DNA of 42,671 nt from Rhodospirillales bacterium (GTDB lineage: Bacteria; Pseudomonadota; Alphaproteobacteria; Kiloniellales; JAKSDN01). A model generated the notes under the pieces. The model had not been told where the DNA came from and searched no databases. It saw only the letters and a program-made list of their open reading frames with translations. The position numbers and the translations under genes were made by a program. Below, piece after piece: positions 1-42,671 of this stretch. The stretch is from assembly GCA_029859805.1 (NCBI GenBank), contig JAOUCL010000009.1, positions 1 through 42,671 on the forward strand, given 5' to 3'. How positions within the stretch are numbered: position 1 is the stretch's first letter; each line of letters opens with the position of its first letter.

Positions 1-513
1 CCCGCGCAGTTCCTTCGGATAGAAATCCAGCTCCGGGCGCTCGGCCATGGCATTGAACTGGCTGTTCAGCATGCGGATGATTTCGGCGGACTCGTTGTTG
101 ACGATCGTGCTTTCGCGCGTGTCCCAGAGCACCGGCACGGTCACCCGGCCGGTGTAATCGCTCTTGGCCCGGGTATAGATCTCATGGAGGTGGCCGGCGC
201 CGAACAAAGGGTCGCCGGTGGCGCCGGGGCCCTCGCGGAACTCCCAGCCGGTTTGGCCCATGTGCCAGTGCACCACGGACACCGGGATCACGTCCTCCAG
301 CCCTTTCAGCTTGCGCAAGATCAGCGTGCGGTGCGCCCAAGGGCAGGCAAGCGACACATAGAGGTGATAGCGCCCCGGCTCGGCCTTGAAGCCCGACGCG
401 CCGTCGGCCGTAACCTCACTGCGGAACTGGCTTTCCTGGCGCTGAAAGCACCCGCCGCTCTTCGTCGTGTCGTACCACTGGTCGTGCCACGCGCCGTCGA
501 TCAACAGTCCCAT
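1..513 (-). CDS. yqjG: Glutathionyl-hydroquinone reductase (Xi-class GST), C-terminus off the window
   Basis: Reading back from ATG at 513 the frame stays open for 171 codons to base 1, so only the N-terminal half is present. The family reduces glutathionyl-hydroquinones to hydroquinones and free glutathione through a thioredoxin-fold catalytic cysteine. The signature SLACPWAHR is visible, with Cys57 in the CPWA motif, followed by a VPVLWD strand and NNESAEI, the usual glutathione-binding cis-Pro and Glu-Ser region. The N-terminus (MGLLIDGAWHDQWYDT) matches the YqjG/ECM4 type. It lies downstream of doxX on the same strand, but an intrinsic terminator (544-578) separates them, so it may depend on read-through or its own promoter. 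In E. coli yqjF (DoxX) and yqjG are also neighbours. Function is confident; the C-terminal helical domain is not visible. Confidence 0.9.
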   Translation of the reverse strand, partial: MGLLIDGAWHDQWYDTTKSGGCFQRQESQFRSEVTADGASGFKAEPGRYHLYVSLACPWAHRTLILRKLKGLEDVIPVSVVHWHMGQTGWEFREGPGATGDPLFGAGHLHEIYTRAKSDYTGRVTVPVLWDTRESTIVNNESAEIIRMLNSQFNAMAERPELDFYPKELRG

Positions 514-543
514 CGCGACATCCTCCGGTCGGGTCGAAGCGAG

Positions 544-578
544 AAAAAAGCCCGGCGGCACCACAGGCGCCACCGGGC
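544..578 (-). terminator. Intrinsic terminator between doxX and yqjG
   Basis: Read on the minus strand, a GC-rich hairpin (GCCCGGTGGC pairing with GCCGCCGGGC, one mismatch, loop of about 9 nt) is followed directly by six T residues (A544-549 on the plus strand). This is a textbook Rho-independent terminator. It starts 15 nt after the doxX stop codon and ends 30 nt before the yqjG start codon. Confidence 0.85.
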
Positions 579-593
579 CTGCTGTAAGAGACG

Positions 594-1067
594 TCAGAAT
601 TCCCGGCCGATCTTGCGGTCGACCGACAGCTCGCCGCCGCCGCGGAACGCGATCGCGAGCGCGATCAGGCCCCAGAGCAGCGGATACTCGTAGCCTCCCT
701 TGTTCCAGAAGAAACCGCTCGGCAGGTGGACCATGAAGGCGGCATAGGCCATCAGGATGGCGATGCCGATGGCCGCCGGGCGGGTGAGAAAGCCCACGGC
801 CAGGAACAAGCCGCCGAAGAACTCGGTTGCGCCGACCAGCCCGGCCCAGAAAATTCCCGGCTCCAGGCCCAGGTTCTGGGCGAAAAAGCCGCCGGTGCCC
901 TCGAGGCCGCCGCCGCCGAACCAGCCGAACAGCTTCTGTGCCCCGTGCGGCATCAGGATGAGGCCGGTGAAGAAACGGATCATCGGGTAGGAAAGGCCCG
1001 ATAGGCTGCCATAGAGCGGCTGCAGCGCCGGGACGATCAGGCGGGTCGATGCGGTTCCATTGGTCAT
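594..1067 (-). CDS. DoxX family integral membrane protein
   Basis: A 157-residue protein with four predicted membrane segments (about 28-46, 73-92, 96-113 and 127-142), the usual size and topology for DoxX. The hallmark first-helix region RFFTGLILMPHGAQKLFGWF (27-46) and the second helix with GATEFFGGLFLAVGFLTR are visible. DoxX/YqjF-type proteins are membrane partners of quinone or thiol redox enzymes; the exact reaction is unsettled. It follows the pirin gene by 31 nt and precedes the glutathionyl-hydroquinone reductase gene across a terminator. Context suggests defence against quinones or other electrophiles. Family assignment is strong; role is inferred from neighbours. Confidence 0.88.
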   Translation of the reverse strand: MTNGTASTRLIVPALQPLYGSLSGLSYPMIRFFTGLILMPHGAQKLFGWFGGGGLEGTGGFFAQNLGLEPGIFWAGLVGATEFFGGLFLAVGFLTRPAAIGIAILMAYAAFMVHLPSGFFWNKGGYEYPLLWGLIALAIAFRGGGELSVDRKIGREF

Positions 1068-1098
1068 GGCTCAGGTTCCTTGTTTCGATTGGAGGAAA

Positions 1099-1797
1099 TC
1101 ACGGCAGGTCGGCCAGAAGTATATCCGAGTCGTCCAGTGCAGTAACCGTGAGTGTATCTTCCCCGGTTATGGCAATGCCGTCACGTGCATTCGCCAAGAC
1201 GCCGTTTACCTCGATTCGCCCTCGGGAGGGAACCAAATAGGCCCGGCGCTCCTCGCCGAGGCGGTGTGTGACGCTCTGCCCCGGCGACAATGCCGCGCCC
1301 AGGACCGCCGCGTCCTGACGGATCGGCAGGGCGCCGTCGTCGCCCGCACGGCCCGAGGCGAGCGCGACCAGCGCAGCGGCGCGCTCGGCCTTGGGGAATC
1401 GGCGCGTCGCCCAGCGGGGCTCAAGCCGGGCTTCGTCCGGCTCGATCCAGATCTGGAAGATCTGCGTTGCCTCGTTCTCCAGGTTGTACTCGGCGTGGCG
1501 GATGCCTTTACCGGCCGACATGACCTGCACGTCGCCGGCCACGGTGCGGCCTTCGTTTCCCAGGTGGTCCCGGTGCGAGATCGCGCCGCGACGGACATAA
1601 GTGATGATCTCCATGTCCTGGTGGCCGTGTGGGTCGAAACCGGTGCCCGGCTGGATCGTATCGTCGTTCCAGACCATGAGCGGCCCCAGGCCGCTGCGCG
1701 CCGGGTCGTGGTAGTTGGCGAAGCTGAAATGATAGCGCGCGCTCAGCCAGTCGATATCCAGCCGGCCCAGGGTCTCGAAGGGGATGACTTCGATCAC
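1099..1797 (-). CDS. Pirin family protein (YhhW-like, probable quercetin 2,3-dioxygenase activity)
   Basis: 232 residues, the normal length for bacterial pirins: two cupin barrels, the first carrying the metal site. The predicted ligands His57 and His59 (DPHGHQDMEIITY) and His101 and Glu103 (GIRHAEYN) are all present, at the positions I recall for E. coli YhhW, which has quercetinase activity. The C-terminal cupin (about 150-232) has no obvious metal site, as is usual. It lies 18 nt downstream of wrbA and 31 nt upstream of doxX, so wrbA-pirin-doxX is probably one transcript. The physiological substrate is unknown; the cluster suggests phenolics or quinones. Confidence 0.9.
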   Translation of the reverse strand: MIEVIPFETLGRLDIDWLSARYHFSFANYHDPARSGLGPLMVWNDDTIQPGTGFDPHGHQDMEIITYVRRGAISHRDHLGNEGRTVAGDVQVMSAGKGIRHAEYNLENEATQIFQIWIEPDEARLEPRWATRRFPKAERAAALVALASGRAGDDGALPIRQDAAVLGAALSPGQSVTHRLGEERRAYLVPSRGRIEVNGVLANARDGIAITGEDTLTVTALDDSDILLADLP

Positions 1798-1815
1798 GGC
1801 GCTGCTCCTTCCGGT

Positions 1816-2418
1816 TCAGGCCGCCAGCCTGGCGGCGATTTCGGCCACGTGCCGGCCCTGGAAACGGGCGATCGTGAGCTCGTTCTCGCTCGGTTGACGG
1901 CTGCCGTCGCCGCCGGCGAGGGTCGAGGCGCCGTAGGGCGTGCCGCCGCTGATCTCGTCCATGTTCATGAGCTCCTGACAAGCGTAGGGCACGCCGACGA
2001 CCACCATGCCCTGGTGCAGCAGGGTCGTGTGGAACGAGGTGATGGTGGTCTCCTGGCCGCCGTGCTGGGTCGCGGTGGAGACGAAGACGCTGCCGACCTT
2101 GCCGACCAGGCCGCCGCTCATCCAGAGGCCGCCGGTCTGATCCAGGAAGTTGCGCATCTGCGCGGCCATGTTGCCGAAGCGCGTCGGCGTGCCGAAGATG
2201 ATCGCGTCATAGTCGCCGAGTTCCTCGGGCTTCGCCGTCGGTGCCGCCTGGTCGAGCTTCATGCCGGCCTGCTTCGCGACCTCCTCGGGGACCAGTTCCG
2301 GCACCCGCTTGACCGTGACCTCGACCCCGGAGACACCGTCTGCCCCCTCGGCCACCGCCTTGGCCATGGTCTCCACGTGTCCGTAGCCACTGTAGTACAG
2401 CACTAAAAGTTTACTCAT
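1816..2418 (-). CDS. wrbA: NAD(P)H:quinone oxidoreductase WrbA
   Basis: 200 residues, the standard length for WrbA, a tetrameric FMN flavodoxin-fold enzyme that reduces quinones by two electrons and so avoids semiquinone radicals. Visible motifs are the FMN phosphate loop region [15 protein letters not shown] near the N-terminus, the FMN-binding stretch [20 protein letters not shown], and [18 protein letters not shown]. It is the first gene of the minus-strand set and is divergent from the LysR gene, with about 130 bp between the start codons containing AT-rich repeats and a palindrome. That arrangement points to control by the LysR protein. Assignment is firm. Confidence 0.95.
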
Positions 2419-2494
2419 GGCGCCGCTCCGATCGCGTTATGGATGTGGGCCAGGGAACCGGCTGGCCGGATCCTGAAAATAGGGCGTTCTCTCG

Positions 2495-2542
2495 GATAAA
2501 ATAATATGCTGAAATGGAATAATATTGTTTCCCACAGGAAAC
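2495..2542. promoter_or_regulatory. Divergent wrbA/LysR control region: AT-rich direct repeats and a palindrome
   Basis: This short segment is far more A+T-rich than its surroundings. It holds two copies of AATAATAT (2500-2507 and 2518-2525), 18 bp apart, and a perfect 6+6 bp inverted repeat GTTTCC-CACA-GGAAAC at 2527-2542. The right arm supplies the AGGAAA ribosome-binding site of the LysR gene. This is a plausible LysR binding region that would couple wrbA activation to autorepression. No binding is shown by sequence alone. Confidence 0.55.
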
Positions 2543-2548
2543 TATCCC

Positions 2549-3466
2549 ATGCCGGATCTGAGCGCTATGGCGGTCTTTGCCCGGGTCGTCGAAACGGAGA
2601 GCTTCACCCGGGCGGCGGAGGAATTGCGGCTGTCCAAATCCGCCGTCTCCAAGCAGGTGAGCCGGCTCGAGGACCGGCTGGGCGTGCGGCTCCTGAACCG
2701 CACGACCCGGCGCCTCTCCCTGACCGAGGCGGGGGCCGCGTTCTACGGGGGGTGTCAGAAGACGCTGAGCGAGGCCGAGGCGGCGGAGCAGGCGGTCACC
2801 CACCTGGCCATGGCGCCGCGCGGCGTGCTCAGGGTCGCCGCGCCCATGTCCTTCGGTTTCCAGCACGTCGGACCCGCTCTGCCCGATTTCCTGTCGGCTT
2901 GCCCGGAGCTGACCCTCGACCTCGCCCTCAACGACCGGATGGTCGACCTGGTGGAGGAGGGATACGACGTGGCGATTCGCATCGGCGTGCTCGCCGATTC
3001 GAGCCTGGTCGCTCGCCGTCTTGCGCCGAGCCGGCTGGTCCTCTGCGCCGCGCCCGGGTATCTGGCGGAGCGTGGCCGGCCGGCCGCGCCGGAGGATCTC
3101 GCCCGCCACGACTGCGCGAGCTACAGCTACCGGACGGCCGGTCCCGAATGGCGTTTTCGCGGCCCCGACGGCTTGCACCGGGTCAAGGTGTCGGGGCGCC
3201 TCGCCGTGAACAACGGTGACGTCCTGCTGGCCGCGGCGCTGGGCGGCCTGGGGGTCGTCATGCTGCCCAGCTTCATTGCCGGGGGCGGCCTGCGCGCCGG
3301 AGGTCTGGTGCGGGTGCTGCCCGACTGGCGAGTCGCCGAGGAGGCCAACGTCTATGCGGTCTATCCGGCAAGCCGCAACCTTTCGCCCAAGGTCCGGGTC
3401 TTCGTCGATTTCCTGGCCGCGCGCTTCGGCGAGCCGCCCTATTGGGACGAGGGGATCGACCCATGA
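2549..3466 (+). CDS. LysR family transcriptional regulator
   Basis: From ATG 2549 (AGGAAA about 8 nt upstream) the product is 305 residues. A TTG at 2525 would add 8 residues but has no good ribosome-binding site and would run through the palindrome. The winged helix-turn-helix is at about 8-60 (SFTRAAEELRLSKSAVSKQV, then LGVRLLNRTTRRLSLTEAG), and a LysR substrate-binding domain runs from about 85 to 295. It is of the common YhaJ/DmlR-like group. The gene is divergent from wrbA-pirin-doxX, whose homologues in E. coli (yqjF, yhaK/yhhW) are linked to the LysR regulator YhaJ, so control of that set by quinone-like ligands is a reasonable inference. Its stop overlaps the start of the transporter gene (ATGA at 3463). 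Confidence 0.9.
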   Translation: MPDLSAMAVFARVVETESFTRAAEELRLSKSAVSKQVSRLEDRLGVRLLNRTTRRLSLTEAGAAFYGGCQKTLSEAEAAEQAVTHLAMAPRGVLRVAAPMSFGFQHVGPALPDFLSACPELTLDLALNDRMVDLVEEGYDVAIRIGVLADSSLVARRLAPSRLVLCAAPGYLAERGRPAAPEDLARHDCASYSYRTAGPEWRFRGPDGLHRVKVSGRLAVNNGDVLLAAALGGLGVVMLPSFIAGGGLRAGGLVRVLPDWRVAEEANVYAVYPASRNLSPKVRVFVDFLAARFGEPPYWDEGIDP

Positions 3467-4353
3467 CACGGCATCACCACGGTTTACCCGCCCTGGCCGT
3501 GGCGGGCTCGGCCGTCCTGTGGGGGCTGTGGTGGCTGCCGCTGCGCTGGCTGGCGGCCGGCGCGCTGCCCGGGGATTGGAGCAGCCTGGCGATCTACGGC
3601 GCGGCGACCCTAGTGCTGCTGCCGGTCGCCTGGCTCCGCCGCCGGCATTTGCGGGCCGGCGGGAAACCGCTGCTTCTGATCGGCCTCAGCTTCGGCGCGG
3701 TCCTGACCTTCTGGAACCACGGGGTGCTGGTCGGCGAGGTGGTGCGCGTCGTGCTGCTGTTCTACCTGGCCCCGGTCTGGGCGACCGGCTTTGCCTGGCT
3801 GTTGCTGGCCGAGCGGCCGGGGGCGCGGCGCCTCGTCAGCATCCTCATGGGGCTCGGCGGCGCGGCCGTGGTTCTCGGCTTTGAGGGCGGGTTTCCCCTG
3901 CCCCGCTCCGAAGGCGACTGGTTCGGCCTGGTCTCGGGCCTGCTGTTTGCGGTCACGCTCACCTTGACCCGGCGGGCGCCCCAGGTCGGCGGCCTGGAGA
4001 CCAGCTTCGTCTCCCTTGCCGGCGGCGCGGTGATCGCCCTGGGCTTCGTACTGTTCCTGCCGGGCCAGGTCCTGCTGCCGGCCGGCCTGGCGGAGGCCCT
4101 GCCGCCCGCGGCGCTGGTCGCCGCGCTCTGGCTTCTGCCGCAGACCTGGCTGGTCTTCTGGGGTGCGGCGCGGCTCGATCCGGGGCGGGTGTCGATCATT
4201 TTGCTGATCGAGGTGGTCACGGCGGCGGCCAGCGCCGCGGTTCTGACCGGCGAGCCCTTCGGATTGCGCGAGACCGCGGGCTGCGCGCTCATCCTGGGCG
4301 CCGGCCTGCTCGAAGGGTTCGCTGCGTTGCGCCGTCCCGCGCCCGCAGTCTGA
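3463..4353 (+). CDS. DMT superfamily (EamA) transporter
   Basis: 296 residues with about ten hydrophobic segments forming two EamA halves (about 8-135 and 150-290), the standard layout of drug/metabolite transporters. The first segment holds AVLWGLWWLPLRW and the second half includes SGLLFAVTLTLTRRAPQ. The ATG at 3463 overlaps the LysR stop as ATGA, implying translational coupling and co-transcription with the regulator. Substrate cannot be read from sequence; export of an aromatic or quinone-like compound would fit the neighbours but is only inference. A start at 3442 is possible but would overlap LysR further for no gain. Confidence 0.85.
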   Translation: MTRHHHGLPALAVAGSAVLWGLWWLPLRWLAAGALPGDWSSLAIYGAATLVLLPVAWLRRRHLRAGGKPLLLIGLSFGAVLTFWNHGVLVGEVVRVVLLFYLAPVWATGFAWLLLAERPGARRLVSILMGLGGAAVVLGFEGGFPLPRSEGDWFGLVSGLLFAVTLTLTRRAPQVGGLETSFVSLAGGAVIALGFVLFLPGQVLLPAGLAEALPPAALVAALWLLPQTWLVFWGAARLDPGRVSIILLIEVVTAAASAAVLTGEPFGLRETAGCALILGAGLLEGFAALRRPAPAV

Positions 4354-4667
4354 GCCTTTCTTTGCCGGAAAATCGTGGCGCGTGGCCGGGGCCTGTGATA
4401 CACCGCTTGCCACCCTATCGTGCACCCCCGACCAGGGAACCGACCCGATGGCCGCAGCCAGGACCCTCCGACGACGATGCGAACGCGCGCGACGACCGCG
4501 CGCAGAGGGGCCTGCGCTCTAGCGTTCGATCGGCCTGCGGGACGGCCATGACCGGATCCGAGGGACTCGAGGAAAGGCAGGCGAGCGACCGGCCCCGCCG
4601 GGCGACCGGCGTCACGCCTTTCCCGACACGGCCGCGCACTGGCGCGGCACCCTGGACCGGAACGACC
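4354..4667. other. Intergenic stretch, no gene recognised
   Basis: About 314 bp between the transporter and the GNAT gene. The GNAT reading frame stays open back to 4362, but the residues it would encode are Arg/Pro-rich, match nothing in the GNAT fold and look like high-G+C filler. I see no convincing gene, repeat or terminator here; it probably carries the GNAT promoter. Confidence 0.5.
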
Positions 4668-5201
4668 ATGGCTTTCCAAATACGGCCCCAGCGGCCCAAA
4701 GACTCCGAACATTTCGACTCGCTGCTCGACCGGACCTTCGGGACCGATCGGCTGAGCAAGACGGTCTACCGCCTGCGCGAGGGGATCGCGGATCTGGCCG
4801 ACCTGCGCTTCGTCGCCGTCGGCCCGGACGGCGGCCTGCTCGCCTCGCTGCGCTTCTGGCCGATCGCGATCGGGACGGCGCCGGCCATCCTGCTTGGGCC
4901 ACTCGCGGTCGAGCCGGCCCTGCAGGGCCGGGGCATCGGCCGGGCGCTCGTACGCCACGGCCTCGGCGAGGCCCGGCGCCTGGGCCACCGCATCTGTGTC
5001 GTGGTCGGCGAGCCCGAATACTACGGCCCCTACGGCTTCGTGAACGCGCCTGCCGCGGGCCTGGCGCTGCCCGGGCCCGTCGACCCACGCCGCTTCCAGG
5101 TCCTGGAGCTCGAAGCCGGCGCGCTCAACGGCCTGCGCGGACTGATCGGCCGGGCCAACCCCGCCGGGGACAGGGAGCAGCGCGGCGGCGCGCGCGCCTG
5201 A
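4668..5201 (+). CDS. GNAT family N-acetyltransferase (YhbS-like)
   Basis: From ATG 4668 the product is 177 residues and begins directly with the GNAT fold (MAFQIRPQRPKDSEHF). The acetyl-CoA pyrophosphate loop is clear: LGPLAVEPALQGRGIGRALV, with the Q-x-x-G-x-G core QGRGIG. The later strand VVVGEPEYYGPYGFVNA matches the YhbS group (COG3153), where a G-[DE]-P-x-Y-Y-x-x-[FY]-G-F motif is typical. The acceptor is unknown. The gene is monocistronic by layout, convergent with the AraC gene (42 bp between stops). In-frame starts further upstream would give up to 279 residues, but the extension is not GNAT-like. Family is confident, substrate is not. Confidence 0.85.
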   Translation: MAFQIRPQRPKDSEHFDSLLDRTFGTDRLSKTVYRLREGIADLADLRFVAVGPDGGLLASLRFWPIAIGTAPAILLGPLAVEPALQGRGIGRALVRHGLGEARRLGHRICVVVGEPEYYGPYGFVNAPAAGLALPGPVDPRRFQVLELEAGALNGLRGLIGRANPAGDREQRGGARA

Positions 5202-5243
5202 TGCGAACGACGCCGACCGGGTCGGACGTGGCTCCGGCAGTTT

Positions 5244-6251
5244 CTATCGTGCTGCGCGAATATTCGAAGGGGTCGAGCCGGTCCATCGTTTGAAGGCGTG
5301 ATTGAAGGCTGATATCTCGGAGAAGCCAAGGAGATAGGCGATCTGAGAGTTTCGGTGCCACCCATCTTTGAGATAACGAAGGGCCAGCTGGTGGCGCAGG
5401 TCGTTCAGCAGCTCCCGATAAGTCACCCCGTGCTCGCTCAGCCGCCGTGCGAGCGTGCGCGAACTCATGCCCAGTTCACGGGCCACGGTGTCGATCGTAG
5501 GCTCTCCAGACTGCAACCGGCTTGCGATCGACGTCTGTACCTGATGGCGAATGTCGCGGCTGCCGGATCGTTGACTCAGGACATCCTGTGCATGGCGTTC
5601 TAGGTACTTGAGCAGCTGATTGTCCGCGGCACGAACCGGGGCGTCGAGAAGATTTGCCTCCACGATTGTCGCGTTTCTGCCGGCGTTAAAGCGCACCGGT
5701 GGCTTGAGTATGCGCCGATACGCCGATGTCGGCCCTAGGCGTTCATGGGCGAACTCGATTGCCACGGCCCTGATCTCGAACCCGACCAGGGCGCTCATCA
5801 CATGTTGGGTGACGCTAAGGCCCAATTCGACCGCCTGCGGCGATCCAAGTGCCCTTGGGTCCAAGACTCGTTGGACAATCGCGGCCCTGGCGCCTTCTTG
5901 CACGAGGGTCAGGTCGGCGCCGTCTGAATAGACCCGGGAATAACGTTGCACGTTCCTCAGGGCGTCACCCAAAGTGGTCGAATTCAGGGCGATGTAACCG
6001 AGAAGGCCAAAGTCCTTCACGTTCACGGACTGGCCGAGACGAAGGCCGAACAGGGGGCAGTGGGTTTCCCGGGCCGCGGCCTCGAGAAGCGCGGCGTGCT
6101 TGTGAAACGGGATGCGTCCCTCGTAGTTACTGGTCTGGGCTCGCGTGAGACCAACCTGCCTGAGGATGGTATCGGTCGGCACCTTGCTTTCGCGGAGGCG
6201 CTCCATGGCGAGACACGCCAAATAGGCGGATATGGTGAGACTGGTGGCCAC
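5244..6251 (-). CDS. AraC family transcriptional regulator (arabinose-binding-like N-terminal domain type)
   Basis: 335 residues from a GTG start at 6251; the frame is open to an ATG at 6365, but the added residues are Arg-rich and not family-like. Residues about 15-195 resemble the OruR/PF12625-type ligand domain (HKHAALLEAAARETHCPLFG, LGLSVTQHVM). The C-terminal double helix-turn-helix covers about 235-335, with the first at TIDTVARELGMSSRTLARRL and the second at NSQIAYLLGFSEISAFNHAF, followed by the usual FKRWTGSTPSNIR. Base composition is visibly lower in G+C than the flanks. It is divergent from the PAS protein gene with a 12-bp palindrome between them. The effector and target are unknown; the neighbour is the natural candidate. 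Confidence 0.85.
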   Translation of the reverse strand: MATSLTISAYLACLAMERLRESKVPTDTILRQVGLTRAQTSNYEGRIPFHKHAALLEAAARETHCPLFGLRLGQSVNVKDFGLLGYIALNSTTLGDALRNVQRYSRVYSDGADLTLVQEGARAAIVQRVLDPRALGSPQAVELGLSVTQHVMSALVGFEIRAVAIEFAHERLGPTSAYRRILKPPVRFNAGRNATIVEANLLDAPVRAADNQLLKYLERHAQDVLSQRSGSRDIRHQVQTSIASRLQSGEPTIDTVARELGMSSRTLARRLSEHGVTYRELLNDLRHQLALRYLKDGWHRNSQIAYLLGFSEISAFNHAFKRWTGSTPSNIRAAR

Positions 6252-6433
6252 GTTCAGGTTTCCGTTCCACTGTCGAGATCCGCACGGCCAACAAGGTCTA
6301 TTGACCCGGCGCCGATCCCGCAAGTGTTTGGCGAGATGAGCCAATCTTTTGGCAGATCCGATCAATGAAAGAAATGAGACGGCCGCCTATCTCAGGTCCG
6401 AATGGAGCCTTTTGGGCGCGAACGTTGAGCTGA

Positions 6434-6445
6434 GCTGAGCTCAGC
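6434..6445. promoter_or_regulatory. 12-bp perfect palindrome in the AraC/PAS divergent region
   Basis: GCTGAGCTCAGC is self-complementary and is preceded by overlapping copies of TGAGC (from 6426). It sits 28 bp upstream of the PAS gene start and upstream of the divergent AraC gene. It may be an operator; nothing else supports this beyond symmetry and position. Confidence 0.35.
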
Positions 6446-6472
6446 CCGTGTTGAGCGGAGGTATCTGAGATC

Positions 6473-6970
6473 ATGACAATGCCTCGGGAGACGGACATCC
6501 ATACTGAGTATCCCCGTGGAGAACGAGTACCGGCAATCATGCTTGATCGGATACGGTCGGACATCCTGAGACAGTTGTTCCAATATTGGGACGAGAAGCG
6601 GGGCGATCGCCGTGCGCCGTCACGCGACGATATTGATCCAGCCGGGCTGATCGAGGCTCTCCCCTACATGTTTCTGATCGATGTCTTGGCCGAGCCGCGA
6701 CGCTATCGGGTTCGCCTTATGGGGACTGTACTCGTCGATTGGTACGGCCAGGATATTACCGGGCGTTACCTTGACGAGATCATGGATCAGGAGCTTGGTG
6801 CGTTGCACGAGCTTGTCACGACTTGGCGGCCGCGGCGCCTGGTCAGGGAGTCCGGCAGAACGCCCGGCCGGGTCAAACTGTACGAACTTTTGGCGTTACC
6901 GCTGTCTACGGATGAAGCGGCTGTCAACATGGTCCTGGGTGGTATCGTGCAGGTGGATCTGAATAAATAG
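6473..6970 (+). CDS. Single-domain PAS_5-type (PF07310-like) protein
   Basis: 165 residues from ATG 6473, with GGAGG 11 nt upstream; an ATG at 6479 is the alternative. The pattern matches the alphaproteobacterial PAS family PF07310: an N-terminal helix LRQLFQYWDEKRGDRRAPSR, a linker DIDPAGLIEALPYMFLIDV, then the PAS-like sheet RYRVRLMGTVLVDWYGQDIT, GRYLDEI and a C-terminal LALPLSTDEAAVNMVLGGI. No output domain is attached. These proteins are common in Rhodospirillales but their function is not established. It is divergent from an AraC regulator and shares its lower G+C composition, suggesting the pair arrived together. Family assignment is from memory of the motif pattern. Confidence 0.75.
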   Translation: MTMPRETDIHTEYPRGERVPAIMLDRIRSDILRQLFQYWDEKRGDRRAPSRDDIDPAGLIEALPYMFLIDVLAEPRRYRVRLMGTVLVDWYGQDITGRYLDEIMDQELGALHELVTTWRPRRLVRESGRTPGRVKLYELLALPLSTDEAAVNMVLGGIVQVDLNK

Positions 6971-7336
6971 GACCGGTATGCTCTCACCGGGCTTCAAGGG
7001 TGTCCACAGGCTCAGCGTTTCATCGACCTCTTGCGAATTTCGGCTAAGGTCCACCATTTCCTTCCAGGGACAGCGAGTATCTACCGTTAGATGCACGGCC
7101 AACACCCGACCACAGACGTCCGCTTACGGATGGATGTGAATTCGAAAGCTGAGAATGTTCCCTTCGGATCAACACTTTGCCGTGCAAAGCCGGTCCAAAG
7201 GCGGTCCGCCCGCCGCCACATGGCGGGCTCGTCCGGTGCAAGTTGGTGCCGACCGAGGGGTGAGCCGTAAGTCACTGACCTTTGGCATGAACCCGGAGTC
7301 GAAGGCTTGGGCCGACCCGCTGCCGTCATCTCCAAT
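6971..7336. other. Intergenic stretch with one hairpin, no gene recognised
   Basis: About 366 bp between the PAS gene and the 3' end of the methyltransferase gene. Short frames on both strands look random. One hairpin, GCCCGCC/GGCGGGC with a 7-nt loop, lies at 7208-7228 with no T-tract. Composition is mixed and lower in G+C near 7000-7180, consistent with the edge of an inserted segment. Confidence 0.45.
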
Positions 7337-7966
7337 CTATCGGGGCCGCAGCGCGAGAAGCTTTATGATGTCCTGAAACAGGAAGCGTTCCTCGATCAGC
7401 TCGAGGCCTGCGGCGTCGACGTACTGCTCGGTGTTGCGGTCGAAGGTCGCGCCGTACATCAGGCGCACCCAGGGCGACCACAAACGCATCACGAAGCGCT
7501 TCAGCGGATCGCGCGAGTAGGCGTACTCCAGTAGCCGAATGTCCCCGCCCGGCCTGCAGATCCTGCGCAGCTCACGGAGCGCCGGCAGCTGGTCCTCGTC
7601 GTCGAGCACGCAGAACAGGAAGGTGGCGACCACATGGTCGAAACGCCCGTCGGAAAAGTCGGTGGCTGTCGCGTCCATAAGGCGCAGCTCGGCCGCGACC
7701 CCCAGGCGCGCCTTGCGCTTCCGGGCCTGGGCCAGCATCCGGGGACTGAGGTCGATCCCAACCACCTCGCCCTTCGGCGGATAGAAGGGCATGTTGCGCC
7801 CCGTCCCGACACCCGCGTCGAGCACGGCCCCGCCCACGCCCTCGAAGAGAATACGCCGGATCGGCCGATACCGCCGGTACTCGAAGGGGAGGTCCAGCAG
7901 GTCGTAGATCCGAGCTATGTGGTCGTAGGTCCGCTTCTCGGCCACGCGCCCGCCGCCCCTGTTCAT
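7337..7966 (-). CDS. Class I SAM-dependent methyltransferase
   Basis: 209 residues. The Rossmann SAM-binding motif I is VLDAGVGTGRNMPFYPP and motif II is VVGIDLSPRMLAQARKR; motif III/IV lies around ELRLMDATATDFSDGRFDHV. The overall pattern (YDHIARIYDLLDLPFEYRRY at the N-terminus and LEYAYSRDPLKRF after the core) is that of the UbiE/PmtA-like methyltransferases that act on phospholipids, quinones or small molecules. It follows the MoxR-operon membrane gene by 53 nt and may be its last member. The substrate cannot be told from the sequence; phosphatidylethanolamine methylation is one possibility, not a claim. ATG 7966 is chosen as the first start after the stop-rich upstream context. Confidence 0.82.
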   Translation of the reverse strand: MNRGGGRVAEKRTYDHIARIYDLLDLPFEYRRYRPIRRILFEGVGGAVLDAGVGTGRNMPFYPPKGEVVGIDLSPRMLAQARKRKARLGVAAELRLMDATATDFSDGRFDHVVATFLFCVLDDEDQLPALRELRRICRPGGDIRLLEYAYSRDPLKRFVMRLWSPWVRLMYGATFDRNTEQYVDAAGLELIEERFLFQDIIKLLALRPR

Positions 7967-8019
7967 GCGGTGCGAATTTCGGAGTCTCCGGTCACTATTG
8001 CACGGAAGGGCACCGGGGC

Positions 8020-10104
8020 CTAATGCCCCTCGCGCCACCAGGCGAGAAAGGCGCTGCCCAGGGCGAGCAGCAGGACCAGGGCCGCGGGCAGCAGCGGTAC
8101 CTGCGAGACGCCGGTCACGACGTAACCGCCCTGGGCCTGCACGCCGATCCAGCCGCGCCCGTGGCGGTCGCGCCCGGGCTTGACCTTGCGCAGGGAGGGC
8201 AGGCGGTCGCCGGCCAGGCGCACGACCGCGCCGCGGCTCGCCTCGATCAGCGGCTCCAGCGGCTCGGCCGTCGCGCGCAGATCCTCGAACTCGACCGGAT
8301 TGAGCGGTCCGACGGCTGCCAGGGCGGTCTTCTGGCCGTCGCTCACCCGGTAGAGCCCGGCCTCGGTCACCGGCATCAGGCCACTCGCGCGGCCGCCGCG
8401 GCCGGGCTCCAGCGTGAGGCTCCGCAGCTCGCCGGACGGCAGGGTCACCTCGATCTCCGGCAGGTCCGGGGCGAGCGAGCGCCGGACGACCTCCAGCTGT
8501 CCGCCGGCCACGCTGGCGCGCAGGTCCTCCTCCTCGAGGTCCGGTTCCCGCATCAGCCAGTGGGCGACCCGGCGCAGCAGCTCGGCCTGCGGCCCGCCGC
8601 CCTCGAAGCCCCGCGACCAGAGCCACATGTGGTCGCTCAAGAACTGAGCCACGCGGCCTTCGCCGACCCGGTCCAGGATCAGCAGCGGCCGCCCTTCGGC
8701 GCCGTCCATGACAACCACGCCACGGGTCGGGTGGGCCTCTATCTGGCGGAACCAGCGGCCCCAGCCGGGCGCCTTGGACGCGTCGGTCCCGGCGTCGGGC
8801 AGGTCCGCGGTCACCGGGTGGCGCCAACCCAACTCGGTCAGAGCGGGCCGGTAGCCCTGCTCGAGGATGCTGCCGCTCGGCTCGCCCGGCAGCACCCGAC
8901 CGAGCGGCGTGCGGTACAGCGACAACGGCGTGGCGAAGGTCGGGCCGACCGCTTCCAGCAGCGCGCCACCCTCCTCGACGTAGCGCGCGATGTTCTCCAG
9001 GTAGATCGACGGCAGCACGCCGCGCCGCCGGTAGCGGTCGAAGATGATCAGGTCGAACTCCTGCAGCTTGACCTCGAACAGCTCGCGCGTCGGGAACGCG
9101 ATCAGCGACAGTTCGCGGATCGGTGTGCCGTCGTTCTTTTCCGGCGGGCGCAGGATGGTGAAATGGACCAGGTCGACCGCCGGGTCGGACTTCAGGATGT
9201 TGCGCCAGGCCCGCTCGCCGGCGTGCGGTTCGCCCGAGACCAGCAGCACGCGCAGCCGGTCGCGCACGCCGTTGATCTGCACGGCGGTCCGGTTGTTGGC
9301 CAGCGACAGCTCCTGCGGCCCGGGCGCGACCTCGATCTCCAGGACGCTGGGCCCGCGGTGCGACAGCTCGAACTCGATCTCGGTTTCGACCCCCGTCGGC
9401 AGGTGCAGGACCGTCGGCGGGCCCCCGTCTTGGCGGATCTCGACCCTGGCGATGCCGCCGGGTTCCTCGCCCGGAAGATCGTCGACCCTGAGGGTGAGCG
9501 GTTGCTCGCGGCCGACGATCCCAAAGCGCGGGGCTTGGGTCACGGCGATGCGGCGGTCGCCTTCGTCCTCGCGGCCGGTCAGCAGCAGGTGGAGCGGCGC
9601 GTCGAAGCCGAGCGCTTCCAAGTCCTCGGGCGCGTCGTGGACCTGCCCGTCACTGATGATCAGGACGCCGGCGACCCGCTGGCGCGGCACCTCGGAAAGC
9701 CCCTGGCGCAAGGCGGTGAAAAGCCGCGTGCCTTGCTCGTCCCTGCCCAGACTCGCGCCGCCTACGCGGACCACGCGCACCTCGGTGTCCTCGAGGCGCT
9801 CCAGCGCCTGGGTCAGGTGTGCCAGCGCGGTCTCGCTCTGCTCGGGCCTCGGCGCTATGTCCTGGCTCGGGCTCTCGTCGACCACGACCAGGATCACGTC
9901 GTCCAGGCCCGCGCGCTGCTCCTGGACCAGCGAGGGATTGGCGAGCGCCGTGATCAGCGCAGCGGCGGCCGCGGCGCGCCACCAGACGCCGGGCGCCCGC
10001 CGCCACAGGGCCAGCGCGACGGTTGCCAGCGCCACAACGGCCAGGGCCGTCACCACGGACCAGGGCAGCAACGGCGCCCAGCCGATCGAAAGCTGGCCGC
10101 TCAC
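8020..10104 (-). CDS. Membrane protein with vWA-like and class I amidotransferase-like domains
   Basis: 694 residues. Two membrane segments near the N-terminus (about 12-33 and 42-57) and one at the C-terminus (about 669-689) bracket a large periplasmic part. Directly after the second segment, LDDVILVVVDESPSQ contains an intact DxSxS metal-ion site (Asp76, Ser78, Ser80) of a von Willebrand A-like fold. The middle (about 290-520) has the pattern of the glutamine-amidotransferase-like membrane proteins (YVEEGGALLEAVGPTF, GRVAQFLSDHMWLWSRGFEG), with no recognisable catalytic Cys. It is the last of four genes with MoxR, DUF58 and BatA/DUF4159. Members of such operons act in envelope stress or assembly of other complexes; the specific role here is unknown. 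Confidence 0.75.
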   Translation of the reverse strand: MSGQLSIGWAPLLPWSVVTALAVVALATVALALWRRAPGVWWRAAAAAALITALANPSLVQEQRAGLDDVILVVVDESPSQDIAPRPEQSETALAHLTQALERLEDTEVRVVRVGGASLGRDEQGTRLFTALRQGLSEVPRQRVAGVLIISDGQVHDAPEDLEALGFDAPLHLLLTGREDEGDRRIAVTQAPRFGIVGREQPLTLRVDDLPGEEPGGIARVEIRQDGGPPTVLHLPTGVETEIEFELSHRGPSVLEIEVAPGPQELSLANNRTAVQINGVRDRLRVLLVSGEPHAGERAWRNILKSDPAVDLVHFTILRPPEKNDGTPIRELSLIAFPTRELFEVKLQEFDLIIFDRYRRRGVLPSIYLENIARYVEEGGALLEAVGPTFATPLSLYRTPLGRVLPGEPSGSILEQGYRPALTELGWRHPVTADLPDAGTDASKAPGWGRWFRQIEAHPTRGVVVMDGAEGRPLLILDRVGEGRVAQFLSDHMWLWSRGFEGGGPQAELLRRVAHWLMREPDLEEEDLRASVAGGQLEVVRRSLAPDLPEIEVTLPSGELRSLTLEPGRGGRASGLMPVTEAGLYRVSDGQKTALAAVGPLNPVEFEDLRATAEPLEPLIEASRGAVVRLAGDRLPSLRKVKPGRDRHGRGWIGVQAQGGYVVTGVSQVPLLPAALVLLLALGSAFLAWWREGH

Positions 10105-10135
10105 CGCTTGGTCCCTCGGTTGTTCGGCGCGCGCA

Positions 10136-12877
10136 TTATTGGCCCAGGCGCTCCAGTATGAAGGGGACGTGCACTTGGTCGGCCTTGTAGTTGCCGGTCA
10201 GCGCGTACATCACCAGGTTGACGCCGAAGCGGTAGGACAGCTCGCGCTGCCGTTCGCCCCCGGGGACCACTGCGAAGATCGGCCGGCCGAGCTCGTTGAC
10301 CGCCCAGGCGCGGGCCCAGTCGTTGGACCCGACCATGACCGAGGCCACGCCGTCGTTAACCCGCCCCTCGGTCGCGCCGATCCAGAGGGTGCCGCCGGCG
10401 AATCGGCCGGGGAAGTCCTGCATCAGATAGAACGACTTGGTCAACACGTGATCCGGCGGCACGGGTGCCAGCGGCGGTATCTCCAGCCCTTCGGTCAGAC
10501 GCTTGAGGGCCTCGCTGCCTCGGCTCGTGCGGCCGAGCAGCTGGACCCCGCCGTTCGGCTCGCGCAGGTCGAACAGAATCGTGCCGCCCTGCGAGAGATA
10601 CTGGTTGACCTTATGTCGGGCATACCCGGCGAGTGGTCTTTGCTCCGGGGTCACCGGCCAGTAGAGCAGGGGGAAGAAGGCCAACTCGTCGTCCCTCAGG
10701 TCGACGCCGAGCGGCGCGCCGGCCTCGACCGAGGTCCGTCCCAGCAGCACGCGGGTCAGCCCGAACAGGCCGGCCCGACTCGCGTCATCGACCGCCGGAA
10801 CGCCGGTCCGCACGAAGGCGAGCCGGGTCTGCAGCGTGGCCTCCATCGCGAAGGTGTCGCTCGCCGAACCGGCCGTGCTCTGCGCCCAGCTCCCGTCGAT
10901 CTGCAGCGCCAGCACCAGTGCCAGAACCGCCGCGGAGACCCGGGCCGTCCGGACCAGCAAGCCGCGCAGCACCAAGGCGATCATCAGGTCGATCAGGCCC
11001 AGCAGCAGCGCCATGGCGAGCAGCCAGGGCTTCAGGTCGGCTTCGCCGCGGCCCGTATAAAAGCCGAGCGATACCCCGCTCGGCAAGCTGCCGATGACCT
11101 CGAGGGAGGGCGCGGCGTCGATCAGATTGTGGGCACGCCTGCGGCTGTCGCTGCCGTAGTAGCCCGGCGGATGGCGCGGGTTGATCCGGCCCTCCTCCAG
11201 GACCGCCTGATCAGCCGCCAGGGCGGTCGGCGGCGGGGCGCCCAGCCGGCCGAACCCGTCCAAGGTCTCCAGCGGTGGCAGCGCCAAGGAGGCCGCGGCC
11301 TCGCCCTCGACACCCTGGCTGACCGCCACGACCCGGCGCAGCAAGTCGACGAAGAGGCCCGAGAGCGCCAGGTTCGCCCAGTCGGTGTTGGCCGTCGTGT
11401 GAAGTAGCACGATCCACCCTTCGGCTCGCGGCTCGGCCGTGATCAGCGGCGTTCCGTCGGCAAGCCGCGCCCAGGTCCTCTCGCCCAGCTCGATCGACGG
11501 TTCGGCCAGGACCTGGCGGTTTATCAGCACATCTTCCGGCACGGCCAGGCCGCCGAAGGGACCTTCCGGGTCGAAGGGCGCCAAGCGCGCCGGATTGTCC
11601 CAGGTCATGACGCCGCCCAGGGTTCGCCCCCCGCCGCGCAGCCGTACGGGCAACAGGCGGTCGCTGCCGTCGTCGGCCAGGCGCGGCCCGGCAAAGCGCA
11701 GCAGCAGCCCGCCGCTTTCGACCCAAGCGGCGAGCCGCTCGACCTCCACTTCCGGCAGGCTGCCCAGATCCGGGAGCACCAGAACCGCCAGCTCGCGGCG
11801 CAGCAGCTCGCCGATTTCGCCGCGGCGCAGTTCGGTGAAGGGTTCGAGGGCGCGTTGCAGGTAGTAGAGCTCGCTGAGCAGCGGCTGCGCCTCTTCGAGG
11901 GGCCCGGTGGCGACCAGGCCGACAGGCCGCCGCCGCCAGCGCTCGTCGAGCAACAGGACGGCACCGGCCTGCGTCTCGCCTTCGACCGACAGCCGGGCGA
12001 TGCGGTTGCGCAGTTCGGCCGGCAGGTCGAGCGTGGCCTCCGCCACGGACTGCCCGCCCTCGAAAACGAGCGGTGTGCGGGCCACCAGGCTGCCGTCCTC
12101 GGCGACGGCCAGAACGGCGGCGCTCTCTTCTCCGGCCTCCCCGGCGCGCCGCAGGCGCAGACCGAGCGTCATGCCGTCGGTCTCGGGTGGCAGCAGCAGG
12201 CGCGGCAGGCTGCCGTGGCCGTCGCGCAGGACGTGGAGCTCGCCCAGTCCCTGCAGCCGTAAGGCCAGATCCTGCACCGCGCCGTCGGCCAGCCCGTCCG
12301 ACAACCAGATCACGTTGGCCGCTCCGGGCAGGTCGAGCCCTTCGAGGGCCGCCAGCGCTGCCGCACGGTCGACCGGCCAGGGCTTCGGCGTCACGCCCTG
12401 CAGCCGGCGGCGAGCCTCGCCGGCGGTCAACAGGCCGGAAACCGCGGCCGGTTCGTCCAACTCACCGGGCGCCGTGGTCAACAGGACCACCGGCCGGGTT
12501 TCGCGCTCGGCCTGGGCGAGCAGGCCGTCGATCGCCGCTTCGCGCGCCGGCCAGTGGCGCGCGGCGGCCCAGCCGTCGTCTATCACCAGCATCAGCGGGC
12601 CGCTCCCGCTCAGCCGGGCCGCGGGGTTCAAGAGCGGCTGGGCCAGTCCCAGGACGATCAGCAGGGCCACGATCAGCCGCAGCAGAAGCAGCCACCATGG
12701 GGTTCGCGCCGGTGTCTCCTCCGGCGGCAGAAGGCCGAACAGCAGGCGGATGGCCGGGAAGCGCAGGGTCCGCGGGGCCGGCGGCGTGACCCGGAGCAGC
12801 CACCAGAGCAGCGGCAGGGCGAGCAGCGCCGCGAGGATCCACGGCTGGGCAAACGCGAGCGGCCCAAAATGCAACAT
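10136..12877 (-). CDS. BatA-like N-terminal domain and DUF4159 membrane protein
   Basis: 913 residues from the ATG at 12877, five bases after the DUF58 stop; a longer frame to 12961 would overlap DUF58 and is not favoured. Residues 1-83 form the BatA (aerotolerance regulator) module: two membrane segments (about 8-28, 60-80) with WWLL, RTLRFPAIRLLFGLLPP and LGLAQPLLNP. A vWA-like part follows, but its metal site reads D100-D-G-W-A, so both serines of DxSxS are gone. Two further membrane segments lie at about 640-665 and 670-690. The C-terminal about 210 residues (TRLAFVRTGVPAVDD, FFPLLYWPV, GGTILFDLRE) are DUF4159. Probably a periplasmic scaffold driven by the MoxR ATPase. Architecture is clear, function is not known. 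Confidence 0.82.
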   Translation of the reverse strand: MLHFGPLAFAQPWILAALLALPLLWWLLRVTPPAPRTLRFPAIRLLFGLLPPEETPARTPWWLLLLRLIVALLIVLGLAQPLLNPAARLSGSGPLMLVIDDGWAAARHWPAREAAIDGLLAQAERETRPVVLLTTAPGELDEPAAVSGLLTAGEARRRLQGVTPKPWPVDRAAALAALEGLDLPGAANVIWLSDGLADGAVQDLALRLQGLGELHVLRDGHGSLPRLLLPPETDGMTLGLRLRRAGEAGEESAAVLAVAEDGSLVARTPLVFEGGQSVAEATLDLPAELRNRIARLSVEGETQAGAVLLLDERWRRRPVGLVATGPLEEAQPLLSELYYLQRALEPFTELRRGEIGELLRRELAVLVLPDLGSLPEVEVERLAAWVESGGLLLRFAGPRLADDGSDRLLPVRLRGGGRTLGGVMTWDNPARLAPFDPEGPFGGLAVPEDVLINRQVLAEPSIELGERTWARLADGTPLITAEPRAEGWIVLLHTTANTDWANLALSGLFVDLLRRVVAVSQGVEGEAAASLALPPLETLDGFGRLGAPPPTALAADQAVLEEGRINPRHPPGYYGSDSRRRAHNLIDAAPSLEVIGSLPSGVSLGFYTGRGEADLKPWLLAMALLLGLIDLMIALVLRGLLVRTARVSAAVLALVLALQIDGSWAQSTAGSASDTFAMEATLQTRLAFVRTGVPAVDDASRAGLFGLTRVLLGRTSVEAGAPLGVDLRDDELAFFPLLYWPVTPEQRPLAGYARHKVNQYLSQGGTILFDLREPNGGVQLLGRTSRGSEALKRLTEGLEIPPLAPVPPDHVLTKSFYLMQDFPGRFAGGTLWIGATEGRVNDGVASVMVGSNDWARAWAVNELGRPIFAVVPGGERQRELSYRFGVNLVMYALTGNYKADQVHVPFILERLGQ

Positions 12878-12882
12878 TGCCG

Positions 12883-13809
12883 TCAGCTTTCCAGGGTCTG
12901 CGACAGCGCCGTGTAGAGCGCGAGCAGCGCGGTCTGCGGCGGCCTGTCGGTGTGGTGGCAAGCATAGGTCCAGGCGGCTGCCCGGGCAATCGCAGCCAGG
13001 CCCTCGCGTTGCGCCTGAAGCCTCTCGAGATAGGTATGGCGTACGGATTCGACGCGCGACAGCAGCCAGGGCTCCTCGCCCTCCAGGCCCTCGAAGCGCA
13101 CCCGGCCGGCATAGGGCAGCTTCTCCTCGGCCGGGTCCAGAATCTGCAGCAGATGCCCCTTGATGCCGCGTTCGGCATAGCCGCGCACGACCGAATGGAC
13201 CTCCTCGAGCGGTGCCAGCAGGTCGCCCAGGAAGACCACTTGGGCGTTGCGGGGCAGCGGCTGGACCGGCGGCAGATCGCTGTCCCGTCCGGTGGCCAGG
13301 GCCCCGCCTTCATCGGCGATGGCCAGCGCCAGGCGGGACAAGGCGCCGCGGCCGGTCGCGGGCCGGATGCCGGAGCCGAGCAGGGAAACGTGCTCGCCGC
13401 CGCGAACCAGCAGCACAGAGAGCGCCAGCGCCAGGAGATCGCTCCGGGCGCGCTTCTCGGGCAGATCCTGGGCCGAGCGCCAGGTCATGGACGGCGAATG
13501 ATCGCGCCAGATCCAGACCGACTGTGCCGCCTCCCACTCGAGCTCGCGGATGAACACGTGATCGGACTTGCCCGACTGGCGCCAGTCGATCAGCTGTGGC
13601 GTGTCGCCGGCCGCGTAGTGGCGAAACTGCCAGAAGGTTTCGCCCTGTCCGACCCGGCGCCGGCCGTGAACGCCCTGTACCACCGTGGCTGCAACCCGCT
13701 CGGCCGCAACCAGCAGCGGGGGCAGGGTGGCGGCGAGCTGTTCGGCCCGTTTTCGGAGGGGGAGGGCGCCGGCTGACATGTCACCGTCGGGCCGCGGGCT
13801 GTTCGTCAT
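12883..13809 (-). CDS. DUF58 domain protein
   Basis: 308 residues. The DUF58 signature is complete: GRRRVGQGETFWQFRHYAAG, then DTPQLIDWRQSGKSDHVFIR, then a vWA-type strand VWIWRDHSPSM carrying an intact DxSxS (Asp-His-Ser-Pro-Ser). There is no membrane segment, so it is cytoplasmic or peripheral. The ATG at 13809 overlaps the MoxR stop codon as ATGA, and its own stop is five bases from the BatA/DUF4159 start, so the four genes are translationally linked. DUF58 proteins pair with MoxR ATPases; the vWA metal site is thought to hold a client while MoxR remodels it. Assignment is firm at family level. Confidence 0.9.
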   Translation of the reverse strand: MTNSPRPDGDMSAGALPLRKRAEQLAATLPPLLVAAERVAATVVQGVHGRRRVGQGETFWQFRHYAAGDTPQLIDWRQSGKSDHVFIRELEWEAAQSVWIWRDHSPSMTWRSAQDLPEKRARSDLLALALSVLLVRGGEHVSLLGSGIRPATGRGALSRLALAIADEGGALATGRDSDLPPVQPLPRNAQVVFLGDLLAPLEEVHSVVRGYAERGIKGHLLQILDPAEEKLPYAGRVRFEGLEGEEPWLLSRVESVRHTYLERLQAQREGLAAIARAAAWTYACHHTDRPPQTALLALYTALSQTLES

Positions 13810-14822
13810 GCATAGGGCGCGGCCAGCCGGTTGATCACGTCGTCGATCGTGACGCCGTCGGCCCGCGCGGCGAAGTTGAGCGCCATGCGGTGCCGCAGAA
13901 TCGGACCGACCAGGGCCGTGACGTCGTCGATCGACGGGGCGAAACGGCCCCCCAGCACCGCCCGCGCCCTGATCGCCAGCATGAGGGCCTGGCTGGCGCG
14001 GGGTCCGGGACCCCAGGCGACCTGGTTCTCCACCTCCGTGATCTCGGTCGTGTCGGGCCGCCCGCTGCGCACCAGGCCGAGGATTGCCTCGACCACGCTT
14101 TCGCCGACCGGAATGCGCCGAACCAGGCGCTGGGCGGTCATGAGCTCCTCGGCGGTCATGACCTGTGCCGCCTGAACGTCGTCGGCGCCCGTGGTCGCGA
14201 TCAGCATGTGCCGCTCGGCCTCGAGGTCCGGGTAGCCCACGTCGACCTCCATGAGGAAGCGGTCGAGCTGGGCCTCGGGCAGGGGATAGGTGCCTTCCTG
14301 CTCCAGCGGGTTCTGGGTCGCGAGGACGTGGAACGGCCGCGGCACCTCGTGGCTATGTCCGGCCACGGTGACGCGCAGCTCCTGCATGGCCTGCAGCAGG
14401 GCGGACTGGGTGCGCGGGCTGGCCCGGTTGATCTCGTCGGCCATCAGCACCTGGCAGAACACCGGGCCGGGGATAAAGCGGAAGCCGCGGCGGCCGTCCT
14501 CGTGCTCTTCGAGCACCTCCGAGCCCAGGATATCGGCCGGCATGAGGTCCGGGGTGCACTGCACCCGCTTATCCTTGAGGCCGAGGACCGTGCCCAGGGT
14601 CTCGACCAGCCGGGTCTTGGCCAGGCCGGGCACGCCGATGAGCAGCGCGTGCCCTCCGGCCAGCAGGGTGATAAGGGTTTGATCGACCACCTGTTGCTGG
14701 CCGAAAATGACCTTGCCTATACTGGCGCGGACGTTTTGCAGCTTGTCGCCGAGGGCCTCGATCTCCGAGGCGAGCTTGGCGGTGGACTCCTCGTCCACGG
14801 GTGCGGCGGGGGTGACAGTCAC
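13806..14822 (-). CDS. MoxR family AAA+ ATPase
   Basis: 338 residues from GTG 14822, which has GGGAG nine bases upstream; ATG codons at 14864 and an upstream start at 14900 would overlap the divergent DUF1285 gene. Walker A is LLIGVPGLAKTRLVE, Walker B is LMADEINRASPRTQSALLQA, and sensor 1 is FHVLATQNPLEQEGTYPLPE, followed by the conserved LDRFLMEVDVGYPD. These are the standard AAA_3/MoxR features and all catalytic residues look intact. MoxR ATPases act as chaperones for metal-cofactor enzymes or envelope complexes together with vWA partners. It heads the four-gene operon and is only 40 bp from the divergent DUF1285 start. Confidence 0.92.
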   Translation of the reverse strand: MTVTPAAPVDEESTAKLASEIEALGDKLQNVRASIGKVIFGQQQVVDQTLITLLAGGHALLIGVPGLAKTRLVETLGTVLGLKDKRVQCTPDLMPADILGSEVLEEHEDGRRGFRFIPGPVFCQVLMADEINRASPRTQSALLQAMQELRVTVAGHSHEVPRPFHVLATQNPLEQEGTYPLPEAQLDRFLMEVDVGYPDLEAERHMLIATTGADDVQAAQVMTAEELMTAQRLVRRIPVGESVVEAILGLVRSGRPDTTEITEVENQVAWGPGPRASQALMLAIRARAVLGGRFAPSIDDVTALVGPILRHRMALNFAARADGVTIDDVINRLAAPYA

Positions 14823-14862
14823 GTATGCGATCTCCCGGCTCCAGGAAACAGAACAGCAGGCC

Positions 14863-15432
14863 ATGGCGAGAGACCAATCGAAGCCCACCGGCGATGACAA
14901 GAAGATAGGTGTTTCCGCCCCGTCTTACCAGCAATCCGGGCCGGAGGGGTTGCCGGCTTGCGGCGATTTCGACATCCGCATCGCGCGCGACGGCACCTGG
15001 CACTACCGGGGCAGCCCGATCGGCCGAAAGTCCCTGGTCAAGCTCTTCTCCACGGTGATCCGGCGGGACGAGCAGGGCGACTACTGGCTGGTCACGCCGG
15101 TCGAGCGCGGCCGCATCCTGGTCGAGGACGCGCCGTTCACGGCCGTCGAATGCGAGGCCGCCGGCGCGGGCCGCGACCAGGTCTTGAGGTTCCGGACCAA
15201 TGTGGACGACTGGATCGAGGCCGGCGCGGATCGCCCGATCCGAGTGGCCGAGGACCCTGTTACCGGCGAGCCCAGCCCCTATATCCTGGTCAGAGACAAT
15301 TTGGAGGCCTTGATCGTCCGCCCGGTGTTCTACCAGCTGGTCGAACGGGCCGTCGAACACCGGCAGGACGGAACGGATTACCTGGGGCTATGGAGCAAGG
15401 GTCGGTTTTTTCCACTGGGCAGGTCGCCGTGA
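14863..15432 (+). CDS. DUF1285 domain protein
   Basis: 189 residues. Typical DUF1285 features are CGDFDIRIARDGTWHYRGSP near the N-terminus, IGRKSLVKLFSTVIRRDEQG, then YWLVTPVERGRILVEDAPF and the C-terminal FYQLVERAV...LGLWSKGRFFPLG. No signal or membrane segment. The family is widespread in proteobacteria and its role is not established. The ATG at 14863 is preferred over in-frame starts back to 14707, which would overlap the MoxR gene. Its stop overlaps the GTG start of the NUDIX gene. It is divergent from MoxR with about 40 bp for both promoters. Confidence 0.87.
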   Translation: MARDQSKPTGDDKKIGVSAPSYQQSGPEGLPACGDFDIRIARDGTWHYRGSPIGRKSLVKLFSTVIRRDEQGDYWLVTPVERGRILVEDAPFTAVECEAAGAGRDQVLRFRTNVDDWIEAGADRPIRVAEDPVTGEPSPYILVRDNLEALIVRPVFYQLVERAVEHRQDGTDYLGLWSKGRFFPLGRSP

Positions 15433-16067
15433 ACGCCGAGGAGCTGGCCCGCCGCCTCGCCGCCCGCGGCCGCCCTGGACGCCGCCGGTCGCCGGACAGC
15501 CGGGCCGAGCTCGACCGCCCGCGCGGCGACCACGACCTGAACCCGGACTTCTTCGATCCGGCGCAGTCGCTGACGCCGGCGGCGGTCCTGGTGCCGATCG
15601 TGACGCGCGTGCCGGAAATGACGGTACTGCTGACCCGGCGCACCGACCATCTCTACGACCACGCCGGGCAGGTGAGTTTCCCCGGCGGCCGGGTCGACCC
15701 GGGCGACCGGAACGCCGAGGCGGCGGCCCTGCGCGAGACCGAGGAGGAGATCGGCCTGCCGCGCCGGTACATTCGGCTGGTCGGACAGCTCGACACCTAT
15801 GTCACGCGCACCGGTTTCGAGGTCACGCCCATGGTCGGCCTGGTCGCGCCGCCGTTTCCGATCGTGCCGGACAGCTTCGAGGTGGCCGAGGTCTTCGAGG
15901 TGCCGCTCGACCTGTTCCTCGACCCGGCACAGCGCCAGACCCACAGCCGCCGTTTCGAGGGCAAGGATCGGTACTTCTACGTGTTTCGCCACGGCGACTA
16001 TCAGATCTGGGGCGCGACCGCCGGCATGCTGGTCAATCTGGCGCAGGTGCTGACCGAGCCATGCTGA
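15429..16067 (+). CDS. CoA pyrophosphatase-type NUDIX hydrolase
   Basis: 212 residues from GTG 15429, which overlaps the previous stop codon as GTGA. The Nudix box is clear, GGRVDPGDRNAEAAALRETEEEIGL read in parts: G-x5-E replaced by GGRVDPGDRNAEAA, followed by the catalytic RETEEEIGL. Preceding it, LLTRRTDHLYDHAGQVSFPG matches the CoA-diphosphohydrolase signature (NudL/YeaB type), in which the segment before the Nudix box contacts CoA. The product would split CoA into phosphopantetheine and 3',5'-ADP. It lies in a run with DUF1285, DUF6111 and CCA transferase, an order common in alphaproteobacteria as far as I recall. Its end overlaps DUF6111 by 7 bases. Confidence 0.88.
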   Translation: MNAEELARRLAARGRPGRRRSPDSRAELDRPRGDHDLNPDFFDPAQSLTPAAVLVPIVTRVPEMTVLLTRRTDHLYDHAGQVSFPGGRVDPGDRNAEAAALRETEEEIGLPRRYIRLVGQLDTYVTRTGFEVTPMVGLVAPPFPIVPDSFEVAEVFEVPLDLFLDPAQRQTHSRRFEGKDRYFYVFRHGDYQIWGATAGMLVNLAQVLTEPC

Positions 16068-16345
16068 GGAAACTGCTCACGATCGTCCTGCCGCTGGTGC
16101 TGCCGCTGCTGGTCTATGCCATCTACCTCGCGCTCGCCCGGCGCAAGGCGCGTCTGGCCGGCGAGGGCCGCCTACCGCGCTGGCAAGAGGCGCCCTGGGC
16201 CGCGATCTCCATCGCCAGCATCCTGCTGATGATCGCTTCGCTGGCGGTCTGGCGCATGAACCTCGGGGTGGATCCGGGCGTGAAGCTCGTGCCGCCGAGC
16301 GTCGTCGACGGCGAGGTGGTGCCGAGCCACCCGGTGCCGGAATGA
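16061..16345 (+). CDS. DUF6111-like small membrane protein
   Basis: 94 residues with two membrane segments (about 5-25 and 45-65) separated by a basic loop ARRKARLAGEGRLPRWQEAP. The pattern MLRKLLTIVLPLVLPLLVY followed by RWQEAPWAAISIASILLM matches small alphaproteobacterial proteins I know as DUF6111. No function is known. The ATG lies 7 bases inside the NUDIX gene, so translation is coupled. The CCA transferase gene follows after 34 bp. Gene reality is supported by the overlaps and by high-G+C codon use; the family name is from memory. Confidence 0.75.
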   Translation: MLRKLLTIVLPLVLPLLVYAIYLALARRKARLAGEGRLPRWQEAPWAAISIASILLMIASLAVWRMNLGVDPGVKLVPPSVVDGEVVPSHPVPE

Positions 16346-16379
16346 CGCGCCCGACGCCGCGCCTCGGGCCGCGGGCGTC

Positions 16380-17630
16380 ATGACCCCGGCCGGCAAGCTG
16401 GCGCCGCAGGAGTGGATGACCGCGCCGGCGACGCGGGCCGTGCTCGAGGCCCTGGGCGCCGACGGGGCGGAGGTGCGCTTCGTCGGCGGTTGCGTGCGCG
16501 ACGCCCTGGCGGACCGGCCCGTCAACGACGTGGACCTGGCCACGGCCGATCCGCCGGAGACGGTCATCGCGCTGCTGCGCCGTGCCGGCCTGAAGGCGGT
16601 GCCGACCGGGCTCGACCACGGCACGATCACCGCCGTCTCGCACCATCGGCCCTTCGAGGTCACCACCCTGCGCCGCGACGTCGAGACCCACGGCCGCCAC
16701 GCGACGGTCGCGTTCACCGACGACTGGAAGGCCGACGCGGCTCGCCGCGACTTTACCTTCAACGCGTTGTCGTGCCGCCCCGACGGCACGCTCTTCGACC
16801 CCTTCGGCGGGCAGAGCGACCTGGAGGCAGGGCGTGTGCGCTTCGTCGGCGATGCCCGCGCGCGTATCGAGGAGGACTATCTGCGCCTGCTGCGCTTCTT
16901 CCGGTTCCAGGCCCACTACGGGCGCGGCGACCCGAACCCGGAGGGCTTGGCCGCGGCGACGGATCTAGCCCCGGAGCTGGCGTTCCTTTCCGGCGAGCGA
17001 ATCCGCAACGAGCTGTTCAGGCTGCTGGAGGCTGAGGCGCCGGTGCCGGTGCTCGAGGTGATGCGACGCCAACACATCCTGGACGCGGTGCTGCCGCAGC
17101 TGCGCGACAGCGCCGTGCTCGCGGCGTTGCTCGCGCTTCGCGTCGAGCCGTCGGGGCCGGAGGTTCTGCTGCGCCTCGGCGCGCTGGTCGAGGGCGGCCC
17201 GGCCGCTGCGACGGCACTTGCCGAGCGGCTGCACCTCTCGCGGGCCGAGCGGGAGCGGCTCGCCGGCCTGCTCGATCTGCCACAGGATCTCGAAATTGAC
17301 TGCGAGGGGCGGGCGCTGCGCCGGGCCTTCTACCGCCTGGGGGCCGAGCGTGCCGCCGACCTGCTGCGCCTCGACTGGGCCCGCCGTCGGGCGGCCGGAT
17401 CTGCCGTCGACGACCCCGTGGCCCGGCGGGCCCTGGCCGCGGCCGCGGCCTGGCGCCCGGTGCCGTTTCCCCTCAAGGGGCGCGACGCGCTCAAACTCGG
17501 CATGGCGCCCAGCGAATCCGTCGGCCGTCTGCTCGCCGAGGTCGAGGCTTGGTGGATCGCCCAGGACTTCCGGCCATCGCGCGCGGAGTGCCTGGAACGC
17601 CTGAAGGAACTGGCCGCGGCGGGGCGTTGA
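16380..17630 (+). CDS. CCA tRNA nucleotidyltransferase / poly(A) polymerase family
   Basis: 416 residues. The class II nucleotidyltransferase head is typical: VRFVGGCVRDALADRPVNDV with the catalytic carboxylates in NDVDLAT, then TITAVSHHRPFEVTTLR, ARRDFTFNAL and EEDYLRLLRFFRFQAHYG (motif D, which selects ATP and CTP). The C-terminal half (about 180-416) is the helical tRNA-binding body. It adds or repairs the 3' CCA end of tRNAs. No HD domain is apparent. It is the last gene of the DUF1285-NUDIX-DUF6111 set and is convergent with the large AAA/SPOR gene, with 18 bp between stops. Distinguishing CCA-adding from poly(A) polymerase by sequence is imperfect, but length and context favour CCA addition. 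Confidence 0.9.
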   Translation: MTPAGKLAPQEWMTAPATRAVLEALGADGAEVRFVGGCVRDALADRPVNDVDLATADPPETVIALLRRAGLKAVPTGLDHGTITAVSHHRPFEVTTLRRDVETHGRHATVAFTDDWKADAARRDFTFNALSCRPDGTLFDPFGGQSDLEAGRVRFVGDARARIEEDYLRLLRFFRFQAHYGRGDPNPEGLAAATDLAPELAFLSGERIRNELFRLLEAEAPVPVLEVMRRQHILDAVLPQLRDSAVLAALLALRVEPSGPEVLLRLGALVEGGPAAATALAERLHLSRAERERLAGLLDLPQDLEIDCEGRALRRAFYRLGAERAADLLRLDWARRRAAGSAVDDPVARRALAAAAAWRPVPFPLKGRDALKLGMAPSESVGRLLAEVEAWWIAQDFRPSRAECLERLKELAAAGR

Positions 17631-17648
17631 CCCCTTGGCCAGCAATCC

Positions 17649-20537
17649 TCATTCCACCGTGAAGGCGGTCTCCGAGAGCACGTCGCCGTCGGGCGAGACG
17701 ATCTGAACGCGCCATGCGCCGAGCGACAGCTCGGCGCTGCTCCAGGTCCGCCAGCGGACCGAGGTCCCGATCTCCATGTCGACCGTCGCATAGAGGGCGT
17801 CGTCATAGAGCCAAACGAAGGACACGTGTGTCGGTGCGCCCGGATTGTCGATCTTGGCGTAGGCGAAGGCGCGGCCGTCCTGGGGCGAGAAGGTCGTGGT
17901 CATGCCGATCGGTTCCCGGTCGACGACATCTCTCGCCATGACGAAGTCCCGCGCGGCGATGTCCGTTTCCTGCGGCTTCGCCACCGAATCGGGCGTACTC
18001 GCCTCGACCATCGCGATCGTGACATCGCGGGGCAGCAGCGATATGGGGGCCGTCCCAGTCGTCGTTCCGTTCGCCTGCGCGGCAATCGGATTCGCCTTCG
18101 TGGCGACCGGTTTCGCCTGCGCCGCGGTCGGCCTCGCCGCCGCGATCTGTTGCAGGACCATGCAGTCCTGCTGGCTGCTCTTGAGCCGCGCGCACATCTG
18201 AAAGACCTCGGCCTTGTCCGGCACGGACTCCGTGCGCACCCGGAAATAAGGCACGCCATTGACATCGGCCTTGTAGACTTTCAGCCGAGCGTCCCCCAAG
18301 AGCTCGGGGAAGCGGTCCCTCAGCCGCGTCACTTCCCGATCGGCCTCCTCTTCCGAGCGAAGGGCGGCCAGTTGGATGACGAAATCACCCTTGGCGGCGG
18401 CAAAGGCAACCGGCGCGCGCGCCACTTCCACCAACAAGGGGCCCGTGGTGCTCCTGCTGTCGCCATTGGCCTCCCAGGCGGTCGCAGCGACCAGGAGTTC
18501 GAATCGGCCAATGGACCCGGCCGGAGGTGTCAGCGTGAGACCCGCCAGCTCGTCCGGGCGGAGGTCCCAGCCGTCGTCGCCCTTGTCCTGGCCGGCCGAG
18601 AGGCGCGCGCCGTCGGGGAGAGCGGAAATCGTTACGGAGAGGGTCTCGGATCCGTCGGCATCGGCCAGTGCCGCGCGGATATCGAGCGGGATCGCCTGGT
18701 CTTGGCCGCCCTTGGCTCCGGTCATGTTCAGGCGGGGTGCATCGGCCTTGGCGGCCACCTCGACAACCAGAAAATCCCTCGTGCTGGTGCTTTCGCCGTC
18801 GATCCTCCGGGCCGTGGCGTCGATCACGAGCCGCAAGGGGCCGGCGAAGTCCGGCGGCGGCTTCAGTGCGAGCCCCACCAGCTCGTCCGGTTTCAGGCTC
18901 CAGCGGCCGTCGCCGTTGTCGCGCCCGGCCGAGGGCCGGGCGCCGTCGGGCAGGCCGGAAATAGCGATCGTCAGGTTCGCGCTGTCGCCGCCGCCGGCCA
19001 GTGCCGCGCGGATGTCGAGCGGTATGGCTTGGTCTTCGGTGCCGCTGGCGTGCGCCGCGTAGAGCGTTGGCACGCCGACGGCCGGGGGCCGGGCATCTGG
19101 TGCTTCGACCGGATCTGCCGGATCCGCCGTCATCTCGGCCAGAGGATAAACCTCGGGCGCGGGCGCAGCTGCCGTGGTGGTGTCTTTGTCAGAGACCTCC
19201 GGCTCTTTGTCTGCTGCATCGGACGGCGGCGTCTCGCTCAAGAGAGTCTCGTTCGAGGACCAGGGCCAGGTTCCATGGATCGCTATGCCCAGGCCGCCCA
19301 AGACGAAGCCGGCCAGTAACAGCGCTGCAATCGGCGCGAGCAAGTCGCCCCGGCGCACAGGTCTGATGTCGGCCACGGTTACGAAAAGGTCGCGGGGGAA
19401 CGGGGCAAGGGCAGGTTCGGTCTCCGCCTCGTCGTACAACGGAGGCCCGTCCGGAATCTCCAGGGCGCTTTCGCCGGCCGTACCCAACGCCCCCTCGGGC
19501 CGTTCCGGGCTCCGATCGTCCGGCGTCGGCGCCTGGGGTGCCTCGGCCGTCGCACCGGGTCCCTCCTGCGCCACCTCGTCGGAGTCTTCGGTAGCGGCGG
19601 CAGGGTTGCCTGATGGCGGGCCGGCGGCTGCCGATATCGGAATCGCAGTTTGATCCCCGGACTCATGCTCCGCGGGGTGGTTTTCGGAAGGCGCCTCGTC
19701 GCGCGTCGCGGGTTCGCTGCGCGCCGAGAGTTCTCGAACGGCCGCCTCGACCGTGTCGGCGGAAACGGCGCTGCTGGCCTCGCGGCCGGCCAGATGCAAG
19801 GCCGCCGCGCAGATTTGGTTGACCCGGCGCGGGACGCCCTGGGCGCAGATTGCGATCCGCTCGATGGCCTCGGAGGAGAAGACGTCGGAATCCCAGTCGT
19901 CGACGGCCTGCAGGCGGTATTGGATATAGGTCTCCACCTCTATGCGGTCGAGGGGTTCCAATCTACAGTAGGCGATCGCGGATTCCTGCAGGAAGGACAG
20001 TTTTGAGCCGCACAGGCGAGACACGAGATCCGGCCGGCCGGCAAGAACCACTTGGACCAGCTTTCGCCCGCCAAATTCGAGCTCGGTGAGCCAGGAGAGA
20101 TCTTCCAGCGTAGCATCGCTCAAGGTCTGGGCGGCGTCGACTAGGATGACCGCTGTCGTTCTGGCCTCCAGCCGTTCGAGCAAGTGCGCGGCCAAGGCCC
20201 GTACGCGCCCCATACGGTCGTTCGCAGTTTCGGGTACTTGCAGTTCGTCGCAACAGAACTTGAGGAGTTCGTCGAAGGAGGCCGTAACGCAGCGAGGCGA
20301 TACGACGGGATGGCCGGCTGCCGCGAGCGCCTGTTCGAGCCTCAGTAGCAGCGTCGTCTTGCCGGTTCCCGGCTCGCCCACCAGCAGCACCACACCCTTC
20401 TGTCCGCCAAGGTCCGAGAGAACCCTGTCGCAAGCCGTTCGGGCGGCGGAATTCGGATAGAAGAACCGCGTATCAGGCGTGTCGTCGAAAGGATGCCGAC
20501 AATCGTTGAAGCCTTCGGTTGACGTGTCGCGATCCAA
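17649..20537 (-). CDS. DamX-like mosaic: ExeA-type AAA, TM, two adhesin-like repeats, SPOR, DUF2914
   Basis: 962 residues from TTG 20537 (GGGGGGG 7 nt upstream). An ATG at 20624 adds 29 residues of atypical codon use and lacks a ribosome-binding site. Order: ExeA/GspA-like ATPase at about 10-270 with Walker A GEPGTGKT (54-61) but Walker B VILVDAAQTL, where the usual DEAQ glutamate is Ala135; an acidic, Pro-rich linker; one membrane segment (399-420); two 111-residue-period repeats starting DQAIPLDIRAAL (502 and 613) that resemble the Ig/cadherin-like repeats of RTX adhesins; SPOR (about 717-797, FVIQLAALRSEEEADREV); and DUF2914 (about 841-962, ending GAWRVQIVSPDGDVL). Topology puts the ATPase in the cytoplasm and the rest in the periplasm. 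AAA-TM-SPOR proteins are known as DamX-type septal proteins; the extra modules are unusual. Confidence 0.82.
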   Translation of the reverse strand: MDRDTSTEGFNDCRHPFDDTPDTRFFYPNSAARTACDRVLSDLGGQKGVVLLVGEPGTGKTTLLLRLEQALAAAGHPVVSPRCVTASFDELLKFCCDELQVPETANDRMGRVRALAAHLLERLEARTTAVILVDAAQTLSDATLEDLSWLTELEFGGRKLVQVVLAGRPDLVSRLCGSKLSFLQESAIAYCRLEPLDRIEVETYIQYRLQAVDDWDSDVFSSEAIERIAICAQGVPRRVNQICAAALHLAGREASSAVSADTVEAAVRELSARSEPATRDEAPSENHPAEHESGDQTAIPISAAAGPPSGNPAAATEDSDEVAQEGPGATAEAPQAPTPDDRSPERPEGALGTAGESALEIPDGPPLYDEAETEPALAPFPRDLFVTVADIRPVRRGDLLAPIAALLLAGFVLGGLGIAIHGTWPWSSNETLLSETPPSDAADKEPEVSDKDTTTAAAPAPEVYPLAEMTADPADPVEAPDARPPAVGVPTLYAAHASGTEDQAIPLDIRAALAGGGDSANLTIAISGLPDGARPSAGRDNGDGRWSLKPDELVGLALKPPPDFAGPLRLVIDATARRIDGESTSTRDFLVVEVAAKADAPRLNMTGAKGGQDQAIPLDIRAALADADGSETLSVTISALPDGARLSAGQDKGDDGWDLRPDELAGLTLTPPAGSIGRFELLVAATAWEANGDSRSTTGPLLVEVARAPVAFAAAKGDFVIQLAALRSEEEADREVTRLRDRFPELLGDARLKVYKADVNGVPYFRVRTESVPDKAEVFQMCARLKSSQQDCMVLQQIAAARPTAAQAKPVATKANPIAAQANGTTTGTAPISLLPRDVTIAMVEASTPDSVAKPQETDIAARDFVMARDVVDREPIGMTTTFSPQDGRAFAYAKIDNPGAPTHVSFVWLYDDALYATVDMEIGTSVRWRTWSSAELSLGAWRVQIVSPDGDVLSETAFTVE

Positions 20538-20875
20538 GTCAAACCCCCCCGGTTGCAACGCAGCTCGCCCTCCGAACGATGCAAAAAAACACGGGTGCCG
20601 CGTTGCATCCGGCAACAAATACAATATCGGGCGTGCTTGTTCAGCAAGGTGGTCTGGATCAAATTTGTGACCGTGGGAGCGTTCGCGGCGCGAATCACAG
20701 CGCCGAGGTGCCGTTCGAGCGAACGAAGGCCAAGCTTCGAACGTTGCATCGACGGCATTTGGGTTTGGCCGCGCGCAGCCGGGCTGCCGCGATCTTCAGG
20801 AGCCTTCCGCTCCTCCGCCAAAGCGGCCGCCAGCCAGCCGTGCGGGCATTCCGATCCGTCGAGGGACGCGGCCGC
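20538..20875. other. Leader and intergenic region between hemF and the DamX-like gene
   Basis: About 338 bp. It contains an imperfect inverted repeat at 20551-20610 (separate entry) and a perfect 9-bp inverted repeat AGCGGCCGC/GCGGCCGCT (20822-20830 and 20868-20876) just past the hemF stop, with a 37-nt loop and no T-tract, a weak terminator candidate. No gene is recognised; short frames on both strands lack any familiar motif. The promoter of the DamX-like gene should lie here, but I cannot point to a convincing one. Confidence 0.45.
20551..20610 (-). repeat. Inverted repeat in the leader of the DamX-like gene
   Basis: GGTTGCAACGC (20551-20561) pairs with GCGTTGCATCC (20600-20610), 10 of 11 positions, enclosing 38 bp that include a run of seven A (seven T on the coding strand). 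The 3' arm of the RNA hairpin abuts the G-run proposed as the ribosome-binding site of the TTG start at 20537, so folding could affect translation. Confidence 0.45.
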
Positions 20876-21751
20876 TCAAGGCCAGGCGGCCTCGGGGGGC
20901 ATGGACATGAGGATCGCCTCGACGTTGCCGCCGGTCATCAGGCCGAACTTTGTGCCGCGGTCGTAGAGCAGATTGAATTCCGCGTAGCGGCCGCGCCGCA
21001 TCAGCTGGTGGCGGCGCTGCTCCTCGGTCCAGGGTTCGGCCATTTGCCGGCGGACCAATTCGGGATAGATCTTCAGGAAGGCCAGGCCGACGTCGCGGGT
21101 GAAGGCGAGGTCCGCCTCCCAGTCGCCGCTGTCGACGTAGTCGTAGAAGATGCCGCCGACGCCGCGCGCCTCGCCCCGGTGCTTGATGAAGAAGTACTCG
21201 TCGCACCAGGCCTTGAAGCGCGGATAGTAGTCCGGGTCGTGCTTGTCGCAGGCGGCCCGGAAGGCGGCGTGGAAGGCCTCGGTGTCCGCGGCCACCGGGA
21301 ACATGGGATTGAGGTCCGAGCCGCCGCCGAACCAAGCTTTGGACGTGACCACGTGGCGCGTGTTCATGTGCACTGCCGGGACCAGGGGCGAGCGCAGGTG
21401 GGCGACCAGGGAGATGCCGCCGGCCCAGAAACGCGGATCGTCCTCGGCACCGGGAATCTGCTTGGCGAAGTCCGGCGCGAACTCGCCCCAGACCGTCGAG
21501 ACGTTGACCCCGACCTTCTCGAAGACCCGGCCGCGCAGGACCGACATGACCCCGCCGCCGCCCTCTCCCTCCTGGGCCTCGCGCTTCCAGGCCTTGCGTT
21601 CGAAGCGACCGGGCGCCACGTGGGCGAAGCGCTCGGCGTTCTTCCCCGAGAGCTCGTCCTCGAGCGCCTCGAAGGCGGCGCAGATCTTGTCGCGGAGCTC
21701 GGCAAACCAGGCCGATGCCCGGTCTTTCTGTGCTTGGCTCGGCAGGGTCAT
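20876..21751 (-). CDS. hemF: Oxygen-dependent coproporphyrinogen III oxidase
   Basis: 291 residues, the usual HemF length, from ATG 21751; the frame runs 29 residues further but into the trmL gene. The enzyme oxidatively decarboxylates coproporphyrinogen III to protoporphyrinogen IX using O2. Family signatures are complete: [53 protein letters not shown] and the C-terminal [20 protein letters not shown] followed by [13 protein letters not shown]. It lies 13 nt downstream of trmL on the same strand, and petABC starts on the opposite strand beyond trmL, placing haem synthesis next to the cytochrome bc1 operon. An aerobic lifestyle is implied; an anaerobic HemN could be elsewhere. Confidence 0.96.
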
Positions 21752-21764
21752 CTCGGCGGGATCC

Positions 21765-22220
21765 TCACTGTGGTGCGGGGAATCGTTTCGTTTGGCGCAG
21801 GGCCTCGCCCAGGACCATGGCCGCGGCGAGCGCCACATTGAGCGAGCGCAGTCCCGCGCGCAAGGGGATCCGGACGCGCGCGGCGGCCGCTTCGTGCAGC
21901 GCCGCGGGTGCGCCCGCCGACTCGCGTCCGACCAGCAGGCTGTCCGTGGCCCGGTAGGCGAAATCCGTATAATGCAGCTCGCCGGCGGTGGTCAGCAGGA
22001 CGAGCCGGCCGTCGAGCGCCGCCCGGTAGGCGTCCCACGAGCTGTGCCGCGTCATCTCGACCTGGTCCAAATAGTCCATGCCGGCGCGCCGCAGGCGCCG
22101 GTCGTCGATCAGAAAGCCGCAGGGCTCGATGATGTCGACCGGAACGCCGAGGCAGGCGCCCAGCCGCAACAGGGCGCCGGTGTTCTGCGGGATGTCCGGC
22201 TCGAAGAGGGCGAGGCGCAT
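21765..22220 (-). CDS. trmL: tRNA (cytidine(34)-2'-O)-methyltransferase
   Basis: 151 residues, the size of TrmL, a minimal SPOUT methyltransferase that 2'-O-methylates the wobble base of tRNA-Leu. Visible are the N-terminal [20 protein letters not shown], the middle [20 protein letters not shown] and the C-terminal knot region [20 protein letters not shown] that binds S-adenosylmethionine. It is separated from hemF by 13 nt and is divergent from petA with about 230 bp between. The TrmL versus TrmJ/other SPOUT choice rests on length and the N-terminal signature. Confidence 0.92.
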
Positions 22221-22450
22221 GTCGAATGATTTTCCCGGTCGAGGGCCTTCCGGCCTTTGCGTTTCCGGCCAATTTCCTCTAAATGTGTCGCCGGAGGCAA
22301 GCGGGGGCGTGCTGCGAGATCGTGCTTGCCCTGCGGGCAGGGCGCATCAGTTTGCGCGCCGCGAGGAAACGCGTGGAAACCATCCTGTGATGCCAGCAGG
22401 ATTTTGACCTCGGCGTGGACTGGGGCGAGGACTGGAAGGGAAGTATAATT

Positions 22451-22999
22451 ATGACGGATACGGCACATTCCGCCCGCCCGGAAGACGGCGAGACGCGGCG
22501 GGACTTCCTTTATCTCGCGGCCGGCGCGGTCGGCGCGGTCGGCACCGGCATCGCCGTCTGGCCGCTCATCGACTCGATGAATCCCTCGGCCGAGGTGCTG
22601 GCGCTGGCGTCGACGGAGGTCGACCTCTCGCCGATCGAGGAGGGCCAGCGGGTCACGGTCACCTGGCGGGGCAGTCCCGTGTTCATCGAGCACCGCACCG
22701 AGCAGCAGATCGCGGCGGCGCGCGACGTCGTCCTCGAAGAGCTGCCCGACCCGCAGACCGACGAGGCCAGGGTGCAGCGGCCGGAGTGGCTCGTGATGGT
22801 GGGCGTCTGCACCCATCTGGGCTGCATACCGCTCGGCCAAAATCCCGGCCAGAGCCGCGGCGAATTCGGCGGCTGGTTCTGCCCCTGCCACGGCTCGGTA
22901 TTTGACACCTCGGGGCGCATCCGCAGGGGACCGGCGCCGCGGAACTTGGACGTGCCGGCGTACAAGTTCCTAGATGACGGCAGAATACGGATCGGCTGA
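22451..22999 (+). CDS. petA: Ubiquinol-cytochrome c reductase, Rieske iron-sulfur subunit
   Basis: 182 residues from ATG 22451, with GGGAA 8-9 nt upstream. It carries the 2Fe-2S cluster of complex III that accepts the first electron of ubiquinol. The twin-arginine anchor is visible ([19 protein letters not shown], residues 13-31) with one N-terminal membrane segment. The Rieske boxes are Cys120-Thr-His122-Leu-Gly-Cys125 and Cys144-Pro-Cys146-His147-Gly-Ser: ligands C120, H122, C144, H147 and the disulfide pair C125/C146 all present. It is followed by petB after 11 nt and petC, a standard alphaproteobacterial operon. The TATAAT just before the start codon is probably coincidental. Confidence 0.97.
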
Positions 23000-23010
23000 G
23001 GGGGCGGCTC

Positions 23011-24270
23011 ATGAGCGACAAGGGCATGATGAACAACCCGGTAATCCGGTGGATCGAATACCGGATGCCGATCTTCTCCTTCCTCAACCATTCGGTGGGA
23101 ACCGAGTATCCCTCGCCCAAGAACCTCAGCTACTGGTGGAATTTCGGCTCGCTCGCCGGGATCGTGCTGGTGATCATGATCGTCACCGGCATCTTGCTGG
23201 CGATGCAGTACACGCCGCACGCCGACCACGCCTTCGATTCGGTCGAGCGCATCATGCGCGACGTGAACAGCGGCTGGCTGCTGCGTTACCTCCACACGAA
23301 CGGGGGCTCGTTCTTCTTCATCTTGGTCTACATCCACGTGTTCCGCGGCATGTACTACGGCTCCTACAAGGAGCCGCGCGAGCTGCTGTGGATCCTGGGC
23401 GTGATCATCCTGCTGATCATGATGGCCACGGCCTTCATGGGCTACGTGCTGCCCTGGGGCCAGATGAGCTTCTGGGCCGCCAAGGTGATCACCAACCTGT
23501 TCTCGGCGGTCCCCTGGATCGGGGACTGGATCGTCACCTGGCTGTGGGGCGGCTTCACCGTGGGCAACCCGACGCTCAACCGCTTCTACTCGCTGCACTA
23601 CCTGCTGCCCTTCGTGCTCGTCGCCCTGGTCGTGCTGCATATCTGGGCGCTGCACCAATTCGGATCGAACAACCCGCTGGGCATCGAGGCCAAGGGGCCG
23701 CAGGACAAGATCCCCTTCCATCCCTACTACACGGTCAAGGACCTCTACGGCATGGGCGTGTTCCTGCTGGTGTTCTTCGCGGTGGTGTTCTTCGCGCCCA
23801 ACCTGCTGGGCGAGCCGGACAACTACATCGAGGCCAACCCGCTGGCCACGCCGGCCCATATCGTGCCCGAATGGTACTTCATGCCCTACTACGCGATCCT
23901 CCGCTCGATCCCGCAAAAACTGCTCGGCGTGATTGCCATGTTCGGCTCGCTCCTGATCCTGCTGGTGCTGCCGTGGATCGACCGCTCGCCGGTCAAGAGC
24001 GCCAGGTTTCGGCCAGTCTACAAGTGGCTGTTCTGGGTCTTCGTCGTGGTCTGCTTCGTGCTCGGCTATATTGGCGCAAAGCCGCCCGAGGGCGTGTACG
24101 TGGTTGTCGGGCGCATCGCGACCGCGGCTTATTTCCTGTTCTTCGTGGTCGTGTATTTCCTGAGCTATATCGAGCGGCCGAAACCGTTGCCCGCCTCGAT
24201 CAGCGAACCGGTGCTCAAGGGCGGCGGCAGCCCAGCCGGCGCCCAGGCCAAGCCGATGGAGAAGGCCTGA
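23011..24270 (+). CDS. petB: Cytochrome b of the bc1 complex
   Basis: 419 residues, one full-length cytochrome b with eight membrane helices (not the split b6/subunit IV form). Haem-binding helices are seen at [20 protein letters not shown] and [20 protein letters not shown], giving the paired histidines for bL and bH. The Qo-site motif is present as [18 protein letters not shown], and [12 protein letters not shown] precedes it. It oxidises ubiquinol at Qo and reduces quinone at Qi. The short C-terminal extension after the last helix ([14 protein letters not shown] onward) is hydrophilic and variable in the family. The stop overlaps the petC start (TGATG at 24268-24272), so the two are translationally coupled. 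Confidence 0.97.
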
Positions 24271-25085
24271 TGAAAAAGCTTCTGATCGGCGTGCTGGCCG
24301 CGGGCCTCGGGCTGACCCTGACCACGGCTGAGGCGGCCCAAACGCCTGCGCCTCCCGAGCAGGAGTGGTCCTTCGACGGCATCGTCGGCACCTTCGACCG
24401 GGCGGCCCTGCAGCGCGGCCTGCAGGTCTACCGGGAGGTCTGCTCGGGCTGTCATTCCTTGAAATACATCGCCTTCCGCAACCTCTCCGACCTCGGCTAC
24501 ACGCAGGCGGAGATCAACCTCCTGGCCCTCGAAGCCGTGGTGGTCGACGGGCCGGACGACGAGGGCGAGATGTTCGAGCGCGACGGCCGTCCCTCGGATT
24601 ATTTCCCTTCGCCTTTCCCCAACGATAGGGCCGCGGCGGCGGCCAACAATGGCGCACTACCGCCCGACCTCTCGCTGATGGCCAAGGCGCGCAAGGGCGG
24701 GCCCGATTATACCTATGCGATCCTGACCGGCTTTGAGGAGCTGCCGGAAAACTGGAAGGAGCTGGATGAATACAGCTTTCTGCCCAGGGATTTTAAACTC
24801 CAGGAGGGCCTGACCTTCAACAGATACTTCCCCGGTCACCAGATCGCCATGGCTGATCAGATCGCCATGGCTGCGCCTCTGGCCGGGGGCGTCGTCGAGT
24901 ACGCCGACGGGACCGAGGCCACGATCGAGCAGATGTCCCACGACGTCACCACCTTTCTGATGTGGACGGCCGAACCGAAGCTGGAGGTGCGCAAGGCCTG
25001 GGGCGTCAAGGTGATGATCTTCGTCTTCGTCCTGACCGTCCTGCTCGGGTTCGTGAAGAAAAAGGTCTGGGCGGACGTGCACTGA
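24270..25085 (+). CDS. petC: Cytochrome c1 with a duplicated haem-ligand motif
   Basis: 271 residues: signal peptide (1-22), haem c site Cys58-Ser-Gly-Cys61-His62, and a C-terminal membrane anchor (about 246-264) ending KKKVWADVH. Cytochrome c1 carries electrons from the Rieske protein to cytochrome c. The sixth haem ligand is a methionine in a motif of the form G-H-x-I-A-M-x-x-P-L. Here that region reads GHQIAMADQIAMAAPL: six residues (QIAMAD) are duplicated, giving two candidate methionines, Met194 and Met200. The DNA shows an 18-bp tandem duplication (24840-24875). The rest of the protein is normal for an alphaproteobacterial c1. It is the last gene of petABC. Confidence 0.96.
   Translation: MKKLLIGVLAAGLGLTLTTAEAAQTPAPPEQEWSFDGIVGTFDRAALQRGLQVYREVCSGCHSLKYIAFRNLSDLGYTQAEINLLALEAVVVDGPDDEGEMFERDGRPSDYFPSPFPNDRAAAAANNGALPPDLSLMAKARKGGPDYTYAILTGFEELPENWKELDEYSFLPRDFKLQEGLTFNRYFPGHQIAMADQIAMAAPLAGGVVEYADGTEATIEQMSHDVTTFLMWTAEPKLEVRKAWGVKVMIFVFVLTVLLGFVKKKVWADVH
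24840..24875 (+). repeat. 18-bp in-frame tandem duplication in petC
   Basis: Two adjacent 18-bp units, 24840-24857 and 24858-24875, share their first 16 bases exactly (CAGATCGCCATGGCTG) and differ only at the end. It encodes QIAMAD followed by QIAMAA over the axial-methionine region of cytochrome c1. Near-identity implies a recent event or strong selection. Confidence 0.9.
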
Positions 25086-25121
25086 GCGCCGCCGCCGAAG
25101 GTCGCCGAAAGGGCGGCGCTC
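25084..25121 (+). terminator. Candidate hairpin terminator after petC
   Basis: A perfect 10-bp inverted repeat GAGCGCCGCC/GGCGGCGCTC begins in the petC stop codon and encloses 18 bases. There is no T-tract after it, so it may be an RNA-stabilising or weak termination structure rather than a full intrinsic terminator. Confidence 0.45.
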
Positions 25122-25193
25122 ATCCTGCGCCGCCTTGGATTTCCGCTCCGCTTCCAGTAAACCGGACCGGCAAACGAGCGTCAGGGAGCGACC

Positions 25194-26081
25194 ATGAGCG
25201 AAGCCGGCACACCCCCCGTCATCGGCGTCATCGGCGGCAGCGGGGTCTATGACATCGAAGGCCTGGGCAAGACCGAGTGGCGTCGGGTCGAGACGCCCTT
25301 CGGCACGCCCTCCGACGAGCTGCTGTTCGGCGAGCTGGACGGCCAGCAGGTCGTGTTCCTGCCGCGCCACGGCCGCGGTCACCGAATTCCGCCGAGCGAG
25401 CTCGATTTCCGGGCCAATATCGACGCGCTCAAGCGCGCCGGCGTCACCGACATCGTTTCGGTCAGCGCGGTCGGGTCGCTGAAGGAAGAGCTGGCGCCCG
25501 GCACCTTCGTGCTGGTCGACCAGTTCGTCGACCGCACCTTCGCCCGGGCCAAGAGCTTCTTCGGCACCGGCCTGGTCGCCCACGTCTCCATGGCCGAGCC
25601 GGTCTGCGGCCGCCTGGGCGGCCATCTCGAGGCAGCGGCCGAAGAGCTCGGCATTCCTCACACCGCAGGCGGCACCTATCTGGTCATGGAGGGACCGCAG
25701 TTCTCGTCCAGGGCCGAATCCGAGCTCTACCGTTCCTGGGGCTGCGACGTCATCGGCATGACGAACATGCCCGAGGCCAAGCTGGCGCGCGAGGCCGAGA
25801 TCTGCTACGCGACCGTGGCCATGGTCACCGACTACGACTGCTGGCACGACGACCACGACAACGTCAGCGTCGAGGGCTTGATCAAGGTGCTGCTGGAAAA
25901 CGCCGACAAGGCGCGCGCCCTGGTCAAGCAGGTCGTGCCGCGCCTGGCCGGCCGCGCCGCGGCCTGTGACAAGGGCTGCCATCATGCTCTCGACAACGCC
26001 GTGATCACCGCACCCGACGCCCGCGATCCAGCCGTCGCCGCCAGGCTCGACGCGGTCGCCGGACGGGTGCTCGGCGGCTGA
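25194..26081 (+). CDS. mtnP: S-methyl-5'-thioadenosine phosphorylase
   Basis: 295 residues, typical of MTAP. The enzyme cleaves methylthioadenosine with phosphate to adenine and 5-methylthioribose-1-phosphate. Motifs: N-terminal IGVIGGSGVYDIEGL, phosphate and ribose site FLPRHGRGHRIPPSELDFRA, VSAVGSLKEELAPGTFVL, and the substrate-binding YLVMEGPQFSSRAESELYRS followed by IGMTNMPEAKLAREAEICYA. It begins about 110 bp after petC, and a weak promoter-like pair (TTGGAT at 25135, TAAACC at 25158, 17-bp spacing) lies between. The mtnA gene follows after 3 nt, so they form an operon. Assignment is firm. Confidence 0.95.
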   Translation: MSEAGTPPVIGVIGGSGVYDIEGLGKTEWRRVETPFGTPSDELLFGELDGQQVVFLPRHGRGHRIPPSELDFRANIDALKRAGVTDIVSVSAVGSLKEELAPGTFVLVDQFVDRTFARAKSFFGTGLVAHVSMAEPVCGRLGGHLEAAAEELGIPHTAGGTYLVMEGPQFSSRAESELYRSWGCDVIGMTNMPEAKLAREAEICYATVAMVTDYDCWHDDHDNVSVEGLIKVLLENADKARALVKQVVPRLAGRAAACDKGCHHALDNAVITAPDARDPAVAARLDAVAGRVLGG

Positions 26082-26084
26082 TCC

Positions 26085-27191
26085 ATGAAGGTCGACGGCA
26101 AGCCTAGACGCACGATTTGGCTGGCCGCGGATGGCTGGGCGATCGAGATCATCGACCAGACCCGTCTGCCCCACGACTTCGTCACCTGTCGCCTGGAAAC
26201 CCTGGAGGACGCGGCCCATGCGATCCGCGCCATGTTGGTGCGCGGCGCGCCGCTGATCGGGGCGACAGCCGCCTACGGCCTGGCGCTGGCCCTGCGCGCC
26301 GACCCTTCGGACGATAACCTCGGCCGCGCTGCCGAGACGCTGCTCGCCACCCGCCCGACCGCGGTCAACCTGCGCTGGGCGGTGGAGGAAATGCGTGCCT
26401 GCGTGACTTCCCTGCCGCCTGGGGAGCGGGCCGCCGCCGCCTATGCGCGCGCCGGCGGAATCTGCGAAGAGGACGTGGCGATCTGCCGCGCCATCGGCGA
26501 GCAGGGCCTCGGGCTGATCCGCGAAGCCTGGGCGGCCAAGGGCCGGGAGGGGGCGGTCAACCTGCTGACCCACTGCAACGCCGGCTGGCTGGCCACGGTC
26601 GACTGGGGCACGGCGCTCGCGCCGATCTACATGGCGCACGACGCCGGCGTCCCGGTCCACGTCTGGGTCGACGAGACGCGGCCGCGCAACCAGGGGGCCG
26701 GGCTTACCGCCTGGGAGCTGGGCCAGCACGGCGTGCCGCACACCGTGATCGCCGACAACGTCGGCGGCCACCTGATGCAGCACGGCCTGGTCGACCTCTG
26801 CATCACCGGGACCGACCGAACCACCGCGACCGGCGACGTCTGCAACAAGATCGGCACCTATCTGAAGGCCCTGGCGGCGCGCGACAACGGCGTGCCGTTC
26901 TATGTGGCGCTGCCCGGCCCGACGATCGATTGGACGGTGAGCGACGGGATCGGCGAGATCCCGATCGAACAGCGCGACGGGCGCGAGCTATCCGAGGTGA
27001 GTGGGCGGACGCCGGAGGGTGCCATCGCCACGGTGCGCATCACGCCCGAGGCCAGCCCGGTGGCGAATTACGCCTTCGACGTGACGCCGGCGCGCCTAGT
27101 CGGCGGCCTGATCACCGAGCGGGGCATCTGCGCCGCAACGCGCGAAGGGCTGCTCTCGCTCTACCCGGAGCGGGGTGCGGCAGACAGCTGA
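26085..27191 (+). CDS. mtnA: S-methyl-5-thioribose-1-phosphate isomerase
   Basis: 368 residues. It converts methylthioribose-1-phosphate, the product of the upstream enzyme, to methylthioribulose-1-phosphate. The eIF2B-like fold is recognisable: [28 protein letters not shown], the catalytic cysteine in [32 protein letters not shown], and the catalytic aspartate in [20 protein letters not shown]. The C-terminal [18 protein letters not shown] is also typical. The ATG lies 3 nt after the mtnP stop. No mtnB, mtnC, mtnD or RuBisCO-like gene follows in this window, so the later steps must be encoded elsewhere. A hairpin separates it from the convergent gene downstream. Confidence 0.95.
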
Positions 27192-27194
27192 GCG

Positions 27195-27231
27195 GTGTGC
27201 CGCCTCGGGCGGCCCTGGGGCGGCCGCACAC
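27195..27231. terminator. Hairpin between convergent mtnA and the next gene
   Basis: GTGTGC at 27195-27200 pairs with GCACAC at 27226-27231, and inner CCGCC and GGCGG stretches extend the stem with a bulge. It fills the 40-bp gap between two convergent stop codons, so it may serve both strands. No T-tract on either side. Confidence 0.5.
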
Positions 27232-27627
27232 TCAGAACGTATGGACCAACGGCCGGCTGGTCTGGAAATCCGCCTCCGGCAGGACAGGGGTGACCCAGAC
27301 CTTTGCATAGACCTGGTCAGACGGCTGCAGCCGGCCGTTCTCGTCCAGGATGTCATCGCAGACGGTGGCGATTCGCTCCCGGTGGACGATCCCACTGTCT
27401 TTGCCGGCGAAGGTCTGCGACGCGAGCTCGTAGAGGAAATCCTCGGGATCGAGCGAATAGGCGCCGCAGAGCTGGATCTTCTCCTTGAACCGCAGGCCCG
27501 TGAAATGGCGCTCGAGCGGTGTCAATTCGGCTTGGTATGTCACCCGAATGTCGGCACCGCCGTTCCTTCGACTTTGGTCGATCAGCTCCAGCTTCAAATC
27601 TCGGATCTTCGCCATGGCCGCGCTCAT
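27232..27627 (-). CDS. Protein of unknown function, 131 residues
   Basis: I do not recognise a family. It is soluble, mixed alpha/beta in appearance, with no signal or membrane segment. Notable stretches are ADIRVTYQAELTPLERHFTG and FKEKIQLCGAYSLDPEDFLY near the middle and a C-terminal DQVYAKVWVTPVLPEADF. The repeated polar strands hint at a small beta-barrel. A GAGGGAGG sequence abuts the ATG at 27627, and an in-frame ATG at 27615 gives a 127-residue product with a slightly long spacing, so the start is uncertain. It is convergent with mtnA and downstream of a lipoprotein gene on the same strand, with 220 bp and a terminator-like hairpin between. Confidence 0.6.
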   Translation of the reverse strand: MSAAMAKIRDLKLELIDQSRRNGGADIRVTYQAELTPLERHFTGLRFKEKIQLCGAYSLDPEDFLYELASQTFAGKDSGIVHRERIATVCDDILDENGRLQPSDQVYAKVWVTPVLPEADFQTSRPLVHTF

Positions 27628-27768
27628 CCTCCCTCTGTGACCGTTTGACCGCTATGGCGTCCAGGGGTGGCCCCTCGGATTGATCCCCGGACGTACACCG
27701 CCGCGCGCCCGCCCTCTCGAGGCGGCGAATGCGCGAACGCCTTGCGAGGGTCTCAGAAATCCCGGCGG

Positions 27769-27789
27769 AAGAATGTGCGTAATCGCACA
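27769..27789 (-). terminator. Candidate terminator downstream of the lipoprotein gene
   Basis: On the minus strand TGTGCG-ATTA-CGCACA forms a 6-bp stem with a 4-nt loop, followed by TTCTT. A second small inverted repeat, CCGG-ATAA-CCGG (27797-27808 region), precedes it. The short stem and broken T-tract make it a moderate candidate. Confidence 0.45.
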
Positions 27790-27847
27790 CTCCGACCGGA
27801 TAACCGGACAGGGCGAAGGAGGTGCCGGTCCAAGCCCGGCGCCGGTT

Positions 27848-28375
27848 CTAACCGGCCTCGGGCATGGGCCTGACGATCTTGGGGCCCAGGACGCGCAGCA
27901 CGGCGTTCGCGTCGTAGGCGGTGCCGAGGCCGGCCGGTGCGGTCTGGTTGAACACGCGGATCGTGGCATATCCGGTGTAGCTGTTGGTCGGGCTCAGAGT
28001 GCTGGTGCCGTAGCCCACGCCGAAGCCGGAATAATAGCCGCGGCCGTATCCGTGGGAGATGTAACCGCCGGCGGGGTAACCGACACCGTGATAGGTCACG
28101 TCCTTCTCGATGTCTTCCTTCACCACCACGAAACCCTCCGCGCCGGCCGCAAGCGTAATCTCGGCCGCGCGGTAGTGCAGGTAGTCCTCGACCGTGCCCC
28201 GCGCGGTGATGGAATTCCCGGCGAAGCTGACGCGCCAGGTTTCTGCGTCGATCTGTTCGTCTCTGTAGCCGTAGCTGAAGGGATCGGCGGCCGGCTGGTA
28301 TGGCGTCGGCAGCGCGGCACAGGCCGCGAGCATCAAGGCGGCGGCCAAAGCGGCCACTGTCCAGGTCTTGCTCAT
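27848..28375 (-). CDS. CC0125/CC1285-type lipoprotein
   Basis: 175 residues. The signal peptide MSKTWTVAALAAALMLAACA has a lipobox LAAC with Cys19. Downstream comes TPYQPAADPFSYGYRDEQID and AETWRVSFAGNSITARGTVE, then DYLHYRAAEITLAAGAEGFV, the pattern I know from the CC0125/CC1285 family of Caulobacter-type lipoproteins. A Gly/Tyr-rich segment (about 110-135: GYISHGYGRGYYSGFGVGYG) follows, then a conserved ATIRVF strand. Likely an outer-membrane or periplasm-facing lipoprotein of unknown role. It lies 71 bp from the TetR gene on the same strand and may share its transcript. Start chosen for the signal peptide; a longer upstream frame is not plausible. Confidence 0.8.
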   Translation of the reverse strand: MSKTWTVAALAAALMLAACAALPTPYQPAADPFSYGYRDEQIDAETWRVSFAGNSITARGTVEDYLHYRAAEITLAAGAEGFVVVKEDIEKDVTYHGVGYPAGGYISHGYGRGYYSGFGVGYGTSTLSPTNSYTGYATIRVFNQTAPAGLGTAYDANAVLRVLGPKIVRPMPEAG

Positions 28376-28446
28376 GGCAATCAGGGTAGGCGCCCCAGGC
28401 CGGACCCGCAAGGCGGCGCGGAAGGGTGTCTGTAGCCGGGATTCTC

Positions 28447-29010
28447 TCAGTCGAGCGCGCGCTCGACCAGGATCTCCGCCGCCCCGCGTGCCTTTTGCGC
28501 GGCATCGCGCCGGCCGGCGGTGTGGCGCATGACGATCGCTCCTTCCATGAGCAGCATGAGCTGCTCGGCCAGCGCCTCGGGGTCCGTCGCGCCGGCTGCC
28601 GCCGCCAACTCGCCCAGGTAACCCTGAACCAGCTGCTGGTGTTCGGCGCAGGCGCCGTGGATCGGGTCGTCCGGGCGGCCGAACTCGGCCGAGGCATTGA
28701 TGAAGGTGCAGCCGTTGAACTCCTTCGAGTCGAACCATTGCTGAAGCACATCGAAGATCGCCGACAGCCGCGCCCGCGGAGTCTTGGCCCGGCCCTCGAC
28801 CGCCCGCATGAACCAGTTGCGGAAGCGCTCGTCGCGTCGGCGCAGGGTCGCCAGGATCAGCTCGTCCTTGGACCTGAAATGGTTGTAGAGGGTCATCTTG
28901 GCGACCCCCGCCTCGGCCAGGATCCGGTCGATGCCCGTCGCGTGGTAGCCCTCCCTGGAAAACAGCTCGAGGGCGGTATCCACCAGATGCTCGCGGCGGC
29001 TGCGCGCCAT
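28447..29010 (-). CDS. TetR family transcriptional regulator
   Basis: 187 residues from ATG 29010, with GGGAG 8 nt upstream; a GTG at 29019 lies too close to that ribosome-binding site. The N-terminal helix-turn-helix is typical: HLVDTALELFSREGYHATGI then DRILAEAGVAKMTLYNHFRS, followed by KDELILATLRRRDERFRNWF. The C-terminal ligand domain resembles the group that has CTFINASAEFGRPDDPIH at its centre. Two related 8+8 palindromes, one just upstream of its own start (29036-29053) and one in the divergent promoter (29207-29224), are good candidates for its operators. It probably represses itself and the DUF1127-to-PNPOx genes. The inducer is unknown. Confidence 0.92.
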   Translation of the reverse strand: MARSRREHLVDTALELFSREGYHATGIDRILAEAGVAKMTLYNHFRSKDELILATLRRRDERFRNWFMRAVEGRAKTPRARLSAIFDVLQQWFDSKEFNGCTFINASAEFGRPDDPIHGACAEHQQLVQGYLGELAAAAGATDPEALAEQLMLLMEGAIVMRHTAGRRDAAQKARGAAEILVERALD

Positions 29011-29035
29011 TCGTCCCACTCCCGGTCAAGATTCG

Positions 29036-29053
29036 ATACATACAAGTCTGTAT
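29036..29053. promoter_or_regulatory. Candidate TetR operator upstream of the tetR gene
   Basis: ATACATAC-AA-GTCTGTAT: left arm ATACATAC against the reverse complement of the right arm, ATACAGAC, matches 7 of 8. It resembles the operator at 29207-29224 (AGACAGAC-CA-GTCTGTCT) with the same 2-bp centre. It lies 26 bp upstream of the tetR start, suggesting autoregulation. Confidence 0.6.
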
Positions 29054-29200
29054 ATATTTGGCCTCGGCGTCAACGCATTTCAACATGACTTCCGCGGTCG
29101 AGTCGGATTGTCGACACGGCAAGAAGATTGAAAAACCTTCGAATATGACAAGGATCTCGGCTTTTAGGAGAAAGAGCCGGATTTTCCTCGGTATGTCTCC

Positions 29201-29229
29201 TTGACAAGACAGACCAGTCTGTCTATATC
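29201..29229 (+). promoter_or_regulatory. Sigma-70-type promoter with a palindromic operator filling its spacer
   Basis: TTGACA (29201-29206), 17-bp spacer, TATATC (29224-29229). The spacer plus the first -10 base is AGACAGAC-CA-GTCTGTCT (29207-29224), a perfect 8+8 inverted repeat with a 2-bp centre. A bound TetR dimer would block RNA polymerase directly. The promoter points at the DUF1127 gene, whose start is 117 bp downstream of the -10. Confidence 0.75.
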
Positions 29230-29345
29230 CAATTTCAATGCGGATCGGATTGGCCGGTCTGACGCCTTAGCCGACCTACGCAATGGCAGTCATCTGAACC
29301 TGGCGGCCCGGCGCAGGGCGAACCCCGATACGAGAGGCCACGCGA

Positions 29346-29648
29346 ATGGACCATCACGTCACCGAATACCTGGAGACGCGCCGCCCCTTCGAAGTGCGCC
29401 GCCGGTTCGGCGCTGCGGCGGGCGGCCGCTGGGGACCGCTCGCCAAGCTCGATGCCTGGCAGAAGAGGCGGCGGGCGATCCGCGATTTCGAAGCGCTGGA
29501 CGACCGGCTGCTGACCGACATCGGCCTCAGCCGGGCCCAGGTACGACCCCTGGTCGACCAGGTACGACCCCTGGTCGACGGCCTGCACGATGCAGGCACC
29601 GCCGGGACGCCCGCGGCCAACGACAACTGCGCCGCAATCGCCGCCTGA
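29346..29648 (+). CDS. DUF1127 domain protein with an internal tandem duplication
   Basis: 100 residues. The DUF1127 signature is at about 35-63: WQKRRRAIRDFEALDDRLLT followed by DIGLSRAQV. DUF1127 proteins are small, often basic, and some in alphaproteobacteria influence RNA turnover or phosphate and carbon metabolism; no function can be assigned here. Immediately after the signature seven residues (QVRPLVD) occur twice in tandem, encoded by two identical 21-bp units. Upstream AGAGG is about 9 nt from the ATG. It is the first gene after the TetR-type operator/promoter. A 69-bp gap separates it from the AhpD-like gene. Confidence 0.85.
   Translation: MDHHVTEYLETRRPFEVRRRFGAAAGGRWGPLAKLDAWQKRRRAIRDFEALDDRLLTDIGLSRAQVRPLVDQVRPLVDGLHDAGTAGTPAANDNCAAIAA
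29538..29579 (+). repeat. Perfect 21-bp tandem duplication in the DUF1127 gene
   Basis: Units 29538-29558 and 29559-29579 are identical at all 21 positions, so the reading frame is kept and seven residues are repeated. Perfect identity suggests a recent slippage event. Confidence 0.9.
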
Positions 29649-29717
29649 GGAGACATCCCTCGGGCCTAGCGGGCATACGCCCGACCTTCCGCAAAGACGA
29701 GAAAAGGAGATTCTGAG

Positions 29718-30269
29718 ATGCCCCGATTGACCCCGATCGACCCCGCCCGGGCCGAAGGCAAGGCCAAGGCCCTGCTCGACGGCGTACAGAAGGCCTTCGG
29801 CAGGGCCCCCAACCTGTTGCGCACCATGGCGCATTCGCCGGCCGCTCTGCAGGCCCACTTGGACTTCGGCAAGGCGCTCGGCAGCGGCGTTCTAGATGCA
29901 AAGACCCGCGAGGCCATCGCGCTTGCCGTGGCCGGCGAGAACGGCTGCGAGTACTGTGCCTCGGCCCACACCGCCATCGGCGGCCTGCTGGGCGTGGATG
30001 CGGCGGAGTTGGCTAAGAACCTCGCGGGCCGCTCCGGCGACCCCAAGGTGGCGGCGATCTTGCGCTTCGCCCGCGCCGTCGTTGCCAAGCGTGGCTGGGT
30101 CAGTGACGCGGACCTTCGGATCGCCCGCCTGGCCGGCGTAGGCGACGCCGAGATCACAGAGGTCGTGGCCGTCGTCGCGGACAGTATCTTCACCAACTAC
30201 TTCAACCACGTGGCCGAGACCGAGGTGGATTTTCCGCCGGTCGGGACCGATCGCAAGGCCGCCGCGTGA
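29718..30269 (+). CDS. AhpD-like carboxymuconolactone decarboxylase-family (peroxidase-related) protein
   Basis: 183 residues, all-helical. The redox motif is Glu74-Asn-Gly-Cys77-Glu-Tyr-Cys80-Ala-Ser-Ala-His84, the AhpD-type E-x-x-C-x-x-C-x-x-x-H site, so a thiol peroxidase or disulfide reductase role is likely rather than decarboxylation. The N-terminal [20 protein letters not shown] is characteristic of the uncharacterised peroxidase-related subgroup. It is second in the set controlled by the TetR-type promoter, followed by a Tat-exported alpha/beta hydrolase. It would remove peroxides or electrophiles in the cytoplasm. Ribosome-binding site AAGGAG lies 7 nt before the ATG. Confidence 0.88.
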
Positions 30270-30345
30270 TGTCTCGCATGGCCGCCGCGCGCTCGACGAA
30301 CGCGGCGGCCGATCTGCTTGGCAATCGCTCGAAAGGAACGGAACC

Positions 30346-31395
30346 ATGAGACACGAGAATGATCGCACAACCCGTGATGCCGCCAAGGACGGGCGCAAGG
30401 GCCTCGACCGCCGCGCCTTTCTGACCACGGGGGCCGCCGGCCTCGCCGGGGCCGGGGCGGGGCTGGTCCTCGGGGCCGGCCTGAACGGCATGGCCCGTGC
30501 CGCCCAAGGGACCGCCGCGCCGGGATCGGCGGGACAGTCGACGCTGCACAAGACCGTGAACGTCGACGGCCTGGACATATTCTACCGCGAAGCGGGACCC
30601 AAGGACGCGCCGACCATCGTGCTGCTGCACGGCTTTCCGACCTCCTCGCAGATGTTCCGCAACTTGATCCCCGCGCTCTCCGACCGCTTCCACGTGGTCG
30701 CGCCGGACTATCCCGGCTTCGGCAACAGCGCGATGCCGCCCGTCGACGGCTTCGCCTATACCTTCGACAAGCTGGCCGAGGTCGTGGACAGGTTCCTCGC
30801 CGTCCTCGGCATCGCGCGCTACAGCCTCTACCTGATGGACTACGGCGGGCCCGTCGGCTTCCGCGTCGCGGCCAGGCACCCGGAGCGGGTCCAGAGCCTG
30901 ATCATCCAGAACGCGAACGCCTACGACGAGGGGTTGCGCGAGTTCTGGGACCCGTTCCGGGCCTACTGGAAGGACCGAAACCCACAGACCGCCGAGCCGC
31001 TCGAAGGCTTTCTCGATCTCGCTGCCACCAAGTGGCAGTACACCCACGGTGTGCGCAACGCCGAGGTGATTAGTCCGGACACCTGGATCGTCGACCAGTA
31101 TCGGCTCGACCGCCCGGGCAACAAGGAGATCCAGCTTCAGCTGTTCTACGACTACGGATCGAACCCGCCGCTTTATCCCGAATGGCAGGCCTATTTCCGC
31201 GAGCATCAGCCGCCCACGCTGATCGTCTGGGGCAGGAACGACCACATCTTCCCCGCCGAGGGCGCGCATCCCTACAAGCGGGATCTCGAGACCCTCGAGT
31301 TCCACCTGCTCGACACGGGTCATTTCGCGCTCGAGGAAGACGGCGGCTTCATCGCCGAGCGTATCCGCGACTTCGTCGCACGGCATGTCGCGTGA
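30346..31395 (+). CDS. Tat-exported alpha/beta hydrolase (haloalkane dehalogenase/epoxide hydrolase type)
   Basis: 349 residues. An N-terminal twin-arginine signal ([20 protein letters not shown], from about residue 20) ends near Ala-Arg-Ala-Ala (50-53), so the enzyme should act in the periplasm. The fold is clear: oxyanion region [19 protein letters not shown], nucleophile elbow [12 protein letters not shown] with Asp165 in place of the serine of esterases, acid residue in [14 protein letters not shown] and histidine in [11 protein letters not shown]. An aspartate nucleophile indicates a haloalkane dehalogenase, epoxide hydrolase or related C-X hydrolase. The cap domain (about 190-260) is Trp/Tyr-rich. 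Third gene of the TetR-linked set, 76 bp after the AhpD-like gene. Substrate unknown. Confidence 0.88.
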
Positions 31396-31442
31396 CGGCG
31401 GACCGCGGAACGAGCATCATCCAAGAGAAGACGGAGGCGGCC

Positions 31443-31597
31443 ATGAACAGCGATACCGGGACCAGACGGAAACAACGGGTCGAGATGCCGGAGTCGACGG
31501 CAGAGCTGCTTTGCCTGCTGGCGACCTACGAAGCCTACGGCACGGGGCTCGTCCGGTCGGGCTGCCTCCGCGCGCTGGCTGCAAGGGGTACCGGGCG

Positions 31598-31601
<4 letters not shown>
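31443..31601 (+). CDS. Small protein of 52 residues, unknown, coupled to the PNPOx-like gene
   Basis: ATG 31443 follows GGAGG with 5-nt spacing, and the stop overlaps the next start as ATGA (31598-31601). The peptide begins basic (MNSDTGTRRKQRVEMPES) and continues as a helix-like TAELLCLLATYEAYGTGLV, with two cysteines. No family is recognised. The strong ribosome-binding site and the tight overlap support real translation, at least as a leader that couples to the flavoprotein gene. Confidence 0.6.
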
Positions 31602-32230
<629 letters not shown>

Positions 32231-32281
32231 GGCCGCGCCCTTGCCGCTAAAGCGGATCGCGAAAATCGGGCAGCGCCGGGG

Positions 32282-32947
32282 TTACCCCAGGTGTCCGGCC
32301 AGGAAGCGCAGGGTGCGGCCGTGCGCGATGTGCGCGCTCTGCTTGTCGAAGTCGGCCCGCGCGTCGCAGTTGAAGCCGTGGCCGGCCGGATAGGCGTGGA
32401 CCTCGACCTCGGGGTGCAGTTCGCAGATGTCGGCGACCTGTGTGGCGGGAATCATCGTGTCGCGTTCGCCGAAGTGCAGCAGAACCGGGCAGGCCGGGAT
32501 CTCCTGCCGGTGCGCGTGGATCTGGCCGCCGTAGTAGCCGACCGCCGCCGCGACCTGCAGGCGGCAAGCCGCCAGCCAGGCCAGCGAGCCGCCCCAGCAG
32601 AAGCCGATGACGCCGACCTTGCCGGCCTCGCGCGCGGCCTCCACCGCCGCGGCGACGTCCGCGATCGCCTTGTCCCAGGACAACGCGGCCCTGAGGTCCC
32701 GGCCCTCGGCCACGCCCGCTTCATCGTAGTCCAGCTCGATACCCGGCCGGACCCGGTCGAACAGCGCCGGGGCGACGGCGAGGAATCCGTCGCCGGCGTA
32801 GCCGTCGGTCACCGCGCGGATATGGTGGTTCACCCCGAAGATTTCCTGGCAGACGACCAGTCCGCCTTTGATCCGGCCCGCCGGACGCGCGACATAGGCG
32901 TCCAGCTCGTGGCCGTCGGCGGCGGCCAGTTTCAACGTCTCTCCCAT
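32282..32947 (-). CDS. Dienelactone hydrolase family protein
   Basis: 221 residues from ATG 32947; 15 extra residues upstream are not family-like. The DLH fold is clear: VCQEIFGVNHHIRAVTDGYA, nucleophile Cys in VIGFCWGGSLAW, acid in FGERDTMIPATQV, and His in YPAGHGFNCDARADF, giving the Cys-Asp-His triad. Family members hydrolyse dienelactones from chlorocatechol or similar small lactones and esters. No pathway partners are nearby. It follows ychF by 41 nt on the same strand and may be the last gene of rplY-pth-ychF. Function is known at family level only. Confidence 0.9.
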   Translation of the reverse strand: MGETLKLAAADGHELDAYVARPAGRIKGGLVVCQEIFGVNHHIRAVTDGYAGDGFLAVAPALFDRVRPGIELDYDEAGVAEGRDLRAALSWDKAIADVAAAVEAAREAGKVGVIGFCWGGSLAWLAACRLQVAAAVGYYGGQIHAHRQEIPACPVLLHFGERDTMIPATQVADICELHPEVEVHAYPAGHGFNCDARADFDKQSAHIAHGRTLRFLAGHLG

Positions 32948-32988
32948 AGTGTCCCTCCCGGTCGCTTGCGGCTCGGTCAGGCAGTTTG

Positions 32989-34086
32989 TCACACATTGAA
33001 CCGGAAATAGAAGACATCACCGTCCCGGACCACGTAATCGCGGCCCTCGACGCGCATTTTGCCGGCGTCCTTGGCGCCCTGCTCGCCGCCGCAGGCGGCG
33101 AAGTCCCCGTAGGCGATGGTCTCGGCGCGGATGAAACCGCGCTCGAACTCGCTGTGGATCGCCCCGGCGGCCTCGGGCGCCCTGGCGCCGCGCCGGACCG
33201 TCCAGGCATGGGCCTCCTTCGGGCCGATGGTGAAAAAGGTGATCAGGTCCAAGAGCGCGTAGCCAGCGCGGATGACGCGCGCCAGGCCGGTCTCCTCGAG
33301 GCCGAGCGTCTCCAGGAACTCGCGTTTCTCCCCGGGGTCGGCGAGCTGGGCCACCTCGGCCTCGATGGCGGCCGAGACCACGACGAAGCCGGCGCCCTCG
33401 GTCTCCGCGCGTTGCCGGACCTGCTCGGAGTGGGCGTTGCCGCTGGCCGCCGCGGCCTCCTCGACGTTGGCGGCATACAGCACCGGCTTGGCGGTCAGCA
33501 GCTGGAGCTGCCGGAACACCGGCCTCAGCTCGGCGGCCACCTGGACGCCGCGCGCCGGTCGGCCGGCCCTGAGCGCCTCGGCCACCGGCTCCAGCACGGC
33601 GAGCCGCGCCTTGGCCTCCTTGTCGCCGCCGCGCGCGCGCTTGATCGCACCCTCGATCTGCCGCTCGACGCTCTCCAGGTCGGCCAGCATGAGCTCGGTG
33701 TCGACCGTCTCGGCATCGCGCAGCGGGTCGACCGGGCCGGCCACGTGGGTCGCTTCGCCCTCGAAGCAGCGCAGCAGATGCACGATGGCGTCGACCTCGC
33801 GGATGTTGGACAGGAACTTGTTGCCCAGGCCCTCGCCCCTGGACGCGCCCGCGACCAGCCCGGCGATATCGACGAACTCCAGGAAGGTCGGCACGGTCTT
33901 GGCCGACTTGCCGAGCCGTGCCAGGACTTCCAGGCGCGGGTCGGGCACCGCGACCCGGCCCACGTTGGGCTCGATCGTGCAGAAGGGATAGTTGGCCGCC
34001 TCCGCCGCGGCCGTCTCGGTAAGGGCGTTGAACAGGGTCGACTTGCCGACGTTGGGCAGGCCGACGATACCGCAGTTGAAGCCCAT
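32989..34086 (-). CDS. ychF: Redox-regulated ATPase YchF (OLA1 family)
   Basis: 365 residues, full length. It is a TRAFAC-class P-loop protein that prefers ATP and binds ribosomes. The G1 loop is GIVGLPNVGKSTLFNALTET, the switch region NYPFCTIEPNVGRV follows, G3 appears as VDIAGLVAGASRGEGLGNKF, and a C-terminal TGS-like domain is at about 280-365 (LLDLITFFTIGPKEAHAWTV, GAIHSEFERGFIRAETIAYG). The ATG at 34086 is 2 nt from the pth stop. rplY-pth-ychF is a very common bacterial gene order. Assignment is firm. Confidence 0.97.
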   Translation of the reverse strand: MGFNCGIVGLPNVGKSTLFNALTETAAAEAANYPFCTIEPNVGRVAVPDPRLEVLARLGKSAKTVPTFLEFVDIAGLVAGASRGEGLGNKFLSNIREVDAIVHLLRCFEGEATHVAGPVDPLRDAETVDTELMLADLESVERQIEGAIKRARGGDKEAKARLAVLEPVAEALRAGRPARGVQVAAELRPVFRQLQLLTAKPVLYAANVEEAAAASGNAHSEQVRQRAETEGAGFVVVSAAIEAEVAQLADPGEKREFLETLGLEETGLARVIRAGYALLDLITFFTIGPKEAHAWTVRRGARAPEAAGAIHSEFERGFIRAETIAYGDFAACGGEQGAKDAGKMRVEGRDYVVRDGDVFYFRFNV

Positions 34087-34088
34087 GG

Positions 34089-34751
34089 TCAGGTCTCGCT
34101 CGGCTTGTCGGGTTCGCCGGCAGGTTCGGGAGCAGGTTCGGGAGCAGGTTCGGGGGCAACTTTGGGCGGTGGCTTGGGGCGGGGCGGTACCAGGGCCTGG
34201 TTGACCTTGGACATGAAGGCGAGCTCGTCGCCGCCCAGCAGGATCGGAAGCTCGGCGGCCACCGCGTCGAGCAGCTTGTCGAGCCAGGCGTCGTCGGCCT
34301 TGGCGAAATCGTGCAGCACGTGGTCGTGGACCAGGTCCTTGTCGCCCGGGTGGCCGACCCCCAGGCGCACCCGCCAGTAGTCGCGCCCGATATGGGCGTC
34401 GATCGAGCGCAGGCCGTTGTGCCCGCCGGGGCCGCCGCCTTGCTTGACCTTCACCTTACCGGGCTTGAGGTCGATTTCGTCGTGCATCACGATCACCTGC
34501 TCGGGATCGAGCTTGTAGAACCTCAGCGCCTCGCCGACCGCCCGGCCGGACTCGTTCATGTAGGTCTGCGGCTCCAGGCCGAGCAGCTTTTCGCCGCCGA
34601 TCCGGCCCTCGGCGACCCGGCCCTGGAAGCGCGTGCGCCATGGACCGAAGCCATGGCGGCGGACGACCTCGTCCACCGCCATGAAGCCGATGTTGTGCCG
34701 GTTGCGCGCATAGCGCGGGCCCGGGTTGCCCAGGCCGACCAGAAGCCGCAT
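34089..34751 (-). CDS. pth: Peptidyl-tRNA hydrolase with a Pro/Glu repeat tail
   Basis: 220 residues; the enzyme core ends near residue 188. It releases tRNA from stalled peptidyl-tRNAs. Visible are [20 protein letters not shown] with catalytic His19 and Asn9, PQTYMNESG with Asn66, [20 protein letters not shown], and [17 protein letters not shown]. Beyond the core the tail is [20 protein letters not shown] and onward, a Pro-Glu-Pro-Ala repeat encoded by 12-bp DNA repeats. Such tails are unusual but not unknown; the one here is likely disordered. It is 30 nt from rplY upstream and 2 nt from ychF downstream. Confidence 0.96.
34121..34156 (-). repeat. 12-bp tandem repeat in the pth tail
   Basis: Three consecutive 12-bp units (CAGGTTCGGGAG twice, then CAGGTTCGGGGG) on the plus strand encode the Pro-Glu-Pro-Ala tail of peptidyl-tRNA hydrolase. 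Copy number may vary between strains. Confidence 0.85.
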
Positions 34752-34781
34752 AGCGCTCTCCGAGGATGGCGGCGCCGAGTC

Positions 34782-35501
34782 TTACTCCTCGGCCTTCTTC
34801 TCCTCGGCTCCCTCGCCGGGGGCGCCTTCGGCGCCCTCGGGGACCTCGCCCTCGGGGACCTCGCCCTCGGGGACCTCGCCCTCGGGAACCTCGCCCTCGG
34901 CCGCTTCGGCGGCTTCGGCGGCTTCCTCGCGGATCACGCTTGGCGCGGCGACTGTGGCAATGGTGAAGTCGCGGTCGGTGATGGTCGGCTCGACGCCTTC
35001 CGGCAGGGTGACCTCGCTGATGTGCATCGAATCGCCGATGTCCCGGCCGGTCAGGTCGATTTCGACCTGCGGCGGGATGGCGTCGGCCTGGCAGGACAGC
35101 TCGATCTCGTAGCGCACCACGTTGAGCACGCCGCCGCGCTTGAGGCCGGGTGACTCCTCTTCGTTGAGGAACACCACGGGCACCATGACGTTGAGCCGGG
35201 TGTCCCGGCTGACCCGTAGGAAATCCACGTGGATCGGCCGGTCGGACACGGGGTGAAGCTGCAGATCTCGGGGCAGGACCCGCTCGCTGCCGCTGCCGAC
35301 CTCGACGTCGAACAGCTTGGCGAAGAAGCCCCCGCCGGTGATCTCCTGGCGCAGGTCCTTGGGGTCGAGGGTGATCAGGACCGGGTCCTTCTTGGCGCCA
35401 TAGATGACTGCCGGAACGCGCCCGGCACGGCGCGCGGCGCGGGCGGCCCCCTTTCCGGCCCGCTCTCTCGGCTCCGCCGAAAGCTTGTTGATCTCGCTCA
35501 T
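34782..35501 (-). CDS. rplY: Ribosomal protein L25 / general stress protein Ctc with an acidic repeat tail
   Basis: 239 residues. The N-terminal domain (about 1-95) binds 5S rRNA: KLSAEPRERAGKGAARAARR, AVIYGAKKDPVLITLDPKDL, and the C-terminal Ctc/TL5 domain (about 100-190) includes VDFLRVSRDTRLNVMVPVVF and IEVDLTGRDIGDSMHISEV-like sequence. From about 195 the tail is AAEAAEAAEGEVPEGEVPEG and onward: four GEVPE-type units, all acidic. L25/Ctc tails vary, but this one is long and repetitive. Ribosome-binding site GAGGAG lies before the ATG. It heads the rplY-pth-ychF run; the hairpin and promoter region with prs lie upstream. Confidence 0.96.
   Translation of the reverse strand: MSEINKLSAEPRERAGKGAARAARRAGRVPAVIYGAKKDPVLITLDPKDLRQEITGGGFFAKLFDVEVGSGSERVLPRDLQLHPVSDRPIHVDFLRVSRDTRLNVMVPVVFLNEEESPGLKRGGVLNVVRYEIELSCQADAIPPQVEIDLTGRDIGDSMHISEVTLPEGVEPTITDRDFTIATVAAPSVIREEAAEAAEAAEGEVPEGEVPEGEVPEGEVPEGAEGAPGEGAEEKKAEE
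34834..34893 (-). repeat. 15-bp tandem repeat in the rplY tail
   Basis: Four 15-bp units from 34834 (three identical, the fourth with one mismatch) encode the repeated acidic GEVPE stretch of ribosomal protein L25. Shorter 9-bp GCTTCGGCG units follow, encoding AEA/EAA. Confidence 0.85.
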
Positions 35502-35592
35502 TTACTCTCTCCTCGATAAAGTCGCGAGCGGCGGGACCTCTGCCCGCCACCCTACTCGACCGACCCGGCCTCCAGGGGTGCCGGCGCCGGCT

Positions 35593-35611
35593 GCCGCCCG
35601 ATCGGGGCGGC
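35593..35611 (-). terminator. GC-rich hairpin at the prs stop codon
   Basis: GCCGCCC and GGGCGGC with a 5-nt centre form a perfect 7-bp stem whose outer base lies in the prs stop codon. A second palindrome GCCGGCGCCGGC (about 35581-35592) follows on the minus strand. There is no T-tract, so termination is uncertain. Confidence 0.4.
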
Positions 35612-36543
35612 TAATCGAACAGGCTCGAAACCGAACGCTCGTCGCTGATCCGGCTCATGGCCTCGCCCAGCAGGGGCGCGATCGTGATCTGGCGCGTGTT
35701 CTGCGCCACGCGCACGGCCTCGGTCGCCTGGATGCTGTCGGTCATGATCAACTCCTTGAGCGGAGATGCGGTGACGCGGGCGACCGCGCCGCCGGACAGC
35801 ACCCCGTGTGTTACATAGGCGGAGACCGACTTGGCGCCGGCCTCCATCAGGGCCACGGCCGCGTTGCACAGCGTGCCGGCCGAGTCCACGATGTCGTCGA
35901 CCAGAAGGCAACGCTGACCCTTGACGTCGCCGATGATGTGCATGACCTCGGAGACGCCGGCCCGTTCGCGGCGCTTATCGATGATTGCGAGGTCCGCGTC
36001 AAGCCGCTTGGCGATGGCGCGGGCCCGGTACACGCCGCCCACGTCGGGCGACACAATAGTCAGGTCCTGCCCGTCGTAGCGCTCCTGAATGTCCTTGGTA
36101 AACACCGGCGCGGCGTAGAGGTTGTCGGTCGGGATGTCGAAAAACCCCTGGATTTGCCCGGCGTGCAGGTCGAGCGTGACCACCCGGTCCGCGCCGGCGG
36201 AGGTGATCAGGTTGGCCACCAGCTTGGCCGAGATCGGCGTGCGCGGCCCGGATTTGCGATCCTGGCGGGCATAGCCGTAGTAGGGGATCACGGCCGTGGT
36301 CCGCCGCGCCGAGCCGCGCTTCAGCGCATCGAAGGCGACCAGCAGTTCCATCAGGTTGTCGTTCGCCGGATAGGAGGTCGACTGGATGACGAAGACGTCC
36401 TCGCCGCGAACGTTCTCGTGGATCTCGACGAAGACCTCCATGTCCGAGAAGCGCCGGACACTGGCCTTGGTCAGCGGCAGGTTCAGGTATGCCGAAATCG
36501 CTTCGGCGAGCGGCCGATTGCTGTTACCGGTCAGGATCTTCAT
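35611..36543 (-). CDS. prs: Ribose-phosphate pyrophosphokinase (PRPP synthetase)
   Basis: 310 residues, the normal length of class I enzymes. It makes PRPP from ribose-5-phosphate and ATP for nucleotide, His and Trp synthesis. Visible: N-terminal [17 protein letters not shown], flexible-loop region [40 protein letters not shown], and the PRPP-binding loop [18 protein letters not shown]. The sequence [20 protein letters not shown]-like stretch before the loop also fits. A good promoter (36621-36649) lies 78 bp upstream. Downstream on the same strand rplY follows after 109 bp and may share the transcript. Assignment is firm. Confidence 0.97.
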
Positions 36544-36620
36544 GCCAAGGTTCCCAGCGCGGCCCCTGCTCCGCCCCGATCATCCGGGTTTCTTGCCATA
36601 CCCCGGCCGGGTCGGGCGGG

Positions 36621-36649
36621 ACTGTATCAACGCCTCTCCGGTCTGTAAA
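36621..36649 (-). promoter_or_regulatory. Sigma-70-type promoter for prs
   Basis: On the minus strand TTTACA, 17-bp spacer, TACAGT. The -10 is 78 bp upstream of the prs start codon. The upstream lipoprotein gene ends at 36690, so this marks a new transcription start within the long minus-strand run. Confidence 0.6.
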
Positions 36650-36689
36650 TGTCCTTGGCGGCTGTTTGCCAGGAGTTCTTGCGCGACGC

Positions 36690-37619
36690 TCAGGCCCGCC
36701 TGTCGAGCCGCTCGACCAGGGCGCGAATGCCCTGGACGGCGCCCTGGGCGATGCCGTGGGCCGCCGGTCCCCAGGGACCGTCGAGGCTGCCGGCGGGTAT
36801 GCGGTTCTGCTGGTCGATCCGACCCAGTTCCAGCCCGTCGCCGGCCCGGGTGACGGTCCAGGTGATGCGGACCTCCTGCAAGTGTTCGCGTGGCGGACCC
36901 AGGCTGACGGTGCAAGCGACCAGCAGGTCGCCGCCGCCGGCCCGGTCCGCCAGCGGCAGCCGTGCGGCGTCGAGCTCGTGCCCGAGCGCCCGGGGCAGGC
37001 TGAGTGCGCCGTCGCCGGGCAGGTCCCGCATCGGCAAGATGACCAGCCGCGCGCCCGCGAAGCCGGCCAGGCCCGGACGCTCGACCGCAGGATCCTGCAC
37101 CAGGGCGGCGACCGCCTCCGCGGCCCGGTCCATCATCCGGTCGAGGGTCGCGGGATCGCCCGTCTGCCAAGCCCCGGCACTGAGTTCGCTGCGCTGCGCG
37201 GTGCGGCCGACTAGGGCGCCGGTGGCTTCGGCGAGCTCCCAGGAGAGCAGGACTTCGTCTCGCCCGCTCGGCAGTCGCTGTACCGTGGCCCGGCCGCGCA
37301 GGATCTGCCCTGTCCCGTTCGCATCCCGCGTCGAGGCCGCGAGGTTGCGCGCGCGCAGCGCCGCGGCAAGGAGCTCGGCCGCCGCCGCCGGATCGCCCGG
37401 CGCGTCGCGGCCGACCGGCCGCACCAGGATGCCGCTACGATCGGCCAGATAGAGCAGGTCGTTGCTGGACTTGTCTTCGGGCTGAAAGGGCCGCGGCAAT
37501 TGCCCGCAGGCGGCGGCGAGCGATAGGCAGAGCAGAACGGCGGCAAGACGCGGCGCGCTGTCCGGAGCACTGCGCGCGGGGCTGTCGGTCCTCGGCCGTG
37601 CGTGGGGCGGATTCACCAT
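36690..37619 (-). CDS. Lipoprotein of unknown function
   Basis: 309 residues from ATG 37619. The signal peptide has a long N-region and a lipobox LSLAAACGQ, with Cys38 as the lipidated residue. The rest is periplasmic, without other membrane segments. Repeated alpha/beta signature-like parts are AAAAELLAAALRARNLAAST, RDEVLLSWELAEATGALVGR and GARLVILPMRDLPGDGALSL, DLLVACTVSLGPPREHLQEV, suggesting two similar halves that each read a small regulated value. I do not recognise a family. It is 32 nt downstream of the M24 gene and probably the last gene of the hldD-lgt operon. High-G+C codon use throughout supports a real gene. Confidence 0.7.
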   Translation of the reverse strand: MVNPPHARPRTDSPARSAPDSAPRLAAVLLCLSLAAACGQLPRPFQPEDKSSNDLLYLADRSGILVRPVGRDAPGDPAAAAELLAAALRARNLAASTRDANGTGQILRGRATVQRLPSGRDEVLLSWELAEATGALVGRTAQRSELSAGAWQTGDPATLDRMMDRAAEAVAALVQDPAVERPGLAGFAGARLVILPMRDLPGDGALSLPRALGHELDAARLPLADRAGGGDLLVACTVSLGPPREHLQEVRITWTVTRAGDGLELGRIDQQNRIPAGSLDGPWGPAAHGIAQGAVQGIRALVERLDRRA

Positions 37620-37651
37620 GCTATCCGGGCGCTCCCGTTGTCCCGGCGTCG

Positions 37652-38803
37652 TCACACGGTGATCAGGTCGAGCGGCTTGGCCGACAGGGGTTCAGCGCCG
37701 CGCTCGGTGATCAGGCTGGTGCGCCCCAGGGTCATGGCCAGGTTCCTCTCGCTGTCGAAGATGATCATGTGACAGAAGAACACCATGCCCGGGACGGCCG
37801 CCTCCGGGTTGCCGTGATAGAGCATCGGCCAGTCCATCCAGTTGGGCGAGAACGTGGTGCCGAGCGAATAGCCGCAGGCGTTGAGGCGGTGCGCCTGATA
37901 GCCCGCCTTGTCCAGGACCCGCGCGTGGGCGTCGAAGGCCTCGCCGACCGGGCGCCCCGGCTGCAGCGCCGCCTCGACCGCCAAGAGCGCCTCGACCGCC
38001 ACGCCGTGCATCTCGACCTGGTGTTCGGGCGGCCGGCCGACGGGGATGGTACGCATCATGGCCGCGTGGTAGTGGCGGTAGGCGCCGGCCCATTCGAGCG
38101 TGAGTTGGTCCTGCGGGTCGAGCCGGCGGCGGCCGCTGTAGTAACGGCACAGCAGGGCGCCCGGTCCCGAGCCGATGATGTACTCGTTGCCGGGGTAGTC
38201 GCCGCCGCCTTTGAAGACCGCGCCTTGCATGGCGGCCAGGATGTCGCCCTCGAAGGCGCCCGGGGCGGCGAGATCGATCGCCTCCTCCAGCGCGGCGTCG
38301 GCCAACTCGGCGGCGCGCCGGACGTAGGCGATCTCGGCCTCGCTCTTGACCACCCGTAGCCGGCTGACCAGCTCGGAGGCGTCGGTCAGCTCGCCGATCC
38401 CCTCCAGCGCCGTCTCCAGGCGCTTGCCGTTGCGCGCCGTCAACCCATAGGCTTCGTACTCCACCCCCAGGCGCTTGCCGCGGCAGCCCAGACCCAGAAG
38501 AATGTCGCGCAGCTCGAGGGCCGGATCGGCGTCGGGGGCGTCGACCCAGATGCGGATGTCCTCGATCACCGAGGTCTCGTGGGCCTGGCGCAGGTCCGGC
38601 GCGCGGGTCAGCAGAGCCAGGCGCCCGTCGGCCCCCAGGTAGAGGCATTGGAAGAAGACATAGCCGAAGGTGTCGTAACCGGTCAGGTAATACATCGATT
38701 CCTGGCGGAACATCAAAAGGCCGTCAAGCTCCGCCTGGGCCATGAGCGCACAGGCGCGGCTGCGCCGCTCGGCCAGTTCCTCGCGCGGAAAGTGAAGCGT
38801 CAT
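37652..38803 (-). CDS. M24-fold (pita-bread) hydrolase lacking the usual metal ligands
   Basis: 383 residues from ATG 38803, five bases after the pgeF stop region. The creatinase/prolidase N-terminal domain covers about 10-145 and the M24 fold about 155-383. In metal-dependent members the ligands sit in D-x-G, Y-x-x-D, H-G-x-G and two later E residues. Here those positions read LTLEWAGAY (Glu237, no Asp), HYHAAMMRT (Ala where Asp is expected), CGYSLG (no His) and PGMVFFCHMI (no Glu). This matches metal-independent members such as creatinase and ectoine hydrolase (DoeA/EutD), so it may act on a C-N bond of a small solute. Substrate unknown. Confidence 0.82.
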   Translation of the reverse strand: MTLHFPREELAERRSRACALMAQAELDGLLMFRQESMYYLTGYDTFGYVFFQCLYLGADGRLALLTRAPDLRQAHETSVIEDIRIWVDAPDADPALELRDILLGLGCRGKRLGVEYEAYGLTARNGKRLETALEGIGELTDASELVSRLRVVKSEAEIAYVRRAAELADAALEEAIDLAAPGAFEGDILAAMQGAVFKGGGDYPGNEYIIGSGPGALLCRYYSGRRRLDPQDQLTLEWAGAYRHYHAAMMRTIPVGRPPEHQVEMHGVAVEALLAVEAALQPGRPVGEAFDAHARVLDKAGYQAHRLNACGYSLGTTFSPNWMDWPMLYHGNPEAAVPGMVFFCHMIIFDSERNLAMTLGRTSLITERGAEPLSAKPLDLITV

Positions 38804-38808
38804 GACTC

Positions 38809-39576
38809 TCAGGGCTCCAAATAGATGGCGGAGAGGCCGCGCCCATAATCGGGTTCGCCGCGTTGACGGCTGCGGCGGTAGCTGAAGAACCGGTCGGATT
38901 CGCGGCAGGTATCGCAGGGCAGGCACTGCACGCCGACGAGCCCTATGCGGGCCAAGCGCCGCGCCACATAGCCCTTGAGGTCGAACAGGAAGCGGCCCTC
39001 GCGCCGGGCCGGGCAGAAGAGATCGCCGCTGTCTTCGGACTGCTCGAGCAGCGGACCGGGAAATTCGGGGCCCACCTCGTAGGAGCGCTGGGCGATGGCC
39101 GGGCCGACACCGGCGGCGATCGTACCGCGCTTCGCGCCCAGTTCCTCCATCGCCTCGACCACCGCCTCGAGCACGCCGCCGAGCGCCCCGCGCCAGCCGG
39201 CGTGCGCGGCGCCGACGACACGCGCCTTGGAATCGGCCAGCAGGACCGGGGCGCAATCGGCCGACAGCACGCCGAGCGCCAAGCCCGGGACGCGGGTCAC
39301 CAGGGCATCCGCCCGCGGCGCCTCGCCGGGCGTCCAGGGGTTTTCGACCACGGCGACCTGGGCGGAGTGCACTTGATAAGCGGTGACCAGGCGGTCGGGC
39401 TCCAGGCCGATTCGGGCCATGGCCCGGGCCCGATTCTCGCCGACCCTGTCCTTGTCGTCGCCCGACCCGTAGCCGCAGTTGAGCGATTCGTACAGGCCAT
39501 CGCTGACCCCGCCTTGGCGGGTGAAGAAGGCGTGGCGAACGCGCGGCAGATCGTTGAGGGGACCGATGGTGAGCAT
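38809..39576 (-). CDS. pgeF: Peptidoglycan editing factor PgeF (laccase domain, YfiH)
   Basis: 255 residues, the usual length. It belongs to the YfiH/DUF152 family, now linked to removal of wrongly incorporated residues in muropeptides and to purine nucleoside handling. The metal/catalytic residues are recognisable: His in TAYQVHSAQVAVVE, Cys in VLSADCAPVLLAD and His in VVGAAHAGWRGALGG. N-terminal HAFFTRQGGVSDGLYESLNC is also typical. It sits between midA and the M24 gene on the minus strand. lgt-midA-pgeF is a common alphaproteobacterial order as far as I recall. Confidence 0.93.
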   Translation of the reverse strand: MLTIGPLNDLPRVRHAFFTRQGGVSDGLYESLNCGYGSGDDKDRVGENRARAMARIGLEPDRLVTAYQVHSAQVAVVENPWTPGEAPRADALVTRVPGLALGVLSADCAPVLLADSKARVVGAAHAGWRGALGGVLEAVVEAMEELGAKRGTIAAGVGPAIAQRSYEVGPEFPGPLLEQSEDSGDLFCPARREGRFLFDLKGYVARRLARIGLVGVQCLPCDTCRESDRFFSYRRSRQRGEPDYGRGLSAIYLEP

Positions 39577-39626
39577 GGCGAGGGGACTCTAAACCGGGTG
39601 GAACGGCCTGTGTAGTCTCTCGATGA

Positions 39627-40706
39627 TCAGGCGAAGCCGGCGAGCGGGCCGAGGGCCGGATGCGCGAGCGCCAAGGCCTTGAACAGGCTGCCCATCTGGT
39701 CGGTATCGGCGAGACGACGTTCCGCCGCCGCGATGTCCCGCGCCTGGGTCGGCGTGGCCTCGCGCAGCAGGGACTTGGCGCGGGCCTCGAGACCCAGGCG
39801 CTGGAGGAACGTACCCTGGGCCACCGGGCCCTGCGCTCGGGCGCCGGCCTCTCCCGCGGCGCGGGCGAGCGCGGCGAAGTCGACGTGCGCAGTCAGGTCC
39901 GCGCTGCCTGGCTCCGCCAGAACGTCGTGCGCCTGGTGACGCCGGACCGCCTGCAGGCTGGCGCCGAGCCCGCTCTCGGCACGGCCGTAGTCGATGATCA
40001 GCGCCGCGCCGCCCTGCTCGCCGACCCGCCGGCCGAGTTCCGTGGCGATGCCGAGCGCGGCCGGTGAGACTTCGGCCAGGCTTCCGGGCGGCGCGGACTT
40101 CAGCGCCTCCGGCAGCAGGACGGCGGCCGCCGGCGACGGCGGCGACAGGCCGAAGGCCAAATCGCCGGCGTCATCGAGCACGACCATCCGCTCGCACCAG
40201 CCCTGCCCGGTGCGTTCGAACTGGCGCACCGGCAGGGCGTCGAAGAATTCGTTGGCGACAAGCAGCAAGGGGCCGCCGGGCAACCCGGCGACCCCGTCGT
40301 GCCACGCCGCCCGGTAGTCCCGAAGCGCCTCGCGCTGGCGCGCGCGCAGGCCGGGGCTGACCTCGACCATGTGCAGCTCCGCGGCGGCGGGAAAGCCGGG
40401 CACGAGACCTGCGGCGCGCAGGGCGTCGGCCATCAGGGTTCCCCGGCCGGGGCCGAGCTCGACCAGCAGGACTCGGCCGGGCGCGCCCATGCGCTGCCAG
40501 GTGTCGACGCACCACAGGCCGATCAGCTCGCCGAACATCTGGCTGATCTCCGGTGCCGTGACGAAGTCGCCGCGCCGGCCGAAGGGATCGCCGGTCATGT
40601 AGTAGCCGTGCTTCGGATCGGTCAGCACCTGGGCCATGTAGTCGGCCACGGTGATCGCCCCCTGAGCGGCAATCTGCCGGGCGATGCGCTCGGCCAGCGG
40701 CGTCAT
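39627..40706 (-). CDS. Class I SAM-dependent methyltransferase, MidA/NDUFAF7 family
   Basis: 359 residues from ATG 40706, four bases after the lgt stop. NDUFAF7/MidA methylates an arginine of a complex I subunit in mitochondria; the bacterial enzyme is thought to do the same for NuoD. Visible motifs are ADYMAQVLTDPKHGYYMTGD, GDFVTAPEISQMFGELIGLW, SAM-binding LVELGPGRGTLMADALRAAG, LVANEFFDALPVRQFERTGQ and LIIDYGRAESGLGASLQAV. Length and order fit the family well. It lies between lgt and pgeF, with 50 bp before pgeF. The substrate is inferred from the family. Confidence 0.9.
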   Translation of the reverse strand: MTPLAERIARQIAAQGAITVADYMAQVLTDPKHGYYMTGDPFGRRGDFVTAPEISQMFGELIGLWCVDTWQRMGAPGRVLLVELGPGRGTLMADALRAAGLVPGFPAAAELHMVEVSPGLRARQREALRDYRAAWHDGVAGLPGGPLLLVANEFFDALPVRQFERTGQGWCERMVVLDDAGDLAFGLSPPSPAAAVLLPEALKSAPPGSLAEVSPAALGIATELGRRVGEQGGAALIIDYGRAESGLGASLQAVRRHQAHDVLAEPGSADLTAHVDFAALARAAGEAGARAQGPVAQGTFLQRLGLEARAKSLLREATPTQARDIAAAERRLADTDQMGSLFKALALAHPALGPLAGFA

Positions 40707-40710
40707 GGCG

Positions 40711-41529
40711 TCACGAGGAGCCGTGCCCGGCCTTGCCCCCGCTCCACAGGGACCAGAGCACGAAGCCCAGGCCGGCGAGCAGCATGGGCAGCGTGAGCCA
40801 CTGCCCCATGGTCGTGCCGCCGAGGACGAACCCGAGGTGCTCGTCCGGTTGCCGGAACAGCTCAACGAACAGGCGCGACAGGCCGTAGCCGGCCAGGAAG
40901 ATGCCGGTCATCATGCCGCTGCGGCTAAGGGCGCCCAGGCGGACCAACACGTAGAGCAGGACAAACAGCACCAACCCCTCGAGGCCGGCCTCGTAGAGCT
41001 GGCTCGGATGCCGCGGCAGCTGGTCCCGGTCGCCCGGAAAGATCATGGCCCAGGGCACGTCGCTCGCCCGGCCGTAGAGCTCGCCGTTGATGAAGTTGGC
41101 GACACGCCCGAGGAACAGGCCGATCGGCGCGGCCGCCGCAACGATATCGGCCAGGGCGAGTAAGGGGATCCTGCGCCGCCAGGCGAAAGCCACCTCGGCG
41201 ACCACCACGCCGAGCAGGCCGCCGTGGAAGCTCATGCCGCCCTGCCAGACCATGAGCATCTCCAGGGGGTTGGCGAGGTAGTATGCCGGTTTGTAGAACA
41301 GCACGTAGCCGAAGCGCCCGCCCAAGATCACGCCCAGGGTGGCCCAGAGCAGGAAGTCGTCGAAGGCTTCGGGCGTGATCTGCGCAGGAGAGCGGCCGGT
41401 CAGGCGGCGGCAGTAGCGCCAACCGAGCACCAGCCCGATGATGTAGGCGAGCGAGTACCAGCGTATGGCGAGGGGCCCAAGTTCGAAGATCACCGGGTCT
41501 ATGTCCGGGAAGGGAATCGTCAGGATCAT
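40711..41529 (-). CDS. lgt: Prolipoprotein diacylglyceryl transferase
   Basis: 272 residues from ATG 41529, whose ATGA overlaps the hldD stop. It transfers a diacylglyceryl group from phosphatidylglycerol to the lipobox cysteine of prolipoproteins. Seven membrane helices are visible. Signatures: ILGGRFGYVLFYKPAYYLAN, MSFHGGLLGVVVAEVAFAWR with the essential His, and GRVANFINGELYGR, the Lgt signature. HPSQLYEAGLEGLVLFVLLY follows. The frame is open further upstream, but that is antiparallel noise within hldD. Two lipoproteins with clear lipoboxes (27848 and 36690 genes) are encoded in the same window. Assignment is firm. Confidence 0.97.
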   Translation of the reverse strand: MILTIPFPDIDPVIFELGPLAIRWYSLAYIIGLVLGWRYCRRLTGRSPAQITPEAFDDFLLWATLGVILGGRFGYVLFYKPAYYLANPLEMLMVWQGGMSFHGGLLGVVVAEVAFAWRRRIPLLALADIVAAAAPIGLFLGRVANFINGELYGRASDVPWAMIFPGDRDQLPRHPSQLYEAGLEGLVLFVLLYVLVRLGALSRSGMMTGIFLAGYGLSRLFVELFRQPDEHLGFVLGGTTMGQWLTLPMLLAGLGFVLWSLWSGGKAGHGSS

Positions 41530-42509
41530 CTGTAGGGGTCGTCGCTTTCGAGGTAGTCGTGCAGATAGTAGGCTACGCCTGCTTCCAGGCTCGTGAAGGG
41601 ACGTCGGTAGCCGGCGGCGGCCAGGCGGTCCATCTTGGCCTCGGTGAAGTACTGGTACCTGTCGCGGATCGCTTCGGATGTGGGAACGTACTCGATGTTT
41701 TCCGGCTTTTCCATGGCGGCGAAGAGCGCCCGGGCCAGCTCGGCGAAGCTGCGCGCTCGGCCGGTCCCCAGGTTGAACAAGCCGGTGACTTCCGGGTTCC
41801 CGAGCAGCCAGAGCATCACGTCGACGCAGTCGCCGACCCACACGAAATCGCGTTGCTGACCGCCGTCGGGGACGCCGGGTCGATGCGATTGGAACAGCCG
41901 CGCCGTTCCGCTCTCGGCGATCTGCAGGAACAGGTGCCGAACCACGCTGGCCTGGGCCTCCTTGTGGTACTCGTTCGGCCCATAGACGTTGAAGAACTTG
42001 AGCCCTGCCCATTGCGGCGGCTGCGGCGCCTCGCCGACCAGCCGGCGGGCCACCCAGCGGTCGAACAGAAGTTTGCTCCAGCCGTAGGCGTTGAGCGGCC
42101 GCAGGCGCGCCAGATAGGCGACCGACATGTCGTCGTCGAAACCTGCCGCGCCGTCGCCGTAGGTCGCCGCCGAGGAGGCGTAGAGGAACGGTTTCCGCTC
42201 GCCGGCACACCAGTCCCAAAGCTCCTGCGACAGCTTGAAGTTGTTGACGACGAGCTGATCGCCGTCCGTTGCCGTGGTCTGCGAGATCGCGCCCAGGTGC
42301 ACCACCGTATCCAGGAGGGCGCCCCGGGTTTCGAGATAGCCGCTCAGTTCGCCCGGCGATATGAAGTCCTCGAGTTCGTGCCGGACCAGGTTCTGCCACT
42401 TCTCACCCGAACCTAGGCGGTCGCAGACGACGACCCGCTCGCCGCGCTCGACCAGCGCCGCGACCAGGTTGGAACCGATGAATCCGGCACCGCCGGTGAC
42501 CAGGATCAT
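41526..42509 (-). CDS. hldD: ADP-L-glycero-D-manno-heptose 6-epimerase
   Basis: 327 residues. The enzyme (also called RfaD/WaaD) makes ADP-L-glycero-D-manno-heptose for the LPS inner core. Extended SDR features are seen: NAD-binding MILVTGGAGFIGSNLVAALV, VVHLGAISQTTATDGDQLV, the Tyr-x-x-x-Lys pair in PLNAYGWSKLLFDRWV, and the family hallmarks KFFNVYGPNEYHKEAQASVV and DRYQYFTEAKMDRLAAAGY. It is the first gene of the minus-strand run hldD-lgt-midA-pgeF-M24-lipoprotein. A candidate promoter is at 42562-42591. The presence of this gene implies heptose-containing LPS. Confidence 0.94.
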   Translation of the reverse strand: MILVTGGAGFIGSNLVAALVERGERVVVCDRLGSGEKWQNLVRHELEDFISPGELSGYLETRGALLDTVVHLGAISQTTATDGDQLVVNNFKLSQELWDWCAGERKPFLYASSAATYGDGAAGFDDDMSVAYLARLRPLNAYGWSKLLFDRWVARRLVGEAPQPPQWAGLKFFNVYGPNEYHKEAQASVVRHLFLQIAESGTARLFQSHRPGVPDGGQQRDFVWVGDCVDVMLWLLGNPEVTGLFNLGTGRARSFAELARALFAAMEKPENIEYVPTSEAIRDRYQYFTEAKMDRLAAAGYRRPFTSLEAGVAYYLHDYLESDDPYR

Positions 42510-42561
42510 ATCGCTTCTATTCCCGCGCTCCGCGGCACAGCGCTGCGGAGCAGGCCGGCCC

Positions 42562-42591
42562 GTTATAGAGGGCGCCGCGGGGCCTCGGCAA
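42562..42591 (-). promoter_or_regulatory. Candidate promoter for hldD-lgt operon
   Basis: On the minus strand TTGCCG, 18-bp spacer, TATAAC, with the -10 about 53 bp upstream of the hldD start. The -35 is weak by consensus but alphaproteobacterial promoters often carry TTGCC-type boxes. Confidence 0.4.
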
Positions 42592-42665
42592 GCAGCCGTG
42601 CACCCCGGGGGCCGGCCATGCTATAGAGTGCGGACGCGGCAAGAATCCCGGATAGGAGGCCCGTC

Positions 42666-42671
42666 ATGCAG
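42666..42671 (+). CDS. Start of a divergent gene, cut by the window end
   Basis: ATG at 42666 is preceded by TAGGAGG with 5-nt spacing, an excellent ribosome-binding site, and a TATAGA box lies about 40 bp upstream. Only two codons (Met-Gln) are in the window, so the product cannot be told. Confidence 0.5.

Follow-up and report, generated by a model that had tools for sequence, protein, structure and literature searches.

Cytochrome c1 (PF02167) of the alphaproteobacterial and mitochondrial bc1 complexes is recognized by a CXXCH haem-attachment motif, an NGALPPDLS region, a methionine followed by x-x-P-L/I, a C-terminal helix and a characteristic fold; the segment carrying the sixth ligand of haem c1 is very constant. 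In Rba. capsulatus, according to the consulted part of the published account (PMC2807467), the ligand is Met183, a loop is closed by the disulphide C144-C167, and the substitution A181T acts as a suppressor related to the betaXM motif (a beta-branched residue two positions before the ligating Met). In the same part of that source, the isolated complex has an Em7 of 235 mV with A181T, down from 335 mV, and photosynthetic growth continues. A search of the open-access literature found no report of a cytochrome c1 with a doubled axial-Met motif, which is weak evidence of its absence.

Such a doubling is encoded by the petC gene of a Rhodospirillales bacterium (contig JAOUCL010000009.1 of GCA_029859805.1), located in the stretch of 42,671 nucleotides analysed here and called the window. 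The gene adjoins those of the Rieske protein and cytochrome b in the order petABC, overlapping petB by one base (Table 1), and its product exceeds the curated PF02167 cut-off of 22.8 bits by far over residues 33-269. The haem-attachment site CSGCH occupies positions 58-62, with C58 and H62 invariant and C61 nearly invariant among 30 aligned sequences, and Met200 stands in the context IAMAAPL. AlphaFold models without haem were obtained for the window PetC (30 sequences) and for a single-copy control, L032. The window model (mean pLDDT 81.5) is predicted to adopt the cytochrome c1 fold, its best match being 9buh_x (Z 21.4, rmsd 2.9, 229 aligned residues, 47% identity) and another match being Paracoccus 2yiu_B (Z 20.2, rmsd 2.4, 203 aligned); a putative membrane anchor helix spans residues 238-270. 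Since PetC gives a single match in the whole assembly (5,357,930 bases in 550 contigs, 96.6% complete), this gene is presumably the one that supplies the bc1 complex. Apart from the loops described below, it is an ordinary cytochrome c1.

Table 1. Position of the pet genes and of the petC features discussed in the text (numbering of the window).
Feature	Coordinates	Strand	Basis or remark
petA, Rieske iron-sulphur protein	22451-22999	+	ORF; Pfam PF10399, PF00355; longer ORF from 22415
petB, cytochrome b, upstream operon partner	23011-24270	+	ORF; Pfam PF00033, PF13631, PF00032
petC, cytochrome c1, 271 aa	24270-25085	+	Pfam PF02167, E 7.4e-92, 307.4 bits
Haem-attachment motif C58-S-G-C61-H62 (CXXCH)	24441-24455	+	translation
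G154-N184 segment, second lengthened loop, 31 residues vs 18 in 154/224 sequences, common to G001	24729-24821	+	sequence comparison; sequence ELPENWKELDEYSFLPRDF...
149-nt tract around the repeat, without a difference from sister species G001	24807-24955	+	longest identical run
First copy of the 18-nt unit, ACCAGATCGCCATGGCTG, with Met194 (24849-24851)	24838-24855	+	best register, 17/18
Junction codon GAT (Asp196); exact duplication predicts GAC	24855-24857	+	one synonymous change
Second copy of the 18-nt unit, ATCAGATCGCCATGGCTG, with Met200 (24867-24869)	24856-24873	+	best register, 17/18

Read directly from the sequence, PetC contains GHQIAMADQIAMAAPL with Met194 and Met200; codons 190-204 are HQIAMADQIAMAAPL, and residues 184-214 read NRYFPGHQIAMADQIAMAAPLAGGVVEYADG. 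An earlier note on this DNA had described an in-frame tandem duplication of 18 bp doubling the axial-Met motif, and both the duplication and its Met numbering hold, with the register moved two bases upstream. A repeat search found the exact repeat CAGATCGCCATGGCTG at 24840-24855 and 24858-24873 (spacing 18), and among the 20 registers compared at period 18 (starts 24830-24849) the one given in Table 1 scored best. The register of the earlier note (24840-24857 and 24858-24875) matches at 16/18 and would need two substitutions, i.e., an Ala-to-Asp change, whereas the best one explains the junction Asp196 up to one synonymous change. No other period-18 pair in the window reaches 17/18 identity, and a chance origin was rejected, with no pair of this quality in any of 10 mononucleotide shuffles. 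Removal of one unit restores GHQIAMAAPL, the sequence of the relatives L003, L005, L008 and L011; together with the 17/18 match, this fits a tandem duplication that probably arose by slippage. The petC duplication escaped Tandem Repeats Finder at score 30, presumably due to the shortness of the array. Two other near-perfect tandem repeats occur in the window, at 34832-34900 (15-bp unit, 4.6 copies) and at 29537-29579 (21-bp unit, 2.0 copies). A 15-bp repeat in petB (23768-23796), considered as another sign of slippage in the operon, was dismissed because the corresponding cytochrome b segment has 28 residues in 13/13 loci with the motif, two of these being the window itself and several others overlapping one another.

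The insert is present with identical DNA in the sister species G001 (contig locus L002/L031), whose petC is identical to that of CAMYKD010000116.1, a metagenome-assembled genome (MAG). This finding speaks against the worry, voiced in the earlier note, that the repeat might be an assembly artefact, and that explanation was ruled out as the main reading. In its remaining forms, i.e., a repeat generated in the contig or an identical tract resulting from a chimera of two co-assembled strains, an assembly error is hardly credible. It would agree with the fragmentation of both genomes (550 and about 240 contigs), with the MAG origin of G001, with the 149-nt tract identical between the two assemblies, and with a second G001 contig that ends in a 97%-identical cytochrome b gene, a sign of mixed strains. 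On the other hand, the duplicated stretch of only 36 nt lies well inside a short read, and the same insert was recovered in two assemblies (from one or two samples) whose petC genes otherwise differ. Assemblers usually collapse short repeats rather than create them.

As a separate observation, the second G001 contig (L075, G001:C3:69096-71459) breaks off within a cytochrome b gene that shows 97% identity to that of the window over 861 bases; the full G001 cytochrome b copy (C116) is 90% identical to the window as protein. Some 86 bases, from the last part of the Rieske gene into the first part of the cytochrome b gene, are missing from L075, which makes mixed strains or a misjoin likely at this locus.

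The genus of the window comprises three genomes, and both members with petC found (G000, the genome of the window, and G001) carry the doubled motif; in the third, G002, petC was not found and cytochrome b appeared only as a remote match. In the rest of the family, the motif is single in G004, G005 and G006 (L014, L106 and L004, respectively), and in G003 petC stops short of the loop (L070). An 81-row petC tree, computed with the loop columns removed, accounts for the doubled motif by one change (SH-aLRT 100); a permutation of labels gave a count as low in 5/500 shuffles, which is what two labelled rows would lead one to expect. The duplication is inherited and, within the sequences read, confined to the genus of the window.

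The two PetC proteins are 89% identical, and their genes share 731/816 bases, the stop codon included (NG86 dN 0.069, dS 0.273). This divergence is unevenly spread: outside the 149-nt tract identity is 87% (582/667 bases), the next longest identical run is 46 nt, and an identical run of 49 codons, as in the tract, appeared in 0/20,000 codon shuffles. The identity of the tract could result from recombination between the two species, from strong constraint or from shared assembly, and it leaves room for a duplication that arose after the species split. The recent slip suggested in the earlier note is borne out in part: the duplication either predates the split of the two species or was exchanged across it. 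Given the identity of the surrounding tract, the retention of both Met codons in two species is no test of selection.

The frequency of the doubled motif was assessed in 246 PetC loci gathered from the order (59/61 genomes with a match), from a class sample (152/190 genomes with a match) and from named contigs (39 loci overlapping the others); the class sample comprises the matches listed only, so very divergent PetC are under-sampled, and the PetC matches of G213 and G238 lie outside the sequences read. Unique loci numbered 228, of which 226 possess both anchors, N184 and D213, the two left out being L070 (cut off) and L244 (a single IAM motif, a gap at D213). Four matches in two pieces were added as possible hidden inserts: the motif is single in L253, L254 and L255, and L256 is truncated. 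Among the matches listed, the doubled motif is present in two of the 230 readable cytochromes c1, with no second I-A-M at the ligand loop in the other 228. A class-wide search for the DNA pattern encoding M-A-x-Q-I-A-M-A, sensitive to this exact spacing and wording only, returned 1/385 genomes, the window's own (the scanned set includes genomes without petC and does not include G001). An extra Met elsewhere in the ligand loop is common among the sequences read, e.g., L231 has a second Met (L-A-M) six residues downstream of the ligand Met.

The loop from N184 to D213 is 24 residues long in 201 sequences, 25 in 13, 30 in the two duplicated ones and of other lengths in 10 (n = 226). The lengthening by six residues proposed in the earlier note is thereby borne out: the window has 30 residues and two motifs, in contrast to 24-25 residues and one I-A-M-type motif in 214/226, a usual length which is a norm rather than a defining feature of the cytochrome c1 family. 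The column of Met200 is Met in 226/226 sequences (230/230 of the readable ones, with L244, L253, L254 and L255 alike), and the distance from this Met to the position of L204 is four residues in 226/226, the latter position being occupied by L (207), I (16), F (2) or V (1). No insert between these two positions was found in the 226 sequences; the inserts of L189 and L231 are situated further downstream of the L204 position. Upstream, the distance from N184 to the Met is 10 or 11 in 216/226 and otherwise 8, 12, 14, 16, 26 or 33, the two duplicated sequences having 16; eight other sequences of the 226 deviate as well (e.g., +23 in L090, L091 and L097, +16 in L249). L255 also has a changed upstream spacing and no second I-A-M. 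As judged from the alignments, a changed length just before the ligand Met is recurrent across several lineages.

The three sequences with the extra 23 residues represent another natural lengthening, found in genus g26 between FPG and the ligand motif LIAMA. The preceding G154-N184 segment (Table 1) is likewise 31 residues long in L208, which has, in addition, an upstream segment longer by four. Different insertions in this region were seen in G005, of the same family as the window, and in several genomes of family f4, reaching up to 77 residues in all.

The earlier note had suggested that either methionine might bind the haem iron. As far as comparative spacing is concerned, Met200 is favoured, since the distance from Met to L204 is constant, the upstream length is variable, and phmmer aligned Met200 with Met160 of chicken c1 (3cwb), which we take to be the haem ligand there; the first copy would then form an upstream bulge. 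The six-residue gap was placed before Met200 in all four phmmer alignments printed. Met200 is therefore the most likely sixth haem ligand on sequence grounds. With L004, L014 and L029, three relatives that have one copy, BLAST set the gap behind the first copy of the window; at the level of alignment the gap can be set on either side, and the spacing argument is comparative, not structural.

Met194 keeps its native upstream context FPGHQIAM, and both copies have a beta-branched residue two positions before the Met (Ile192 and Ile198), as in the betaXM motif defined in the consulted part of PMC2807467, so the sequence alone poses no bar to Met194. If Met194 rather than Met200 were the iron ligand, the second copy would extend the stretch between the ligand and P-L. 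The native upstream context speaks for this arrangement, as does the AlphaFold model, in which a short helix covers residues 188-192, its end two positions ahead of Met194; in the control the helix (172-174) ends four positions ahead of Met178. It is nevertheless quite unlikely, given that the spacing from Met to L204 is unchanged throughout and that the upstream spacing is what changes in several lineages. The model, for its part, is unreliable over residues 191-200 (mean pLDDT 52, with 195-197 under 50), whereas the control block 171-180 containing Met178 has a mean pLDDT of 88; because confidence falls exactly at the insert, the model cannot name the ligand.

A further alternative is that both methionines ligate, haem c1 exchanging Met194 and Met200 or keeping one as a spare against oxidation, with an altered potential or heterogeneity as a result. 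Both copies are complete betaXM motifs (I-A-M), in Rba. capsulatus the ligand region tunes the potential of haem c1 by about 100 mV (A181T; consulted part of PMC2807467), and the two species retain both Met codons; the last point carries no information, however, in view of the identical tract around these codons, and the alternative is regarded as unlikely. Its stronger version, in which two interchangeable sixth ligands compete, giving two coordination states of different potential and thereby a natural ligand switch in bc1, is very doubtful.

Overall, it appears fairly probable that a single slippage event on the stem of the genus was followed by ligation through Met200, with the first copy as a tolerated extension of the preceding loop. 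Replication slippage would have copied 18 bases in frame, once, turning the ancestral GHQIAMAAPL into GHQIAM-AD-QIAMAAPL. Met200, retaining the constant downstream spacing to x-x-P-L, would most likely go on serving as sixth haem ligand, the first copy and its Met194 would most likely be a tolerated bulge in the loop preceding it, and the effect of the duplication would be near-neutral. The duplication demonstrates that the loop, in spite of the constancy of the ligand segment, has room for a second version of its own ligand, and it offers a test of what fixes the choice of ligand, i.e., upstream context (Met194) or downstream spacing (Met200). Should both methionines compete, the core respiratory enzyme would contain a natural bistable haem; should they not, the case illustrates how a slip beside a redox centre is tolerated.

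Compared with the cytochrome c1 family at large, the PetC of the window has in common all the features listed at the outset, i.e., the CXXCH motif, the NGALPPDLS region, the Met followed by x-x-P-L/I, the C-terminal helix and the fold; it differs in six additional residues repeating the axial-Met motif and, from most sequences read, in a loop 13 residues longer before the ligand loop. With the cytochromes c1 L090, L091, L097, L249, L255, L208, L217 and L231 it shares a longer segment upstream of the ligand Met, but the extra residues in these differ in sequence and include no second I-A-M. Within what the consulted part of PMC2807467 covers, an additional loop adjoins the sixth-ligand segment in both Rba. 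capsulatus c1 and the window PetC, and in Rba. capsulatus this segment governs the haem potential. By analogy with the A181T shift and the growth that continued there, a modest change of the haem c1 potential would be plausible in the window PetC and could be tolerated. Unlike the Rba. capsulatus protein as described in that part of the source, the window PetC already has Ile two positions before each Met, contains C58 and C61 as its only cysteines, and carries two Met motifs.
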